Assembly (NCBI GenBank): GCA_010692635.1
Contig: JAAHGL010000006.1
Span: forward strand, 1-64,000
Source of the DNA: Symploca sp. SIO2C1
GTDB taxonomy: Bacteria; Cyanobacteriota; Cyanobacteriia; Cyanobacteriales; Coleofasciculaceae
Reading direction: 5' to 3'
Length of the DNA: 64,000 bases
In this document: positions 1 to 64,000 of the stretch, piece by piece
Numbering within the stretch: the stretch's first letter is position 1
Layout of the letters: every line of letters starts with the position of its first letter
Notes under the pieces: model-generated
Database searches by the model: none
The model's input: only the letters and a program-made list of their open reading frames with translations
What the model was told of the DNA's origin: nothing
Made by a program: the position numbers and the translations under genes

Positions 1-36
1 TTAATCAAGGGGTTGACTAACCTGGATTAGACATTT

Positions 37-64
37 GTAGAGACGCGCCATGGCGCGTCTCTAC
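37..64. repeat. Perfect 28-bp palindrome, GTAGAGACG family
   Basis: The two arms GTAGAGACGCGCCA and TGGCGCGTCTCTAC are perfect inverted copies. The same outer arm GTAGAGACG recurs in the palindrome after petA near 56.87 kb with a different centre, so this is a dispersed hairpin family. It lies downstream of the minus-strand TPR gene and could serve as its terminator, but no T-run follows on that strand. Confidence 0.8.
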
Positions 65-175
65 TAGTGCAAGAAGGCAGAAGGCTCAGAGGCAGGAGGC
101 AGAAGGGAAGAACGCTTGTACCGTAAGCTTTTTGACCTTTTGTCAGTGCTGGGTTATTTCTGCTGCGCTGCACTA
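64..175. repeat. MITE-like repeat, CTAGTGCA family, copy 1
   Basis: It begins CTAGTGCAAGAAGGCAG and ends with CGCTGCACTA, an imperfect terminal inverted repeat. The interior holds AGAAGGC-type repeats and a GTAAGCTTTTTGACC segment. Related copies lie at 10562-10666, 19919-20050 and 39103-39199. No coding capacity is seen, so it is best read as a non-autonomous element. Confidence 0.65.
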
Positions 176-187
176 AGGATTGAAGAT

Positions 188-1108
188 TTATAACCCTGAT
201 TCTGTACGACAATCTCGATTGCCATTGGCAAGACTATTTTCAGTTCTACACTGTTCGTAGGTAATTTGAGCAACATATCGTTCTGGCAGTTGCGCTCTTT
301 TTTCCAGAGCTTTCTTAAAGAATTCTAAACTCTCTTTTTCCTTACCTTGATTCCTCAGAATTTGCGCTTTGAGGTAATCCAAATCAGGATTGTTCGGAGC
401 TAATTCTAAGGCACGCTCCACAAAATTCATTGCCTTATCGTACTCTTTCAAATCCCGATAGCCAACAGCAATACCACGATAAGCAACGTATTTCGGATTA
501 CCATAGGCTTCTAACTTTTCAACTGCATTAGCTGGATCAGCAAATGGTACATTAACAGCTAACATCAAGTCCATGTAGCCTGTAAGCAAATTTAACTCTG
601 GGTCGTTGGGATCAATTTCTTTAGCTTTGTCTATATATTGGAGGACTTTTTGCAATTTACTTAAGGCTCTTACAGGTCCTTCTTTTTTAAAATTGTAAGA
701 ACCTTCTAAAAAATGACCCGCTGCTGTATACAGATTGCCGCGTAAGGGGTCAGTGGTAATCAGCTGCTCTGCTGTTTCCCGAGTTTTGGAGGCGTATTTT
801 TTCAGGGTCTCCCAATCTTTCTCAATGTAAGCTAAAGAGGCTAGCATCCCATAAACCAAAGGCTCATCAACTTTGTCCTTTTCGGCTTGATTTAGGTACT
901 CCTCAGCTTGCTTATAATTTCCCTCTTTGAAGATAGACTCAAAAGCTGCTTCCGTTTGGTCATCAATGGTGTGAGGATTTTCTTGACGGAAGGGATCTCC
1001 AGCGAGAGTAGGTGTTACCCACAAACCGATTACCACAGCTACAGCACTGGCAAAGGCTCTTAATGTCCGTTTTGGTGCAGGAAACCAAGTCATCATTGTC
1101 CTCCTCAC
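188..1108 (-). CDS. Secreted TPR-repeat protein
   Basis: A 306-residue protein with an N-terminal hydrophobic segment (about residues 16-36, ending near TPTLAGD) that looks like a signal peptide. TPR-type helical repeats follow, clearest at about residues 205-275, where motifs such as AMNFVERALELAPNNPDLDY are typical. TPR proteins are protein-interaction scaffolds; a periplasmic or lumenal location is inferred from the signal. Codon 6 is a second possible ATG. The gene is divergent from the ABC ATPase at 1.6 kb, with a MITE between them. No partner or pathway is indicated by neighbours. Family assignment is firm, function unknown. Confidence 0.8.
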   Translation of the reverse strand: MRRTMMTWFPAPKRTLRAFASAVAVVIGLWVTPTLAGDPFRQENPHTIDDQTEAAFESIFKEGNYKQAEEYLNQAEKDKVDEPLVYGMLASLAYIEKDWETLKKYASKTRETAEQLITTDPLRGNLYTAAGHFLEGSYNFKKEGPVRALSKLQKVLQYIDKAKEIDPNDPELNLLTGYMDLMLAVNVPFADPANAVEKLEAYGNPKYVAYRGIAVGYRDLKEYDKAMNFVERALELAPNNPDLDYLKAQILRNQGKEKESLEFFKKALEKRAQLPERYVAQITYEQCRTENSLANGNRDCRTESGL

Positions 1109-1359
1109 AAAAAAATTAAGCTTAACTTAAACTTTGACGTTAGAGTTGATTAGAGGTTCCGATTGTTCAAAACTCACTTTGTCCATGTGCGTTTATTTAT
1201 ACCCACCTACTTAGTGGTAGAGAAAATCAGTGCTACGTTGGTCAAAGTATAAGAAAACAAACTGCTTACCCCAGGTTAGCAAGTATCCGTCTGGCTTGAG
1301 TGAATTGTGATATCTTCCCGGCGGGCGCTAATTCTTGCGAATATAGCGCGGGTCTTATA

Positions 1360-1566
1360 GCATTGGTGTCAACTGACAGTGAAACCCTTGCCCCGCCGGT
1401 CGTTTAAACGACCTGCTAATAGCTCAAGTCATCTAAAGATGACTAAGATGAGTCCGAAAAATTTAGTCCATTTCAATGGACTTCAGCTATTAGCCGTGGA
1501 CTTAAGTCCACGGCGGATTATGGAATCTAACTAGCTAGCTATGTCTAGGCTTAAGTTGACACCAAT
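1360..1566. repeat. MITE with TIR ATTGGTGTCAACT and 8-9 bp target duplication
   Basis: The ends ATTGGTGTCAACT (1362-1374) and AGTTGACACCAAT (1554-1566) are inverted copies. The element is flanked by direct repeats of GGTCTTATA at 1351-1359 and 1567-1575, a convincing target-site duplication. The interior is a chain of small hairpins (CGTTTAAACG, CATCTAAAGATG, CCATTTCAATGG, GTGGACTTAAGTCCAC) with GCTATTAGC spacers. A related right end, AGTTGACACCAATG, occurs at about 3287-3300. This element fills much of the 1109-1609 intergenic stretch. Confidence 0.8.
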
Positions 1567-1609
1567 GGTCTTATAACTCCCCCAAAACCCCTCAAAAAGA
1601 TAAACCTTG

Positions 1610-2284
1610 ATGCTGTATATCAAAGATCTAACTTACCACCCTCCTGCCACCCCCACGCCAATCTTAAAACCTCTAAACCTTGAACTCGCGCCGCAACAAC
1701 TAGGACTAGTGATCGGTCCGAGTGGTTCTGGTAAAACCACTTTACTCGAAATCTTGGCAGGACTAGCACAACCAACCTCAGGTAACCTCTTTTGGCGGGA
1801 GCAGGAACTCACTCCAGAACATTTGCAACAACTTGGTGGATTAGTGTTTCAGTTTCCAGAGCGGCATTTCTGTGGTGGTACAATTCTAGAAGAATTGCGA
1901 CTAGGTCATCCAGAGTTGGGTTCACAGAGAGTTTATGAGGCTCTAGGTGAAGTCGGACTAGCTGATTTATCCCTACAAACAGCTCCCCATGCTCTGAGTG
2001 GTGGACAACAGCGACGCCTGGCTCTAGCAGTGCAGCTGATTCGTCAACCAATGGTACTGATGTTGGATGAACCCACTGCAGGACTAGATTGGTCGATGCG
2101 ACGACAGTTAGTCAATCTTCTCGGGAAACTCAAAACTGATTGGACTCTGCTGGTTGTAACTCACGATGCCGGTGATTTATTGCCAATTGCTGATTGTTGT
2201 TGGACTATTAATCACGGAGAACTGAAAGCTGTTGAGCCTGGGACTCTGAAAGCTAAAGCTACTGAGCCGCAATCAGTGGTCTAA
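1610..2284 (+). CDS. ABC transporter ATP-binding protein
   Basis: About 224 residues, a stand-alone ABC ATPase. Walker A is GPSGSGKT, the signature is LSGGQQRR, Walker B with its D-loop reads VLMLDEPTAGLD, and the H-loop is VVTHD. The Q-loop context QFPE resembles energy-coupling-factor/CbiO-type ATPases. It would power a membrane permease, but no permease gene is adjacent, so the substrate cannot be named. A TTG lies one codon upstream, but ATG at 1610 is the simpler start. No strong ribosome binding site is visible. In some cyanobacteria such lone subunits act with transmembrane partners encoded elsewhere; that is inference here. Confidence 0.88.
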   Translation: MLYIKDLTYHPPATPTPILKPLNLELAPQQLGLVIGPSGSGKTTLLEILAGLAQPTSGNLFWREQELTPEHLQQLGGLVFQFPERHFCGGTILEELRLGHPELGSQRVYEALGEVGLADLSLQTAPHALSGGQQRRLALAVQLIRQPMVLMLDEPTAGLDWSMRRQLVNLLGKLKTDWTLLVVTHDAGDLLPIADCCWTINHGELKAVEPGTLKAKATEPQSVV

Positions 2285-2366
2285 TATCTATAAAATAGGT
2301 ACTTGTAAATAAATTGAACTATGTTAGGAAAAGTAAACATAGTCAAATTCTCACTAATGACAAATG

Positions 2367-2471
2367 ATACCAAATCCGGTTATTGTGGGGTACTTATCAA
2401 AATCCCCAAATCTTTTCCAGACAAAGGCTTTGATTTTTTTTAATAGACCCTTGGTAAAGCGGATTTGGTAT
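2367..2471. repeat. MITE with TIR ATACCAAATCCG
   Basis: ATACCAAATCCG (2367-2378) and CGGATTTGGTAT (2460-2471) are perfect inverted copies about 105 bp apart with no coding capacity. TA at both edges suggests a TA target duplication. The right edge overlaps the ATG of the DUF433 gene, whose first two bases are the last two of the repeat. A structurally similar element with TACCAAGTTGC ends lies at 62416-62487. Confidence 0.7.
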
Positions 2472-2796
2472 GACAGTCAAAGAATTAACAACACAACTCC
2501 TTACTTTAACTCCAACTGAGAAAGCAGAAGCTATACAAATTTTGACTAAAACTTTAACTAGTGATTCACTGGGGATTCAGAAAACTCCTGGTGTCTGTGG
2601 TGGTGATGCCTGTATCGGTAAAACTCGTATTCCAGTTTGGGGGTTAGTAAGTTTGCGTTATCAAGGCGCCAGTGATGCGTGTATCTTGGAAGGCTATCCA
2701 CAACTTACTGCTGCGGATTTAGTCAATGCTTGGGCTTATGCTGAGGCTTATCCAGGAGAAATTGAAGCAGCACTCCGAGAAGAAGATGCAGCATAA
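2470..2796 (+). CDS. DUF433 antitoxin-like protein
   Basis: A 108-residue protein. The C-terminal part from about residue 40 shows the DUF433 pattern: PGVCGGDACI, then TRIPVW and a helical C-terminus with ADLVNAWAYAEAYPGEIE. DUF433 proteins are antitoxins, usually encoded immediately before a DUF5615 PIN-like toxin. The N-terminal 35 residues (TPTEKAEAIQIL) form an extra helix common in cyanobacterial copies. The start codon coincides with the terminus of the upstream MITE. The toxin frame begins 3 nt after the stop but is internally deleted, so this looks like an orphaned antitoxin. Confidence 0.8.
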   Translation: MTVKELTTQLLTLTPTEKAEAIQILTKTLTSDSLGIQKTPGVCGGDACIGKTRIPVWGLVSLRYQGASDACILEGYPQLTAADLVNAWAYAEAYPGEIEAALREEDAA

Positions 2797-2799
2797 CTC

Positions 2800-2928
2800 A
2801 TGGCAAACCTGTATACGGATGAACACATCGTTTGTACAAGAGATTTGAACTGGGAGAGACTAGCGGTGCGGATCAATGAAGCTATTTCTGCTGAAAAAAC
2901 TTTAAATAGAATAGCTGTGCGCCTGTAA
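2800..2928 (+). pseudogene. DUF5615 PIN-like toxin remnant (internal deletion)
   Basis: A 42-codon reading frame directly after the DUF433 antitoxin. It begins MANLYTDEHI, the usual DUF5615 N-terminus with its acidic residues, and jumps straight to VCTRDLNWERLAVRINEAI, which resembles the family C-terminal region. Full proteins are about 110-120 residues, so roughly 70 internal residues appear to be missing while the frame is preserved. The central catalytic acid region is absent, so toxicity is unlikely. The assignment rests on remembered family patterns. Confidence 0.6.
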
Positions 2929-3330
2929 GGTATAAATTTTGAATTTTGAATAAGCAAGTTATTGCTCTGGATATCGGTTTTGGGAAATACACAGGTCGCG
3001 ATCGCTAGACCACATTGAAATTAATTTCAATGCTCATAGCTCAAGTCCGTTTTAACGGACTGAAGATATCTCATTATGTCCTAATAATCTGGCATTAACC
3101 TGTATCATTACCAGTCGTCTTTAGACGACTTACGCTATTAGCAAGGAACTTAAGGATACTGTGGGGCATGAGTTTAGCGTAACAGCGCGAAGCGCTGTTA
3201 CGAGGTACAGTAAAATCGACGAGGAAAAAATCTATCAAATTTTGACAACTTATTCAGGTGTACCTCATTGCAGCGGTAAGCGCTGTAAGTTGACACCAAT
3301 GCGTCCTCACACTCAAAAGGTATATACTGA
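2929..3330. repeat. Intergenic hairpin-cluster repeats
   Basis: No gene is seen. The stretch holds small palindromes separated by short spacers: TTGAAATTAATTTCAA, AGTCCGTTTTAACGGACT, GTCGTCTTTAGACGAC, and a near-perfect GTAACAGCGCGAAGCGCTGTTAC. It ends with AGTTGACACCAATG, the right terminus of the MITE family at 1360-1566, and shares the GCTATTAGC spacer with it. It is probably a second, diverged or compound copy of that family. Confidence 0.6.
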
Positions 3331-3430
3331 CGGGTGAGCGAAAAAATGGTTGGGGAGAAGGAGTTGGGTTGGCGGTCGATATACGCTAACATAGTTCCAG
3401 AAGAGAGTTGAACGTGGAATTTGACCCCCA

Positions 3431-4057
3431 ATGAGCTGCTTAAATGCTGTAGTGGAGCAAGTGAGAGAAAAACTCAACTCATTGCCAGAGTGGAAGAACT
3501 TGGAAGAGTTTGTCGGAGAATTTCAGGCAATTTGGCTCAAACTAGGTCAAATTGTACAGCAACAACTAGTACAAGGAAAAATAGAAGCTCTCGAAGCCCA
3601 ATATCAAGGTGCCAGGACAAAAAAAGAGAAAAGATACTACACACCACTTGGAGAAATGGTACTCAAGCGTAGGCTATATCCCACATTAGTGGGCTACATT
3701 GCCAAAGTGGATCAAGAATTAGGACTTCCCTCGAACAAATGGCTACCACTTAATTGTACTAAATTGCGCTCCCGAAGAAAAGAGTTAACCGAGGCAATTA
3801 CCAGTTTAGAACGTTATTTAACTAATAATCAAAGCCGTATTGATTATCAGCGCTATTTAAACTCAGGTTTAATGATTGGTTCAGGAGTCGTAGAAAGTTC
3901 CAATCGCCGCGTTGTGACTCAAAGATTAAAACAGGCTGGTATGCACTGGTCAAAAGCAGGTGCTGAGGGAGTTATGGCTCTGAGAGCTGTCTATTTAAGT
4001 AGTTCCCAGCGTTGGTCAAAATTTTGGTCAACTTCAGCCCTTACCGGAGCTAGTTAG
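3431..4057 (+). pseudogene. ISKra4-family transposase, deleted derivative
   Basis: A 208-residue frame. Residues 1-85 look like the N-terminal segment of ISKra4 transposases, ending in YYTPLGEMVLKRRLY. Residues 85-208 look like the C-terminal segment, with GSGVVESSNRRVVTQRLKQ and MHWSKAGAEGVMALRA, which carries the conserved glutamate region. Family members are about 400-500 residues, so the central part with the catalytic aspartates is missing. The frame is open throughout, so a shortened protein may be made but should not be an active transposase. Identification is from memory of the family C-terminus. Confidence 0.65.
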
Positions 4058-4099
4058 CGTATTATATACGCCAACTAATTGCTATTTCTTTCTTTAATT

Positions 4100-4498
4100 A
4101 TGTTGAGCTCTCATCAACAACAAAAACAGCAGGATTTAGCGAATCGACTAGAAGAGTTAAAATCCATGTTCAAGGATTTAGAGCAAGAAATTGAGCAAAT
4201 AAATAAACAAGGAGAGTTAGCACCAAATGGTGCTTGGATTGTGCGCTACCAAGCCAGAGGAAGAGGAGGAACTTATTGGTATTATAAGTGGCAATCTCGT
4301 CAAGCCATCTTTGTCACCAAAGAGGGAAAGAGCTCAAGCCACAAATACATTGGTAAAGCTGGTAGTCCAGCTTTCTTAAAAGCTGTAGAGATGATGGTTC
4401 GACGAACCAAAGTAGAAGGATTACAGCAAGTTCTTCATACCCTGGAACTAGGGTTGTTAGATTTAGTTGAAGAAGCGACCAGATTGACCAAGGATTAA
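4100..4498 (+). CDS. IS accessory protein of unknown function
   Basis: About 132 residues. The N-terminus is charged and coiled-coil-like (LANRLEELKSMFKDLEQEIE). A compact domain follows with RGRGGTYWYYKWQSR and KYIGKAGSPAFLKAVEMMVRR, a pattern seen in small proteins carried by cyanobacterial ISs. It sits inside the terminal repeats just after the transposase remnant. The basic, aromatic centre suggests nucleic-acid binding, but that is inference. ATG at 4100 is preferred over the TTG at 4079. Confidence 0.6.
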   Translation: MLSSHQQQKQQDLANRLEELKSMFKDLEQEIEQINKQGELAPNGAWIVRYQARGRGGTYWYYKWQSRQAIFVTKEGKSSSHKYIGKAGSPAFLKAVEMMVRRTKVEGLQQVLHTLELGLLDLVEEATRLTKD

Positions 4499-4716
4499 AA
4501 AGAGCCAACGCTCTGGAGTTACTTCCAAGGAGATCTCCTCTTTGGGAACTATGTTAGCGTATGACATCCGCTAACATAGTTCCTTCTCCCCAACCATTTT
4601 TTCGCTCACCCGGAGCAAGACAAGTCGGTCTCTTCCATCTTTCCTACCTGGTCCAAACATCAAACACAGCTCATCCTGACTCGGTCCCTCATGATTGACT
4701 CCCTCGAAAGGTGCAC

Positions 4717-5202
4717 TTAGAAGCTCTCCAATTTCAATTGGATTTCACCCCCTTCCGGAACCACGGCCGTGTCCATCCCGCTCGAGATGTACTCCCCTCC
4801 GACCGATATGGACCAATACGTGCACTCTACACATCCATCCTCATCATTCGCCCACACGTCATCAACGCTCTTGAGCATATTACTACAATATTTACTAAAA
4901 TATTCGGTCGTATACGTGAAGCTACTATCCACCTCTCTCGCCAATCTCAAAGCATAAGCAACCGTATCGCCAGGAAGCCAGCTGATGCCGTCAACGGTGT
5001 CTATCACCTCGTCAGTTACTTGGTTGATCACTGCAATACTAACGTCTTCCCATACATCACCCTCAGCAATAACAGCGCCATCAGCATTAGCAACACTGGC
5101 ATTCACAAACCAGACTACCAATGCAGTCATGAAAAATAACTGTGCCCTCCGGACAACAGCGAGCGCAACGCTCAATTTGCATTCTTTTTTTTGTGTTGAC
5201 AT
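4717..5202 (-). CDS. Secreted DUF4430-like protein
   Basis: About 161 residues from the ATG at 5202. The N-terminus is basic, then a hydrophobic core (AQLFFMTALVVWFVNASVANA) forms a signal peptide. The remainder resembles the DUF4430/transcobalamin-C-like fold: a stretch around FTYTTEYF, SVDDVWANDEDG, then YWSISVGGEYISSGMDTAVVPEGGEI. Two pairs of cysteines could form disulfides. It lies alone between two broken transposons, and codon usage looks unlike the surroundings, so it may have arrived with them. No ligand or partner can be named. No clear ribosome binding site is seen before the ATG. Confidence 0.5.
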   Translation of the reverse strand: MSTQKKECKLSVALAVVRRAQLFFMTALVVWFVNASVANADGAVIAEGDVWEDVSIAVINQVTDEVIDTVDGISWLPGDTVAYALRLAREVDSSFTYTTEYFSKYCSNMLKSVDDVWANDEDGCVECTYWSISVGGEYISSGMDTAVVPEGGEIQLKLESF

Positions 5203-5643
5203 AAGAAAAACATCCGTCCAAATAAACAACGTAACAAGGTCTCTACATGTAAAAAACAATAACGTACGTCTTCGACTATCTCCATCCGTAAACTCACTGA
5301 ACTTTCCACGGAAACAGTTTTTTATATCGATACAGGCACAATTTCATAACCCCACCACTAACCACTTCGACGCCTTGCTACATCCGTACCAACTACCAGC
5401 AATGCCTAGCAACAAAACCCCTGCTGGGTAAAGCCTACAGATAATGCTTCCGTATCAAAAGAACATAGAGAAACGACTACGATTATTTAATCTCATTTAA
5501 CTCTGAACAGATAAAAAACAAAGAAAGTTAGACTACAATAGAATAAACTTAGCTGATTCCAAATTAGCTATGTCGATAAAAAGCGCTGCTAATGAGGTTT
5601 ACATTTGTGACATCGTAGTTGACTTTGAGCCAGTAGCGAGAGA
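5203..5643. other. Intergenic stretch, no gene recognised
   Basis: About 440 bases between the DUF4430-like gene and the tail-protein fragment. From about 5230 to 5450 the plus strand is rich in C and A and poor in G, an unusual local strand bias. Short frames exist on both strands but none has a start, a ribosome binding site or a recognisable protein pattern. The right third is AT-rich. Confidence 0.5.
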
Positions 5644-6159
5644 TTAAGTTCTAGCAATCTGGGAAATAGGAATTTCCATCAGAGTAAAACTAAGAGAAGC
5701 GGTTGCCAAGTCACCATCTGGAAACCAATTTTTCTCAATACATCTAAAGCTAGTCATGATACAGGGACTAAGAATAATTCTTTTCCCCCATTGAAGGAGC
5801 AAGACTGGAGGACTAGGTTCTTGCTCCTTCTCTCTCTTCCCTGATTTAGGAACTTGATAAGAAGCGATCGCGTTAACATACTCAGTGATAGATTTATTCC
5901 AGTACAACCCATCAACAGGCAAGTTATTTATCTTAACTGTCCACCCCCTAGTTCTTTGCCATTGCTGCTCTGGCAAATTGCCCATTGTGTTACTCGGAGA
6001 ATAATCAGCATCCCGCGATCGCGATATCTCAACAGGCATTAGCATAAATCGCCACTCTTCCTTACCATCTAACCTGGCAAGTGTGGCAGTTTTCCCTTTA
6101 CGCTTAGATCTGTTGCTGGGGAGAGACTTAATAACCTTGCCATAATCACCGTCAATCAT
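5644..6159 (-). CDS. Phage-tail / injection-system LysM-type protein fragment
   Basis: 171 residues. The central and C-terminal pattern PPVLLLQWGKR followed by SFRCIEKNWFPDGDLATASLSFTLMEIP resembles the baseplate/tube-cap proteins of contractile tails and injection systems (gp53/LysM type), where a line like f.pdG.p.rA.lsltl.e is typical. The first ATG lies directly against the terminus of the IS701-like element, and the frame stays open into it, so the true N-terminus was probably lost. No other tail genes are nearby, so it is likely a relic. The assignment is tentative. Confidence 0.4.
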   Translation of the reverse strand: MIDGDYGKVIKSLPSNRSKRKGKTATLARLDGKEEWRFMLMPVEISRSRDADYSPSNTMGNLPEQQWQRTRGWTVKINNLPVDGLYWNKSITEYVNAIASYQVPKSGKREKEQEPSPPVLLLQWGKRIILSPCIMTSFRCIEKNWFPDGDLATASLSFTLMEIPISQIART

Positions 6160-6160
6160 A

Positions 6161-7014
6161 CCCCTCTTCTGCCACTTTCCGGTTATAGTAAGTAGAGAAA
6201 GAAAAAAAAGAAACTCTACAAAGTAGGCACAGCAATGAATGTAGAGCTACAAGTGCTCAAACACTTAGCCAGAGCACCTCAGCCAACAGCATCAGTGATA
6301 GACGGCTATTGTCAGAGCTATAAAGACCTATTTAAAGAAGTAAGAAACTATGAGTGCTTCAAATATTTACACCTGGGACTAGTCTCACCAATAAAAAGAA
6401 AATCATTGCCGGAAATAGCCAAAGTAGTAGGGATAAAATCAGCCCAGTCACTACATCACTTCATCGCCAATTCACCTTGGTCAGTAAAAGAACTGAAGAA
6501 ACGAAGATTAGAGAAAATAAAGAAAATACTTTCCGGTGTAGCAATAACAGTAATAATAGATGAAACTGGGGATAGAAAAAAAGGAAAAAAAACGGACTAT
6601 GTAGCCAGACAATATCTAGGAAGTATCGGCAAAATAGACAATGGAATAGTGTCAGTTAATGCCTACGGAGTATACCAAAATATCACCTTTCCATTAGTAG
6701 TAAAAATCTTTAAACCGAGAGGAACACTAAAACCAGAAGAGCATTACAAAACGAAAATTGAATTAGCTTCAGAAATAATTGAAGAGTTAATCGGACAAGG
6801 ATGGAAGAGCGTATTAAACAACTTGCGTTTACTAATTCAACCGCTCATGATGTTATGGCTCATTTTACCCTGGTTAGATATTTTACATAATCGTAAGTTA
6901 TTGCTGGGATTGAATCAGCTCATTAGCGACATTAATCAATTTCAACCCTTTTTCTCTTCTGGATAGTTTCAATTCTTTCTTACTCATTGATTTCGGAAAG
7001 TGACAGAAGAGGGG
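6161..7014 (+). mobile_element. IS701-like insertion sequence, internally deleted
   Basis: The inverted termini CCCCTCTTCTG(C/T)CACTTTCCG sit at 6161-6182 and in reverse at 6993-7014, each flanked by TA. The element is about 850 bp, well short of full IS701 relatives. The same ends bound a 208-bp MITE at 59943-60150. On the left it abuts a tail-protein fragment; on the right it cuts off an HNH gene. The two flanks do not read as one gene, which points to a deletion or rearrangement at the element. Confidence 0.7.
6235..6966 (+). pseudogene. IS701-family transposase, internally deleted
   Basis: A 243-residue frame with the N-terminal two thirds of an IS701-type transposase: the SPWSVKELKKRRL region, then VIIDETGDRKKGKKTDYVA carrying the first catalytic Asp, then QYLGSIGKIDNGIVSVNAYG. 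After about residue 195 it jumps to a typical C-terminal tail (NNLRLLIQP, NRKLLLGLNQLI). Relatives are about 400 residues. The second Asp and the catalytic Glu are missing, so it is probably inactive. Confidence 0.75.
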
Positions 7015-7213
7015 TAAAGTTGTAGCGACGCTCATTACAACGACGACACGCTAAAGCTAGGTTGTCAAGTTTATCCGAACCACCCAGAGATTTTGGAAGT
7101 AAGTGATCAATTGTAAAAATATCTGAACTAGATTGCTCTGGGGAGTGACAATACTCACACAAATACTTTGCTCTTTGGCGCACGAATTGCCGAGTACGTT
7201 CGTTAACACTCAC
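6980..7213 (-). pseudogene. HNH endonuclease, 3' end replaced by IS
   Basis: From the GTG at 7213 the frame encodes an HNH domain: CEYCHSPEQ (first zinc pair), then TIDHLLPKSLGGSDKLDNLALACRRCNERR with the H-N-H residues and second CxxC. The family normally continues another 80 or so residues, but here the IS701-like terminus begins just after RRYNFT, and the last codons lie inside the IS. It overlaps the end of the upstream 86-residue gene, indicating translational coupling. The core metal-binding residues survive, but the missing C-terminus makes function doubtful. Confidence 0.75.
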
Positions 7214-7463
7214 AACTAGCAATTAATTTAGCATTGACAAGGGTGAGGACTCTCTCTAATTCAGTAATCCCAGCATATTCAGTTTCTTCCTGGGGAGTTA
7301 GTGATTGAATTTTGCGCTTTTCAAGTAATTCTTCTAATCTGGTATGTAACTCGTTAGTAAATTTAACTAGATTAACACCATTGACTTTTTCAATAGTAAT
7401 TCCAGAACGAAGCCATGATGAAGGTTCAATCATCAAAACTGGTGTTATGACTGGAGAAGCCAT
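7203..7463 (-). CDS. Small conserved-type protein upstream of HNH gene
   Basis: 86 residues with no domain I can name. The N-terminal 35 residues read as beta-rich (VLMIEPSSWLRSGITIEKVNGVNL). The rest is a charged helix (FTNELHTRLEELLEKRKIQSLTPQEETEYAGITELERVL) with coiled-coil character. It overlaps the following HNH gene by about 10-20 bases, so the two were probably co-expressed. The pairing with an HNH nuclease suggests an accessory role, but that is inference from position only. Confidence 0.6.
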   Translation of the reverse strand: MASPVITPVLMIEPSSWLRSGITIEKVNGVNLVKFTNELHTRLEELLEKRKIQSLTPQEETEYAGITELERVLTLVNAKLIASCEC

Positions 7464-7722
7464 AGTTATTTGAGCCTAAAATGTAAGTGCTACTCTCTTA
7501 TTATAATACTATTGAAGTTCTCGTTGTGATCAGGGAAAGCTGGTGTTGTAGGCAATCGCTTTCTCCTTAAAATATAAAATATTTTATTGGTTGTGATTTT
7601 CGTGATTTTTTGCCATATTTCCCATTCTAAAATAACAAATGACAATTCTTAAACGTCGTCGATTACTTTTGAGGTAGTGGAAGGGTAATTTTCGATTTTA
7701 GCGAACAATTCAATAACCTGCA

Positions 7723-8325
7723 TCAGCCATTCTGTACCATCCAAACCAGAAAGCTCAAAATTTGCTCAACTGGCGGCAGGGGATAATCATTCAGATCGAT
7801 GCTAACAGTTTGCTCTTCTAGTTTAAGAAACCGCCAAACTGTACCACTCGTCACCGTTCCGTAGATGGTTGAGATAGGTTGTTGCTTCTGTTGATTAAAG
7901 CGTTGAGCTGCTACCATCTCTGCTAAACATTGTCCCAGTGCTGGTTTAAGATCTTCTTTCTTAGCTTCCACCAAAACCACGGCAGGGGCTTTAATAAACA
8001 ACTGTTCTGGAGAGCGACTAATCAGAAAATCGACATAGCCTGTCAAATCAAACTCTGGCTGCACGCTGAACTCTTCACCGGAAAAGACGCTAATTTGTCC
8101 TTTAAGCTGACGTTTGACTTCTAGCAATACTGGGTTGATAATGCCTTCAGAACGGGCTTTTTCACTACTCACCGCGATCGCCCAAGGCAATGTTTCTTTG
8201 AGCGTATCTTTGAGCAAAGAAGTCGGATTGACCGGGGCAACCTCCGGAAGAAAGCGATCGCCTTCAATAATAGTGAGTTGAAAATCTTCTACAGCTTTAC
8301 TGAGGGTGAATTTACTATAAGGCAT
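7723..8325 (-). CDS. PD-(D/E)XK nuclease-like protein
   Basis: 200 residues. The centre reads FDLTGYVDFLISRSPEQLFIKAPAVVLVEAKKEDLKPALGQ with a D (in GYVDFL) and an E-x-K (VEAKKE) spaced as in PD-(D/E)XK folds; type I restriction R subunits have a similar N-terminal domain. It is too short to be a restriction subunit, and no methylase or specificity gene is near. Stand-alone proteins of this kind are common in filamentous cyanobacteria, often with unknown roles. The start at 8325 gives a natural MPYSKFTLSKAVE N-terminus. Confidence 0.6.
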   Translation of the reverse strand: MPYSKFTLSKAVEDFQLTIIEGDRFLPEVAPVNPTSLLKDTLKETLPWAIAVSSEKARSEGIINPVLLEVKRQLKGQISVFSGEEFSVQPEFDLTGYVDFLISRSPEQLFIKAPAVVLVEAKKEDLKPALGQCLAEMVAAQRFNQQKQQPISTIYGTVTSGTVWRFLKLEEQTVSIDLNDYPLPPVEQILSFLVWMVQNG

Positions 8326-8698
8326 AATAATTTTCCTAATTCGTTTCAGTTGCCTTTACGCTATAGTCATTGCTATTGCTGCACCTGTACCGGAAGCAAC
8401 ACGCCGGACACTCAGCCGACTTTAGAAATTACTTAGTTATAACTGCGCTAAAGCTGTAGCATAGAATGGGAAGCTCGGCAGTAAATTTTTGTCAACAACC
8501 CCTATGCGTACAGGTAGAAAGCACAAGTCTGTAATTGTCCAGACGAGAGGCGAATACAAAGCGTCGAATGTCGTCATTAAATCCAAGGCGGTAGGGGTGA
8601 ATCTATATTTGGTCATGCAGGAAAGTGGTATACTCTGCCCTGCTTTCCTCTCGCCGTTAACCCTACGAATATAACGGGAGTCTCCAGCAGGTTGAAAT
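8326..8698. other. Intergenic leader of the kinase gene
   Basis: A 373-bp stretch between divergent genes. A TATACT hexamer near 8629 could be a -10 box for the kinase, but the candidate -35 TTGGTC is only 14 bp away, so the call is weak. No repeat or small gene was recognised. Confidence 0.3.
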
Positions 8699-10075
8699 AT
8701 GAACTTGACACCAGGCACTACCATCAATAAAGGCAAATATATCCTCGACACCAAACTAGGCAATGGGGTCTTTAGTCTTACCTACCAGGCAACCAGTCAG
8801 TCTAATCAAACAGTTGTCCTCAAAACCCTGCCTGAAACTTTGTGTCAGCATCCAGATTTTGACAAATTCAGGCAGCAATTTCTCAAGTTTGTTCTGACAT
8901 TGAAGCGCTGTCAGCATCCCCATCTAGTTTCTTTACTCGACTATTTTGAAGAAGCTGGACGCCCTTACCTAGTGATGGAATATATTCCAGGGCAGACTCT
9001 AGCCCAAATTATTCAAACTCAGGTCTTATCAGAAAGGAAAGTCTTTAAGTATATTTATCAAGTTGGTGATGCTCTGAATACCTTACATCAGTTTGGCTTA
9101 CTACACCGGGATATCAAACCCCAAAACATCATTCTGCGTCAAGATAGTGACTGCGTCGTATTGTGTGAGTTGGGGATTACCTGTGAGTTGACACCAGGAG
9201 CAATGCAAACTCATGCCAGTCTTCTCTCATCTGGATATGTGCCTCCAGAACAGTATTCTCCAGAGTATAAGCGTACCAAAGCAACAGATATCTATGCCCT
9301 AGCAGCAACTTGCTACTGCTTGTTGACAGGAGCTCCTCCGTTACCAGTACCAGTAAGGAAAGTGCTGCAAGCAGGGGAGAGTGATGATCTTTTCTCCTTA
9401 AACTCTCAACAATCACCACCTAAACTCACTACAAGAGCTATTCAAGCAATTAGGTGTGCTTTGGAACTAGCACCCGAAAAACGACCCCAAACTGTAGAAG
9501 CTTGGTTTGCCTCGATTCCGCTACCGAAGAGATTAAGGAGACAGGGAGACACGGAAATAGCCAAACAAGAAGACACCCCACTACTAAAGTCAGGGTATCA
9601 TAACAAAAATAGATTGCTTTTCTCCCCTTCTACCCAGAATACAGATGAACGAAGAAACGGTTGGGGAAAAGAGTCAGTAGACACGGAGATGCGAGACGCA
9701 CCAGACACGGAGAATGGAAATGCCACCCAAAATTTCGCTTACCCCCAGAATACTTCCGCACGGGTGAGTGAAAAAAGGTGTGGTAGAAACGATAAACAGA
9801 TCCACGGACGCCGGGATGCCGGGAAGCGGAGAATTGAAATTCCACGCACCCTAAAAAAAACTAAAGCACTCAAACCTCTCCCGTTTAAGCTATCCCTGAA
9901 AAAATTGCCCTTAAAAGCACTACTCATGACTGGTGCGATCGCGGCATCAGCAGGGATAGGATTTGGCTTTGCACTACGGTTTAATAGCCCTAATACACCA
10001 GGTTCGACAATTTTGCATACAGAGCAATCCTTCCCCCCTCGCAGTGATTGGCCTGTATCAGAACCATCACTGTGA
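8699..10075 (+). CDS. Ser/Thr protein kinase with altered DFG motif
   Basis: 458 residues. A protein kinase domain covers about residues 14-275: glycine loop LGNGVF, lysine in VVLKTL, catalytic loop HRDIKPQN, and the APE-like VPPEQY followed by TDIYALAATCYCLL. The DFG aspartate is replaced: the sequence reads VVLCELGIT where relatives have VLIDFGIA. A low-complexity basic linker (about 280-400) follows, then one membrane segment (ALLMTGAIAASAGIGFGFAL) and a short tail. The linker DNA contains pieces resembling IS ends. Membrane-anchored signalling is inferred. The altered motif could reduce Mg binding or mark a pseudokinase. Confidence 0.85.
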   Translation: MNLTPGTTINKGKYILDTKLGNGVFSLTYQATSQSNQTVVLKTLPETLCQHPDFDKFRQQFLKFVLTLKRCQHPHLVSLLDYFEEAGRPYLVMEYIPGQTLAQIIQTQVLSERKVFKYIYQVGDALNTLHQFGLLHRDIKPQNIILRQDSDCVVLCELGITCELTPGAMQTHASLLSSGYVPPEQYSPEYKRTKATDIYALAATCYCLLTGAPPLPVPVRKVLQAGESDDLFSLNSQQSPPKLTTRAIQAIRCALELAPEKRPQTVEAWFASIPLPKRLRRQGDTEIAKQEDTPLLKSGYHNKNRLLFSPSTQNTDERRNGWGKESVDTEMRDAPDTENGNATQNFAYPQNTSARVSEKRCGRNDKQIHGRRDAGKRRIEIPRTLKKTKALKPLPFKLSLKKLPLKALLMTGAIAASAGIGFGFALRFNSPNTPGSTILHTEQSFPPRSDWPVSEPSL

Positions 10076-10196
10076 AACCTGATGAAGTAACAAGCTACTT
10101 GATGCATTTAAAAACCTGTGGGGTGTAGGATACGCGATCAGGCGCATTTGTAACAATTACGTTATAATCTGTTACGTATGCTAAATAATTTTATTT

Positions 10197-10523
10197 ATGA
10201 GTGATCCAGTAATTCATGCCTTTTTCCTTGGCAGAGCGATTGCTCAAGCCATCAATGAGCAAGTTCAAGATACTTTGACTAATGCTCTAAGTGAACTCGG
10301 CAAGTTTGATGCCGAACAGAGGGAGCGACTGCGGCAATTCACTGAGCAAGTGATAGCTCGGGCAGAAATGGAAGTTGAAACAACAACCGCTCAAAGCACT
10401 ATCCCTAATAATGGAGCAACTGTATCTAAACCAGTTGATTTACAAGAAACTATTGATGAACTTCGAGCGGAAATTGCCCAACTGCGCAATGAGTTAAAAC
10501 TCTACCGCGAGCAGTCTGTCTAA
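10197..10523 (+). CDS. Small conserved cyanobacterial coiled-coil protein
   Basis: 108 residues beginning [22 protein letters not shown] and continuing [21 protein letters not shown], a pattern I recall as a cyanobacterial/plastid family (DUF6825-type). The middle is a polar linker rich in Thr and Ser, and the C-terminus is a heptad-like helix ([20 protein letters not shown]). No transmembrane segment is evident. It sits between two kinase-type genes without operon overlap. Function unknown; the family name is from memory. Confidence 0.65.
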
Positions 10524-10561
10524 CACTTAAAAGACAGACTTTTTCATTCTTAAGGGAATTT

Positions 10562-10666
10562 CTAGTGCAGCGCAGCGCAAATAAGCCATCAGTGACAAAA
10601 GCTTAAAGAGCTTACCCTAAGAGCTTTGTTTCCTCGTGCCTTCTGCCTTCTGCCTTCTTGCACTAG
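10562..10666. repeat. MITE-like repeat, CTAGTGCA family, copy 2
   Basis: The clearest member: it begins CTAGTGCAGCGCAGC and ends CTTCTTGCACTAG, giving a perfect 8-bp inverted terminus CTAGTGCA/TGCACTAG. The interior has AAGCTTAAAGAGC and CTTCTGC-type repeats. It occupies much of the gap between the small coiled-coil gene and the UbiB-family gene. Confidence 0.75.
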
Positions 10667-10766
10667 TTTATTATCCAAATAAACTTTGTCCAAACAGCAA
10701 AAAGTATCCTCTCTCACTTTATTTTTGAAGCATTTTTTTTATTAATCTCTCCTTTGAAAAACTAAT

Positions 10767-12539
10767 TTGGTAACCCGAGTGTCTGCTCTTTCTAAAAACT
10801 CTGTCAATCCCAACCTATACAGGGAAAACTTGGTATCAATGCCACTTAACCGAGGTAAAGTCCACAAGGATAAAACTTACAGGTGGAACAGGGAAAATTA
10901 CTCCCGTAATCGCCGCTTTATAGATATTTGGTCTTTCGTTTTAACCCTGTCAACAAAGTTATGGCTTGAAGGTAAATCCTGGAGCTATCGGGGTGGCATA
11001 ACTGATGCCAAGCGTTCAGAAAGACGGAAAAAACAGGCAGTCTGGATTCGAGATACATTTTTGGAATTAGGTCCAACCTTCATCAAAGTTGGTCAACTCT
11101 TCTCCACCCGTGCTGACTTATTTCCTAGTGAGTATGTTGATGAACTTGCCAAATTACAAGATCGAGTACCTGCCTTTAGTTACGAGCAAGCTGCAACAAT
11201 TATCAAGCAAGATGTAGGTAAGCCAGTAGCCAAACTCTTTCGCAGTTTTGACCCGATTCCCCTTGCCGCTGCTAGTCTAGGACAAGTTCATAAAGCTCAA
11301 TTACCTAGTGGAGAAGAGGTAGTTGTCAAAGTACAAAGACCGGGATTAGTTCAGCTGTTTCAGATTGATTTAGCAATCCTTAAAGGCATTGCCCGTTACT
11401 TTCAAAACCATCCTGATTGGGGCAAAGGTCGAGACTGGATGGGAATCTATGAGGAATGTTGTCGCATTCTTTGGGAAGAGATTGATTATTTTAACGAAGG
11501 TCGTAATGCTGATAAGTTTCGTCGGAATTTCCGCAACTATGACTGGGTGAGAGTGCCACGAATCTACTGGCGGTATACTTCAGCACGGGTTCTAACCCTA
11601 GAATATGTTCCTGGTATTAAAATTAGTAACTACGAAGCTCTAGAAGCTGCTGGTCTGAATCGTAGCTTACTAGCAAATCTTGGGGCAAAGGCTTACCTAC
11701 ATCAGTTACTCAATGATGGTTTTTTCCATGCTGACCCCCATCCTGGCAACATTGCTGTTTCCCCTGAGAGTGCCCTGATCTTCTATGATTTCGGTATGAT
11801 GGGGCAGATTAAATCCAATGTGCGAGAGCAACTGATGGAAATGCTGTTTGGCATTGCCCAAAAAGATGGCGATCGAGTAGTTACTTCCCTAATTGAGTTG
11901 GGTGCTCTGGCACCAGTAGGGGATATGGGTCCAGTCAGGCGTTCAGTTCAGTATATGCTGGATTATTTTATGGATAAGCCTTTTGAGGAGCAATCCGTGA
12001 ATGAAATCAGCGAGGATCTCTACGAAATTGCCTACGGCCAACCTTTTCGTTTCCCTGCTACTTTCACCTTCGTCATGCGAGCTTTTTCTACCTTAGAAGG
12101 TGTGGGTAAGGGATTAGATCCAGAATTTAACTTTATGGAGGTTGCACAACCTTTTGCATTACAAGTTATGAGCAACAGCAATACTCCCGACAATCGTGAC
12201 AACCTGATCAATGAACTAGGACGCCAAGCAGTACAAGTTAGCTCTACTGCTTTGAGTTTGCCTCGCAGAATTGAAGATACAATTGATAAGTTAGAGCGAG
12301 GAGACCTGCGCGTTCGAGTGCGGTCTATCGAATCAGACCGAATCCTACGACGCATGAGCAGTTTGCAGTTGGGAACTAACTACACTTTACTGCTGAGTGC
12401 GTTCATTTTGTCAGCTACTATCCTATTAGTTAATGGTCAAGTAGTTCTGGCAGTAGTTGTTGCTTTGATGGCAGCAGCTGCAGGATTTGCCTTGATTCGG
12501 TTAGTTAGACGACTTGACCGATTTGATCGAATGCTCTAA
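10767..12539 (+). CDS. ABC1/UbiB/AarF-family atypical kinase
   Basis: 590 residues. Family hallmarks are in order: PTFIKVGQLFSTR (the KxGQ motif), PLAAASLGQVHKA (alanine-rich loop), VVKVQRP (lysine), FFHADPHPGNI (catalytic loop) and YDFGMMGQ (metal-binding DFG). Two hydrophobic helices close the protein at about residues 535-585. Members regulate quinone or prenyl-lipid metabolism in thylakoids and plastoglobules; the exact substrate cannot be told. The start is uncertain: TTG at 10767, GTG at 10779 and the ATG at codon 25 are all possible. The PP2C phosphatase 60 bp downstream on the same strand may be co-transcribed. Confidence 0.88.
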   Translation: MVTRVSALSKNSVNPNLYRENLVSMPLNRGKVHKDKTYRWNRENYSRNRRFIDIWSFVLTLSTKLWLEGKSWSYRGGITDAKRSERRKKQAVWIRDTFLELGPTFIKVGQLFSTRADLFPSEYVDELAKLQDRVPAFSYEQAATIIKQDVGKPVAKLFRSFDPIPLAAASLGQVHKAQLPSGEEVVVKVQRPGLVQLFQIDLAILKGIARYFQNHPDWGKGRDWMGIYEECCRILWEEIDYFNEGRNADKFRRNFRNYDWVRVPRIYWRYTSARVLTLEYVPGIKISNYEALEAAGLNRSLLANLGAKAYLHQLLNDGFFHADPHPGNIAVSPESALIFYDFGMMGQIKSNVREQLMEMLFGIAQKDGDRVVTSLIELGALAPVGDMGPVRRSVQYMLDYFMDKPFEEQSVNEISEDLYEIAYGQPFRFPATFTFVMRAFSTLEGVGKGLDPEFNFMEVAQPFALQVMSNSNTPDNRDNLINELGRQAVQVSSTALSLPRRIEDTIDKLERGDLRVRVRSIESDRILRRMSSLQLGTNYTLLLSAFILSATILLVNGQVVLAVVVALMAAAAGFALIRLVRRLDRFDRML

Positions 12540-12602
12540 CTAACGTAAAGTTTTTGATGTCAGCAAACAACTAGCGCACCAGAGCGCTGCCATGATAAAC
12601 GT

Positions 12603-13340
12603 ATGAAAGGTCGCTTCGCTGGTCTTACAGATCCAGGCTTACTGCGTACTGTAAACCAGGACAATTACTACATTGACCCGGATGGTCGCTTTTTTATTGT
12701 CGCCGACGGGATGGGAGGTCATGCTGGTGGACAGGAGGCTAGTCAACTGGCAACCAAGGCTATTCAGACTCATTTGGATGAGTTCTGGAAGTCGCCAACT
12801 TCTTCTTCTGAGTTACTAGAGCAAGCTATCGATAAAGCTAATGAGGCGATTATTGAAGATCAACAAGATCACCCAGAACGGGCAGATATGGGCACTACTG
12901 CCGTTGTCGTGCTCTTCCGCCAACAGCATTGTTGGTTAGGTCATGTGGGAGATTCTCGTATCTATCGCCTGAGAAATTCTGAGCTAAAGCAGATTACAGA
13001 AGATCACACTTGGGTAGCCAAGGCAATGAAAGCGGGTGACATTACTCCAGAACAGGCTCGGAGTCATCCCTGGCGTCATGTGTTATCTCAGTGTCTGGGA
13101 CGCAAGGACTTACATCAAGTCGATGTTCAATCAATAGATGTAGAATCTGGAGACCGCCTGCTTCTGTGTAGTGATGGTCTTACTGAAGAACTCTCCGATA
13201 CTTTAATTGCTGACTATCTCCAACCCGATTTAGATGAGAAAGAAGCTGCGGCTAAGCTCGTTGAAGCGGCTAAGGAGAATGGAGGTAGAGATAACATCAC
13301 CGTAGTGATTGCTGAGATTGAGCAAATGAGTAACCATTGA
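12603..13340 (+). CDS. PP2C-type protein phosphatase
   Basis: 245 residues, a full single-domain bacterial PP2C. Metal-binding and core motifs are present: [48 protein letters not shown] and GGRDNITVV. It removes phosphate from Ser/Thr residues using two or more Mn/Mg ions. It follows the UbiB-family kinase gene, and a Ser/Thr kinase lies 2.5 kb upstream, so a phospho-signalling neighbourhood is plausible but not proven. ATG at 12603 is close after AACGT with no strong Shine-Dalgarno. Confidence 0.92.
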
Positions 13341-13519
13341 TACTCCCCACGAATAACTTTGTGAACGAACGTTCAAAGAATTCGGGGGATTCTTAAGAGA
13401 TAAAAATCCTTAAAGGGTTAGCCAAAAACCCTCTACTCACTCACCCAAAAGCTTTAAGCTTACCTCTCAACTGCCAAAAAGGTATCTGAGCAAAGTTTTG
13501 ATTGTTGGTGCATCCGATA

Positions 13520-14380
13520 TTAATTTCTTGTCCCAGATTCAACAAAAGCTTGACTTAGAGCATCAACTACTCCGAGTTGTTTAGCCCACTTCATTAGATA
13601 ACCCCTGTCCAATTTTTCACCCTGAACTTTGAGGATACCTAAGACATCACGCCATTGTTTATCGGAGCCTGAATATTGCCTCCACCGTAGCTTATTCAAA
13701 ATGATATCTTCAGGAGAGGCAAAATAGAGTAGAGTACCTCCAAACTCAATCAACCGCCGTCGCTCGAATTTTAGTCGGTCAAATTCGTCTGTTCCGGCTA
13801 CTATCAAGTCTGCACGGCTAATAGTCTCCATATGAGTAATTTGCAGGTTTCTCATCCGACCAGATTTCAAGTCTTCAACACCAGGGACATAGAATTCATG
13901 GCTCGTGAGTACGCCACTAAGATGCTCGATATCTAGGGGAGAAATCTTGATTACCAAATCTAAATCTTGTGTTGTGCGGGGTTCACCGTAAGAGATTGCA
14001 GCGACTCCACCAGTAATGTAATAAGAAATTCCCAATTCTTCAAAAATTGGGTGAAGTTTAACTGCAAGTGAAACTGAGTCCTGAATCCACATCTGGGGGT
14101 CACTGGTTGGAATATAATCAGAGGGGCAATACTCTTGTAACCATGCAAAAGCAATCTTTTTAGCAAACTGCTGAGGGGAAAGTTCTCCAAAGTTTTGCCT
14201 GAGAGAAGATAAAGAGAGCTTCCGAGCGCTGCGGGTTAAGGAAGCTGCCATTTTTAACCGCTCAGTTGGTGTTCGCTGTCTGAGTAGGTAGAACGTCAAC
14301 AAATCTGTTTCTACAGTGGTGTCTTCTGCTTGCGGACGGTAACCGGGCTTGGTAGCGAATTTTGGTAGATATTGAATCAT
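13520..14380 (-). CDS. Nucleotidyltransferase-fold protein (AbiEii/MNT-like)
   Basis: 286 residues. The motif YYITGGVAAISYGEPRTTQDLDLVI at about residues 130-155 carries the GG and DLD elements of polymerase-beta-like nucleotidyltransferases. A later acidic residue in SRADLIVAGTDEFDRLKFERR and the helical C-terminus (PEDIILNKLRWRQYSGSDKQWRDV) fit the AbiEii/DUF6036-like group. Such proteins can be toxins of type IV systems or tRNA modifiers. The N-terminal 90 residues look like an additional helical domain. No cognate AbiEi-like antitoxin gene is adjacent, so its role is open. Confidence 0.65.
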   Translation of the reverse strand: MIQYLPKFATKPGYRPQAEDTTVETDLLTFYLLRQRTPTERLKMAASLTRSARKLSLSSLRQNFGELSPQQFAKKIAFAWLQEYCPSDYIPTSDPQMWIQDSVSLAVKLHPIFEELGISYYITGGVAAISYGEPRTTQDLDLVIKISPLDIEHLSGVLTSHEFYVPGVEDLKSGRMRNLQITHMETISRADLIVAGTDEFDRLKFERRRLIEFGGTLLYFASPEDIILNKLRWRQYSGSDKQWRDVLGILKVQGEKLDRGYLMKWAKQLGVVDALSQAFVESGTRN

Positions 14381-14404
14381 ATCTCCCCTTTTCGATAATT
14401 CAGC

Positions 14405-14674
14405 TCAGCAATTAGAAACTTCAAACGCCCATTCCTGATTACCAATTCTGATGACATTTCCGGGAGTGAGCCAAAAGGGTTGATGGGGAACAAGTTTCTG
14501 TCCATTGACAAAAGTACCATTAGAACTGCCTATATCGATTAGTTGGTAACGGATTGTACCCTGAGGATCAGGCTGCTGAAGAATTTGAGCGTGATAGCGT
14601 GAACATAAAGTATCTTCAATCACAAGACTACAGCTCGGTTCCCTACCAATAGTGAAAGGTGTTGCTGTTGACAC
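14405..14674 (-). pseudogene. FHA-domain fragment beside IS605 right end
   Basis: 89 codons encode a nearly complete FHA domain: PFTIGREPSCSLVI, then CSRYHAQI, then LIDIGSSNGTFVNGQKL and a final IRIGNQEWAFEV. FHA domains bind phosphothreonine. The frame opens with a GTG lying in the terminal bases of the IS605-type element, so the original start is lost. An SPFH-like N-terminal fragment on the same strand lies on the other side of the element (16427-16615). Both probably come from one interrupted gene. Confidence 0.7.
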
Positions 14675-14682
14675 TCCCCGGC

Positions 14683-15888
14683 CTAAAGGCGCGGGGATTC
14701 TAAGTTCTTCGTAGCCACTTGCTCTAGCAGGTTTCCACCAACTAGTGTAGAGGTAGCTACTCCCTTAGCGTTACTTCGGGGATGCCCTCCCCTAGATCTT
14801 GCTTTTTGCAAAATGTTAATTGCTGCGTTGGTATCTCGGTGGAGAATACAGCCACACTGACAGACATGAGTACGAGTAGACAAAGACTTCTTGACGACCC
14901 GTTTACACTGACTACACTCAGTAGAGGTGTACTGTGGTGGTACAGGAACAGCTAGTTTTCCCAACTTGCTAGCGAAATATTCAATCCACTGTCTGAACTG
15001 ATACCAACTAGCATCACTAATAGACTTAGCTAGACAGTGGTTCTTGAGCATATTACTAACTTTTAAGTCTTCATAGGCTACTAAGTCGTTAGACTTGCAT
15101 ACGTTACGCGCCACTCTCTTGGCGTGTTCATTCCGTTGCCTACTTACTCTTAAGTGTTTAAGAGAATATCTAGCTCTTGCTTTACAGCGTCCTGCTGAAC
15201 CTTTTTGCTTCTTATAGATGCGACGTTGAGCCTGTTTGATACCAGATTCAGCTTTCCTGAGAAATCTGGGGTTGGGCTCTTGATAACCATTTGAATCGGT
15301 ATAAAACGACTCTATACCGACATCTAACCCAATCTCATTATTAGTTGCTGACTGAATATCAGAGGACACAACATCAACAGCAAACTGACAGTAATATCCA
15401 TCAGCTCTACGTAGTAAACGTACTCGCTTGATGGATTGAATCGGATAGGTATGAATATCCCACTTGCCTAAAAGTTTCAGTTCACCAATATCTTTTTTAT
15501 CAGTAATCGTGATACGTCGCTTAGTTGGATGAAGTCTCCACCCTGAGGTTTTGTACTCAACTGAACGATTGTCTTTCTGAAACCTAGGATATCCTTTCTT
15601 TCCTGTTTTTTTAGACTTACAGTTGTCGTAAAACCGAGAAATAGCTGACCATGTCCTTTCAGCAGATGCTTGACAAGCCATTGAGTTGAGATCTTTGACA
15701 AATGTGAATTCATTGCGTAGTTCTGTTGAGTACTTGTTTAAGTCAAAACGCTTGAGATTGGCTTCTCTTGGCGCATCAATCCAATAGCGCAAACACTTGT
15801 TACGGATGAACTGAACCGTCCTGATTGCTTCATCAATAGCTCGATACTGAGCTTGTTTAGCTTTAATTTTGTACTCGATAACTAGCAT
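14683..15888 (-). CDS. tnpB: RNA-guided TnpB nuclease of IS605-type element
   Basis: 401 residues with a full RuvC-like nuclease: GLDVGIESF (first Asp), VAYEDLKVSNML (Glu) and HRDTNAAINIL (third Asp). A zinc ribbon lies between the last two: CSQCKRVVKK and CQCGC. The N-terminal helix-turn-helix-like segment starts MLVIEYKIKAKQAQYRAIDEAIR. TnpB proteins cut DNA next to a short motif using a guide RNA made from the transposon right end. The stop codon is only about 14 bp from the element end, so the guide scaffold must overlap the coding region. Catalytic residues are all present. Confidence 0.92.
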   Translation of the reverse strand: MLVIEYKIKAKQAQYRAIDEAIRTVQFIRNKCLRYWIDAPREANLKRFDLNKYSTELRNEFTFVKDLNSMACQASAERTWSAISRFYDNCKSKKTGKKGYPRFQKDNRSVEYKTSGWRLHPTKRRITITDKKDIGELKLLGKWDIHTYPIQSIKRVRLLRRADGYYCQFAVDVVSSDIQSATNNEIGLDVGIESFYTDSNGYQEPNPRFLRKAESGIKQAQRRIYKKQKGSAGRCKARARYSLKHLRVSRQRNEHAKRVARNVCKSNDLVAYEDLKVSNMLKNHCLAKSISDASWYQFRQWIEYFASKLGKLAVPVPPQYTSTECSQCKRVVKKSLSTRTHVCQCGCILHRDTNAAINILQKARSRGGHPRSNAKGVATSTLVGGNLLEQVATKNLESPRL

Positions 15889-15981
15889 TGATTCGACCCC
15901 TCAATGTGGTTGTTTACTTGCCACTATCAACATAGCACAATAGACTATAGTTGTCGATGGAATTCATTAAACAACCGGACA

Positions 15982-16392
15982 ATGACACTCAAGTCTATAA
16001 AATACAAGCATTATAACCATTCAGTGGGATTGGCCTGTGTTCATCTAGTATGGATTCCCAAAAGAAGGAAACCTGTGCTCATCGGGGATGTTGCAACGCG
16101 CTGTCGAGAAATATTTTATGAATTGGCTATTGAGAAAAAATGGGAAATTAAAGCTCTAGAAATCGCACCAGACCATATTCATCTATTTGTGTGTCATCAA
16201 CCTAACCATGCCATTAGTCAGGTCGTACAAGCCTTCAAAGGACGCTCATCGTGCTATCTTAGACGAGAATTCCCTCATCTGCTGAAGCTTCCGAGTTTAT
16301 GGACTCGCTCATACTTTCACACAACCGCAGGCAGTGTCAGTTCCAAAGTCATCATGGAGTACATTAATGACCCTAATCATAATACTCATTGA
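15982..16392 (+). CDS. tnpA: IS200/IS605 Y1 transposase TnpA
   Basis: About 136 residues from the ATG at 15982 (MTLKSIKYKHYNHS). The HUH motif is seen as DHIHLFV, and the catalytic tyrosine as VIMEYINDP near the C-terminus. The core VHLVWIPKRRKPVL is typical of the family. It moves single-stranded DNA by a peel-and-paste mechanism. It is transcribed away from tnpB, the arrangement of classical IS605. An upstream in-frame ATG at 15904 would add 26 untypical residues and was not chosen. Confidence 0.9.
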   Translation: MTLKSIKYKHYNHSVGLACVHLVWIPKRRKPVLIGDVATRCREIFYELAIEKKWEIKALEIAPDHIHLFVCHQPNHAISQVVQAFKGRSSCYLRREFPHLLKLPSLWTRSYFHTTAGSVSSKVIMEYINDPNHNTH

Positions 16393-16615
16393 TGAAGACG
16401 GCGCTTAAAAGCGCTACCTTGCCTTCATCAATTAATTGACATTGCTCTAGTAAGGGAATGGCAAAGCTAAAATGACATCCTGGGGTCAATTCCCGCAGTA
16501 GCCGACCATTTTTAACTAATAAACCTGCATAACCTGCTTCAATAAAGTCCATACTCCACCCAACCCAACGTTCCGGGGTTAACGTTTGGATGAGGGGGGA
16601 AGAGTTGCTAGACAT
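16373..16615 (-). pseudogene. SPFH/stomatin-like N-terminal fragment cut by IS605
   Basis: The frame from 16615 encodes about 63 native residues (WVGWSMDFIEAGYAGLLVKNGRL, then RELTPGCHFSFAIPLLEQCQL), then runs into the left end of the IS605-type element near 16426. The pattern GLLV.NGRL.RELTPG.HFSFA.P resembles the start of stomatin/SPFH proteins. The FHA fragment across the element is on the same strand. An SPFH-FHA fusion gene interrupted by the IS, with loss of the SPFH middle, explains both. This is inference; the fragment is clearly truncated. Confidence 0.5.
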
Positions 16616-16675
16616 TAGATTTTTTTAGGGGACTATATTAGCTTAACAGCGACAAGCTCTGAAGAAACGCTGAAA

Positions 16676-16738
16676 AGCTAATGGCTAATAGCTAATGGCT
16701 AATAGCTAATGGCTAATGGCTAATGGCTAATGGCTAAT
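16676..16738. repeat. Heptanucleotide tandem repeat array (GCTAATG/A)
   Basis: About nine copies of the 7-nt unit GCTAATG or GCTAATA, preceded by CTCTGAAGAAACGCTGAAAA, a module found next to other arrays in the window. The array runs to just before the aldehyde dehydrogenase gene and creates a spurious upstream start reading MANLS. Confidence 0.9.
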
Positions 16739-16768
16739 CTTTCAAGAAATAAGAAAATAGGGAGCAGG

Positions 16769-18190
16769 ATGTTCAATTCCTATAATGTTCGCAATCCTAG
16801 AACCGGACAAATTGATTATGTGATTACGCCGCTAACACCTGAGCAACTAGTTCAGCAGTGTACTAACTTGCGAGAAGCTCAAATCAATTGGCAGCAGTCT
16901 GGTTTAGCTAAGCGCATTGAGGCAATGCAGGCATGGAAGCAAACTCTATTATCTCAAAAAGAGGAAATTATCAAGGCTTTAACATCTGACACAGGGAGAT
17001 GGTTAGAGTCTGTCACCGAAGTTGACTCAGTTATCTCTAGTATCGATCGCTGGTGTCGATTGGCACCAGAATTGTTATCAGAAGCAGAAGCCAAATCTAC
17101 TGCTATTCCCTTTATCCACCTGCAAAATCAATCAGTTCCTTACCAACTAGTTGGCATCATCAGTCCCTGGAATTTTCCTCTGTTGCTTTCCTTAATTGAT
17201 ACCATACCAGCATTATTAGCAGGCTGTGCTGTTGTGGTGAAGCCGAGTGAAATCACCCCCCGCTTCATTCAAGTACTCAGAGAAACTATTGCTTGCGTTC
17301 CGCAATTGCGGGATATCCTAGCTTACATTGAAGGTGCAGGTGATACAGGTGCTGCCTTAATCAAATCTGTAGATTTGGTCTGCTTTACCGGGAGTGTTGC
17401 GACAGGGAGAAAAGTTGCGGAGGCAGCTGCTAGGCAATTTATTCCCGCTTTTTTGGAATTGGGAGGTAAAGACCCGGCGGTTGTCTTAGCATCAGCTGAC
17501 TTAGAATTAGCAACCTCGGCTATTTTATGGGGTTCTGTCGTCAATGTTGGTCAATCTTGCCTTTCCATTGAGCGCATTTATGTTGCTGAAGCAATTTTCG
17601 AGGATTTCATCAACAAACTGGTAGAAAAGGCAAAACGCCTTCGTTTAGCTTATCCTACTGTTGAAGAGGGACAAATTGGTCCCATCATTGCTCAAAGACA
17701 AGCAGAGATTATTGCACTACACCTCCAAGATGCAGAACAAAAAGGAGCAATTGTTCACTGTGGCGGTGCTATTGAAAAATTAGATGGAGGTTTATGGTGT
17801 CGTCCGACTGTTCTGACTCAAGTCAATCATGGGATGAAGGTGATGACAGAAGAAACCTTTGGTCCGATTATGCCGGTGATGGCTTTTGCCAGCAAGGAGC
17901 AGGCAATTAAGTTAGCAAATGATACCATCTATGGGCTAAGTGCTGCTGTATTTGCCGATTCAGAAGCTGAAGCGATCGCAGTGGCAAACTATCTTAATGC
18001 TGGTGCTATTAGTATCAACGATGCTGGGTTAACGGCACTAATCCACGAAGCTGAGAAAAATGCCTTCAAATTTTCTGGTATCGGAGGTTCACGTATGGGA
18101 GCGGCTGCGATGAAAAGGTTTATGCGCAAAAAAGCATTCTTGATAAAAAAAGAAACTATCCGTGATCCTTGGTGGTTTAATATGCAATAA
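16769..18190 (+). CDS. NAD(P)-dependent aldehyde dehydrogenase
   Basis: About 473 residues from ATG 16769, preceded by GGGAGCAGG as ribosome binding site. ALDH superfamily features: IISPWNFPLLL and VVVKPSE (cofactor binding), FTGSVATGRKV (Rossmann glycines), LELGGKDPAVV (catalytic Glu) and NVGQSCLSIERIYV (catalytic Cys). EETFGPIMPV precedes the C-terminal bridging region. It oxidises an aldehyde to the acid; the substrate is not evident. The C-terminal SGIGGSRMGAAAMKRFMRKKAF is typical of cyanobacterial members. The ATG at 16730 falls in the repeat array and is less likely. Confidence 0.9.
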   Translation: MFNSYNVRNPRTGQIDYVITPLTPEQLVQQCTNLREAQINWQQSGLAKRIEAMQAWKQTLLSQKEEIIKALTSDTGRWLESVTEVDSVISSIDRWCRLAPELLSEAEAKSTAIPFIHLQNQSVPYQLVGIISPWNFPLLLSLIDTIPALLAGCAVVVKPSEITPRFIQVLRETIACVPQLRDILAYIEGAGDTGAALIKSVDLVCFTGSVATGRKVAEAAARQFIPAFLELGGKDPAVVLASADLELATSAILWGSVVNVGQSCLSIERIYVAEAIFEDFINKLVEKAKRLRLAYPTVEEGQIGPIIAQRQAEIIALHLQDAEQKGAIVHCGGAIEKLDGGLWCRPTVLTQVNHGMKVMTEETFGPIMPVMAFASKEQAIKLANDTIYGLSAAVFADSEAEAIAVANYLNAGAISINDAGLTALIHEAEKNAFKFSGIGGSRMGAAAMKRFMRKKAFLIKKETIRDPWWFNMQ

Positions 18191-18227
18191 ATCAGTTATT
18201 CATTGATATACAGGCACAGAGTTTACT

Positions 18228-18674
18228 ATGTCAAACATTCGAGAGGAAATGCCGGTACTAGTGCGACATGAAGGTGACTGGAAAGGGACATATACAATAA
18301 TCGATAATGAAGGGCAGATCATCGACAAATATAACTCCCATATCACTTGTCAATTTCCCCAAGACGGATCTTCTCCCTATTTCCAAATAAATCGTTATGA
18401 GTGGCCTGATGGTAAGCGAGAAGAGTATCAATTTCCAGGAATGTATCAGGAGAAAAAGCTCTTATTTGACACAGAGCGCATCCTTGGTGAGGCTTGGGAA
18501 ACTGATGACACTACAGTTATACTGCGGTTTGGTTACAAAGGTGTGCCGAATAGTTATGTATATGAGTTAATTGTTCTAAGTCCGTGCAATAATCATCGGG
18601 CAAGAACCTGGCACTGGTTTAAGAATAATCAAATTTATCAACGGACTTTGATTAAAGAAGATCGCGTCAGTTGA
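18228..18674 (+). CDS. DUF3598-family protein
   Basis: 148 residues matching the DUF3598 pattern: HEGDWKGTYTIIDNEG near the start, ITCQFP, then YEWPDGKREEYQFPG, LLFDTERILGEAWE, and the close RTWHWFKNNQIYQRTLIKE. The family is largely cyanobacterial and predicted to fold as a calycin-like beta barrel; its role is not established. It lies 37 bp after the aldehyde dehydrogenase on the same strand and could share its transcript. Length fits a single-domain member. Confidence 0.85.
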   Translation: MSNIREEMPVLVRHEGDWKGTYTIIDNEGQIIDKYNSHITCQFPQDGSSPYFQINRYEWPDGKREEYQFPGMYQEKKLLFDTERILGEAWETDDTTVILRFGYKGVPNSYVYELIVLSPCNNHRARTWHWFKNNQIYQRTLIKEDRVS

Positions 18675-18715
18675 AAGTAATAAGTATATACCATTACCCA
18701 GTGAGAAACGCTATG

Positions 18716-18933
18716 TAGGGCTTGCTGAATAAGTAACAAGTAACAAGTAAGAAGGATTTAAGCCTTTATCCTCGTTTTGAGCACTTGTATTCCCCAAGGT
18801 TACCCAGGGATTTCCCATGAAAGTGCAAGAAAATTGTACCGATGGGCTCAAAACTCTTGTTCTTCCTGCCTCCTGCCTTCTAATGCTCATTACTTCAAAA
18901 CCCGAATCAATCGACTCGATGAGGCAAGCCCTA
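18716..18933. repeat. MITE with TIR TAGGGCTTGCTGAATAAG, copy 1
   Basis: The left end TAGGGCTTGCTGAATAAGT is mirrored by GGCAAGCCCTATA at the right. Inside are AAGTAAC heptamers and a segment CCAAGGTTACCCAGGGATT shared in inverse with the copy at 42228-42458. The right terminus reaches into the winged-helix regulator gene and supplies its stop codon. Other copies: 42098-42227, 42228-42458 and a partial one near 44090-44145. Confidence 0.8.
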
Positions 18934-19701
18934 TATATCTTCTGGTTTGGTAAGTAGTAAGTAATACTCGTTTTCTCGTTGAACCAATTGTTGCCTGTAA
19001 ATCATTGTCTCCGAAGCATCTTCAAAGAAGATGAATAAAAGCCTTTCTTTCAGAGAGTCACCACTTTGAGATTCATCAGCAATTACATTAAAATTAATAT
19101 ATTCTGGTCTATCAGGATTAGCTGCTTTAGCAATGCCATGCAATTCAAAACTTTTAGATTCTTTTTTGATAACTTTAGATAAAGCATCCTCAAGTCCTAT
19201 AAACTCAGGAAAGCCTTCTTGTAAAGGACTCTCTATCTTAGTCATTTTTGGATAATCAGAATAATTCAAGATACCTGGAGACATCCCTTTAATAATCAAT
19301 TCTGTATCAACAATTAGATACTCTATTGACTTAGCTTTTATGAAATCTTTCAGTACAGAAACTGGAGGTGAAATTGTTCCAGTCATCATCTTATTGTTAT
19401 TATTTAGGGGATTTAAGCGATAACCTAGTCCATGAACTGTTTCAATGATTATTTCAGTCGCATTGGCTTCCCTTAATGCTTTTCTAAGACCTTTAATATG
19501 TGCTCTTACACCTCCATGAGTTGGAATATTATCGTCATCCCAGAGACTATCGATAATAACATCATAGCTTAATACATGATTAGGATATTTTAAAAATAGT
19601 CTTAATAGCAGATACTCTTTAGGATGTAATCTAACAGGTCTCCCATCATAAGTAACGGCAAAAGATTTAGGGTCAACGGCAAGTTTATTGTAGACTAGCA
19701 T
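18931..19701 (-). CDS. Winged-helix transcription regulator with PAS-like domain
   Basis: 256 residues. Residues 1-100 form an OmpR/PhoB-type winged helix: DGRPVRLHPKEYLLLRLFLKYPN, then VRAHIKGLRKALRE and ETVHGLGYRLNP. There is no receiver domain. From about 118 a PAS-like sensor segment follows (IEYLIVDTELIIKGMSPGILNY and later FNVIADESQSG). It is probably a DNA-binding regulator responding to a ligand or partner. The stop codon TAG comes from the terminus of the adjacent MITE, so the native C-terminus may have been changed. Confidence 0.8.
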   Translation of the reverse strand: MLVYNKLAVDPKSFAVTYDGRPVRLHPKEYLLLRLFLKYPNHVLSYDVIIDSLWDDDNIPTHGGVRAHIKGLRKALREANATEIIIETVHGLGYRLNPLNNNNKMMTGTISPPVSVLKDFIKAKSIEYLIVDTELIIKGMSPGILNYSDYPKMTKIESPLQEGFPEFIGLEDALSKVIKKESKSFELHGIAKAANPDRPEYINFNVIADESQSGDSLKERLLFIFFEDASETMIYRQQLVQRENEYYLLLTKPEDI

Positions 19702-19918
19702 TTCATAAGAAAATGTCTATTTTTAGTGCTTTTCACCCTAACTGGGTAGAAACAAGTAAATTGTTGCGATATCCATCGATAAGGTAGGATGCCTATCCTA
19801 TAGATTTGCAAAAGTTAGACACTCCCCTTATTAGGAAGTATAACTTGGCAGGATACAATAGCACTAATCCTATAAGGGTTTTGTGAATAATTTGTGAAAA
19901 GATTGATACTCCCCATGG

Positions 19919-20050
19919 CTAGTACAAGAAGGCAGAACCCATCCCTAACCCCTCCAAGGAGGGGAACAGAAGGCAGAAAGGAAGAAAGCTTACTGTACAA
20001 GCTTTTTAACCTTTTTTAACTGGTCACTTATTTCCGCCGCGCTTCACTAG
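19919..20050. repeat. MITE-like repeat, CTAGTGCA family, copy 3
   Basis: It begins CTAGTACAAGAAGGCAG and ends CCGCCGCGCTTCACTAG, with interior GCTTACTGTACAAGCTTTTTAAC similar to copy 1. A short inserted palindrome, CCCCTCCAAGGAGGGG, is unique to this copy. Confidence 0.7.
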
Positions 20051-20616
20051 AGGATCGATTCAGCAATCGCAACAGTACACTTGTACTGTTGGGGTTATAT
20101 TTTTATTGACAGGTTTATTGAGAATAAGATTGATGTAGTTGATAAATTTTATCCAAAAAATAATAAGAAAAATTTATATATTTTATCAGGATGAAGCAGA
20201 GCCCAGCTGAAAAAAGTAATTAAGAAAGCTTTATCCCCAGGGATTGCTTTTTGCTCATAGCAGCAAGCCATCAGTCATGGGAGCTTTCCCTCCAAACAAC
20301 AAGGTGCAACGGTAGGAGCCACATAAAGTGGTGAGAAAGATTTTCTGGGAGTTAACAGGAATTTATACTACTTGAAACGGCTAAATTTCTTAGTTGTAGA
20401 ATCTAAGCAAATCCCAGCTCTATTAAGATTTACAGCTTTTGCCCGCAACCAAGTTCTCTGCGGCTGAAGTTGTAGATACCTATATTGAATAATCTTCAGA
20501 GTGAATTTGCTTATCATTGGAGCGAAAGGAACATTTTGATGGTACGATTCCCAATGATTGCTGTTAGTCAACACGGGAATCAAGAGAGGCGTTAGCTAAT
20601 CGCCTGTGTGTGAGGA
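20051..20616. other. Intergenic region before mraY
   Basis: About 565 bases, AT-rich in the first half. No gene, RNA or clear repeat was recognised. A frame on the minus strand at 20368-20583 has no ribosome binding site or family pattern and was not accepted. Confidence 0.4.
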
Positions 20617-21768
20617 ATGATCGACAAAGGAAAAAATATAATAGTGGTTGACGCAAAAATATCTTCCGGGCATTCGTCAAAACTGACGGGATTCAGGCTC
20701 CTAGCATTACTGACAGCTGGGCTAAGCTTGGGGGCATTCACACTGGATTGGATAGCAGGGCGATCGCCTTTTTCCGGTATGGCGATGACTCTGCCATTAG
20801 TAATTTGTACCTTAATTACTGCAGCGTTAGGCTTATGGGTAGTCCCACTTTTACGCTCGCTGAAGCTAGGACAAATTATCCGTGAAGATGGACCCCAAAC
20901 TCACTTGAAAAAAGCAGGCACTCCGACTATGGGCGGGGTGTTTGTTGTTCCAGTAGCAGTGGCGATAGCTCTGCTATGGTCAGGATCGATAGCTACAACC
21001 CAAGATCTAGTCCAGGTACTAGTGGTATCACTGGTAACTCTTGCTTATGCAGGAATTGGCTGGTTGGATGACTGGCAAATTATCCGACGCTGTTCTAATA
21101 AAGGGATTTCCCCTCGACTGAAACTAGCCCTACAAATCGGCGTTGGTTTAGTATTTTGTTCCTGGCTAGCTTGGAATAATCCGGTTGGTATCACTAATAT
21201 CATCCTACCTTTTGGTGTTGTTTTCTCCATAGGATTACTCTTTTGGCCTTTAGTAATGTTCGTGCTCTTGGCAGAAACTAATGCTACTAATCTCACCGAT
21301 GGTGTTGACGGTTTAGCAGCTGGTACTGGTGCTATCGCTCTTTTAGGGCTAGGAGCAGTTATTGCTCCAACTTCACCAGGTTTAATGATTTTCTGTGCTT
21401 GCCTAAGTGGCAGCTATCTCGGTTTTGTTTGCCATAACCACAATCCAGCTAAGGTGTTTATGGGTGATACTGGCTCCCTAGCACTAGGAGGAGCACTAGC
21501 TACAGTAGGTATCTTGACCCAAAATCTCTGGTGTTTATTTATCCTTAGTGGTTTGTTCTTTGTAGAATGCCTATCTGTAATTCTCCAAGTTAGCTACTTC
21601 AAATACACCAAGAAAAAGTATGGCGAAGGTAAGCGTATTTTAAGAATGTCACCATTTCATAACCATCTTGAACTCTCTGGCTGGTCAGAAACCAAGATTG
21701 TTGGAGTGTTTTATATAATTAACGGAATTCTTGCTTGTTTGTGTTGTGCTCTCCATACTGGTATTTAA
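20617..21768 (+). CDS. mraY: Phospho-N-acetylmuramoyl-pentapeptide transferase
   Basis: 383 residues, polytopic membrane enzyme that moves phospho-MurNAc-pentapeptide from UDP to undecaprenyl phosphate, giving lipid I of peptidoglycan synthesis at the inner membrane. Conserved motifs: HLKKAGTPTMGG, LAETNATNLTDGVDGLAAGT, KVFMGDTGSLALGG with catalytic acidic residues, and SPFHNHLELSGWSE. About ten hydrophobic segments are seen. The N-terminal 30 residues are polar, as in other cyanobacteria. A glycosyltransferase follows after 28 bp. No other mur genes are near. Confidence 0.96.
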   Translation: MIDKGKNIIVVDAKISSGHSSKLTGFRLLALLTAGLSLGAFTLDWIAGRSPFSGMAMTLPLVICTLITAALGLWVVPLLRSLKLGQIIREDGPQTHLKKAGTPTMGGVFVVPVAVAIALLWSGSIATTQDLVQVLVVSLVTLAYAGIGWLDDWQIIRRCSNKGISPRLKLALQIGVGLVFCSWLAWNNPVGITNIILPFGVVFSIGLLFWPLVMFVLLAETNATNLTDGVDGLAAGTGAIALLGLGAVIAPTSPGLMIFCACLSGSYLGFVCHNHNPAKVFMGDTGSLALGGALATVGILTQNLWCLFILSGLFFVECLSVILQVSYFKYTKKKYGEGKRILRMSPFHNHLELSGWSETKIVGVFYIINGILACLCCALHTGI

Positions 21769-21796
21769 CTGTTCGTTACCAATCAACCAATGACCA

Positions 21797-22783
21797 GTGA
21801 CCAATGACGAAAGATGCTTGCCAAAAGTTTCCGTAATTGTACCCGTCTATAACGGAGAGGCTGATTTACCTGCACTAATCAGCTGTTTACTAGCTCAGAG
21901 CTATCCAGCTGAAGCAGTAGAATATCTGTTAGTGGATAATGGTAGCTGCGATCGCACTGCTGTCATTATCCAAGAGGCGGTATCTCAGAACAAAAGCCTC
22001 CACTACCTACAAGAGGTTAACATTCAAAGCTCCTATGCAGCTCGCAATGCTGGTATTAGAGCTGCTCAAGGTCAAATAATCGTTTTTACCGACGCTGATT
22101 GTCGTCCCCAGCAAAATTGGCTAGAACTTCTGATCATTCCCTTTAATAAACCTAGCATCGGTATTGTCGTCGGTGAGATTATTGCTTTACCTGGTAAAAC
22201 CCTACTGGAAAAACATGCTGAACGCCACCAGGTTTTATCTCAGCAGCATACCTTAGCACATCCCTTTTGCCCCTACGGACAAACCGCTAACCTAGCAATG
22301 AGGAGACAGATACTGGAAAAGGTGGGATTATTCCGTCCCTACTTAACCACTGGCGGTGATGCCGATATCTGCTGGCGCATTCAACAGCAAACCGACTGGG
22401 AACTAGATTTTGTCCCTACTGCAATTGTCAAACATCGCCACCGTTCTACCCTCACAGAATATGCAAGTCAGTGGCGTCGGTATGGTTGCTCTAACCGCTA
22501 TTTATATGAACTACACGGTGTCGATTTGATGATGGAACTAACGACACGACAATATTTCCATCGTCTCAGTCGCTGGCTACTGAAGGAATTACCAGTCAAT
22601 AGTATCAAAGCGATTGCCAACAAAACTCCTTCCATCGATATCGTTGGCACACCAATTGGTCTTTTTGGTGCTTGGACACGCGCTGCTGGGCAAAGAGAAG
22701 CTCAGTTACCTGATGAGGCTAGAGAAATTGCTCGGCTGGATTATGATTCTTCTAGTTTAGACAAGGATCAGCCTAAGGAATAA
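21797..22783 (+). CDS. Family 2 glycosyltransferase
   Basis: 328 residues. A GT-A fold begins at once: VSVIVPVYNGEADLPAL, VDNGSCDRTAVI, then ARNAGIRAAQGQIIVFTDADCRP with the DxD-type DAD metal site, and later GGDADICWRIQQQTDWELDFVP. Family 2 enzymes add sugars from nucleotide donors; the acceptor is unknown. The best start in frame is a GTG at 21797 within ACCAATGACCAGTGACC-like repeats; no ATG is near. Its proximity to mraY may mean co-transcription, but a link to peptidoglycan is only positional. Confidence 0.85.
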   Translation: MTNDERCLPKVSVIVPVYNGEADLPALISCLLAQSYPAEAVEYLLVDNGSCDRTAVIIQEAVSQNKSLHYLQEVNIQSSYAARNAGIRAAQGQIIVFTDADCRPQQNWLELLIIPFNKPSIGIVVGEIIALPGKTLLEKHAERHQVLSQQHTLAHPFCPYGQTANLAMRRQILEKVGLFRPYLTTGGDADICWRIQQQTDWELDFVPTAIVKHRHRSTLTEYASQWRRYGCSNRYLYELHGVDLMMELTTRQYFHRLSRWLLKELPVNSIKAIANKTPSIDIVGTPIGLFGAWTRAAGQREAQLPDEAREIARLDYDSSSLDKDQPKE

Positions 22784-23277
22784 TAGATATCTCCAATAAT
22801 TATGCTATAACTCCTATGCTACTGTGCCAAAATTCGAGTTTCTGGAGATGTCTAAAGGACTTCCAAATTCCCATCTGCTTTATTCTTTACATTTTTTCCA
22901 TAAACTATCTTTAAGTTAATTTCAGTTAATTTATGTTAAGATAAACCAAATAAAATATAGCTTCTTAACCAAATCCTAATTTTATCATTTATAGAATTAA
23001 AACAAAAAAGCAGTGATTCAGATCACACAAATATAATGTTTCTGATCACACAAATGTCATTACTATAAACAAAAGACTCTTGATTAGCATCATAATTGTT
23101 GTTTTAGAGAGCAGCTGTACCTAAAAAAACAAATAATAAAATTAATCAATTTATAATAGCTTGCCATTCTGGACATAACCATATAGTTAGAAAAAAATTG
23201 CTAGAAAAATAGACACAATTTTGCCTATTTAATTTCAGGATAATTACAAAAATAATAATAAATCAAGGATTTTTGAA
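22784..23277. other. AT-rich intergenic region
   Basis: About 494 bases, strongly AT-rich, without genes. It contains two related motifs ending in TCACACAAAT, described separately as possible CRP-type sites, upstream of the small gene at 23278. Confidence 0.6.
23012..23050. promoter_or_regulatory. Candidate CRP-type (SyCRP1-like) binding sites
   Basis: AGTGATTCAGATCACA (23012-23027) matches the CRP pattern TGTGA-N6-TCACA with one mismatch. A second half-site, AATGTTTCTGATCACA, follows at 23035-23050. The centres are 23 bp apart, about two helical turns. The next gene downstream is at 23278, so the sites are far upstream of it. Functional meaning is unproven. Confidence 0.4.
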
Positions 23278-23517
23278 ATGTATCAACAAGCCAAAGAGTC
23301 ATTAAATCATTACCTCTATAAAGGCTTCCCGATTCTTTTTTCTCAACAATCTGACTGGCAAAATAATAGAGTACTCTACGGTGTCTCTATTGAAATGCCT
23401 AGAGGAAAAGGTTTTATTACTGTTGGCGTTTTTGACAATTTTGGAGTAGCAAAAATTGAGGCTAAGAGATTAATTGATAGTTTCCAAACAGCAAACATCT
23501 TAGCAGAAATTAATTAA
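23278..23517 (+). CDS. Small hypothetical protein
   Basis: 79 residues, no recognised family. It has a good ribosome binding site (AAGGA about 9 bp before ATG). The sequence alternates short helices and strands: KESLNHYLYKGFPILFSQQ, VLYGVSIEMPRGKGFITVGVFDNFG, AKIEAKRLIDSF. It has no membrane segment or cysteine. The AT-rich upstream region with CRP-like motifs hints at regulated expression. It converges on the DnaJ-domain gene. Confidence 0.6.
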   Translation: MYQQAKESLNHYLYKGFPILFSQQSDWQNNRVLYGVSIEMPRGKGFITVGVFDNFGVAKIEAKRLIDSFQTANILAEIN

Positions 23518-23557
23518 TTATCTACTCTTTTTGAGACTCAATCTACTTGTTTTGCTC

Positions 23558-23956
23558 CTAATCTAGCCAATCTTCAAGTTTAGAGCATTTGTAATTCACA
23601 CTTTCTACAGATTTATGAATATTTTTTCTGTAGTCTTTTTTACCACTAGGCTTTGTTTCTGGACGGTATAAGTGGGACTTCTGAAATTGCCTAGAAGAAG
23701 ATGATGAAGGCTGGGGTCGAGATTTAGTAAAGGAATCTCTTGGTTTCAGAGTTGGTCTTCGTAAAGAGCGCAACTGAGCATGAGCTTCATTGATTTCTTG
23801 CAGCTTGTAGTGAGCTTTCTTTTGTAAACGAGGGTGACCCGCAAAACGGTCAGGATGCCATACCCAGGTTAAATCGAGGTAGCCCTGATGAATCTCCTCT
23901 GGTGAAGCTTCTGGTTCCAAATCAAGGACTCTGTAGTATTTCTCTGTTTTTAGCAT
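23558..23956 (-). CDS. DnaJ-domain (J-domain) protein
   Basis: 132 residues. Residues 5-65 form a J-domain: YYRVLDLEPEASPEEIHQGYLDLTW with the HPD motif in VWHPDRFAGHP, then KLQEINEAHAQLRSL. The C-terminal half is a basic, serine-rich, probably disordered tail. It lacks the Gly/Phe and zinc-finger regions of full DnaJ, so it is a type III co-chaperone that would stimulate an Hsp70 on particular clients. No Hsp70 gene is in the window. Confidence 0.9.
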   Translation of the reverse strand: MLKTEKYYRVLDLEPEASPEEIHQGYLDLTWVWHPDRFAGHPRLQKKAHYKLQEINEAHAQLRSLRRPTLKPRDSFTKSRPQPSSSSSRQFQKSHLYRPETKPSGKKDYRKNIHKSVESVNYKCSKLEDWLD

Positions 23957-24304
23957 CTACAACATCCTATAGTGACAAGTATACAGTCAACAGAACTTAG
24001 TAATTTAAGTCTGAAGTGACTCAGGGTATGGAAAAGCAAAAAAAACACATCAGTTTAGGAAAAATATATTTTGTAGTCTTTCTGTAACTTAAGTTCACGG
24101 TCTTACTTAACATAATTCACAGCATTGTTGACATTTCTTAGATAATTCAAGGTCATGCACAAATAGTGTGAATTTTAAGAAGATTTTCCTAAAGAAAACC
24201 TAAAGAAAATCTCAACACTCCAACAACTGGGTTTCTTTGAGAGACTAGAAGAAGGGCAAATGCATTTGCCTCAATTAGTCCTAGTTACCTCAGATCTAGC
24301 AAGC
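23957..24304. other. Intergenic region before aminotransferase gene
   Basis: AT-rich, no gene seen. It contains near-repeats CCTAAAGAAAACC and TAAAGAAAATC around 24190-24210. No confident promoter was identified. Confidence 0.4.
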
Positions 24305-25471
24305 ATGAAGCTGACAACACGAATTTCTCAAGTTTCCCCTTCCCTAACCCTCGCAATTTCTGCTAAAGCCAAAGCAATGAAAGCAGAAGGCTTGGATGTT
24401 TGTAGTTTCAGTGCTGGAGAGCCGGATTTCGACACACCGGAACATATCAAAGCTGCTGCTAAAGAGGCTTTGGATACAGGGAAGACGAAGTATGGGGCAG
24501 CCGCTGGGGAACCACGATTGCGGGAAGCGATCGCACGGAAACTAAGAGAAGAAAACGGTCTTTGCTACGAAGCTCAGCATATTATCGTTACTAACGGCGG
24601 CAAACATTCCCTATTTAATCTGATGCTGGCGTTAATTGAAGCCGGAGATGAAGTTATTATTCCAGCTCCCTATTGGCTCTCCTATCCAGAAATGGTGAAA
24701 CTTGCTGGTGGCAAACCGGTGATCGTCCCTACATCTCCCTCTTCTGGCTACAAAATTACTCCTGAACAACTACGCTCAGCGATAACTCCCCAGACTAAAC
24801 TGTTCATCCTCAATTCTCCTTCTAATCCCACTGGCATGGTTTATACTCCAGCAGAAATAAAAGCGTTGGCAGAGGTAGTGGTAGAGCAGGATATTTTGGT
24901 CGTCTCTGACGAAATTTACGAGAAAATTCTCTACGATGGTGCACAACACCTGAGTATTGGTGCTGTAGGACCAGAAATATTTGAGCGCACAATTACCAGC
25001 AATGGATTTGCTAAAGCCTTTTCCATGACAGGTTGGCGTCTGGGTTATCTAGCAGGTCCTCTAGAGTTAATTAAGGCAACAACAATTATCCAAGGTCACA
25101 GTACCTCTAATGTCTGCACCTTTGCTCAGTATGGTGCGATCGCAGCTCTAGAAGGTGGACTAGACTGTGTAGAACAGATGCGCCAAGCCTTTGCTCAGCG
25201 ACGAGAGGTAATGTTTGAGCGTCTGCAAGCTATTCATGGACTTAGCTGCCCCAAGCCAGATGGAGCTTTCTACCTATTTATCGATATTAGTCAGACAGGT
25301 CTAAAATCCCTAGATTTCTGTAACAGATTACTGGAATCTCAGCAAGTTGCTGCTATTCCTGGCATTGCCTTTGGTAACGATAATTGTATTCGTCTCTCCT
25401 ACGCCACAGATCTAGCTACGATTGAGAAGGGGATGGAGCGCATCGATAAGTTTGTGCGAAGTACCTTTTAA
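24305..25471 (+). CDS. Class I/II pyridoxal-phosphate aminotransferase (aspartate type)
   Basis: About 388 residues from the ATG at 24305 ([18 protein letters not shown]); the ATG at 24260 would add 15 residues not seen in relatives. Motifs: [54 protein letters not shown], and the PLP lysine in [18 protein letters not shown]-terminal [18 protein letters not shown] is typical. It belongs to the aspartate/prephenate aminotransferase subgroup common in cyanobacteria, transferring amino groups between aspartate or arogenate precursors and 2-oxoglutarate. Exact specificity is not decided by sequence alone. Confidence 0.92.
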
Positions 25472-25482
25472 CTTTTCCTGGC

Positions 25483-25600
25483 TCTGAAGAAACACGCTCA
25501 AAGCTAATGGCTAATGGCTAATAGCTAATCTCTGAAGAAACACCGAGTCAGGAGTCTCCGAGTCAGGAGCCAGGAGGAAAGAATTTTTGATAAAAGTTTC
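25483..25600. repeat. Heptamer array with CTCTGAAGAAACACGC module
   Basis: CTCTGAAGAAACACGCTCAAAGC is followed by GCTAATG/GCTAATA heptamers, then a second CTCTGAAGAAACACC and GAGTCAGGAG repeats. The module is the inverse of TTTGAGCGTGTTTCTCAAGAG seen at 39.4 kb and 59.8 kb. Confidence 0.75.
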
Positions 25601-25714
25601 TTTCATGCGTAGCGGTCAGTGCGGCGCCAATTGGGGGGCTCTGAAAAAATCTGGATTCTGAAACGTTGTTACGTATGGATGGAGCTTGAATTAAAAATTA
25701 AAAAGGACAAAGCT

Positions 25715-25831
25715 ATGAGATATAAAAAAATCTTGGCGGCAATTGACTGCTCACCTCAAGCACCAGCAGTGTTTGAACAAGCTTTGGAAGTAGCTAAACA
25801 AGAAAAAGCTTCTCTCATGCTGTTTCATTAA
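25715..25831 (+). pseudogene. Universal stress protein, N-terminal fragment
   Basis: 38 codons read MRYKKILAAIDCSPQAPAV and FEQALEVAKQEKASLMLFH, the standard start of a UspA-domain protein (strand, VAID-like motif, first helix, second strand). A stop follows at once, while the family needs about 140 residues. A good ribosome binding site (AAAGGA) precedes it. The following 120 bp read on the minus strand as a different coding scrap, so the gene was cut by a rearrangement. Confidence 0.75.
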
Positions 25832-25964
25832 ACAATATCGAAGAATTAGGGAATTTAGGGGGCGTAATAACACGTTTTATCTCATCCGGATTTGGTGTAA
25901 CACGAATGAGCTGATTGAGAAATTCTTGTGCAGCAATTGAAGAAGAACAATTTTGGCAAGTTAT

Positions 25965-27035
25965 ATGAAGGTTCAATCTGTTCAGTTAAAGTATTTCAAG
26001 AAATTTCGTAATCCACCAGTATTTGATTTCACTGATTCAGAAACTGGATTGGCACAGGATCTTATAGTTCTTATAGGAATGAATGGTGCAGGAAAAACCA
26101 GTTTATTGCAAGCAATTGCAGCAACACTAGGAGCAGCAACTGGGCGATTGCAAACAGTATCGGACTTAGAATGGACAGGATATAACTATGAACTACTAGG
26201 AAATAATTGGGGGCAATTTGAGCCAGAAGTTAATATAAAAGTTCAGTTTTCTGCCCAAGAAATTCAAGCAATTCATGAGTTTTATCAGAAACTGCAAGAG
26301 ATGGGACGGAATTTACCGATTCCCCCTGCTGAAAATAATCTTGTTTCCCTTCGATGGAATGGTGAGCGTGTTCAAGCAAGCACAGATGCAGAGTTTTTCC
26401 AATTTAAGGGGCGAGAATATGCCAAGCAGTTACTTCGCAAAGAAGGCTTTGAAGTGTTTGAAAGAGCTGGAACTATCCTGTGGTACACAGAGCAGAGAAC
26501 TTCAACGAGTTTAACTACCGAGGATTACAATCACAAGAAGCTTGAAATCACCGATGATATTTTACGTGATCGCCTGTCAAAGTGGCGACAATTCCATCAG
26601 GATGTTCAACCTGGAGGACGAATTAAGCAACTGCGTCCAGGGCAAAAAGATTTGTATGCTGAAATTGAACAAGCTTATCAAGCAGTTTTTCCCAAGCATA
26701 GTTTTGAAGGTCCTGTTCTACGAGAAAAGGTGATTGATATTTTAAGTGAACCTTGGTTTTATCTCTATGATGGTAGAAATCAATATGAAATTTCTGAAAT
26801 GTCTGGGGGGGAGCGTGCAATTTTTCCAATACTCATGGATTTTGCTAGTTTGAACATTCATAACTCAATCATCCTGATTGATGAACTCGAATTACATTTA
26901 CATCCGCCAATGCAACAAGCACTACTCAGAGCATTACCTGAATTGGGCAAAAATAATCAGTTTATTATTACCACTCATTCTGATTATATAGAACAACTAG
27001 TACCTGAAGCATATATTGTTAGATTAGAGGTGTAA
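25965..27035 (+). CDS. AAA/ABC-type ATPase, PARIS AriA-like
   Basis: About 356 residues from the ATG at 25965 (MKVQSVQLKYFKKFRN). SMC/OLD-type ATPase: Walker A GMNGAGKTS near residue 40, ABC signature EMSGGERAIF, Walker B IILIDELELHLHPP, and the sensor histidine in FIITTHSDYIEQL. It is immediately followed, 2 bp later, by a DUF4435/TOPRIM-like gene. In PARIS anti-phage systems an ATPase (AriA) holds a DUF4435 effector (AriB); OLD and Gabija combine similar domains. A sensor role in phage defence is inferred from this pairing. A TTG four codons upstream is an alternative start. Confidence 0.8.
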   Translation: MKVQSVQLKYFKKFRNPPVFDFTDSETGLAQDLIVLIGMNGAGKTSLLQAIAATLGAATGRLQTVSDLEWTGYNYELLGNNWGQFEPEVNIKVQFSAQEIQAIHEFYQKLQEMGRNLPIPPAENNLVSLRWNGERVQASTDAEFFQFKGREYAKQLLRKEGFEVFERAGTILWYTEQRTSTSLTTEDYNHKKLEITDDILRDRLSKWRQFHQDVQPGGRIKQLRPGQKDLYAEIEQAYQAVFPKHSFEGPVLREKVIDILSEPWFYLYDGRNQYEISEMSGGERAIFPILMDFASLNIHNSIILIDELELHLHPPMQQALLRALPELGKNNQFIITTHSDYIEQLVPEAYIVRLEV

Positions 27036-27037
27036 TT

Positions 27038-27922
27038 GTGACTGTTGTTAGTGGAAAAAAAGTAGTTTTCTGTGAAGGTAAGCAAATTAGCTTAGATTAT
27101 AGGTTGCTTAACAGAGTCGTTGAGAATTTAGGTAGTGATCAGCCGACAATTATCCCTACAGGCGGTAAATTTACTTTTTCAATCTTTGCCGAAGGATATT
27201 TTTTCCCTAACGAACTAGAATACCAACAATATATTTTTTTCCGTGATCGAGATTTTGATACTGCTCCTTCTGAAGATACTAAACTCCTTCCGTTAGTCAA
27301 TGCACGAGATAAGATATTTGCTTTCTCAACTCATCGTGCTTGTGTTGAAAATTATCTTCTTGATGCTAAGTTAATTCATTTATATTGGTCTTCAAAATAT
27401 ATAGAGAAACAAGAAAATTCTAGTTCTAAATGGGGACATAAAAACTCCCCTGGAGTTGAGAATATTGCTAAATGGATTGAAACTAGTGCAGAGAAACTGC
27501 AAAACTATCAAGCTGTACGATGGGCTTTGGCTGATTTGCTACAAATGAGCACAGCACGAGCACAACTTAAAACTACATGGACAGGTGGTAGTGGTAAACT
27601 CCCTTCTTCACTTACTCAAGAAGACTGTCAAAGTAGGGCTATAGAATTGATTTGCGAGTTTAGGAAAATTGTTGAAATGGTCACTGAGGAGAGTTTTGAA
27701 AAAAGTCTTGACAAATATCAAAACCAGTTTAATCAGGCAGAATTTTGGACAAACAAACAATATTTAATTTGGTTTCATGGCAAAGATCTTAAAAAAATGA
27801 TGCAAAAGCAAGAGTTGAGTTATATTTCTTTAGATAAATTTTTTAATTGGGCAATTACTCAGCTTGATATCACTCAGCATTCTGATCTTATGGAGCTACG
27901 AACAAGGATTGATCAGCTATAG
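27038..27922 (+). CDS. DUF4435 / TOPRIM-like effector, PARIS AriB-like
   Basis: 294 residues from a GTG. The N-terminus KKVVFCEGKQISLDYRLLN carries the TOPRIM glutamate. IIPTGGKFTF follows, and YIFFRDRDFDTAP supplies the acidic D-x-D-type motif. HRACVENYLLDAKLIHLYW matches the later DUF4435 segment. The C-terminal half is helical without a named domain. In PARIS, AriB is released on anti-restriction triggers and cleaves tRNA; whether this protein does so is inference. Tight spacing after the ATPase indicates one operon, and both genes appear intact. Confidence 0.7.
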   Translation: MTVVSGKKVVFCEGKQISLDYRLLNRVVENLGSDQPTIIPTGGKFTFSIFAEGYFFPNELEYQQYIFFRDRDFDTAPSEDTKLLPLVNARDKIFAFSTHRACVENYLLDAKLIHLYWSSKYIEKQENSSSKWGHKNSPGVENIAKWIETSAEKLQNYQAVRWALADLLQMSTARAQLKTTWTGGSGKLPSSLTQEDCQSRAIELICEFRKIVEMVTEESFEKSLDKYQNQFNQAEFWTNKQYLIWFHGKDLKKMMQKQELSYISLDKFFNWAITQLDITQHSDLMELRTRIDQL

Positions 27923-27929
27923 CGATTTT

Positions 27930-28098
27930 TATCAATGGATAATGGATAATGGATAATTGATAATTGATTAATTTGGTCTAAGACCTCTTCATTTATGAAG
28001 AAAATAAAAAGAAAATATTTTCCTGAAGTTCAATCCTCTTCTTTCAAGGAGAGGTAATTATCCATTATCCATTGTTCATTATCCATTGTTGAATTGGA
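27930..28098. repeat. Heptamer arrays in inverted arrangement (GGATAAT)
   Basis: Copies of ATGGATA/GGATAAT on the left (27934-27968) and inverse ATTATCC copies on the right (28048-28096) flank about 80 bp. The whole could fold as a long hairpin. It lies between the ATPase/TOPRIM operon and the convergent hydrolase gene and could act as a bidirectional stop. Confidence 0.75.
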
Positions 28099-28173
28099 TG
28101 GACACAATTATCCAGTCCGATAGGAGTGTAAGCGATAAAGATTAGAGCTACCCATTGGAAAACCGCTATATTT

Positions 28174-29037
28174 TCATGAGGACTGCCTTCTTGTACTAGC
28201 TAGAGGATGAGTTAAAAAAGCTTCCACTGTTTGGTTAAAAACCTCCGGTTGCACTAAAAATGGCCAATGATTACCGGTAACTTGACAGATACGTAGGTTT
28301 TTCAGGTAAGTTTTGTAGGGTTTTAGTTGCCCTTCCTTGCGGTTAAAACCCGTTTCTGGAAGCACAAAGAGAGTAGGAATGTCAATAGAGTCGGTAAGAC
28401 CATCTACCCGCATCACTTCCTCAAAAATCTGATTGCGAGCTGCGACAGTAAACTTGCTACCCCAACTGCCATTAGACTTTTGCTCAATTCCCGTTTGGAA
28501 AACTTGCTGTTGCCAGGGACTCCAACCCTGATATTGCTTTAACTGACGCGCTTGCTCTTCGGCTTCTTCGTAACTAGCAAATGGTCCCATACCTTTGAGG
28601 AAAGACAAGAAGCGGTACAGGAGTGGGAAGGTAACCTTGAGCCAGCTGGGCATCCGACCGATGAAAATTGGGTCTACCAGAATCATACTCCGGAAACTTT
28701 CTGGATGTTGCTTGGCCCAGATAGGCAACAATTTTCCTGTCCAGGAATGACCAACTATATCAGCAGCAGACCAATTGAGGTGCTTCATTAGAGCTTCTAA
28801 ATCTGCGATCGCATCGGCAAAGCGATAATTTTGCTCAGGTTTACTACTTTCCCCATGACCGCGCATATCTGGTGCAACAATATGGTAGCGATCGCTAAGG
28901 TAATTCCCTAAATTAGACCAAACTAAAGCATGATCACCTAACCCATGCAATAACAGTAAGGGTTCCTGAGATTGGTTCCATTCTAAGTAAGAGAGTTGGA
29001 TATTTGGTAAAGATAAGGTTTTACGTATAGGTGTCAT
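28174..29037 (-). CDS. Alpha/beta-fold hydrolase
   Basis: 287 residues. Oxyanion strand LLLHGLGDHALVW, then PDMRGHGESSKP, nucleophile elbow IVGHSWTGKLLP with the catalytic Ser, acid region near VDGLTDSIDIPTLFVLPETG, and catalytic His in QVTGNHWPFLVQP. It may be an esterase or C-C hydrolase; no substrate is indicated. The last residues ASTRRQSS and stop are encoded by the sequence CTAGTACAAGAAGGCAG, an end of the CTAGTGCA repeat family, so the C-terminus has been remodelled by a repeat. Confidence 0.85.
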   Translation of the reverse strand: MTPIRKTLSLPNIQLSYLEWNQSQEPLLLLHGLGDHALVWSNLGNYLSDRYHIVAPDMRGHGESSKPEQNYRFADAIADLEALMKHLNWSAADIVGHSWTGKLLPIWAKQHPESFRSMILVDPIFIGRMPSWLKVTFPLLYRFLSFLKGMGPFASYEEAEEQARQLKQYQGWSPWQQQVFQTGIEQKSNGSWGSKFTVAARNQIFEEVMRVDGLTDSIDIPTLFVLPETGFNRKEGQLKPYKTYLKNLRICQVTGNHWPFLVQPEVFNQTVEAFLTHPLASTRRQSS

Positions 29038-29104
29038 GGGGAATTTAGAATTTAGAATTTAGAATTGAAAATGGGGAATGGAAGAAGAATCAGTTCTTAT
29101 CCCT

Positions 29105-29899
29105 TTAAGCAATTAACAGAGTAAGTAAACAGAGAAATAGGGCTTCTGTCCATTCCACTACTGCTCCATAACTATCACCGGTATGTCCTCCTAACTTACG
29201 GTAAAACCAAGCGCCAGTGAGAAAAGCGATCGCACTTCCTCCTACTATCATTGCTAATGATATCGACCATAGACTTCTGTCCAGCCACAGCAGTAATCCA
29301 GAAGGAAATAACACTAGACCAAATCCCAACAAAATATCTTGGGGGGTACGAATGGTTTCTTTGTGAAATGCACCCTTACCTGTAGGTTTGAGATAGGGAT
29401 AAAGAGCGATCGCGACTACTTGACCCCAGCGCCCCCAACCTGCAGCCGCTATCAATACTAACCATCGGTGAGCCATCAAGTCTGTCAAAGCAGCAGTTTT
29501 TAATAATAACAAGGCGATCGCCGCCATTGCGCCAAAAGCACCTGTGGCACTATCTGCCATTACCTCCAAACGCCGGTGAGGGTCTTGAACTGCTAAGCCA
29601 TCGGCTGTATCCATAACCCCATCCAGGTGTAGTCCTCCCGTTAAGGCAATCCAACCGACAACAACTAAACTACTCCTAGTCAACACTGGCATACCCAACT
29701 CTTGCAAGCCAGCATCGAATATTCCCAGTATTGCTCCCATTAGTAATCCAACTAGCGGTGCCCAACGGGCAATGCCTTTTAACTCCAATGGCCAGTTAAC
29801 TGGAATTGGGATCGACGTATAGAAGGTAATTGCACCGATAAAAGACAACCATAGTTGACATCCCCATCGCATCAATTTTCGCAAGGTAAACAGTTTCAT
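29105..29899 (-). CDS. cobS: Adenosylcobinamide-GDP ribazoletransferase
   Basis: 264 residues, multi-pass membrane enzyme of the last step of cobalamin nucleotide-loop assembly, joining alpha-ribazole to adenosylcobinamide-GDP. Family signatures: [11 protein letters not shown] at the start, [15 protein letters not shown] with the acidic residues, [20 protein letters not shown], and [15 protein letters not shown] near the end. About seven hydrophobic helices are seen. No other cobalamin genes and no cobalamin riboswitch were recognised nearby. The hydrolase gene downstream on the same strand is probably unrelated. Confidence 0.92.
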
Positions 29900-30233
29900 G
29901 GGGAACCTGTAGTAAAAAATTGCGTAGATTATCTTAAGAGCCTGTGAACAGCTACAGAATCTTGGGATAGTATTGTCTCATACCCTACTGTCATACCCTA
30001 CACTGTAGGAGCAGCAAGTTACCTGTATCACCCAGGTATTTAAGGTAGATTCGTGTAATGTTTTTGCATGTTTCCATCTTTATAATTAGTTTGTTGCAGA
30101 GTTTATGCTTGCCTTAAATTTTGCAATATCTAGAGCCAAACACTTGGTTTATAATGTAGGGTTCCCACAAAGCGGTTAAATTAATCCTTTGACCGGGCAA
30201 TATTAGTCCCGTTTGCATCATCGGCTGTTATCC
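29900..30233. other. Intergenic region between cobS and 30.2-kb gene
   Basis: Divergent spacer of about 334 bp. It has near-direct repeats CATACCCTACTGT and CATACCCTACACTG around 29990-30006. No gene or RNA was recognised. Confidence 0.4.
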
Positions 30234-30686
30234 ATGAGTTATCATCAATCTCAGCACCAGATCCCTGCTCCTTGCATCATCGACAGTGGCATCATTGTCA
30301 ATAAACAAGATATGGGACAGCTGCTCACTACCCTGAGTCGCGTCCGCTATGTTCATAGGATCGATGGCAAGGTACAAAGCGAGGGGGAAGGGTATGTAAT
30401 GAAAGTTTTTGCTGACCCCCACCGCTCTACTCTGATTGCCAATCAGGCAATCTACCTCAATGTGCAAAGTTTTGATTATTTGCAGTTGAGCCAGTCTCCA
30501 GCAAAAGAAGCTTACTTTGACTTGATTCAAGACAATCGTCAATTACGGCTCATTCCCCTATTAAGTCCTCTGCAAGAGGAGTGTTCACAGCAATTTAATG
30601 TTGACGCTCTCGAAGCAATGGTGACCCAGGTACTAAGTGCTAAGTGGGATGTGCAAATAGATGAGGATGGTGATTGTCCTTTCTAG
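30234..30686 (+). CDS. Conserved-type cyanobacterial hypothetical protein
   Basis: About 150 residues from the ATG at 30234 (MSYHQSQHQ); an upstream GTG-type start would add 7 residues. The protein is soluble, with IIDSGIIVNKQDMGQLLTTLSRVRYVHRIDGKVQ, then EGYVMKVFADPHRSTLIANQAIYLNV and an acidic C-terminus. No named domain was recognised. It lies upstream of tgt and psbK on the same strand. Smooth composition and codon use support a real gene. Confidence 0.7.
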   Translation: MSYHQSQHQIPAPCIIDSGIIVNKQDMGQLLTTLSRVRYVHRIDGKVQSEGEGYVMKVFADPHRSTLIANQAIYLNVQSFDYLQLSQSPAKEAYFDLIQDNRQLRLIPLLSPLQEECSQQFNVDALEAMVTQVLSAKWDVQIDEDGDCPF

Positions 30687-30846
30687 AGCTGGAAAGTACT
30701 AGGTACATAGAAAGTATTAAATTATGAAGTGTAAAGGATGAAACTATACTAGCTCCGGTGCTTTAATTATTTGTTTCACGATAATTGTTGTTTTTTTATG
30801 TTTATCCCTAACACTTAAACCTTTCTTTGTAATCCCTTATTCCTGA

Positions 30847-31965
<1,119 letters not shown>

Positions 31966-31975
31966 CCCCAAACAA

Positions 31976-31993
31976 CTGCTCAGTTTTGAGCAG
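31976..31993 (+). terminator. Hairpin after tgt
   Basis: Perfect 7-bp stem CTGCTCA/TGAGCAG with loop GTTT, 10 bp past the tgt stop. The following bases GTTCTATGTT are only mildly T-rich, so it may be a weak terminator or processing site before psbK. Confidence 0.4.
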
Positions 31994-32051
31994 GTTCTAT
32001 GTTAAGATACTTTTCAATTATGAAAATTGTGTTGAAAAGGTAGACTCAAAT

Positions 32052-32189
32052 ATGGAAGCTGCATTGCTGTTGGCAAAACTGCCGGAAGCCTACTCTATTT
32101 TTAGTCCTTTAGTAGACGTTCTGCCAGTAATTCCTGTTTTCTTCTTACTGCTGGCTTTCGTCTGGCAAGCTGCTGTGGGTTTTAAGTAA
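32052..32189 (+). CDS. psbK: Photosystem II reaction centre protein K
   Basis: 45 residues. The sequence [20 protein letters not shown] followed by [19 protein letters not shown] is essentially the canonical PsbK precursor: a short leader, the mature start around KLPEAY, and one transmembrane helix. PsbK is a low-molecular-mass PSII subunit near CP43. It is easily missed because of its size. It follows tgt on the same strand. A longer upstream frame from 31926 is not needed. Confidence 0.96.
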
Positions 32190-32214
32190 ATCCTCGACTT
32201 ACCGTTATTGTAGG

Positions 32215-32233
32215 GACACCTACGATTGGTGTC
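32215..32233 (+). terminator. Possible hairpin terminator of psbK
   Basis: GACACC and GGTGTC form a 6-bp stem around TACGATT, 25 bp after the psbK stop, followed by TCTATATTCT. Modest support only. Confidence 0.35.
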
Positions 32234-32248
32234 TCTATATTCTACCCT

Positions 32249-32376
32249 GTAGGGGCGGGTTCGCCAGGCATCAAACAAATAGACAAGTCAATATTGTGAA
32301 CCCGCCCCGCAATGCAAGGGGCGGGTTTAGTTAAGCTATCGTTTTGTTGCCAAATTTTAGGCGAACCCGCCCCTAC
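32249..32376. repeat. MITE with TIR GTAGGGGCGGGTTCGCC
   Basis: A perfect 17-bp inverted terminus: GTAGGGGCGGGTTCGCC at 32249-32265 and GGCGAACCCGCCCCTAC at 32360-32376. The centre contains a second palindrome, AACCCGCCCC...GGGGCGGGTT. No coding capacity. It ends 5 bp before the stop of the HAD-hydrolase gene. Confidence 0.85.
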
Positions 32377-32380
32377 AAAC

Positions 32381-33169
32381 CTAACATCTAATACCTAACA
32401 AATGCTGGACAGCAGTAAGTAAGTCAGTGTAGATGTAAGTCGGTTCAAATTGGTAGAGGTAAGAAAAAGAACGAATGCCACAAGTAAGGGCGATAGTAGG
32501 CAATGAAAGCGCTTGAGCTGCGACGATATCCGCTTCTGTATCCCCCACCATCCAAGCAGATGTTGGTTGTTCAGATAATAGCGATTGTTCCTCAATTGCC
32601 TGTTTTAGTAATTGCCTTTTAAGATCAGTATAGTTTTGATAAGCAGCTAGGTGATCGCTAGTTCCGTAAATGCCGCTAAACAGACGAGTCAAGCCATAAT
32701 TTCTCAAGATTTGTGTAGCTTGTGACTGAGAGCGCAAAGTTACTAATACTATTTGTACACTTCGAGAATGGAGCAAAGGTAATGCCCAACTCACTCCTGG
32801 TTGGAGTTTATCTTTATGTAATAAAGCTGGTTGATTGACTATCTCAACCACACGTCCCAAAAAGAAGTTGATTTGCTTTTCAAGTAAGCCTGAGTTCTTA
32901 GCAATTTCTACATCGGGGACACGATTGCGCTTCATTTGCCAGAATTGCTGTTTGCTCAGAGGAGTGATGGTTAAGGTAATGTCTTGAGCTTGGTAAAAAG
33001 CTTGGGTATCAGCCAGTGCTAGTTGATAAGTAGTGTAATAACGACGGGAAACATCGATAATCGGACCATCAAAGTCACAAAATACTGTCAGCTGTTGCGA
33101 TCCAAGAACATGGTTTTGATGTCGGTAGTATTGAGGTGGTTGCAGGTTTGAGGCAGCAACGCAGTTCAT
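32381..33169 (-). CDS. HAD-superfamily phosphatase
   Basis: 262 residues. HAD motif I is VFCDFDGPIIDVS with the nucleophilic Asp, motif II is IVLVTLRSQ, and motif IV is WMVGDTEADIVAAQ. The cap region resembles phosphoglycolate-phosphatase-like enzymes (type I cap, KQQFWQMKRNRVPDVEIA). It likely hydrolyses a small phosphate ester; the substrate is unknown. The N-terminal 25 residues before the domain are polar, and a start at a downstream codon is possible. TAATGAG heptamers lie just upstream. Confidence 0.85.
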   Translation of the reverse strand: MNCVAASNLQPPQYYRHQNHVLGSQQLTVFCDFDGPIIDVSRRYYTTYQLALADTQAFYQAQDITLTITPLSKQQFWQMKRNRVPDVEIAKNSGLLEKQINFFLGRVVEIVNQPALLHKDKLQPGVSWALPLLHSRSVQIVLVTLRSQSQATQILRNYGLTRLFSGIYGTSDHLAAYQNYTDLKRQLLKQAIEEQSLLSEQPTSAWMVGDTEADIVAAQALSLPTIALTCGIRSFSYLYQFEPTYIYTDLLTAVQHLLGIRC

Positions 33170-33293
33170 TGAGTAATGAGTAATGAGTAATGAGTTAATT
33201 ATCCCTCAATACTCATTATTTGGGCTGACACTCACTGAATAGAAAGATTAAGATCGAACAAACACTATTTAAATTATCCTGCCTAAATTCAAG

Positions 33294-34085
33294 ATGAAAC
33301 TCCCAGAAAATCGAGTTCCTGAAGATCAAGCTCAGGAAGTATTTACCCGAGCTGCTAAATTGTATGCTGAGCATAACCAGAGTTATTCTGTAAAAGAGTT
33401 GATGGAAGCTGGAACAGAAGCCCAAATTCCACCGGAGTTTATTCAACAAGCGGTTGAGCAGCTCGAGTTAGAGAAATCTTCTACTTCCATGCTGCAGAAA
33501 AAGCGTTCTCAGTTATTGATGACTAGCCTGGCAATTGGTTTACCTACCATTTTGGCCTTCGGGTTAGGGGGATGGTTCATTGCTAGAAAGGCAATAACTT
33601 CCCCAGTAGAACAAACACCAGTAACCATCTCACAGACAGATCCTAACTTAGTGAGTGGCGCTCCCTTAGGAGGAACTAACTTGAAATGTAAAAATATCAA
33701 TCTCGAAGAAAACCTGAGTGGTAGAGATTTGAGGAATGCTGATTGTACTGAAGCAGATTTGGCTGGCGCTGATTTGAGTGGTGCTAATCTCACTGGAGCC
33801 AATTTCAGTCGTGCTGACTTGGATAATGCTAATCTCAGTGGAGCTAATCTTAGTCCTGCGGATTTAACTGACGCAAACTTAGCTAATGCAGATTTGAGTG
33901 GTGCTAACCTCCAAAGAGCAAACCTGAGTAAAACAGATTTAGCTGGTGCTAACCTCACTGGAGCGAATCTCCAGAATGCGGATTTGGCTGAAGCAGATTT
34001 AACAGGAGCAGACCTGACGGGAGCTAATATGAAAGGTGCCAAGTTCAATAATGCAACTATGCCTGATGGCTCTGTTCGGCGTTAA
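33294..34085 (+). CDS. Membrane-anchored pentapeptide-repeat protein
   Basis: 263 residues. Residues 1-65 are a soluble helical region (VPEDQAQEVFTRAAKLYAEH). One membrane segment follows (LLMTSLAIGLPTILAFGLGG), then from about residue 130 some 24 pentapeptide repeats of A(D/N)LXX type (ADLAGADLSGANLTGANF), forming a right-handed beta helix. A cysteine pair flanks the first repeats. The domain probably faces the lumen or periplasm and mediates protein contacts. Function unknown. Confidence 0.88.
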   Translation: MKLPENRVPEDQAQEVFTRAAKLYAEHNQSYSVKELMEAGTEAQIPPEFIQQAVEQLELEKSSTSMLQKKRSQLLMTSLAIGLPTILAFGLGGWFIARKAITSPVEQTPVTISQTDPNLVSGAPLGGTNLKCKNINLEENLSGRDLRNADCTEADLAGADLSGANLTGANFSRADLDNANLSGANLSPADLTDANLANADLSGANLQRANLSKTDLAGANLTGANLQNADLAEADLTGADLTGANMKGAKFNNATMPDGSVRR

Positions 34086-34204
34086 GTCAGAAATGGAAGT
34101 TGGCGGTTACTCGAGCGCGAATATTCATGTAGCCAATTCTCCTTAACAAAAACTTTAGCACCAGGTGCATCTGCTTTGTTGCTATACTGGTAAACTGAAC
34201 TTAT

Positions 34205-34275
34205 GGCGGCATAGCCAAGTGGTAAGGCAGGGGCCTGCAAAGCCTTTATCCCCAGTTCGAATCTGGGTGCCGCCT
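34205..34275 (+). tRNA. tRNA-Cys (GCA)
   Basis: 71 nt. The acceptor stem GGCGGCA pairs with TGCCGCC, and the discriminator is T, the cysteine identity base. The anticodon loop CTGCAAA gives GCA. The T arm is CCCAGTTCGAATCTGGG. The 3' CCA is not encoded. No intron. Confidence 0.95.
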
Positions 34276-34533
34276 TGGAGTTTATCAATAAAAATATCCT
34301 AAGCTTAGACGCATTCACCGAAAGCGGCAGGAAGCACATTCCTTAAGGGATGGGAGAGATAGCCGCCCGCTGCTTGGTTGTTGTTTGTTTTTTTACAAAC
34401 AACCAACAACAAATAACAAATAACAAATAACACGAAATCCCCCGTACTTTAGCCGGGAGATGAGTTAACTTGCATGTTTTGGACGGGCGAGACGCCCATC
34501 CCACAAGAAACTGATGATTGAACTTGATGCAAA
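34276..34533. repeat. Repeat-rich spacer after tRNA-Cys
   Basis: It holds short AACAAAT/AACAACA repeats (34380-34430), then CCCCCGTACTTTAGCCGGGAG, which resembles the right-end hairpin of an IS605-type element, and GGACGGGCGAGACGCCCATCC, an imperfect palindrome. No gene. Probably remnants of small mobile elements. Confidence 0.5.
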
Positions 34534-36408
34534 TTAGGTCACCAAATGATCAAAACCATCTACACTAATCCTGGCAACTATTTGCGTCCGCTGCTGTTGC
34601 AAAATCTGCTTAAATTTCTCCTCACCTAACCTGCCTCGCAGAATTGCCACGAGATTGGCAGCCTGTTGCCACTCCTTCGCCTGTTTTTGCTCCAGTAGAT
34701 ACATCCCTAAGCAAGCGTGAACAACAGCAGCTGAGAGTTGATTGAGTTGATAAATTGCCTCAGCGATTGCCGCATGACTTAAGCCTTCTAATTCAAGATT
34801 GCCGATTCTGGTTGATAGGTTAAGACTTGTCTCTAAATAGGATTTCGCCGTACTGGCTTGGTTGGAGATCAGATGTGCGATTCCCAATCCTAGGGCACAG
34901 AATACCTGCGAGAGCAAATCTTGGTGTTTTTCCGCTAACTTTAACCCCCGCTCAAGCCTTTGGCTGCAAGGCTCGAGTTCTAATGCTGTAATATGTTCAT
35001 TTTGTTGCGCTTGACGAACCTCTGCATACCCCAAATTAGCGATCGCATTTGCTTCTCCAAGGGAATCACCGATCTGGCGCGATAATAGCAGTGCCCGTTG
35101 CCCATAATCAATGGCTTCTGAAAATTCACCTTGACTCAAATTCAAGCGACTTAAATGATTGAGATTGGCAATTTCGCAGGTTTGATCAGAAGCTTCACGA
35201 GCTAAGTTAAGTGCCTCTTCATAAAAAGATTTGGCTTGCTCACGATTGCCAATCCACTGTTGAGAATAGCCTAATATCGTCAAAATCCGTGCCTTCTCCT
35301 GAGTTTTAGCGATCGCTTTTAGGGGTTGATCCAGATAAGCAATCGTGTCGCGAGAGTTTTCACCAGAAAAGGAAGCGAACACCCCTCCGTATAAAGGAAA
35401 ATTATCCCGTTGAGCAAAGGCACGCAGAATCTGTAAGGTAATTTGGAAGCAAGCACGAGAGAGGCGATGACGATCTGATTCTGGCAGCTGTTGAGCTTGC
35501 TCGAACCCCTTACTCAGTTCGCTCCAGACAATAGCAAAGGCAAGGAAGGTTGCTGCTGCTAAATTACGTCCTGCCTGAAAACTGTACGGTTGCTTGTCAA
35601 ACCATGCCACTAGACCATTCTGCATTCCTCGTAGCAATACCATCAATTCCACCCAAGCACTTAAATCTACTGTGGTTTTTTCTCGTGCTAATAAGAGTGC
35701 AGATTGATTGAGTGCTTGCCCTTGAAAGAGCATTTTGGGTAAGGGACGATTAACGTGATTTGCCCAATAATTCCAGGGGTTATTGGCTCCTGATTTTCCC
35801 CCAAATCCGAGATTTTTTCCAGGATTGCCATACAGCCACTCAACCAAATGAAGTTCTATGGCGGTGTAGGTGGACAATCCTTGTTTAAGTCCTGTCGCTA
35901 GACTACGTAGTTCACCCACCGTCGTATCATCTGTGTCAGATGCTTGAACTTGCTCTAGCTCTTGTGCTAGTAGTTCAATATCTTGGCGATTGAAGACACA
36001 AGTTTGATTGGGATCCAAGATTTGCAACAAAACACAAATGCGATCGCGAGCATCAGCGTTTATCAGTTGAGCTATAGCATCATTACACACTTCTTGCCTT
36101 TGCTGTGTTTGCTGATATCTCTCCCAGGCATCCTCTAGGGTACGAAGTGCACGCCTTTGACGCTCAGCTTTTGCCTGTTTTAGCTCATCGGTTTCAACCT
36201 CAAGTTTGTGTTGAATGATATTTACTTGTTCGATTAAACATCGCTCAAAAATTTCACCGGTTCTAGGCTCTAATTGTTCTACCAATTGCTTATAAACATA
36301 CTCTTTAGAACGAATTTTTCCCTTGAGTGTGTCCACAATAATTTGATTAATAAAGGCTGAGTAGCGATCACTCAAGGATAAAGGGGCGGAGTTTTGAGCA
36401 GGAGACAT
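34534..36408 (-). CDS. TPR-repeat protein
   Basis: 624 residues. The N-terminal 300 residues are helical without a named domain (LEVETDELKQAKAERQRRALRTLEDAWE looks coiled-coil). From about 365 to 600 there are TPR repeats, for example ARILTILGYSQQWIGNREQAKSFYEEALNLA, IANLNHLSRLNLSQGEFSEAIDYGQRAL and LGEANAIANLGYAEVRQAQ. No catalytic domain is attached. Proteins of this make-up are scaffolds or partners of signalling ATPases, but no such gene adjoins. Confidence 0.85.
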   Translation of the reverse strand: MSPAQNSAPLSLSDRYSAFINQIIVDTLKGKIRSKEYVYKQLVEQLEPRTGEIFERCLIEQVNIIQHKLEVETDELKQAKAERQRRALRTLEDAWERYQQTQQRQEVCNDAIAQLINADARDRICVLLQILDPNQTCVFNRQDIELLAQELEQVQASDTDDTTVGELRSLATGLKQGLSTYTAIELHLVEWLYGNPGKNLGFGGKSGANNPWNYWANHVNRPLPKMLFQGQALNQSALLLAREKTTVDLSAWVELMVLLRGMQNGLVAWFDKQPYSFQAGRNLAAATFLAFAIVWSELSKGFEQAQQLPESDRHRLSRACFQITLQILRAFAQRDNFPLYGGVFASFSGENSRDTIAYLDQPLKAIAKTQEKARILTILGYSQQWIGNREQAKSFYEEALNLAREASDQTCEIANLNHLSRLNLSQGEFSEAIDYGQRALLLSRQIGDSLGEANAIANLGYAEVRQAQQNEHITALELEPCSQRLERGLKLAEKHQDLLSQVFCALGLGIAHLISNQASTAKSYLETSLNLSTRIGNLELEGLSHAAIAEAIYQLNQLSAAVVHACLGMYLLEQKQAKEWQQAANLVAILRGRLGEEKFKQILQQQRTQIVARISVDGFDHLVT

Positions 36409-36596
36409 CTCTCTATTCAGGATGATTGTGAGATTCTCAAATCTTAGCTTGTTCTGGAAAAGTTAGCAGTATTAAGACTTTTACTACCAACTAATTGAGA
36501 TTGAGGTATTGTTCATCTTCTATGGTAATCACTGAACCAGCCAACGTTTCTTGAGCTAAATCTTCTGAGTCAATAACTTGCAACAGCTTAACCCAG

Positions 36597-38129
36597 TCAT
36601 TCCTCATTAGAGTCATTTAACAACTTGGCTACTCTTTCCTTAATCATAAGGTGTCGTTCCACCCCTTCATAGGTATACCGATTGTAGCCATTGCGCTCAA
36701 TAATAGTGTCTAAATTGCTAAGACGCTCATCTATGTCTGGGTGGGTTGAAAGCCAAGCAAAAACTGGACGCTGGCGTTCTTTCTCAGCAAGGGTCATCAT
36801 TAGGTTGTATAGTCCATCTGCTGCATAGCCACTCGAAGCAAGAATCCTACTGCCAATTGCATCTGCTTGACGCTCCATATCACGGCTGTAATCAAGAACA
36901 ATCAAATTAGTAGCAGTGCCTCCATAAGGTATATATTGACCAACATTAGCAATGAGGTTACCCCTCATAACCAGCTGGAAACCATGAGATAATACCGCAT
37001 GGGCTAATTCATGGGCTAGTAAACCAGCTAACTCTGCCTCAGAATTCGCTTTCAAAATTGCACCAGCGTTAATAAATATCTTGCCTCCTGGTAAAGCAAA
37101 GGCATTGAGTTGGTCATCCATCACCAGATAAAACTCATATTCAAACTCATCCCTACCTGCTACAGTCGCAAGTTTGTTGCCCACTTCCTGTAGATATGCC
37201 AACACCTCTTCATCTTCTAGCATCGGCAGTTGTTCCTGAGCTTGATCAGCAATCTGCTCCCCGATTGCTGATTCTCCCATCAGCATCAATCTTGTTGTCT
37301 GAATAGCAGAAAATGGACCGGCAATATTACCAGTGAGCACAAAGCCCACTACACCCAAAATTCCATTGGTGATGGCATTTCCCCTGAGTTCACTGCGTAG
37401 TTGTGACTGGTGTTTTTCGAGATATTCATCTGCTAGAGTGACAAACTCCTCAGAATGGGGATGATTGAGATTGAATAGAGCAAATTGACGAGCTGCCAGA
37501 GATGCTTCCAACCACTGTTGTGCTTCTACTTGAGCCGAAATTTTCGCCTTCAGTAATTCCGAATGATGAGGATAGAGACTGGAAGCTCGCTCTAACAGCA
37601 CTAAAGCCTCTTCTTCCCGCTCATAATCCTTGAGTGCTTGGGCATAGTGCAAATAACCAGGAATAAATGCCGGCTCCTGCTCTACTAAAAATTGAAGCGG
37701 TACCAGAATAGCTGTTTCCAGTTGCAGTTTTGTACCCTCCTGAAACTCACGCCAATATACTGAGCCCACCGGCGAAAGTTGAGCTGGATCATCAAATGGC
37801 TCTGGCTTATCCTCTCTTAGGAGCTCTACCTCCAAAGAGTTTTTGGCTTCATGATACAGCTGCTCTGCTGCCTTAATCTGTCCACTCATATAGAGTCTAT
37901 CAGCTTCGATTAGCTTCTGCTGTCGTGCAATTTCTTCTGGAGTTAATTTTGGTTGTTCTACTGAATCTTCGGCTTCAGAACTAGGCGTCTTAATCGTTTC
38001 TGTTGTTTCCTCTACTGTTTCCTGAGGTTTTGCTGGGGATATATCCTCCGCTAAGACAATTGAAGCTCCGTCTGATAGCAGGATGCCCAAAGAAATTAGC
38101 AGTGAATTCCAGAAGAGTTTCATGAGCAC
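36597..38129 (-). CDS. M48-family metalloprotease with TPR region (BepA-like)
   Basis: 510 residues. An N-terminal hydrophobic signal (LFWNSLLISLGILLSDGASIVLA) is followed by a TPR-like helical region (about 85-235). The M48 domain comes next: LLAHELAHAVLSHG is the HExxH zinc site, and the downstream DMERQADAIGSRIL supplies the glutamate ligand. BepA-like proteins act in the periplasm as chaperone-proteases of outer-membrane proteins; here the TPR region precedes rather than follows the protease domain. It is a single gene, with no partner nearby. Confidence 0.88.
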   Translation of the reverse strand: MLMKLFWNSLLISLGILLSDGASIVLAEDISPAKPQETVEETTETIKTPSSEAEDSVEQPKLTPEEIARQQKLIEADRLYMSGQIKAAEQLYHEAKNSLEVELLREDKPEPFDDPAQLSPVGSVYWREFQEGTKLQLETAILVPLQFLVEQEPAFIPGYLHYAQALKDYEREEEALVLLERASSLYPHHSELLKAKISAQVEAQQWLEASLAARQFALFNLNHPHSEEFVTLADEYLEKHQSQLRSELRGNAITNGILGVVGFVLTGNIAGPFSAIQTTRLMLMGESAIGEQIADQAQEQLPMLEDEEVLAYLQEVGNKLATVAGRDEFEYEFYLVMDDQLNAFALPGGKIFINAGAILKANSEAELAGLLAHELAHAVLSHGFQLVMRGNLIANVGQYIPYGGTATNLIVLDYSRDMERQADAIGSRILASSGYAADGLYNLMMTLAEKERQRPVFAWLSTHPDIDERLSNLDTIIERNGYNRYTYEGVERHLMIKERVAKLLNDSNEE

Positions 38130-38337
38130 TTTTCAAAGATTACTAGTAGAAGAAGAGAAGAAGTAACGGGAATTGAACAGGGAAAAGGGGAAGAGTGAAC
38201 GGAGAAAGGAAAAATTTGTCACCTTTTCCCTTTAAACTGTCCCAAACCCCAAAGGGGCGAGTATAACTGCTAGGAATAAGACAAAGATAATTACTCCCGT
38301 ATTTCTCTAAGCATAACTACTCTTGAAATTTCCTCTT

Positions 38338-38559
38338 CTACTTTTCGACTTGATTCACTGTATTATCCACAGGCAGAACTTGTGATACTAGCACTGGGTC
38401 ATAAATAATAGTGAATTCGGCATGGGGAATTAGTCGGCGGAGAATACGCGCATGAGCTTCAGCATCACCCCGATGACGAAAACGAGCAACTGTAAGCCGC
38501 TGCATACTGGGAAGCAATTTGATAATGCACCACGGACTGAGCCTTTCAAGATAAGTCAT
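38338..38559 (-). CDS. Small conserved-type protein, second gene of pair
   Basis: 73 residues: MTYLERLSPWCIIKLLPSMQ, then TVARFRHRGDAEAHARILRRLIP, then FTIIYDP. The pattern suggests a small alpha/beta fold. The start overlaps the stop of the upstream gene by 4 bases (ATGA), indicating translational coupling. I cannot name a family. Confidence 0.65.
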   Translation of the reverse strand: MTYLERLSPWCIIKLLPSMQRLTVARFRHRGDAEAHARILRRLIPHAEFTIIYDPVLVSQVLPVDNTVNQVEK

Positions 38560-38858
38560 GAAATCCCTATAGTAGTAATGTTTACAGGTCTTTTGGTTAA
38601 TGCCCGTTGAATTAGGTTGAAGAGGGTGTGGCGCGAAGCATCGTTATCTTGTGGTTGAAGCACCCAATCGCTGATAGGAGCAGGTTGATAAGTTAGCCGG
38701 TAGGATTTGTCATCGGTGACATAGACAGTCCAACTAGGCTTTTTAGGTTGCTTGCGGATGCGATAGCCGCTTTTTTTGAGTACTTCTCGAATAGCAACAA
38801 TTTCTTGTGCCACACGCCTTCCTTCTGTTGTTTTGAATTTATTCAAGGTTGCTGGCAA
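38556..38858 (-). CDS. Small conserved-type protein, first gene of pair
   Basis: 100 residues: basic N-terminus (MPATLNKFKTTEGRRVAQEI), helix IREVLKKSGYRIRKQPKK, then a strand-rich part SWTVYVTDDKSYRLTYQ. The end RALTKRPVNITTIGIS overlaps the following gene. No membrane segment or cysteine. The pair forms a small operon of unknown role. Confidence 0.65.
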   Translation of the reverse strand: MPATLNKFKTTEGRRVAQEIVAIREVLKKSGYRIRKQPKKPSWTVYVTDDKSYRLTYQPAPISDWVLQPQDNDASRHTLFNLIQRALTKRPVNITTIGIS

Positions 38859-39066
38859 CTCTCAAAGACTAAAGCCACAATACAAGCAAGATTGGTAGGA
38901 AAAAAAGCTCAAAATGATATTTACATTTGAACCATGATCAGCTTTAGCTCTTCCTAAGTCAGAGCCTGATGACTTATGCCAATTTTTGGCAGCATTGATT
39001 TCTGCACAGCAAGAACCTGTGCAAAGGGTTTTTGCAGATTTTCTAATAAAGGGGGTAGTTAAAACT
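38859..39066. other. Intergenic stretch, no gene recognised
   Basis: About 208 bases upstream of the small-gene pair. A short open stretch around 38950-39050 reads LPKSEPDDLCQFLAALISAQ on the plus strand but lacks a start codon and a family match; it may be a decayed gene end. Confidence 0.4.
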
Positions 39067-39237
39067 GTAGGTTGGGTGTAACGAAGTGAAACCCAACACA
39101 GTCTAGTGCAGCGCGGCGGAAATAAGTGACCAGATTGAGATCGATAGAATCCTTACTATATAAGCATTCTTAATTCTTAATTCTGCGCAGCGGTACTAGT
39201 CCGATGTTGGGTTACGCTATCGCTTCACCCAACCTAC
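39067..39237. repeat. MITE with TIR GTAGGTTGGGTG, containing a nested MITE
   Basis: GTAGGTTGGGTG (39067-39078) and CACCCAACCTAC (39226-39237) are perfect inverted ends. Next to each is an inner echo, GAAACCCAACA and TGTTGGGTT. A CTAGTGCA-family element occupies 39103-39199 inside it. Another copy of this family appears fragmentary at 59721-59753. Confidence 0.75.
39103..39199. repeat. MITE-like repeat, CTAGTGCA family, copy 4 (nested)
   Basis: It begins CTAGTGCAGCGCGGCGG and ends GCGCAGCGGTACTAG. Its interior holds ATTCTTAATTCTTAATTC repeats. It lies within the GTAGGTTGGGTG element, so it inserted later. Confidence 0.7.
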
Positions 39238-39244
39238 CTATTGC

Positions 39245-39402
39245 CTTATTTCTCAAGAGCCCTGAGGAGCGCTTTGCACCCCCAATTGAATGGGAGAAAC
39301 AATTCTCTTACCTATTGCCAGACTTGAAGACTCGGTGTTTATTCAGAGATTAGCCATTAGCAATTAGCCATTAGCAATTAGCCATTAGCTTTGAGCGTGT
39401 TT
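39245..39402. repeat. TCTCAAGAGC module and AATTAGCCATTAGC array
   Basis: TTTCTCAAGAGC and CCCCAATTGAATGGGAGAA (39247-39313) also occur at 46205-46266. The AATTAGC/CATTAGC heptamers at 39350-39388 end in TTTGAGCGTGTTTCTCAAGAG, the module seen next to other arrays. Confidence 0.75.
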
Positions 39403-39403
39403 C

Positions 39404-40312
39404 TCAAGAGCTCAAGATTTCCGTTAAGGCTTGCTTGGCAGTAGGATATTGATACTTAAATCCGTAGCTGGTAGTTTTTTTGGGTAATACCTGTTGACCT
39501 TCCAAAACAACTTTGGCTCCTTCTCCCAACAGAGCTTCTAGAGCGAAGCTAGGAACCGGCAACCAAGAGGGACGATGGAGCACTTCTCCCAGAGTTTGAC
39601 AAAGTTCTGACATCCGGACTGGATTGGGAGCTGTGGCATTAAATATCCCTTCCATATTTGGGCTAGTTAATGCTTCTATAATTAAGTTCACTAGGTCATC
39701 CCGATGAATCCAAGAAAACCACTGACGACCGGTACCGATAGGACCACCTGCAAAGAGTTGAAATGGTGGAATCATCTTTGCTAGGGCACCTCCATCTCCT
39801 AAGACGATACCAAGGCGCAGAATTACTAAACGGACACCAACATCTTTAACTTGCTGAGCTTCAGCTTCCCAGTCTTGGCAAACTTTGGCAAGGAAATCAT
39901 TCCCACTAGGACTAGTTTCATCAAAACTAGCAGTTTCACTGGTGCCATAGTAACCGATCGCGGAAGCATTAATTAATACAGCTGGCTTGGGCTCTGCTTC
40001 GGCAATAGCTTCGACAATTTTCTTCGTTCCCAGTTTACGACTATCGAAAATCTCCTGCTTGCGTTCTGGTGTCCACCGAGTCTCTGCAATGGGTTCTCCT
40101 GCCAAATTTACTACGCCATCACAACCGGCGATCGCTTTTTGCCAATCACCGGATTGGTTAGGAGTGTAGGCAACTATTTCCACATTGGGGAAGGCACTAA
40201 CTGCCTTGGCTTGGTTACGGGTTAAAATTAGAGGCTGATGTCCTTTGAGAAGTAATTGCTCTACGAGGCGGCTACCTACAAATCCCGTGGCTCCAGTAAT
40301 TGCTACTTTCAT
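39404..40312 (-). CDS. TIGR01777-family epimerase-like protein
   Basis: 302 residues, an extended short-chain dehydrogenase fold. The start [20 protein letters not shown] carries the NAD(P) glycine motif. [15 protein letters not shown], the SAIGYYG region with Tyr, and [17 protein letters not shown] are hallmarks of TIGR01777 (YfcH/SulA-type) proteins. The C-terminal DUF1731-like tail is present ([20 protein letters not shown]). The biochemical role is unknown; plastid and cyanobacterial homologues are linked to cell division. The last codons run into the flanking CTCAAGAG repeat. Confidence 0.88.
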
Positions 40313-40324
40313 GTTCAGTTGCCT

Positions 40325-40711
40325 TCACTCCCCTGTAGATTTTTCCTTGTCAGTATACGCCATACCGTTAGTTTCAGCGTAGCGATTCATAAAGCGCATG
40401 AACCTTTCCCAGTGTTCTTCCTGTTCAACCTCAAATTCGCAATTGACTCGCTCTATCTCATCCCCTTCTGGACCACCAAAGACAAATTTTAGGGAGGAGG
40501 GTGTAACACTAATTACGCCTTCTTCATCAGTTAACAACATAGAATTAGCATATCTTTTGGTAAAGCTATTGAATTTTTCTATAGCTTTTAAGGAATCAAA
40601 GGTCATTAAGACTGTCCGGATTCCCGAATTACGCTTCCGCCGTAAACTGACATTACTTAATTCTTCGTAAATCCCTTCAAAAAATTGAATCGAGGGGGTT
40701 GGGGAGCTCAT
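40325..40711 (-). CDS. psb28: Psb28-family photosystem II assembly protein
   Basis: 128 residues. The pattern IQFFEGIYEE near the start, then MLLTDEEGVISVTPSSLKFVFGGP, and HWERFMRFMNRYAETNG near the end follow Psb28 closely. Psb28 binds PSII assembly intermediates at the thylakoid membrane. The sequence differs from the main Psb28 and could be the Psb28-2 type; this cannot be settled here. It lies 12 bp upstream of the TIGR01777 gene, and the two may be co-transcribed. Confidence 0.8.
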   Translation of the reverse strand: MSSPTPSIQFFEGIYEELSNVSLRRKRNSGIRTVLMTFDSLKAIEKFNSFTKRYANSMLLTDEEGVISVTPSSLKFVFGGPEGDEIERVNCEFEVEQEEHWERFMRFMNRYAETNGMAYTDKEKSTGE

Positions 40712-40749
40712 GTTAAAGTTTCGATCAGATTAAAGTCAGTATACAAAAG

Positions 40750-42051
40750 TTAACCCAATTGTGTCCTTTCCATAAAACAATTAGCAATCCGACGAGCTGC
40801 TCCAGGCTCACCCATCCGCCGACGTCCATTTTCTCCAATTAACTGTAACCAGTCTGGATCATGCAATAATTGCTCTACAATGCCAGCAACTCCCTCTGGC
40901 TGCTGTACCAGAATTAGGGATGGACCTAACAGACGAGTTTGAGCTTCAGCAAAAGCCGGGGTAAATTGGGGGCCATTGCCAGGAATAGCGATCGCGGGTT
41001 TTCCTAAGCCAATAAATTGTTCTGTTGCTGTTCCTGCCATAGCAATAGCACAGTCTCCTTGGAGTAAGCAGAGGTTATAGTCATCCTGAGTTAAAATTAA
41101 GGTGGCATTTTTGTGCGTAAAAGCTACAGCTGTGGGGTCACTAAGTTTAAGATTAGTAGCTGTAGATTCGATAGATTCTTCTACCCAGCCCTGACTTTCT
41201 AAGGTTTCCCGCAAGGTTTCAGGATTTAAGGCTGGTGCGATCGCACTAAGAAACAGTAGTGGTGGTGTGGCAGGACTCGACAAGGTACTTTGTTCTTGGA
41301 AAGTATCAACTATACCTGCTACCGCTAAGATAATTTGCTGCCAGTTTTCATAAGCCTCCGGTTCCCTAGAACCAGGTAGAAGGGTGATAATTAGCGATCG
41401 CTGCATTTCTTTGACTTCTGCATCCGGGTCATAAAATTTTGGTTCTGGATGCTCTAACTCAATCTTATCCATCATCGGATTACCAAAATCAAAGGCTGGT
41501 ATTGACCAATGCTTCAATATTTCTGTGGTTAGGGAATCTCTGGGGAAAACTGCTTGGCAACGGGGATGACTCATCAGCCACCGTTCCCAAGGCAAATAAA
41601 CGGAACCGGACCAACCATCCCAACGGGGACGATTTGGTAAGCGTCCAGATTCATCCCGGATATAGTACTCCGATTTAGCTGTAGCGACGAATGCATAAGG
41701 TGCACCACTGAACCAGGCAAATAACAAGGGTACAATATCCCCCACTGCGAGGATGACACCTCCTTTTTGACTCCACCGACGAACAGCCTTTAATTGTGTC
41801 CAAGCAAGTTGTAGCAAGCCACCCCGTAAATCTCGCAGCAGCTGACGTCCTTCCATATAAACAAAACCACCCGAAGGCATGGTTCGCACGGTTCCAATAA
41901 TCGGTACTTCTAGTTGACTATAAGCTCGTCCTTCACCTACTAAGGGTAAAGCTGCCACTTCTGGAGCATTTGGGTGAGCCTGCAATTCTTCTAAAATTCG
42001 GACGGCAATGATATCTTCTCCGTGACCATTACTAAGGCACAGCAGCTGCAT
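40750..42051 (-). CDS. Lipid-A-disaccharide synthase-related protein (TIGR03492)
   Basis: 433 residues. It resembles the cyanobacterial LpxB-related family: QLLCLSNGHGEDIIAVRIL at the start, VGDIVPLLFAW, a central ITLLPGSREPEAYENW, and AMAGTATEQFIGLGKPAIAIPGNGPQFT near the C-terminus as in GT-B glycosyltransferases. Real LpxB acts in lipid A synthesis, which is usually absent here, so the substrate of this family is uncertain. Two tandem MITEs lie between its start and phnC. Confidence 0.85.
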   Translation of the reverse strand: MQLLCLSNGHGEDIIAVRILEELQAHPNAPEVAALPLVGEGRAYSQLEVPIIGTVRTMPSGGFVYMEGRQLLRDLRGGLLQLAWTQLKAVRRWSQKGGVILAVGDIVPLLFAWFSGAPYAFVATAKSEYYIRDESGRLPNRPRWDGWSGSVYLPWERWLMSHPRCQAVFPRDSLTTEILKHWSIPAFDFGNPMMDKIELEHPEPKFYDPDAEVKEMQRSLIITLLPGSREPEAYENWQQIILAVAGIVDTFQEQSTLSSPATPPLLFLSAIAPALNPETLRETLESQGWVEESIESTATNLKLSDPTAVAFTHKNATLILTQDDYNLCLLQGDCAIAMAGTATEQFIGLGKPAIAIPGNGPQFTPAFAEAQTRLLGPSLILVQQPEGVAGIVEQLLHDPDWLQLIGENGRRRMGEPGAARRIANCFMERTQLG

Positions 42052-42097
42052 GATAGTTAATTTTGGCTATTTTGATTGGGTTGGAACAACTACGAAT

Positions 42098-42227
42098 TAG
42101 GGCTTGCTGAATAAGTTTATTGGGAGGTGCGTTTTGAAGTAATGAGTTAATTATCCCTCGATTAGCTCTCAGATTTTTTCGATCGTGCAAGGAAATTGTA
42201 TCTTTTGACTCATCAGCAAGCCCTATA
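42098..42227. repeat. MITE with TIR TAGGGCTTGCTGAATAAG, copy 2
   Basis: Ends TAGGGCTTGCTGAATAAG and TCAGCAAGCCCTATA are inverted. The interior shares TGCAAGGAAATTGTA with the neighbouring copy. It abuts copy 3 head to tail. Confidence 0.8.
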
Positions 42228-42458
42228 TAGGGCTTGCTGAACAAGTGTGGAAGCTATACCAGACTGTGCTTTCAATGATTTTTTACCAAGCCTTGTGCAA
42301 GGAAATGGTCTATAGAAGCTTATTTTCCTTGCACTTTTATGGGAAATCCCTGAGTAACCTTGGGGAATGGAAGTGCTCACCCACGAGGATAAATGCTTCA
42401 TTCCTTCTTACTTGTTACTTTTTACTTGTTACTTGTTACTTATTCAGCAAGCCCTATA
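42228..42458. repeat. MITE with TIR TAGGGCTTGCTGAA, copy 3
   Basis: Ends TAGGGCTTGCTGAACAAG and TTATTCAGCAAGCCCTATA are inverted. The interior has CCTTGTGCAAGG, a TGGGAAATCCCTGAGTAACC segment, and TTGTTAC heptamers. Its right end enters phnC and provides the last codons and the stop. Confidence 0.85.
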
Positions 42459-43199
42459 TAATTCCTCAATCATCGCTTCTGTAAGGACTTCAGTCGGGGT
42501 ATCAAACAAAATACGCCCTGCTTTAAGACCAATTAGCCGTTGGTAGTGACTGCGAGCCAATTCAATAGCATGGAGACTGCTGACAAGGGTTTTCCCTGTC
42601 TCTTGGCTAAGTTGGCGCAACAAATCCATAATCTCCCGCGATCGCTCTGGATCTAAACTAGAGATTGGTTCATCTGCCAGAATTGCTGTAGGATTTTGTA
42701 CAAGAGAGCGAGCGATCGCGACTCGCTGCTGTTGACCCCCGGAAAGACTATCGGTGCGCTCAAATAGCTTTTCTGGAATGCCTACTTGCTTGAGAGCTTT
42801 TGCTGCGGTTTCTACTTCCAAAGGGTAGATTAGTGAAATTGCAGCTTTGAGCAACGACCAACGTCCCAAATGCCCTGCATTAAGATTGTGAATCACCTGT
42901 AAGTTGTCTACTAGATGAAATTGCTGGTAAATTGTACCAATTTCCCGGTGAACCTGACGCCGTAATTGCGGACGTAAATGGGCAATATTGCGACCAAGTA
43001 CCCAAACTTCTCCTTGGCTGGGTAAGAGTGTACCATTGAGTAAGCTAATTAAAGTACTTTTACCAGCTCCAGAAGCACCAACTAATGCCACAGATTCACC
43101 AGCAAAAATTTGTAAATTGAGTGCCGTCAAAGCCTGAAATTGTCCAAATTGTTGAGTAACATTTTTCAGCTCAAAGATAGGCAATTTTTCATTATTCAT
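42444..43199 (-). CDS. phnC: Phosphonate-type ABC transporter ATP-binding protein
   Basis: About 251 residues from ATG 43199. Walker A GASGAGKST, Q-loop GTIYQQFHLVDNL, signature LSGGQQQRVAIARSLVQNP and Walker B AILADEPISSLDP. The order and spacing match PhnC, which powers phosphonate/phosphite uptake. No phnD binding protein or phnE permease lies nearby; the next gene on the strand encodes an unrelated membrane protein. The C-terminal YRAC and stop come from the MITE terminus TATAGGGCTTGCTGA, so the last residues are not native. An incomplete operon is likely. Confidence 0.82.
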   Translation of the reverse strand: MNNEKLPIFELKNVTQQFGQFQALTALNLQIFAGESVALVGASGAGKSTLISLLNGTLLPSQGEVWVLGRNIAHLRPQLRRQVHREIGTIYQQFHLVDNLQVIHNLNAGHLGRWSLLKAAISLIYPLEVETAAKALKQVGIPEKLFERTDSLSGGQQQRVAIARSLVQNPTAILADEPISSLDPERSREIMDLLRQLSQETGKTLVSSLHAIELARSHYQRLIGLKAGRILFDTPTEVLTEAMIEELYRAC

Positions 43200-43223
43200 T
43201 ATCAATTATTCATTATCAATTTT

Positions 43224-43865
43224 TTAAGATGCTTTTGCCACTATAAAGAAGACTTTGCCGAGAAGGAAGTGTGCTACTGCTTCAGTCACTAAGCTAAAAA
43301 CTGCAATAAACATGAGATAAATATTCAATACGGTTTCTCCTGTTAAAACAGACACCCATAGAAGTAACAAAATAATGGCACTAGAACTAGCTACAACTAA
43401 ACTAAAAGCAAAGTCTTCCATCAAAAACAGTTTATAAGCAACAACTCCGGTTATTATTTGAAATGTAGTTAAAATTATTATGCCAATAATGTAGATTTTA
43501 ATGGCGCCAACAAGGTTGCCTATTTTGTCTGATTCAGCAGGCGAGAAAAAAGCAAATAAACAAGTAAAAGATAAAGCAAAGCCAACTAAAATTACATTGA
43601 GAGATTCAAGGAATTTAAGAGATAGATTAGCATCCTGAAATTGGATACGATATTTTAATGTCTTTTGTAGTATCGAGAAAGTATGAGCAGACAATCCATG
43701 TCTAATTAATAAAACTATGGCAATAATCAAGGTAGTAGTAAACTGGTCTAGAAAATAATTCCTCAGAAAAATTAGAGTTAAAATAAATAATAAAGGAACA
43801 ATCAAACCATTACCAAGTATTGATACCCATCCAGAAAAATTTAGTTGCTTATTAATTAATAACAT
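43224..43865 (-). CDS. Hypothetical multi-pass membrane protein
   Basis: 213 residues with about six hydrophobic segments (for example SILGNGLIVPLLFILTLIFL, SLNVILVGFALSFTCLFAFF, IYIIGIIILTTFQIITGVVA). No catalytic motif or family was recognised. It lies 25 bp upstream of phnC on the same strand and could be co-transcribed with it, but it does not resemble PhnE. AT-rich codon use differs somewhat from neighbours. Confidence 0.65.
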   Translation of the reverse strand: MLLINKQLNFSGWVSILGNGLIVPLLFILTLIFLRNYFLDQFTTTLIIAIVLLIRHGLSAHTFSILQKTLKYRIQFQDANLSLKFLESLNVILVGFALSFTCLFAFFSPAESDKIGNLVGAIKIYIIGIIILTTFQIITGVVAYKLFLMEDFAFSLVVASSSAIILLLLWVSVLTGETVLNIYLMFIAVFSLVTEAVAHFLLGKVFFIVAKAS

Positions 43866-43940
43866 AAAACTGAGCGGTTGGTATTATCTCTTGATTAACC
43901 ATCATATACTCAATCAGTGTTAGAGTTGAGCAAGGGAGTT

Positions 43941-44007
43941 GGGCGAAGCATTTGGACAGGTATACACCGGGTCTATATGCTTAAATTATCGCCCAAATGC
44001 TTCGCCC
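43941..44007. repeat. Inverted repeat GGGCGAAGCATTTGG
   Basis: GGGCGAAGCATTTGG (43941-43955) and CCAAATGCTTCGCCC (43993-44007) are perfect inverted copies around a 37-bp centre. A small MITE or its hairpin remnant. Confidence 0.75.
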
Positions 44008-44045
44008 CTACTGCTCCTGCCTGATGTTTCTCATCTTCTTTTTCG

Positions 44046-44150
44046 GCGATTCAATCAATGAATAAATTCTTAATTCTTAATTCGCCGTTAGGCGCTCATT
44101 ACTTCACAACCAGAATCAATAGACTGATTTAGCAAACCTTATTCAACCCC
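44046..44150. repeat. Partial TAGGGCTTGCTGAA-family MITE
   Basis: ATTACTTCACAACCAGAATCAA followed by AGACTGATTTAGCAAACCTTA resembles the right half of the copy at 18716-18933 (ATTACTTCAAAACCCGAATCAA). The left half is missing or diverged. It lies just upstream of dndD. Confidence 0.5.
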
Positions 44151-44159
44151 CTGCCTACA

Positions 44160-46142
44160 GTGAGATTTCTCGAACTTGTCCTGCAAAACTTTGGTCCTTA
44201 CTACGGAAAACAGGTAATCAATCTTTGTCCAGAAAGTAAAGATGACTCTCGCTCAATCATCCTCTTTGGTGGTATGAACGGCGGAGGTAAAACTACTTTG
44301 ATGGATGCCCTTCGCCTTGCCTTGTATGGACACCGAGCTCAATGTTCTACTCGTGGTAATTTGAGTTACAGCGAGTTTCTCACTCAGTCAGTGAACCACA
44401 ATGCTTCAGCAGTTGAACAAGCTCGTATTGAACTGCTATTTGAACATATCGAAAATGACCAACTGATACAATACCGCATTGTCCGCTATTGGACAAAAAG
44501 CCCGAAAGATGGTAAAGACAGTTTAGGAATTCTCGATGGTGAATGGCTTGATGAGGGTTTAACTAATATTTGGGATGAGTACATTGAAAATCTCCTCCCC
44601 TTAGGGATTTCTAACCTATTTCTCTTTGATGGAGAACAAGTCAAAGAACTCGCCGAACTAGAAACACCACCCCCAGTTGTAGTTGAAGCTATTCGCTCCC
44701 TCCTTGGATTAGAATTAGCAGAAAGGCTAGCAGTTGATTTAGAAATTTTAATCAACCGCAAACGCAAAGCCCTGGCTAGTAAACAAGAACTTGCTAATTT
44801 AGAGGATATTGAGCAAAAACTCTCCGAAAAACAAGCGACTTACGAAACTGCGATAGAAGAACAAGCCACTAGTCAAAATAAACTATACGAAGCTAAAGAT
44901 CAACAGCAACAAGCCTCAGATAAATTTATCTCAGAAGGGGGCAAAATTGCTGCCGAGCATAGCCAACTGAAAACTCAGCTGAATACTTACCAAGCCAATA
45001 CTAAGCAAATGCGTGAAGGGATGAAGGAATTGGCAGCTGGAATATTACCCCTGAGTTTAATTCAACCCCTTCTGAGCCAAGCTCAGATTCAAGGTAAACA
45101 AGAATCCCATGCTTCCCAAGCAAAAATAGGTAAGGATATTTTACAAGAACGGGAGCAACGCCTCTTAGATTTAGTAACCGAGCTCAAATTGCCAGAGAAA
45201 AAACTGGCTAAGATTCAAGAATTCCTAGCTCAAGAAAATCAACTACTAGAGCAAGCAGCAGCAAACCAGGAAAAGTCTTGGTTGGGAGCTGATGGTGAAA
45301 CTCTCAATTATCTAGCTAATTTACTCAATCATTATTTCCCACAAGCTAACCAGCTAGCTCAAGAACAATTAAAAAAACTCCAAAATTTAGAGGCAGAAGT
45401 TGACGCTACAGAGAGACAATTAGCAGTAGCAGCTTCACCAGAAGCTTATCAACAGCTAGAGAATAATTTAAGACAGGCTCAAACTCAACTTGCCCAAGCT
45501 CAAGCTAACTGTGAATTAGCTAGACGTAGGGTTGATGAATTAGACATTGAAATTAAACAAATTAGAAAAGAACTAGCAAACTATGGAGAGGAAAATATTG
45601 ACCGCAAAAATAATGAGCATATTATCAATACTTCAGCTAAGGTAAAACAGACACTCAAACTATTTCGAGAGCGATTAACCTTGAGGAAGCTGAATAAATT
45701 AGAACGAGAGGTAACCGATTGTTTTCTTTATCTTCTACACAAGTCAGATTTAGTTCATCGAGTAGCTATTGATACTGAAGCCTTTAGTCTATCTCTCTAT
45801 GACTTGCAGGGACAACCAGTTCCCAAGCATCGCCTCTCAGCTGGGGAGAAGCAACTCCTGGCTATTGCTTTCTTGTGGGGACTCGCTCGCGTCTCGGGAA
45901 GGCAACTACCAGTAGCAATTGATACTCCTTTAGGACGCTTAGATTCTTCTCACAGAACTAATTTAGTGGAACGTTATTTCCCCAATGCCAGTCATCAAGT
46001 CATTCTACTGTCTACAGATACCGAGATTGGCAAAGTGGAGGTAGAAAAGTTAAGAAAAACTAAAGCGATCGCGCGAGAATATCTTCTGAAGTATCAACCC
46101 ACTAAACGTCAGACTATTACTGAACAGGGCTATTTTTGGTAA
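44160..46142 (+). CDS. dndD: DNA phosphorothioation protein DndD (orphan)
   Basis: 660 residues from a GTG at 44160. SMC/RecN-like ATPase: start MRFLELVLQNFGPYYGKQ, Walker A FGGMNGGGKTTLMDALR, a long coiled coil (about 200-500), then RLSAGEKQLLAIAFLWGLAR (signature) and VAIDTPLGRLDSSHRTNLV (Walker B and D-loop). LLPLGISNLFLFDGEQVKELA is typical of DndD. DndD supplies ATPase activity for sulfur insertion into the DNA backbone, working with DndC and DndE. Neither they nor dndB or restriction genes are in the window, so it may be a relic or act with genes elsewhere. Confidence 0.88.
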   Translation: MRFLELVLQNFGPYYGKQVINLCPESKDDSRSIILFGGMNGGGKTTLMDALRLALYGHRAQCSTRGNLSYSEFLTQSVNHNASAVEQARIELLFEHIENDQLIQYRIVRYWTKSPKDGKDSLGILDGEWLDEGLTNIWDEYIENLLPLGISNLFLFDGEQVKELAELETPPPVVVEAIRSLLGLELAERLAVDLEILINRKRKALASKQELANLEDIEQKLSEKQATYETAIEEQATSQNKLYEAKDQQQQASDKFISEGGKIAAEHSQLKTQLNTYQANTKQMREGMKELAAGILPLSLIQPLLSQAQIQGKQESHASQAKIGKDILQEREQRLLDLVTELKLPEKKLAKIQEFLAQENQLLEQAAANQEKSWLGADGETLNYLANLLNHYFPQANQLAQEQLKKLQNLEAEVDATERQLAVAASPEAYQQLENNLRQAQTQLAQAQANCELARRRVDELDIEIKQIRKELANYGEENIDRKNNEHIINTSAKVKQTLKLFRERLTLRKLNKLEREVTDCFLYLLHKSDLVHRVAIDTEAFSLSLYDLQGQPVPKHRLSAGEKQLLAIAFLWGLARVSGRQLPVAIDTPLGRLDSSHRTNLVERYFPNASHQVILLSTDTEIGKVEVEKLRKTKAIAREYLLKYQPTKRQTITEQGYFW

Positions 46143-46204
46143 CTCTTACTCCTAAAAAACAAGTCATACCATCTTCCCTTCTGCCCTCTGCCTCCTGCCT
46201 TGCT

Positions 46205-46392
46205 TCTCAAGAGCTACCCAGGAGCGCTTCGCGCCCCCAATTGAATGGGAGAAACAATTCTCTTCCATTAGCCATTAGCCATTAGCCATTAGCCATTAGC
46301 CATTAGCCATTAGCCATTAGCCATTAGCCATTAGCCATTAGCCATTAGCCATTAGCCATTAGCCATTAGCCATTAGCCATTAACCATTAGCT
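46205..46392. repeat. CTCAAGAGC module plus GCCATTA heptamer array
   Basis: The module TTCTCAAGAGC with CCCCAATTGAATGGGAGAA (46205-46266) matches 39247-39313. About 18 copies of the heptamer GCCATTA follow at 46266-46392, almost without variation, suggesting recent expansion. Confidence 0.9.
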
Positions 46393-46440
46393 GTCATTCC
46401 GAAAAACTCTGGATATGTTACCAAAGTTAATGAAATTCCC

Positions 46441-46839
46441 TTGGAATACCCCCATCCCTTAGCTGGGGATAGCAAATATCAAGACTATTGCCCTGGTGAA
46501 ACATTCAAAGGAGTTGAGTATTTTACCTCTAGTTTTTCTCGACCTGATGTCAAAGAAGCACCACCAGCTACCTGGGCAAGAGATTGTCCCTGGATGCCTT
46601 GGATGAAGTTAGGTTATGGTCATCCTGCTCAATTGAGGTATGAGACTACTATAGCCAGAGTTGAATCCTTTGAGCAGCTAAATCCGAAGTTAGTTAAGCT
46701 AGTCAGGGAGAAATTACCCATCTATGAATTTACTCCCGATGAGTGTGATGAACCTAATATGACAAGTATTCTTTACTTTAAGAAGCACTTTGAGTTGTAC
46801 TTGAAAGGAGAAGTATTTCCAGTAGAAGAAACTGAGTAG
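46441..46839 (+). CDS. Hypothetical protein, probably 5'-truncated
   Basis: 132 residues from a TTG. The open frame extends upstream (reading SGYVTKVNEIPLEYP) to a stop inside the heptamer array, with no ATG or GTG in a good position, so the original N-terminus was probably lost to the repeat. The protein has several Trp and Pro residues (ATWARDCPWMPWMKLGYGHP) and an acidic end. No family recognised. Its position after dndD is probably chance. Confidence 0.5.
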   Translation: MEYPHPLAGDSKYQDYCPGETFKGVEYFTSSFSRPDVKEAPPATWARDCPWMPWMKLGYGHPAQLRYETTIARVESFEQLNPKLVKLVREKLPIYEFTPDECDEPNMTSILYFKKHFELYLKGEVFPVEETE

Positions 46840-46844
46840 GTGTT

Positions 46845-47106
46845 AGGTGTTAGGTGTTAGGCATTGGTGACAAGTTAAAAGATAGTGCATTTTGTCAACT
46901 CCCATATATGGTCCTTGATAGCTCAAAAAACACTATATATGGAAATACCCAAGGGGTTAGAAAAATTGTATTCCTCTTCCTCAGCTCCCTCAGCTCCCTC
47001 AGCTCCCCCAGCTCCCCCAGCTCCCCCAGCTTCCCCAGCTCCCCCAGCTCCCTTGACAACGACATTTTTGCTTTAACTTGTCACCATTAGGTGTTAGGTG
47101 TTAGGT
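46845..47106. repeat. GTGTTAG heptamers and AGCTCCCCC tandem repeat
   Basis: GTGTTAG heptamers at both ends (46840-46862 and 47090-47106) enclose CATATATGG/CTATATATGG pairs and a 9-nt tandem repeat CAGCTCCCC (46980-47052, about eight copies). No gene: frames across it translate only as Ser/Pro repeats. Confidence 0.8.
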
Positions 47107-47151
47107 AGTAGCTATAATTACGTGCGAAACCTTCAAACCTTCTGCCTTGCT

Positions 47152-48207
47152 TCATTGCTCAACTAGAGTCCAAAAATAACCATCTGGAGCAACAAAGGAA
47201 AAACTACGTTCCCCAAACTCGTTGACACAAACGGAGGTAATATTCCGAGCAGTGCTTTTACTTACTCGCCGATGGTAGTCAGCGATATCTCGAACCGCAT
47301 AGGTATAGAGACAGACGCCAAGGCTACCTGGGCGTGCAAACTTGTGAACATCTTCAACTGGAAGTGCTTCGGGATAGCGAACAATTTTGAGCCTACCGGA
47401 GCGTACCTTTTGTAGATCTTCCTTGGAGGAACGGGGATCATCGAAGTTAATGGTAGAGTATTCTTCCCCTGGACCAATTTGAAAGATGTCTCTGCCAGTC
47501 TCACTGCTCTCATAGGTACTTACCCACTCTTCATCATTAAACCGCAATAGACCCAGCACTTCGTTGTAAAAACTTACTACTTCTTGGCTGTCGTCCTGAA
47601 TAACAATTCCTAGATGGGTAAATTGGCTGGTGCGTAGGGGGGCATCTGAATTGATCTTGCCGTAATTTGGCAGCTGGTAGTTGTACCGTTGAAAGATAAA
47701 TTGACGAGATTGGGGACGAATCAGCATCATTTCTCGCACCCCGATTGGTTGGTCTATAAATGGTTTAAAGGTTTTGCCTGTATCATAAATAACATCCCAC
47801 ATGGGGTTTAAGAAATAGATTTCTTGTCCAGAGGCTTGAGCAAGTTCGGCATGATTAGCGATCGCTAAAACATCATCACTCATCATCGCTCCCCAGCGGT
47901 TACCTCGTAAACGCATCTTCCGCATTCCCAGTCCTTGGTTAATCGGCTCCTCCCAAACCATCAGTCGAATCAAACCATGATCTGAATCTTGATGATATAA
48001 GCGGATGGCGACAAGTTGCGATCGCACACCATAGAGTGCCTCGGCTTGCTCTGCAGAGAGCTCCCCTTGTACTCCTGTGTGAAAGCCAAATTGTTCCCAA
48101 TATTTGAGAGCCGAGTTCGGTTGACTGGTACCGATACAGACTTCGTATACGCCGCAGATCTCTTCCCTGGGTGGTGTTGGCTCAGCAGATGCACTGTTGC
48201 TTGTCAA
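47152..48207 (-). CDS. VOC-superfamily (glyoxalase/dioxygenase-fold) protein
   Basis: 351 residues with two vicinal-oxygen-chelate modules. The first starts GVYEVCIGTSQPNSALKYWEQFGF and the second TSQFTHLGIVIQDDSQEVVSFYNEVLGL, each followed by beta strands and a closing acidic residue (SFVAPDGYFWTLVEQ at the end). Metal ligands are plausible (H in THLGI) but incomplete in the first module. VOC proteins include glyoxalases, dioxygenases and resistance proteins; this one has no assigned reaction. It is followed downstream by a heptamer region. Confidence 0.75.
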   Translation of the reverse strand: MTSNSASAEPTPPREEICGVYEVCIGTSQPNSALKYWEQFGFHTGVQGELSAEQAEALYGVRSQLVAIRLYHQDSDHGLIRLMVWEEPINQGLGMRKMRLRGNRWGAMMSDDVLAIANHAELAQASGQEIYFLNPMWDVIYDTGKTFKPFIDQPIGVREMMLIRPQSRQFIFQRYNYQLPNYGKINSDAPLRTSQFTHLGIVIQDDSQEVVSFYNEVLGLLRFNDEEWVSTYESSETGRDIFQIGPGEEYSTINFDDPRSSKEDLQKVRSGRLKIVRYPEALPVEDVHKFARPGSLGVCLYTYAVRDIADYHRRVSKSTARNITSVCVNEFGERSFSFVAPDGYFWTLVEQ

Positions 48208-48246
48208 CGCTCTAACTCCCTAACAAATTTTCCCACTAACTAAAGC

Positions 48247-50865
48247 TTACAACCAGTTCCCGATGAGGATGAACGGTGCCCAGAATTTAGGGTGGGCATA
48301 TTTTTTAGCCTCAATCAATTTTCCCTGAGCTATACGCAAAGCTTCAGCTTTACTTACTCCTGAGTTGTGCAAGTTGCGATAAAACTCAGTAACTAAGGTT
48401 TTAGTAGAGGCATCGGGAATAAACCAAAGGGATGCAAGGGCACTTCTGGCACCAGCCTGGATGGCAACCCCTGCTAAACCGAGAGCAGCACGATCATCTC
48501 CTACGGCTGTTTGACAAGCTGTCAGGGCAAGTAACTCTAAGGAGTTGGAATTACTACTGACGCTGCGGATAGTATCATCTAGCTCTGTGAGGGTGAGCTT
48601 CTGATTATTACCTGTCACAAGAAAGGTATCCTCTGGATCCGTACTAAACTGACCGTGAGTAGCAATGTGAATAATTGGGTATGCTGTTTGGTTAAGTTCT
48701 TGTTCTAAGCGATCGCGGGTGAAGTCTTCATCCAAAAATTTCTTAGTATCAGGGAATAGAGCTTCAACTTCACTAAGTTCTGATTCTACATTGGGTAGAG
48801 GACGAAAATATCTCTCATCATCTAATTTAACTGCTTTAGTCAAACCCAACGCTAATGCTTGTAGATCTTCACGATTCAAGGCTTTCGGGTCTGTTAAAGT
48901 TAAGCTGGGGGTAGTAGCAATGGCATACTTTTCCACTAAAAATTGAGTCCCGTCATGGAGTGGTGCCATCGGTACGCTACGCAAGATACCGTCTTGGATG
49001 AAAACTAGAGTTTTGACCTGTGCTTGGTCTAAATCCGCTGCAAAGGGTTTGATAATCTGGTTATATAGCTCCTGGGCTGGTTGGGGATTGTAATAAATAT
49101 CGCTGTTATCTTCGAGTCCTCTACGAAATTCGTTGATTTGTTGTGTGAGAGTCTCCCTATCTATATCTATCCACTCCAACTTCTTTTCCTGGTTCGGAAG
49201 AGTAACCACAACAGCAGTGCGATTATTCAAGATAATAGAGCTAAAGACAGCAGTATTTTCTCCCACTAACTGATCAACTTGTTGCTCATCGAATGTGACT
49301 AAGACACAATCATTACCGAAGTAATTTTGCAGTTCTGCTAGTTTGAGGGAATCAATAGTTTTGAGAGCAAAGTCTAGTTCCTTAGTCAGGTTCTCGGATT
49401 CAGTAATTGGTAGGGAAGCACGTTCTAGCCTTAACTGGCTGAACTGTCGGTAGAGGGGAGCAATGGTATCCCGAAAATCAAATTGCACATCTCGATTAGT
49501 AGTGAGGATATCGTCTCGGATATCATCTAAAGTAGTGATCGCTCTTTCATAAGCCTTAATCGATTCTGACTCTTGACTTTGTGCTTTGAATATGCGTGCA
49601 GCCTGCCATGCCCACAAATAAAGGCTATCTTGAGCCAGTAAGTTTTGCTCTGCTGCTAACTGTGCCTGTTGGGTAAAATTCAGAGCTTGCTGATAATCCT
49701 GGCGGCACTCAAAAATATGACCTAGTTCACCAAGGGCAAAAGACTCAGAGCGATTATCTTCCAAGCGTTGAGCAATAGCAACAGCTTGTTGAAGGAGGGC
49801 TATTGCCGAGGGTTGTTGTTCTGGTTTGAGGCATTGAGTGGGGGAAGTAGCAGTTGTCCCTTGCAGCAGTCGAGCTAAATTGATGGCAGCGTAAACTTTC
49901 TGCTGACTATCAGGTAAACTATCCCATAGCCCACGCACCTGTTCTCTAGCTTGGGTCGCAGCAGAGAAGTTTCCTTGGCGGTAATAGATAGGAAGTGCAT
50001 TGAGGAGAGACCGCATTTTACCCGGTTGATCGTTTTGAGCGAAGGTAAGTTGAAGGCTTTCTTGGAAGTATCTCAAAGCTTGGGAATCATCAGCAGCGGC
50101 TTGTTTTCTAAACTTCTCTACCTCATTCTTACTATCCCTTGCTAGGGCGGAGCTGACACGACGATAATTCAATTGAGCACGGCTGCTGTGGGCATTGCCT
50201 AGGCTATTGAGAGCTGAGGAGTGATAGGCTAAATGCTTAATCTCATTAGCAATCTGCAAGCTATCCTGGAGCTGAGCAATTGCTTGATTATAATCACCCT
50301 GGAGGCGATAAGCGTCTCCTAAACTACCCAATGCAGCAGCTTCTCCTGCTTTGTCTTGGTGAGTGCGGGCAAGGTGCAAGGCACTCTGTGGGGTACAACT
50401 TGAATTGTTATCAATCTTACCGCATAAAAGTGCGATCGCTTTTTGAGATTGTCCTAAACGGCTGTAAGCTTGAGCTTGTTCAGTAAGCAAGCGTCCTACC
50501 TGCTGCCAGTGTTCTAGCTGGCGATAGTGGTTGATTGCTTGCTCCCAATAGCTAATTCCTTGACTAGTTTTACCAATTTGCTGGTAGGCTCTTGCTAAGT
50601 TTTCTAGGACAATGGCGGAGTTAGAGTCGTTATTGCTGCTTTGATAAGTAGTTAAAGCCGTTTGCCAATATTCAATCGCTTCTAGAAAATCTCCTTTTTG
50701 GTACAGTTCAACTCCTTGTTGTACCAGTTGATGGGGATGATTAGGCTCAGTTGTGGCTACAGTATTTGATATTTTCTGCCAAGGAGCTGACGAAACCTGA
50801 TCTAGCCAAAGGCAAAAGATAAGGCTACTTAAGAAGAGAAGCCCAAGAAAGCGGCGGATAGGCAT
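48247..50865 (-). CDS. TPR-CHAT protein (caspase-like protease domain)
   Basis: 872 residues. An N-terminal signal-like helix (FLGLLFLSSLIFCLWLDQ) is followed by TPR repeats from about 45 to 430 (ALTTYQSSNNDSNSAIVLENLARAYQQIG and others). The CHAT domain covers about 590-870: catalytic His in IIHIATHGQFS, catalytic Cys in LALTACQTAVGDDRAALGL, and GARSALASLWFIPDAS. CHAT proteases are caspase-related; some act in defence, as with Craspase. Here no CRISPR genes are near, and the signal suggests a secreted or membrane-linked form, common in cyanobacteria. Confidence 0.9.
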   Translation of the reverse strand: MPIRRFLGLLFLSSLIFCLWLDQVSSAPWQKISNTVATTEPNHPHQLVQQGVELYQKGDFLEAIEYWQTALTTYQSSNNDSNSAIVLENLARAYQQIGKTSQGISYWEQAINHYRQLEHWQQVGRLLTEQAQAYSRLGQSQKAIALLCGKIDNNSSCTPQSALHLARTHQDKAGEAAALGSLGDAYRLQGDYNQAIAQLQDSLQIANEIKHLAYHSSALNSLGNAHSSRAQLNYRRVSSALARDSKNEVEKFRKQAAADDSQALRYFQESLQLTFAQNDQPGKMRSLLNALPIYYRQGNFSAATQAREQVRGLWDSLPDSQQKVYAAINLARLLQGTTATSPTQCLKPEQQPSAIALLQQAVAIAQRLEDNRSESFALGELGHIFECRQDYQQALNFTQQAQLAAEQNLLAQDSLYLWAWQAARIFKAQSQESESIKAYERAITTLDDIRDDILTTNRDVQFDFRDTIAPLYRQFSQLRLERASLPITESENLTKELDFALKTIDSLKLAELQNYFGNDCVLVTFDEQQVDQLVGENTAVFSSIILNNRTAVVVTLPNQEKKLEWIDIDRETLTQQINEFRRGLEDNSDIYYNPQPAQELYNQIIKPFAADLDQAQVKTLVFIQDGILRSVPMAPLHDGTQFLVEKYAIATTPSLTLTDPKALNREDLQALALGLTKAVKLDDERYFRPLPNVESELSEVEALFPDTKKFLDEDFTRDRLEQELNQTAYPIIHIATHGQFSTDPEDTFLVTGNNQKLTLTELDDTIRSVSSNSNSLELLALTACQTAVGDDRAALGLAGVAIQAGARSALASLWFIPDASTKTLVTEFYRNLHNSGVSKAEALRIAQGKLIEAKKYAHPKFWAPFILIGNWL

Positions 50866-51634
50866 AGGAAATAGAATTTAGAATTTAGAATTTAGAATTA
50901 ATAATTCTGATTTTAATTGCATCCAAACTCAAAGGGTTCAACCAACGGTGGTTGAACCCCTATGAGTACAAAAGAACAAGTTTTCAATAAGTTAACTTTC
51001 AGATGAGCAATCGTTCATTACTAAGGTTTAAAACTTACGCAGCTCTACCTTTAATCTCTCAAGCTAGTTGTGTCTTTCCGGACTTTGGTTTGGCTAAATT
51101 CGGATCATACCGAATAACTTACCACTTTAAACTATGCTTGACTAGTTAGAACTACGTCTGAGTCACAGAGCGAGTAGATCATCTTTCTCTATACCCAGTA
51201 AGTTATTTTTCTCCGTTCGTTGATTTTGGAGGACGACCTACATTTATTAATGTAGCGCAGCAGACATTAATGACCAAGAACTATTTACTAACTTTGACAA
51301 GTCTTTACAAACCGCAAAATTGCCTTAAAAAATGAACATTTTGGTACTTCAAGATCCAATTTATATTTCTAAGTCCAACCGTTATAAGCTTAGACGCACA
51401 CATTGCACTTTTTGATTCTTGAAAGCGCCTGACAGGCGGCGTACCACCTCCTATGAAGGGAAGAAACAAGCCAAACCCTCTTCCCTCCTGCCTTCTGCCT
51501 CCTGCCTCCAGTTTCTCGAGAGCAATTAGCAATTAGCAATTAGCAATTAGCAATTAGCAATTAGCCAGAGTGTTTCTTAAAAGCCTTATAGATATAGATA
51601 TCAGCAGGAAACATTAATGCGTCTAAGCTTAGTG
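50866..51634. other. Intergenic region with hairpin and heptamers
   Basis: About 770 bp without an acceptable gene. AGAATTT heptamers lie at 50878-50900. A strong 11-bp hairpin (GGGTTCAACCA/TGGTTGAACCC) is at 50934-50959. CTTCTGCCTCCTGCCTCC repeats and then CAATTAG heptamers (51525-51563) follow, beside the TTTCTCGAGAG module. The middle, 51000-51450, shows nothing recognised. Confidence 0.5.
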
Positions 51635-52828
51635 CTAGGTCTGACTTAAAATATTGAGGAATTCTTCAACCACTTTATCTGGTTGATTCCAGCATCTAGC
51701 AGAATCGTAATGCTCAACAATGCTAAGACCATGAACTTTAAGTTGATCCAGTTTTCCTAAAGTAGCTTCGCTAAGATCTTCAGAGTCTGTTGCCGTGCCA
51801 GATGCCCGATATCTCTGCTCACTATCAACTTCAAGAATTCCCCACTTACCTTGATGGAAAACGAGGAAGTTGGTTTCTTTACTACCTCTACTTTTATCAA
51901 GGGTGACACGAGCCTTGCAATTTGGATAAAAAAGTACTCCAGCGCGATCAAGTGCTTGGGCAATTTTTATCTCAGTTTTTGAGCGAAAGTAAAAAGTTTT
52001 CCATTGGTAGGGAGCTTTAATACCCTCGTTACTTATATGGGAATTGATAGTCAAACTCAGTATTGTGCCTTCTAAGTTAGTTTGGTTGAGTATCGCGTCT
52101 GTCAAGTCAGTTCTAGCTAAGTTAGCATCTCTGAGATCAGCCTTCAGTAAATCCGCTTGATTCAGCTTGGCATAGGCTAAGTTGGAACGAGATAGCTTAG
52201 CTTGGTGTAACTTCGCTTTCTGTAGATTGGTCTGAATCAGACTAGCATCTTTAAGATTGGCACTACTTAAGTTAGCACTAATCAAACTAGAATCTTTGAG
52301 GTTGGCATCATCTAAATTAGCATTACTCAAGTTAGCGCCATTGAGATTGGCATTACTCAAGTTGACACTAATCAGGTCTGCATTGCAGAGATTCGCATTT
52401 ATAAGGTTGGCATTACTCAGGTTAGCACCAGTGAGGTTGACATTACTTAAGTTAGCACCTTTGAGATTAGCATAAGTGAGTTTTACCCCATTCAATTTAG
52501 CTCCGCTAAGGTTAGCCTCTCTGAGGTCAGCATGACCAAGGTTAGCAAAACTAAGTTTGGCATCAATCAGATAAGCACCACTGAGGTTGGCATCACTGAA
52601 GTTGGCATCAATCAGATAAGCACCACTAAGTTCAACACCACTAAGATTAGCGCGACTGAGGTTAGCAAAACTGAAGTTGGCTCCACTGAGTTTAGCATCG
52701 CTGAGGTTGGCAAAATAAAGATTGGCTCCACTGAGTTTGATATCGTGGAGGTTGACCCCACTGAGGTTAGCAAAACGAAAAGCTCTCTCGCCTGCCGCAT
52801 AATTTGCTAAAAGTTCGTTAGCATCCAT
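51635..52828 (-). CDS. Pentapeptide-repeat protein with PD-(D/E)XK-like C-terminal domain
   Basis: 397 residues. Residues about 15-255 are some 48 pentapeptide repeats (ANLSGVNLHDIKLSGANL and so on), a long beta helix. The C-terminal 140 residues read FRSKTEIKIAQALDRAGVLF, then SKETNFLVFHQGKWGILEVD and VEHYDSARCWNQPDKVVEEF. I recall this domain in other cyanobacteria as a nuclease-like fold with PDFLV and ILEVDG motifs. Here the Asp of PDFLV is Asn (TNFLV) and the Gly after EVD is Ser, so catalysis is doubtful. An N-terminal MDANELLANYAAGERAFRFA matches the other pentapeptide gene at 53.2 kb. Confidence 0.8.
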   Translation of the reverse strand: MDANELLANYAAGERAFRFANLSGVNLHDIKLSGANLYFANLSDAKLSGANFSFANLSRANLSGVELSGAYLIDANFSDANLSGAYLIDAKLSFANLGHADLREANLSGAKLNGVKLTYANLKGANLSNVNLTGANLSNANLINANLCNADLISVNLSNANLNGANLSNANLDDANLKDSSLISANLSSANLKDASLIQTNLQKAKLHQAKLSRSNLAYAKLNQADLLKADLRDANLARTDLTDAILNQTNLEGTILSLTINSHISNEGIKAPYQWKTFYFRSKTEIKIAQALDRAGVLFYPNCKARVTLDKSRGSKETNFLVFHQGKWGILEVDSEQRYRASGTATDSEDLSEATLGKLDQLKVHGLSIVEHYDSARCWNQPDKVVEEFLNILSQT

Positions 52829-53161
52829 ATGTGTGTTTTGTATTTCGGGAACTCAACTTTGATCCAGCATTTTCAAACTAGTTTCATAGCGTTTTGCACT
52901 GTCGATGCCAGTATTGAATCCCTCTAATCCCCTTTGACAACTGAGGTAGCAAGTAGTTTTCTTGAAAGCAAGATGGTATCACAATAAGAAGCAATTTTTT
53001 TTTATATGCGTTATTGAAGCACATAAGCGTAGCACCCCCTAAAGGTATTGCTACACAAGTGTTTACCAAGCTTCCCTAAAAGAAACAATCTCAGCTGCTA
53101 GCGCATCAAGCTTAACAGCAAGGTAATTTGCGATCGCGAATGTTTTACCTAGGGCTGCATA

Positions 53162-53896
53162 CTAAATCACTGGATTGGGTTGAGCACTTTCTGTCAAACC
53201 TAGGATGGTTCCTTCCAGGTTAGCGTTATCTAGATTGGCATTAGTCAATTCGGCTCCAGCTAAGTTAGCATCCTTTAAGTTGGCATTACCCAAGTCAACT
53301 TCCTTGAGCTTGACATGAGCCAGATTAGAGCGATACAGCTTTGAGCCATTTAAGTTAGCACTACTGAGGTCAGCTTCAATCAAGTTAGCACCACTAAGGT
53401 CAGCACCAATCAGGTTAGCACCAATCAGGTTAGTACCAATTAGGTTGGCAATACTCAAGTTAGCACCACCGAGGTTTGCCTCTCGTAGATTAGCTTTAAT
53501 CAGAATGCTACCAATGAGGTTGGCTCCACTGAGGCTAGCTTCAGCCAGGTTAACACCACTCAGTTCAGCACCACTGAGGTTTGCACCCACAAGATTAACC
53601 CCAACTAGTTTGGCGACACCAAGTTTGGCACCAATTAGATTAGCTTCACTCAGATCAGCTTCACTGAGGTTGGCATCACTAAGGTTAGCAAGAATCAGGT
53701 CAGCACTACCAAGGTTAGCTTGAGTGAGGTTAGCTTCCCGCAAGTCAGCTTCACTTAGATCAGCTCCACTGAGGTTGGCTCCACTGAGATCGACTTCCCG
53801 TAGGTTGGCTCCACGCAGGTTTGCACCGCTGAAGTCGGCTTCACGAAAATTTCTCTCTCCTGCTGCATAGCGTGACTGAATTTCGTTAGTGTCCAT
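53162..53896 (-). CDS. Pentapeptide-repeat protein
   Basis: 244 residues. The start MDTNEIQSRYAAGERNFREA is closely similar to the protein at 51.6-52.8 kb. About 43 pentapeptide repeats of A(N/D)LSX type follow almost to the end, with no extra domain except a short tail (TILGLTESAQPNPVI) that matches the junction EGTILSLT in the other gene. It looks like a paralogue that lacks the C-terminal nuclease-like domain, by loss or duplication without it. Location is probably cytoplasmic. Confidence 0.88.
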   Translation of the reverse strand: MDTNEIQSRYAAGERNFREADFSGANLRGANLREVDLSGANLSGADLSEADLREANLTQANLGSADLILANLSDANLSEADLSEANLIGAKLGVAKLVGVNLVGANLSGAELSGVNLAEASLSGANLIGSILIKANLREANLGGANLSIANLIGTNLIGANLIGADLSGANLIEADLSSANLNGSKLYRSNLAHVKLKEVDLGNANLKDANLAGAELTNANLDNANLEGTILGLTESAQPNPVI

Positions 53897-54194
53897 AGAT
53901 AGATGTATTGGGTGGTTAGGTTTTTTTACCTTGAAAATTCACTTTTAACAAAATTTTCTCTAGGCTAATCCAAATAGTTAAGTCGAGAGCAATTGTGTTT
54001 TTGCCGGTTACTATCCAATTACCAAAGCCCTATTTACTCAACATCAGCAGAAAAGAAGAGAACCTCACTGGCAACCACTACCATAACTTTTTGCTTAAAG
54101 AAAATTGAAATTTCTCCAACAGACTAAATTTTAAATTTAATTAGGAGAGTAGGTTTAATAGAATACAAGACTTGATAAGACCAATCAGGATACA

Positions 54195-54424
54195 TTGGTT
54201 ATTGGTTATTGGTCATTGGTCATTGGTCATTAGTCATTGGTTATTGGTCATTGGTCATTAGTCATTGGTCATTGGTCATTGGTCATTGGTCATTGGTCAT
54301 TGGTCATTGGTCATTGGTCATTGGTCATTGGTCATTGGTCATTGGTCATTGGTCATTGGTCATTGGTCATTGGTCATTAGTCATTGGTCATTAGTCATTG
54401 GTCATTGGTCATTGGTCATTGGTA
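54195..54424. repeat. Long heptanucleotide array (TTGGTCA, STRR type)
   Basis: About 32 tandem copies of the 7-nt unit TTGGTCA, with variants TTAGTCA and TTGGTTA. This unit matches the short tandemly repeated repetitive (STRR) class described in filamentous cyanobacteria. Because seven is not a multiple of three, all frames translate as repeating IGHWSLV-type peptides, which are not genes. Confidence 0.95.
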
Positions 54425-54457
54425 TAATTGGACTTTGGACAAACAAAAACTCTTCTA

Positions 54458-54595
54458 CCTCCTGCCTCCTGCCTTCTGCCTCCTGCCTCCTGCCTCCTGC
54501 CTTCTGCCTCCTGCCTCCTGCCTTCTGCCTCCTGCCTCCTGCCTCCTGCCTTCTGCCTTCTGCCTCCTGCCTCCTGCCTTCTGCCTTCTGCTTTC
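54458..54595. repeat. CCTCCTG/CCTTCTG heptamer array
   Basis: About 18 copies of the 7-nt unit CTGCCTC or CTGCCTT, directly after the TTGGTCA array and before the DUF3067 stop. Short versions of the same unit lie at 10640, 46190 and 51480. Confidence 0.92.
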
Positions 54596-54601
54596 AGTCA
54601 G

Positions 54602-54919
54602 CTAAAAATCCTCCAACATCCATTCTGATGCTCTTCCACCCAGTTCAAGGGGAATATTAATTACTTTCCCTACTCGCGGACGCTCATGGGTTTGGTGGAT
54701 GTAATTTTGTACTTGCTCGACTCCCCCCCAACCATGGATATAACTGGCAACGGTATTAAGGTGCTCCAAGTACTCGGCTTCAGAAAGTGGGAACGATACT
54801 TGTTCTAGGTACTTCCACATTACCTGAACAAAGATTTTGCCCTGAGTCCGTCGAATCTGAATGTCATAAGAGCGTCCCCACTTATTGAGCAGGAGTTGGC
54901 GCAAGTCGTCTCCGTTCAT
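54602..54919 (-). CDS. DUF3067-family protein
   Basis: About 105 residues from ATG 54919 ([19 protein letters not shown]). The family pattern is clear: [39 protein letters not shown], and [19 protein letters not shown] with final EW. DUF3067 proteins are shared by cyanobacteria and plastids and are of unknown function. An upstream start (54997) would add 26 residues that do not fit. It is divergent from petC, a neighbourhood I recall from other cyanobacteria. Confidence 0.85.
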
Positions 54920-55097
54920 AACCTTAATACTTTGTTCGATTTTCTTTATATTTCGTAATAAATGCGAAACTTTATGATCCGGTGTAAAAGAATGCAATAA
55001 TACTTATATATCAAGCCAAAAATCCTTCTACTCAAAGGATTCTAGCAACCCTGATAGCTTTTGAATCACTCTACATTAGATAGAGCAGGGTTAACAA

Positions 55098-55121
55098 AAC
55101 TCTGGAAGACTTTCCAGAGTT
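55098..55121 (+). promoter_or_regulatory. Perfect hairpin in the petC leader
   Basis: AACTCTGGAA and TTCCAGAGTT form a perfect 10-bp stem with a 4-base loop, 32 bp before the petC ATG. It is followed by GTTAAG rather than a T-run. It could be an mRNA stabilising element, an operator or a terminator-like structure. Confidence 0.5.
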
Positions 55122-55153
55122 GTTAAGAAAAATATATCTTCAGGCGTTTAGTT

Positions 55154-55696
55154 ATGGCTCAAGCTTCTGGTTCTGCGGATGTCCCTGATATGGGGCGTCG
55201 CCAATTCATGAACCTCCTGACGTTCGGTACGATAACCGGTACATTTCTAGGAGGGCTCTATCCATTTATCAAGTACTTCATTCCACCTTCGAGTGGTGGT
55301 AGCGGTGGTGGTGTCACTGCCAAGGATGCTTTGGGCAATGACCTCATCGTCAGCGAATTTTTAGCCAGCCATAATGCAGGCGATCGCACTTTGGCTCAAG
55401 GTCTCAAAGGTGACCCTACCTATGTTGTCATAACTGGAGATCAAGCCATTGCCAACTACGGTATCAACGCTGTTTGCACCCATTTGGGATGTGTTGTTCC
55501 CTGGAATGCTAGTGAGGACAAGTTTATGTGTCCCTGCCATGGTTCTCAGTACAACAATGAAGGCAAAGTAGTACGCGGACCAGCACCTTTATCCTTGGCG
55601 TTAGTTCACGCTGATACTACAGAAGACGACAAACTAGCCTTTACCCAGTGGACAGAAACTGATTTCCGCACAGGGGAACAACCTTGGTGGGCTTAG
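55154..55696 (+). CDS. petC: Cytochrome b6f Rieske iron-sulfur protein
   Basis: 180 residues. The N-terminal membrane helix ([20 protein letters not shown]) is followed by a flexible glycine hinge (SSGGSGGG). The Rieske domain holds the 2Fe-2S motifs AVCTHLGCV and [10 protein letters not shown], with two Cys and two His ligands and the disulfide pair. It transfers electrons from plastoquinol to cytochrome f in the thylakoid. It is followed by petA after 123 bp, the standard petCA operon. Confidence 0.97.
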
Positions 55697-55819
55697 GGAA
55701 AGTTGCTTGTTGGCAAGTTTTTTGTTGCTTAATTATCGATAAGTAACAACTAAAAACCAACTAACCAATTAAACAACTAACCAATCGACAATGTGAGTTT
55801 TTAAGTTTTTCCTTACAAG

Positions 55820-56809
55820 ATGAGAACACCTTCTTTATCGGTGATGTACAGCAACGGCAAGCAGATGCTTACTAGAGCTATTGTACTAGCTTTGGCAACT
55901 TGTGCCTTTTTCTTTGTTAGCGATCTTGCCCTTCCTCAGTCAGCTGCTGCCTATCCCTTCTGGGCACAGCAAACAGCTCCAGAAACTCCTCGGGAAGCTA
56001 CTGGGCGGATCGTCTGTGCCAATTGTCATTTGGCTTCTAAACCTACGAAAGTAGAAGTTCCCCAATCTGTGCTGCCGGATACTGTATTTAAGGCGGTGGT
56101 AGAGATACCTTACGATCTAGATGCGCAGCAGGTTTTAGGTGATGGTTCCCCAGGTGGTCTGAATGTGGGTGCGGTAGTGATGTTGCCTGATGGCTTCAAG
56201 ATTGCTCCTGATGACCGAATTAGTGAAGAACTGAAAGAAGAAATTGGATATGCTTATTTCCAACAGTACCGCGAAGACCAAGAAAATGTGGTGATTGTTG
56301 GTCCGCTACCGGGTGAAGAGTACCAAGAAATTGTTTTCCCTGTCCTTTCTCCCAATCCAAAAACTGATAAAGGAATTCACTTCGGCAAGTATCCGATACA
56401 TGTAGGTGCTAACCGGGGTCGGGGTCAAGTGTATCCTACTGGTGACCAAACCAATAATAATGTTTTCAAGGCTTCTGCAAGTGGTCAAATTACAGCAATC
56501 ACTGCTCTTGAGTATGGTGGCTACGAAGTAACTATAAGCCAAGCAGACGGTGAAACAGTTGTTGATAATATTCCCGCAGGGCCAGAGTTAATTGTTTCCG
56601 AAGGACAAGAAGTAGCTGCCGGAGAGAATCTAACTAATAATCCCAATGTAGGTGGATTTGGTCAGAAGGATGTGGAAATTGTCCTGCAAGATTCAACTCG
56701 GATTAAGTGGTTGATGGCTTTCATTGCTGCGATTATGCTTTCTCAAGTCCTGCTGGTACTTAAGAAGAAGCAAATAGAGAAAGTGCAAGCTGCTGAAATG
56801 AATATCTAG
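55820..56809 (+). CDS. petA: Cytochrome f
   Basis: 329 residues. The signal sequence (about 1-44) ends at AAA before mature [19 protein letters not shown], where the first Tyr is the axial heme ligand. The heme site is IVCANCHLA (CxxCH). The C-terminal anchor is [18 protein letters not shown] followed by a short stromal tail. It accepts electrons from the Rieske protein and reduces plastocyanin or cytochrome c6. Length and all key residues are normal. A palindromic terminator follows. Confidence 0.98.
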
Positions 56810-56866
56810 GTTCGGCATCAAATACTACTAACGTAAGTTGCTAGTTACAAATATTAGGTATTCAGA

Positions 56867-56898
56867 CTGTAGAGACGTTGCATGCAACGTCTCTACAG
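56867..56898 (+). terminator. Terminator hairpin after petA (GTAGAGACG palindrome)
   Basis: A perfect 32-bp palindrome, CTGTAGAGACGTTGCA mirrored by TGCAACGTCTCTACAG, followed by GTATTTTTGTAGTTTTTTG. The T-rich tail makes it a good Rho-independent terminator for petCA. Its outer arm belongs to the same dispersed family as the palindrome at 37-64. Confidence 0.75.
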
Positions 56899-57014
56899 TA
56901 TTTTTGTAGTTTTTTGAATAAAGGGAGTATTGTAAACTAACTGAAGACACTCCTCAAAGTCTTCACCTGCCGAATTTCCGGTTTCGAGCTACCCTAACCA
57001 GAGGCGATCGCATT

Positions 57015-58493
57015 ATGCCTAAATTCTCTTATCAATTTCAAAGTGCAGCTACCTTGGCTTTACTCCTAGTTGCTACTGGTTGTTCCCAGACTTCTTTGCC
57101 AAAGCTGAACTTCAACAGAAATGCCAACACCCGCAATGTTGTGGCTAATGAGTCAGACTCTCCCTCGGTTTGTCCCCCTATTAGTCCCTTTACTAAAGGA
57201 ATTAGTAAAGCCAACAGTGCTGCTCAGCTATCCCAAACAGCTCAATCCCAACAAGAATTAGATTTGGTTGTCTTAAGGTGGATGCAAGCGATTGAGGGGA
57301 TGCAAGCAGTTCCCGTCAACAGCCCTAAACGAGCTTATGCGCAAAAAAAAGTAGTAGAGTATCTCAATGCCCTAGATTTAGCTCAAAAAAAAGCCAATTC
57401 TAACCCTCAATCCCTGCCTTTTGCTAGTTTTAATAACCAAATCTTTGACGAACAGCTACTACTATATTTATCTTATATTGCTGCTGTTGGTCCTCCAGAT
57501 GTCCTCATTGTGGGCAGTTCTCGTGCTTTAGTGGGGATCGATCCTAGACAACTAGAGCGACAGCTAGCAGTTCAAGGTAAAGGCAATCTCAAAGTCTTTA
57601 ATTTTGGTATTAATGGCGCAACTGCTCAAATGGTTGCCTTCCAGCTGCGGCAAATGTTGACTACCGAACAACTACCAAAGCTAATTATCTGGGCAGATGG
57701 CGTACGCTCATTTAATAGTGGACGGCTAGACCGGACTTACAACCAATTGACAGCATCTCAAGGATACAAAGTAGTGATGACCGGGAGTCGTCCTACCCTT
57801 CCCCCAACTATACCTGAAGTTACCAATGATTGCGGGGCAATTCAAAACTCTACCATTTCCCAAACTACCACCGACAAGTCACAGAATTCAGCAGATGCAG
57901 CTAGCTCCAGTCCTACCTCTGAGGAGTGGCGGTTAGCAAGGGTTCCGTTCGAGACTTCAAGTAATCCAGAAGACTCTTCGAGTGAGTTGCTAATGTTAAC
58001 TCAGTTGACTGGAACCCCAACACCCCAGCGACTGACTTTAGTAAAAAATGCTTCTGCTAATAGCTACAGTACTGTTGCTATTGATGCCAACGGCTTCCTA
58101 CCATTGCAAAATCGCTTTAATCCCAATACCTACTATCAGACAAATCCAAGAGTAGCAGGTTTGTATGATGGGGACTATCAGCCATTTAGTTTTTCTGGTT
58201 CCCAATTGAATGCTCTCAACTCAGTCAGAGCGTTTGCTCAACAACAACAGATTCCCCTAGTTTTAGTTAATTTACCTGTTAGTCAAAACTATTTAGATTG
58301 GGAACGTTCGAGACGTGAAGTGCAATTTGATCAGTTGATGCGGGGACAAACAGGTTTGATTTTTATTGATATGGGAAGACTATGGTTGAAGCAGAATCAA
58401 TATTTTGCTGATCCGAGCCATTTAAATCGCTACGGAGCAGCAGCAGTTGCCAGTTTTATTGCTAGTCATCCTAATATTTCTTGGCCTCAGTAG
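57015..58493 (+). CDS. SGNH-like lipoprotein
   Basis: 492 residues. A lipobox, LLVATGCSQ, near residue 24 predicts a lipid-anchored protein. VLIVGSSRALVGIDPRQLER, VFNFGINGATAQ and the late DPSHLNRYGAAAVASFI resemble the blocks of SGNH/GDSL-fold proteins, with the Ser in GSSR and the Asp-x-x-His in DPSH. A variable Ser/Thr-rich loop sits between about 270 and 330. It may act on extracellular polysaccharide acyl groups, by analogy. It begins 205 bp after petA, beyond the terminator, so is likely separate. Confidence 0.75.
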   Translation: MPKFSYQFQSAATLALLLVATGCSQTSLPKLNFNRNANTRNVVANESDSPSVCPPISPFTKGISKANSAAQLSQTAQSQQELDLVVLRWMQAIEGMQAVPVNSPKRAYAQKKVVEYLNALDLAQKKANSNPQSLPFASFNNQIFDEQLLLYLSYIAAVGPPDVLIVGSSRALVGIDPRQLERQLAVQGKGNLKVFNFGINGATAQMVAFQLRQMLTTEQLPKLIIWADGVRSFNSGRLDRTYNQLTASQGYKVVMTGSRPTLPPTIPEVTNDCGAIQNSTISQTTTDKSQNSADAASSSPTSEEWRLARVPFETSSNPEDSSSELLMLTQLTGTPTPQRLTLVKNASANSYSTVAIDANGFLPLQNRFNPNTYYQTNPRVAGLYDGDYQPFSFSGSQLNALNSVRAFAQQQQIPLVLVNLPVSQNYLDWERSRREVQFDQLMRGQTGLIFIDMGRLWLKQNQYFADPSHLNRYGAAAVASFIASHPNISWPQ

Positions 58494-58502
58494 GCATTGG
58501 AA

Positions 58503-59090
58503 TTACCAAATAGTAGCCATATCTAAAACAAAACCTGGTAAAATATCCTCTCCCGATATCGCCTGGGGATTGTCTAAGATTTCTACTTCTTGCTGAGGGC
58601 GATAAATTTCCACCTGTCGCTTTTTTCGGTTGATTAACCAACCTAAACGTGCCCCATTTGCTATGTATTCTTCCATTTTTTCACGAGTAGTTTGCAGTGA
58701 ATCATTAGGAGACATTAGTTCTACGACAAAATCGGGACATAAAGGTGCAAACTTTTCTTGTTCTTCAGTAGTTAAAGCATTCCAACGCTCCATTTTTACC
58801 CAAGAAGAGTCGGGGGCGCGTTTGGCTCCATTGGGAAGTTGAAAACCCCCGTTAGAATCAAAAACTTTACCAAGATTCATCTGACGATTCCAAACTTTTA
58901 GTTGAAAGGTTAAATCTGCATTGCGTTCGCTCGTAATACTACCAGTAGGGGTCATAACAATTAATTTTCCTGTAGCTGTAGCTTCAAATCTTAAATCATC
59001 GTTATCATGGCACAGTTGCCAAAACTGTTCGTCAGTTAGGTCTATTTGTAGTTCTAACCTTGGGGGTAAAGTAATTGTTGGTGTTTCCAT
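58503..59090 (-). CDS. Uma2-family (DUF820) putative nuclease
   Basis: 195 residues typical of Uma2: start PRLELQIDLTDEQFWQLCHD, GKLIVMTPTGSITSERNADL, the RAPDSSWVKMERW and PDFVVELMSPNDSL pair with the Asp and Glu of a PD-(D/E)XK-like site, then ARLGWLINRKKRQVEIYRP. These genes are highly multiplied in cyanobacteria and their role is unclear. The gene converges on the SGNH-like gene, with stops about 10 bp apart. Confidence 0.9.
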   Translation of the reverse strand: METPTITLPPRLELQIDLTDEQFWQLCHDNDDLRFEATATGKLIVMTPTGSITSERNADLTFQLKVWNRQMNLGKVFDSNGGFQLPNGAKRAPDSSWVKMERWNALTTEEQEKFAPLCPDFVVELMSPNDSLQTTREKMEEYIANGARLGWLINRKKRQVEIYRPQQEVEILDNPQAISGEDILPGFVLDMATIW

Positions 59091-59270
59091 GATTCTTTTG
59101 TTAAACCCGATAATTAATATTTTAGCTCATAAAATAATGTTATGCATCTCAAGATATTGCCCAAAAAAATCTTCAATACTATTAAAAATTGGCAACAAAT
59201 ACGGATGTTATTTCGATAATTTGATGATCGCAACTTAGAATTAATGGTGTAGATAGCTTGAGACGGGAGA

Positions 59271-59519
59271 ATGCTGATGACATTGCAAGAATTGCAACAG
59301 CAGGCATTACAGTTACCCATTAGCGATCGCTGGCGCTTAGTTCAGTCTTTGTTGGCATCAATTCAACAAGAAACGCTGCCGTCTATTTCTCCTAGTCCAA
59401 CTGTAAAGCTCTTGGTTGATCTTGATCCTTGGACTCAAAGTCTAATCGGTATACTCCAGCTAGGAACTGAAAATCTTACGGAATCCTATGTTGATTATTT
59501 AGAGGAGAAATACCATTGA
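59271..59519 (+). CDS. Antitoxin-like protein of a PIN toxin pair
   Basis: 82 residues: LQELQQQALQLPISDRWRLVQSLLASIQ at the N-terminus, then a Ser/Pro linker and a C-terminal ESYVDYLEEKYH. This layout is frequent for cyanobacterial antitoxins linked to PIN toxins. The next frame, coding for the PIN toxin start, overlaps the stop by 4 bases (TTGA). The antitoxin frame is intact, while the toxin is broken by a MITE. Confidence 0.65.
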   Translation: MLMTLQELQQQALQLPISDRWRLVQSLLASIQQETLPSISPSPTVKLLVDLDPWTQSLIGILQLGTENLTESYVDYLEEKYH

Positions 59520-59764
59520 AGCGGGTATTGTTTGATAGCGATGTGCTGCTAGATGTTTGGGAGCATCCCAAAGTTGAACAAACGATAGTAGTGGGAGCAT
59601 CCTGCTCCCTAGAATTACCGAAAGCGAGCAAGATGCTCGCACTACTTTCTTTGCCAAAATGGGATGCTCCCAGATGTTTTGGCGCAACGGCAACCATACA
59701 CAAGGAAACATCTGTCAGTGTTGGGTTTCACTTCGTTACACCCAACCTACAACTCTTCTATTAG
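59516..59764 (+). pseudogene. PIN-domain toxin interrupted by a MITE
   Basis: The first 14 codons read MKRVLFDSDVLLDV, a standard PIN start with both acidic residues. A 113-bp MITE then interrupts it. After the second copy of the duplicated AGATGTTT the frame would continue DVLAQRQPY, the usual PIN sequence, so removing the MITE restores the gene start. About 30 bp later another repeat (TGTTGGGTTTCACTTCG) breaks it again and the remainder is missing. The open frame through the MITE encodes an unrelated peptide. Confidence 0.8.
59559..59671. repeat. MITE with TIR GGGAGCATCCCA inside PIN toxin
   Basis: 113 bp bounded by GGGAGCATCCCA and TGGGATGCTCCC, flanked by the perfect direct repeat AGATGTTT (59551-59558 and 59672-59679). 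The interior has CATCCTGCTCCC and GAGCAAGATGCTCGC hairpin pieces. A clean insertion with an 8-bp target duplication. Confidence 0.9.
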
Positions 59765-59830
59765 CTATTAGCCATTAGCTATTAGCCATTAGCTATTAGC
59801 CATTAGCTTTGAGCGTGTTTCTCGAGAGTA
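59718..59830. repeat. GTAGGTTGGGTG-family fragment and TTAGCCA heptamers
   Basis: TGTTGGGTTTCACTTCGTTACACCCAACCTAC (59721-59752) folds back on itself and matches one end of the MITE at 39067-39237. Then TAGCTATTAGCCAT heptamers (59760-59805) run into TTTGAGCGTGTTTCTCGAGAG. Confidence 0.8.
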
Positions 59831-59942
59831 ATGAGTAAAGTCAGGACGTATTAAAGGATATCCCTGGCGAATGGGCAAATTGCAGTGGAATTGTTATTGT
59901 GTAGTAATGCCGATGATGGATACTCTAGATAAAAAGTCAATA

Positions 59943-60150
59943 TCCCTCTTCTGTCACTTTCCGGTTTTTCCTATTATGAGTAATTCCCAAAGCCAATATA
60001 TACTCAACGGTCTGGGATGAGGTGATTGCATTTTGACCAATTTCGCACTCTCAGGAATTTCTACTCGGAAAAAATTGTGCGATCGACTGCCCCATATACG
60101 CTCTGGGATTCAGAACATACAAGGCTTCTCGGAGAGTGACAGAAGAGGGG
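59943..60150. mobile_element. MITE derived from the IS701-like element
   Basis: The ends TCCCTCTTCTGTCACTTTCCGG and, in reverse, CCCCTCTTCTGTCACTCTCCG match the terminal repeats of the element at 6161-7014, each flanked by TA. It is 208 bp and has no transposase sequence. It is a non-autonomous deletion derivative that could be mobilised by an intact relative elsewhere in the genome. Confidence 0.8.
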
Positions 60151-60154
60151 TATC

Positions 60155-60460
60155 TTTCCCAATTCCCAATTCCCAATTCCCAATTCCCAATTCCCAATTC
60201 CCTAGTTTCTCAAGAGTAACAAGACTGGCAGGATGCCAGTTCCACAATAGAGGTGTGAAGATTAACAGTAGAGTCATCTTCTGTAAAGCCATCTTTTGTA
60301 GAATAATCTCTTGTGGAACAAGCTTCTAGCCTGTCTCAATATTTTTATCCTAGATTCTTCGTTCCGCTTTGCGACCCTCAGAATGACAAATTATACTTTT
60401 TAATCAATTATCAATTATCAATTATCAATTATCAATTATCAATTGTCCATTGATAAGCCA
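60155..60460. repeat. TTCCCAA heptamers, palindromic repeats and CAATTAT heptamers
   Basis: AATTCCC heptamers (60158-60204) end at TAGTTTCTCAAGAG. CTGGCAGGATGCCAG (60226-60240) is a perfect palindrome, with the arms GTTCCACAA/TTGTGGAAC at its right and at about 60311. CAATTAT heptamers (60402-60450) precede glnT. No gene was recognised. Confidence 0.8.
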
Positions 60461-60496
60461 TCTATACCCACGTTCTTCGTTTAACTTGAAACTTCT

Positions 60497-61807
60497 ATGA
60501 CTCAGCTGCTTTCAGAACTAGCTCGCGAGAAAAAGATCCGCTACTTCCTGATTTCCTTTACTGATCTATTCGGCGTGCAGCGGGCGAAGTTAGTCCCCGC
60601 CAATAAAATCGACACGATGGCAGCAGGAGGAGCTGGCTTTGCTGGGTTTGCTGCTTGGCTGGACATTACCCCTGCCGATCCTGACGTGCTGGCAGTTGCT
60701 GATCCCAACCGATTGTTTCAACTCCCCTGGCAACCGGAAATTGGCTGGCTACCTTCAGACCTCCAATCCGTTGACGGAGAACCCATTGAGCAAATGCCGC
60801 GCCTGGTACTAAAGCGTGTGCTGGCACAGGCGGAGGCACTGGGCTACCAGGTGAGGACAGGGGTGGAGTGCGAGTATTTTCTACTGTCGCCGGAAGGATA
60901 CGAACTATCAGATCAACGCGATCGCCAGAGCAAACCCTGTTACGATCAGCAGACACTGATGCGGCGCTACGACACCATCGCTGAAATCTGCGACAGTATG
61001 CAGGAATTGGGCTGGGAACCCTATCAAAACGACCACGAGGATGCTAACGGTCAGTTCGAGATGAACTGGCTTTATGATGATGCCCTGGTGACGGCGGATC
61101 GCCATGCCTTTTTTAAGTATATGGTGAAGGCGATCGCTGAGAAAAACGGCTTACGTGCCACGTTTATGCCCAAGCCCTTCCCTCATCTGACGGGAAACGG
61201 TTGTCACATTCACCTGTCAGTGTGGGATCGGACAGGAGAAACCAATCTTTTCTACGACGACAACAGTGAACTGGGATTCTCAAAACTGGGGTATCAGTTC
61301 ATTGCAGGTGTGTTAAATTCTGCTGAAGCTCTCTGTGCGTTCACTAATTCGACAGTCAACTCCTACAAACGTATCAATGCTCCCGTCACAACGTCGGGCG
61401 CGACTTGGTCCCCCAGTACAATTAGCTACAGTGGCAACAATCGTACCCATTTGATCCGAATTCCCGATTCGGGGCGCTTTGAGTTGCGTCTCGCGGATGG
61501 AGCCGTCAATCCTTACCTCCTCCCTGCAGCATTGATTGCTGCCGGATTAGATGGTATCACCCAGCAGCGCGATCCTGGACCCCGCTACGACAATAATACC
61601 TATGTAGATCCCCTTCCACCGGACAAGGTTAAGCATTTACCGAGCAACCTGTTAGACGCCCTGCGCCATTTGGAGACAGACGAAATTTTGACCCCTGCCT
61701 TGGGCAAACCCTTAGTCTCAGCGTATCTGAAGCTAAAACATCAGATCTGGAAGGAGTACGCTGCCAGTATTTCCACTTGGGAATTAGAGAATACGTTGGA
61801 CTGTTAG
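60497..61807 (+). CDS. glnT: Type III glutamine synthetase-like ligase
   Basis: 436 residues. The start KKIRYFLISFTDLFGVQRAK is characteristic of GlnT. Metal and nucleotide sites follow: GVECEYFLLSPEG, EPYQNDHEDANGQFEMNW, ATFMPKPFPHLTGNGCHIHLS, NSTVNSYKRINAP and RIPDSGRFELRLADGAVNPY. It ligates ammonia or an amine to glutamate with ATP; some GlnT proteins make gamma-glutamylmethylamide. GC content and codon choice are visibly higher than in neighbours. No NtcA-type GTA-N8-TAC site was found just upstream. Confidence 0.9.
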   Translation: MTQLLSELAREKKIRYFLISFTDLFGVQRAKLVPANKIDTMAAGGAGFAGFAAWLDITPADPDVLAVADPNRLFQLPWQPEIGWLPSDLQSVDGEPIEQMPRLVLKRVLAQAEALGYQVRTGVECEYFLLSPEGYELSDQRDRQSKPCYDQQTLMRRYDTIAEICDSMQELGWEPYQNDHEDANGQFEMNWLYDDALVTADRHAFFKYMVKAIAEKNGLRATFMPKPFPHLTGNGCHIHLSVWDRTGETNLFYDDNSELGFSKLGYQFIAGVLNSAEALCAFTNSTVNSYKRINAPVTTSGATWSPSTISYSGNNRTHLIRIPDSGRFELRLADGAVNPYLLPAALIAAGLDGITQQRDPGPRYDNNTYVDPLPPDKVKHLPSNLLDALRHLETDEILTPALGKPLVSAYLKLKHQIWKEYAASISTWELENTLDC

Positions 61808-61891
61808 TAGTAAAAAGGTGATAGTGCGATCGCGTTGAATTTGCATGTTGTAAAATAATCGATTATCTCCTATAGAAGTTTGGTATAAGCT

Positions 61892-62224
61892 ATGGCTCTA
61901 GCAATTGCTATCGATCCTGTACCTCTAGATGTCGATGCAAATGGTGTTGTACGAGTTGGTAAGACTCGTGTCACGCTAGATACCGTTGTAGCTGCTTTTC
62001 TTGAAGAGGTCACAGCTGAAGAAATAGCAGAGCAATATCCATCACTTCAAATCTCAGATATTTATTCCGTTATTGGCTATTACTTAAGACATAAAAACGA
62101 AATCGATGCCTATCTTTGGGAACATCAACAGCAAGCAGCAGAGATTCGAGAGCAGGTTGAACAACGTTTTAATCCAGTTGGAATTCGTGATAGCTTACTA
62201 GCTAGGCGCGAGCAGCACGGATGA
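61892..62224 (+). CDS. DUF433 antitoxin-like protein without toxin
   Basis: 110 residues. LDVDANGVVRVGKTRVTLDTVVAAFLEEVTAEEIAEQYPS and DIYSVIGYYLRHKNEIDAYL are typical of DUF433 antitoxins. The stop overlaps an ATG (ATGA), as in intact DUF433-DUF5615 pairs, but that second frame reads Met-Ile-stop. The partner toxin has been removed immediately after its start. The extended C-terminus (EQVEQRFNPVGIRDSLLARR) is usual for the family. Confidence 0.8.
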   Translation: MALAIAIDPVPLDVDANGVVRVGKTRVTLDTVVAAFLEEVTAEEIAEQYPSLQISDIYSVIGYYLRHKNEIDAYLWEHQQQAAEIREQVEQRFNPVGIRDSLLARREQHG

Positions 62225-62536
62225 TCTAATACGTTAGAAGTAGCAAAACAAATATTTAAATTTAGTCCACAAAGCATGGACTTGAACTATTAGCCAGAGG
62301 TTTGAAACTCTGGTGAGTGATAGACTACCCTCAAACTCCTCCACCAACACTCCGAAATTAAAATTTCCTGTTCCTAGGGAACATAAGCACCAACAACTAA
62401 CACTATATATACTGATACCAAGTTGCTGTGAAAACCGTAAAATGTCATGCTGAGCTTCAGAATGACAGATGGGAGCGCAACTTGGTATAAATTCAAGAAA
62501 TCTATCCATCATCTACAGGTGCAAGGAGCACAGCTA
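62225..62536. repeat. Repeat-filled spacer before the TamB-like gene
   Basis: At 62262-62315 AGTCCACAAAGCATGGACT, CTATTAGCC and CCAGAGGTTTGAAACTCTGG form the same hairpin-plus-spacer module as at 1.4 kb and 3.05 kb. A MITE follows at 62416-62487. No gene recognised. Confidence 0.65.
62416..62487. repeat. Small MITE with TIR TACCAAGTTGC
   Basis: TACCAAGTTGC (62416-62426) and GCAACTTGGTA (62477-62487) are perfect inverted ends of a 72-bp element. Its centre holds GTCATGCTGAGCTTCAGAATGAC, itself nearly palindromic. Similar in layout to the element at 2367-2471. Confidence 0.8.
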
Positions 62537-64000
62537 ATGACGGATACTCCCAATCCTGATAATCAGCCGCCAGAGTCAAATTCTACTAATCAAGAAGAAT
62601 CAGCTGCCTCCAACACGGTACGGCGCTCAAAGCTACAACGTATCTTACTAGGTCTGGTTGTCGTTTTGCTCGTTGCGACTGGGGGATGTATAGCTGTAGC
62701 TTGGATTCTTATTCAGCAAATGCTCTCACCCCAGGTGGAGAAAAGTTTAACCCGCCTCTTGGATCGTAAAGTGGAGATTGGGGAAGTGGAAAGCTTTTCC
62801 CTGACTGGTTTACGGTTTGGTTCTTCTGCCTTACCCGCAACACCCACAGATCCAGATAAAGCTGCCATTCAGGCGGTGGATGTCGCGTTTAATCCGGTGA
62901 AGCTACTGTTTAATCGTACCCTGGAGCTGAATGTCACCCTGGTGAATCCCGATTTATATGTGGAGCAGGATGCTGAGGGAAGATGGATTACCACGGAAAT
63001 TAAGCAGCAAAAAGCAGGTGCTCTAAAGGTAGAGTTGGGGACAATTCGCGCTCGGAATGCCGATGTTGTTTTGGTTCCCAGGGGAGCTAAGGATAATCCG
63101 AACACCCCTGTAGAGGTTTTGGTACCTCAAGCTAAGGTGAAATTTTTTGAGGATAATAAGCGGCTTCGTTTTGATGTGCAGGGTCAGTTAGTTAGTGGGG
63201 GAAATTTCAGTCTTAAGGGTGAAGACTATCGTCCCACAAAATCAACTAATTTAGCAATTTCAGCTCAGAATGTAGAGGTTGCTGAGGTTAGTAGGTTGAT
63301 TCAGTTACCGTTGGTGCTGCAAGCTGGTCAAGTTGCTGGTAATTTGGAATTACAGATACGACCAGATGAACCTTTGCAGTTGTTTGGACTGTTAAATGTT
63401 AAAGATGTTACGACACAAATAGCTAACCTGCCTCAGCCTTTTAGTAAGAGTAATGGTAAGTTACGTTTTAAGGGAACTGAGATTTGGTTGGATCAGGTTA
63501 AAGCACTATTTGGTGAGATTCCTGGTAAGGCTAACGGTGTAATTGATACCGAAGGGGAGTTTAAGCTGTCAGCACAAACTCAACCGGTAGAAGTGAAGCA
63601 GGCTTGGCAGACATTTGGACTCAATAAGTTGCCTGTACCAGTAGTGGGTAAGGTGAAGACAGATTTGCAAGTCACAGGGCCAATTAATCAACCGATTGTT
63701 TCTGGTAAACTACTTACAACTAAGCCGACTAAGATTGATAAAGTCACTTTTGACAAGGTTGCTGCTGACTTTAGGCTAACAACTAGTAACCAAAAACTAG
63801 CCATTAACAATTTGCAAGCTCAGCCTATAGTTGGTGGCTTAGTGACAGGAAAAGGTGAAATAGGATTAAAGAAGAACGAAAACTTACTCTTCAATCTCCA
63901 GGCAAAGCAAGTTCCAGGAGACGCGATCGCAACTATATATAATATCAAGTTACCCCTTCCCCTAGGACCAGTTTCCGGTAAGACGCAAGTTGTGGTGCCT
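62537..64000 (+). CDS. TamB/Tic236-like translocation and assembly protein, partial
   Basis: At least 488 residues, open to the window edge. The N-terminus is polar and disordered (MTDTPNPDNQPPESNSTNQE). One membrane anchor follows (ILLGLVVVLLVATGGCIAVAW), then a long beta-rich region: LTRLLDRKVEIGEVESFSL, AIQAVDVAFNPVKLLFNRTL, ELNVTLVNPDLYVEQDAEG. This is the DUF748/AsmA-like start of cyanobacterial TamB homologues, related to plastid Tic236, which bridge the inner and outer membranes. Only the first part is visible; full proteins exceed 1,500 residues. The ATG follows AAGGAGCACAGCTA, a good ribosome binding site. Confidence 0.85.
   Translation, partial: MTDTPNPDNQPPESNSTNQEESAASNTVRRSKLQRILLGLVVVLLVATGGCIAVAWILIQQMLSPQVEKSLTRLLDRKVEIGEVESFSLTGLRFGSSALPATPTDPDKAAIQAVDVAFNPVKLLFNRTLELNVTLVNPDLYVEQDAEGRWITTEIKQQKAGALKVELGTIRARNADVVLVPRGAKDNPNTPVEVLVPQAKVKFFEDNKRLRFDVQGQLVSGGNFSLKGEDYRPTKSTNLAISAQNVEVAEVSRLIQLPLVLQAGQVAGNLELQIRPDEPLQLFGLLNVKDVTTQIANLPQPFSKSNGKLRFKGTEIWLDQVKALFGEIPGKANGVIDTEGEFKLSAQTQPVEVKQAWQTFGLNKLPVPVVGKVKTDLQVTGPINQPIVSGKLLTTKPTKIDKVTFDKVAADFRLTTSNQKLAINNLQAQPIVGGLVTGKGEIGLKKNENLLFNLQAKQVPGDAIATIYNIKLPLPLGPVSGKTQVVVP

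What the first reader, a model, noticed from the sequence alone, without database searches (positions are those of the whole stretch)
14405..16615. IS605-type element splitting a likely SPFH-FHA fusion gene
A stomatin-like N-terminal fragment and an FHA C-terminal fragment lie on the same strand on either side of the IS. The target TTGAT is next to the left end. The SPFH middle is missing, so insertion was followed or accompanied by deletion. An SPFH-FHA fusion would link membrane-microdomain scaffolds to phosphothreonine recognition, and kinase and phosphatase genes lie upstream.
Basis: inference. Interest (0 to 1): 0.55.

Follow-up and report, generated by a model that had tools for sequence, protein, structure and literature searches.

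The report
Jumping gene broke SPFH-FHA fusion gene
In this cyanobacterium a mobile element, followed by a deletion, has cut in two a gene that in its relatives makes one protein joining a scaffold-type (SPFH) domain to a phosphothreonine-reading (FHA) domain; the break is ordinary, but the little-studied fusion carries one absolutely conserved threonine that may be its switch.

Summary
Of 19 relatives in the family, 16 carry it as one open frame of about 370 aa; the other 3 lack it; only the window genome is split. Both domains score above Pfam cut-offs in 28 of 28 named relatives scanned. Two details are wrong. (1) TTGAT is not the insertion target. Other copies show a left end starting TATTGACG..., directly after TTAT; the window copy has lost its first ~39 nt. 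Its intact right end (TCAA, 14668) abuts FHA-side DNA that in a congener follows TTTAT. So the element most likely entered at TTAT just before the FHA domain, and a later deletion took ~673 nt of gene plus ~39 nt of left end; TTGAT is the deletion junction. (2) The kinase and phosphatase genes lie beyond the gene's 3' end and recur in none of 29 relative loci. Beyond the brief: the linker is variable except for L-[AP]-[PA]-T-x-[LI], with Leu and Thr identical in 28 of 28, a candidate phospho-switch like GarA, OdhI and DgcB: inferred, untested. No transmembrane segment was seen, so a membrane role is unproven.

The parts
16430..16615 (-). 5' remnant of the SPFH-FHA gene: start codon and codons 1-62, up to the deletion junction
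   Evidence: 88% DNA identity to G001 and 87% to G002; relatives continue into a full Band_7 domain
16427..16431 (-).
   Evidence: G002:C35 has ...GGGATGAAGG inside its left end and C135/C15 have ...GGCGGATGAAGG, so GAT belongs to the element
14668..16429 (-). IS200/IS605-type element, left end truncated (about 39 nt incl. most of the first hairpin missing), right end intact, ending ...GTGTCAA
   Evidence: Full-length sister G002:C35 (L084:2463-4263, 1801 nt) aligns at 86% over 1759 nt; 16 of 37 other own-genome matches end at query 1833-1836, 12 of them exactly at 1833 = 14668
15979..16392 (+). tnpA, Y1 (HUH) transposase, complete frame
   Evidence: Y1_Tnp E 2.5e-34; NCBIfam transpos_IS200 135.5 bits, cut-off 55
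14683..15888 (-). tnpB, RNA-guided endonuclease TnpB, 401 aa, complete frame
   Evidence: NCBIfam guided_TnpB 241.2 bits, cut-off 100; OrfB_IS605 and Cas12f1-like_TNB
14405..14667 (-). 3' remnant of the gene: FHA domain with GRE, SRYH and SSNGT intact; homology to relatives starts at 14667, directly after the right end
   Evidence: FHA E 1.5e-20; 89% DNA identity to G001 starting at 14667; motifs checked

Best explanation
The locus is a recently broken gene. Ancestrally it made one ~370-residue protein: N-terminal SPFH/Band 7 domain, ~70-residue flexible linker, C-terminal FHA domain. An IS200/IS605 element (tnpA, tnpB) inserted after TTAT at the start of the FHA coding part. A later deletion removed everything from codon 63 through the linker together with the outer ~39 nt of the element's left end, joining codon 62 to the left-end remnant. 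The gene product is lost in this strain and the element is probably stranded. How the intact protein works (inferred): the SPFH domain assembles oligomers that display many FHA domains; the FHA domains bind phosphothreonine partners; a kinase phosphorylating the invariant linker threonine (T261, G001 numbering) makes the linker dock on the FHA cleft, in cis or on the neighbouring subunit, and switches partner binding. Shown: gene structure, element anatomy, deletion size, the conserved threonine. Inferred: order of events, stranding, oligomers, phosphorylation, switching. The confidence given is for the broken-gene history; for the switch mechanism alone I would give about 0.3.
For: Intact single frames in 16 of 19 family relatives, and 29 named loci that encode the protein, of which 28 are complete and one runs off its contig. 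Both domains matched in Pfam in 28 of 28 complete ones. AlphaFold model: SPFH part matches prohibitin and HflK (Z 14.6-14.8), FHA part matches EmbR, DgcB and GarA (Z 17-18). Right end: homology starts exactly after TCAA, and the G001 empty site reads ACTTTAT|CAGCAACACC. TTAT directly precedes the full left end in 5 of 7 copies examined, in a 6th with a divergent left end, and not in the 7th. Left end in the window starts 38-39 nt inside the full left end. Linker: 0 of 52 columns invariant in 205-256 and 0 of 8 in 265-272, but L258 and T261 invariant in 28 of 28. FHA cleft residues G294, R295, S309, R310, H312, S334-T338 invariant. Precedent: DgcB FHA binds its own phosphorylated N-terminal tail (PMC6733907, passages); GarA has regulatory threonines N-terminal to its FHA (PMC12321487, passages).
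Against: No genome in hand shows the intermediate (element at TTAT with the SPFH part still present), so the order of events is inferred. dN/dS of the remnants (0.135 to G001) equals that of the intact pair G001-G002 (0.137), so the sequence shows no decay yet; the break may be very young, rare in the population, or an assembly error. A divergent SPFH-FHA protein (G242, 331 aa) lacks the threonine motif. Only ~10 residues separate T261 from the start of the FHA fold (271), shorter than in DgcB (T14 to 32). No transmembrane segment: highest 19-residue Kyte-Doolittle mean 1.55 over 28 proteins.
Confidence: 0.8

Rival explanations
1. The element inserted at TTGAT on the N-terminal side, and the DNA to its right, through the linker, was then deleted up to the FHA part.
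For: TTGAT is next to the present left end; congener G002 has CAATTGATT at this place.
Against: The element's own left end is truncated here, and full copies start at TATTGACG after TTAT. The right end is complete and flush with DNA that follows TTTAT in G001; a random right-hand deletion would not stop exactly at the right end.
Confidence: 0.08
2. Assembly error in a metagenome-derived genome: a repeat element wrongly bridges two pieces.
For: The genome is in 470 contigs and related elements occur many times; the assembly type is inferred from congeners being MAGs.
Against: Both flanks are the two ends of one gene, in the right order and strand, each ~88-89% identical to G001, and no second copy of the gene is in the genome. 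A chimera would have to join two ends of the same gene and also truncate the left end.
Confidence: 0.06
3. The two remnants are still made and useful: a short N-terminal peptide and a free FHA domain.
For: Both frames are open, FHA cleft residues are intact, and dN/dS is unchanged; the FHA frame has a GTG start inside the right end.
Against: The N piece holds only the first part of the SPFH fold. G-rich bases abut the GTG with no normal spacing for ribosome binding (by inspection). Of 5 residue changes unique to the window, 2 hit columns invariant or nearly so in 28 relatives (R47C, N299C).
Confidence: 0.06

Closest known systems
IS200/IS605 family (IS605 group: tnpA + tnpB)
   Same: Y1 transposase, TnpB, hairpin right end ending TCAA, insertion next to a short fixed sequence without a visible target duplication
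   Different: This copy lacks its outer left end; the target in this subfamily is TTAT. Targets of other family members are recalled, not tested here.
SPFH/Band 7 superfamily (prohibitin, HflK/C, stomatin)
   Same: Band_7 domain over residues 25-201; fold match to prohibitin and HflK
   Different: No transmembrane segment seen and a C-terminal FHA domain; scores far below the HflK equivalog cut-off (40.9 against 159.4)
FHA phospho-switch proteins GarA / OdhI / DgcB
   Same: FHA domain preceded by a flexible stretch with a conserved threonine; FHA fold match Z 17-18
   Different: Fused to an SPFH domain; spacing ~10 residues; the motif is LAPTxL, not ETTS; phosphorylation unknown; below the OdhI cut-off

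Membership tests
IS200/IS605 family | Y1 HUH transposase (TnpA) | tested here: met
   transpos_IS200 135.5 bits, cut-off 55
IS200/IS605 family | TnpB accessory nuclease (IS605 group) | tested here: met
   guided_TnpB 241.2 bits, cut-off 100
IS200/IS605 family | Hairpins near both ends in place of inverted repeats | tested here: inconclusive
   Right-end hairpin present in the window but z only -1.74; full left end of the sister G002:C35 folds with z -3.01; the window copy has lost most of that first hairpin
IS200/IS605 family | Insertion 3' of a fixed short sequence | tested here: met
   TTAT before the full left end in 5 of 7 copies, a 6th with divergent left end, absent in the 7th; the G001 empty site reads TTTAT
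SPFH/Band 7 superfamily (intact relatives) | SPFH domain | tested here: met
   28 of 28 proteins match Band_7; fold match
SPFH/Band 7 superfamily (intact relatives) | Membrane anchor near the N terminus | tested here: inconclusive
   No 19-residue window averages above 1.55 (Kyte-Doolittle) in 28 proteins; lipid or amphipathic attachment cannot be excluded
SPFH/Band 7 superfamily (intact relatives) | Ring-like oligomers | not testable with these tools
   needs biochemistry or cryo-EM
FHA domain | FHA fold with phosphothreonine-cleft residues | tested here: met
   28 of 28 match FHA; GR, SRxH, SSNGT invariant
[quoted passage not shown]
   T261 in 28 of 28; absent from divergent G242
GarA/OdhI-type FHA switch | That threonine is phosphorylated and bound by the protein's own FHA | not testable with these tools
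   needs phosphoproteomics and binding tests
GarA/OdhI orthologue | Score above the OdhI equivalog cut-off | tested here: not met
   26.8 and 39.7 bits against 200: works like, not a member

The most novel reading that the evidence does not exclude
The SPFH-FHA protein is a previously undescribed class of phosphorylation-gated scaffold: an SPFH oligomer whose FHA domains are opened or closed together, through kinase action on one invariant linker threonine, possibly by docking on neighbouring subunits, in filamentous cyanobacteria; the window strain has lost it.
Probability: 0.3. Interest if true: 0.7.

Novelty: new variant of a known kind. Interest (0 to 1): 0.42.

Why it matters
The insertion itself is commonplace. 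The intact protein matters more: it ties a scaffold domain of the prohibitin/HflK type to phosphothreonine reading in one chain, in organisms with many Ser/Thr kinases of unknown purpose (recalled). The single invariant threonine in an otherwise variable linker makes a kinase-to-scaffold link directly testable. The window strain is a natural loss of function.

Tried and rejected
TTGAT as target: rejected after full left ends were found. A random deletion at the right end: rejected, the join is flush with the element end. Genomic linkage to kinase/phosphatase genes: rejected, no neighbour cluster is in more than 5 of 29 loci and none of those genes recurs; flanks were at most 6 kb and shorter on short contigs. 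Empty sites for the G002:C35 and C135 copies: only the left flanks aligned well in relatives, so these did not prove TTAT. Signs of decay: dN/dS shows none. Rfam: no match in 12000-19000 at E 0.1. The motif in other FHA proteins: a first script printed nothing; repaired, with 30 of 35 distinct FHA stretches carrying the motif and the 5 printed as other (4 other FHA proteins and G242) lacking it. Rows dropped: alignment A1 used 13 of the 16 intact family proteins (three missed by my script pattern); A2 used 28 of 29 loci (L115 runs off its contig). Print: searches showed no paper describing an SPFH-FHA fusion; only passages of three hits were read, and only 20 of 126 papers were listed.

Full report
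What is in the window. On the - strand, ORF 16615..16373 (80 aa) and ORF 14674..14405 (89 aa) flank an element with tnpB (15888..14683, -) and tnpA (+, in ORF 15904..16392). The second ORF is an FHA domain (E 1.5e-20); the first scores below the Band_7 cut-off by itself (14.6 against 23.6 bits).

Are they one gene? Yes. In two congeners, G001 and G002, one frame holds both pieces, and 16 of 19 family relatives have a single open frame covering residues 1 to about 369; the remaining three (completeness 88, 89 and 90%) have no match, and the window genome has only the two pieces. In a phylum sample 11 of 386 genomes, the window's own included, match at E 1e-30, so the gene is restricted. One of the 11, G022, has it in two overlapping frames, and one, G242, is a divergent relative.

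How the gene was broken. Against G001 the N part is homologous through codon 62 and the FHA part starts again 673 nt later (667 in G002). The element's right end is set by repeats of it in the same genome: 16 of 37 other matches end at query 1833-1836, 12 exactly at 1833, which is window 14668; homology to G001 begins at 14667. The left end is not complete. A sister element in G002 (L084:2463-4263) aligns over the whole window element at 86% but has more sequence to its left: TATTGACGCAGCCGAAAACC..., preceded by TTAT. The same start after TTAT is seen in C135, C15, G013:C3 and (with one changed base) G002:C224; G006 has a divergent version and G007 does not fit. The window copy starts 38-39 nt inside this end. 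The G001 sequence at the FHA side reads ACTTTAT|CAGCAACACC, so the site before the FHA domain carries the expected target. The simplest history is insertion at TTAT, then a deletion from codon 63 into the left end. TTGAT is made by the join: ATT from the gene and GAT from the element.

Age of the break. Remnants show dN/dS 0.135 to G001, against 0.137 between the intact G001 and G002. Thus nearly all their changes arose under constraint and the break is probably young. Of five residue changes unique to the window, two fall in invariant or nearly invariant columns (R47C, N299C), too few to conclude from.

What the intact protein is. All 28 complete proteins match Band_7 and FHA. An AlphaFold2 model from the 28-row alignment (mean pLDDT 73.5, pTM 0.45) has confident SPFH and FHA parts and a low-confidence linker, 204-269. 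By structure the FHA part is closest to EmbR, DgcB, GarA and OdhI (Z 17-18), and the SPFH part to prohibitin and HflK (Z 14.6-14.8). Relative placement of the domains is not reliable. No transmembrane segment is evident (highest 19-residue mean 1.55), unlike many SPFH proteins (recalled).

The linker motif. In residues 205-256, 0 of 52 columns are invariant; in 265-272, 0 of 8; between them L258 and T261 are identical in 28 of 28, P260 in 27, A259 in 25, and 263 is L or I in all 28. The FHA fold starts at about 271. [quoted passage not shown] I therefore propose T261 as a phospho-switch; the short spacer suggests docking on a neighbour as well as in cis. This is inference. Against it, the divergent G242 protein has both domains without the motif, and that version was found in no other of 291 genomes at full length.

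Neighbours. In 29 relative loci with up to 6 kb on each side, no neighbour cluster occurs in more than 5 loci, and the window's kinase (8699-10075), DUF6825, ABC1 (10767-12539) and PP2C (12603-13340) genes recur in none. Since the broken gene reads toward lower coordinates, they lie beyond its 3' end. The proposed link therefore has no support beyond proximity in this one genome.

Verdict. The disruption is ordinary; the fusion with its invariant threonine is a new variant of known kinds and worth a test.

Noticed in passing
L124:1498-2490 (G242): A divergent 331-aa SPFH-FHA protein with a GTG start, ~42-48% identical to the others in the SPFH part, without the linker threonine motif; found once in 291 genomes.
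   Followed up: partly
G022:C21:35167-36235 (L123, L126): An SPFH-FHA gene in two overlapping frames (residues 1-172 and 172-370): a frameshift, real or a sequencing error.
   Followed up: no
window 16677-16738: Heptamer array (GCTAATG, 8.9 copies) just upstream of the broken gene; many 7-bp arrays occur across the window, the largest at 54193-54423 with 33 copies.
   Followed up: no
G000:C135:58509-59495 and G000:C15:21410-21999 (approximate): Two related elements in the same genome with full left ends; the C135 copy is internally deleted (987 nt) and the C15 copy runs off the contig.
   Followed up: partly
window 13520-14380 (-): A 286-aa ORF next to the FHA remnant without a Pfam match above cut-off.
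   Followed up: no
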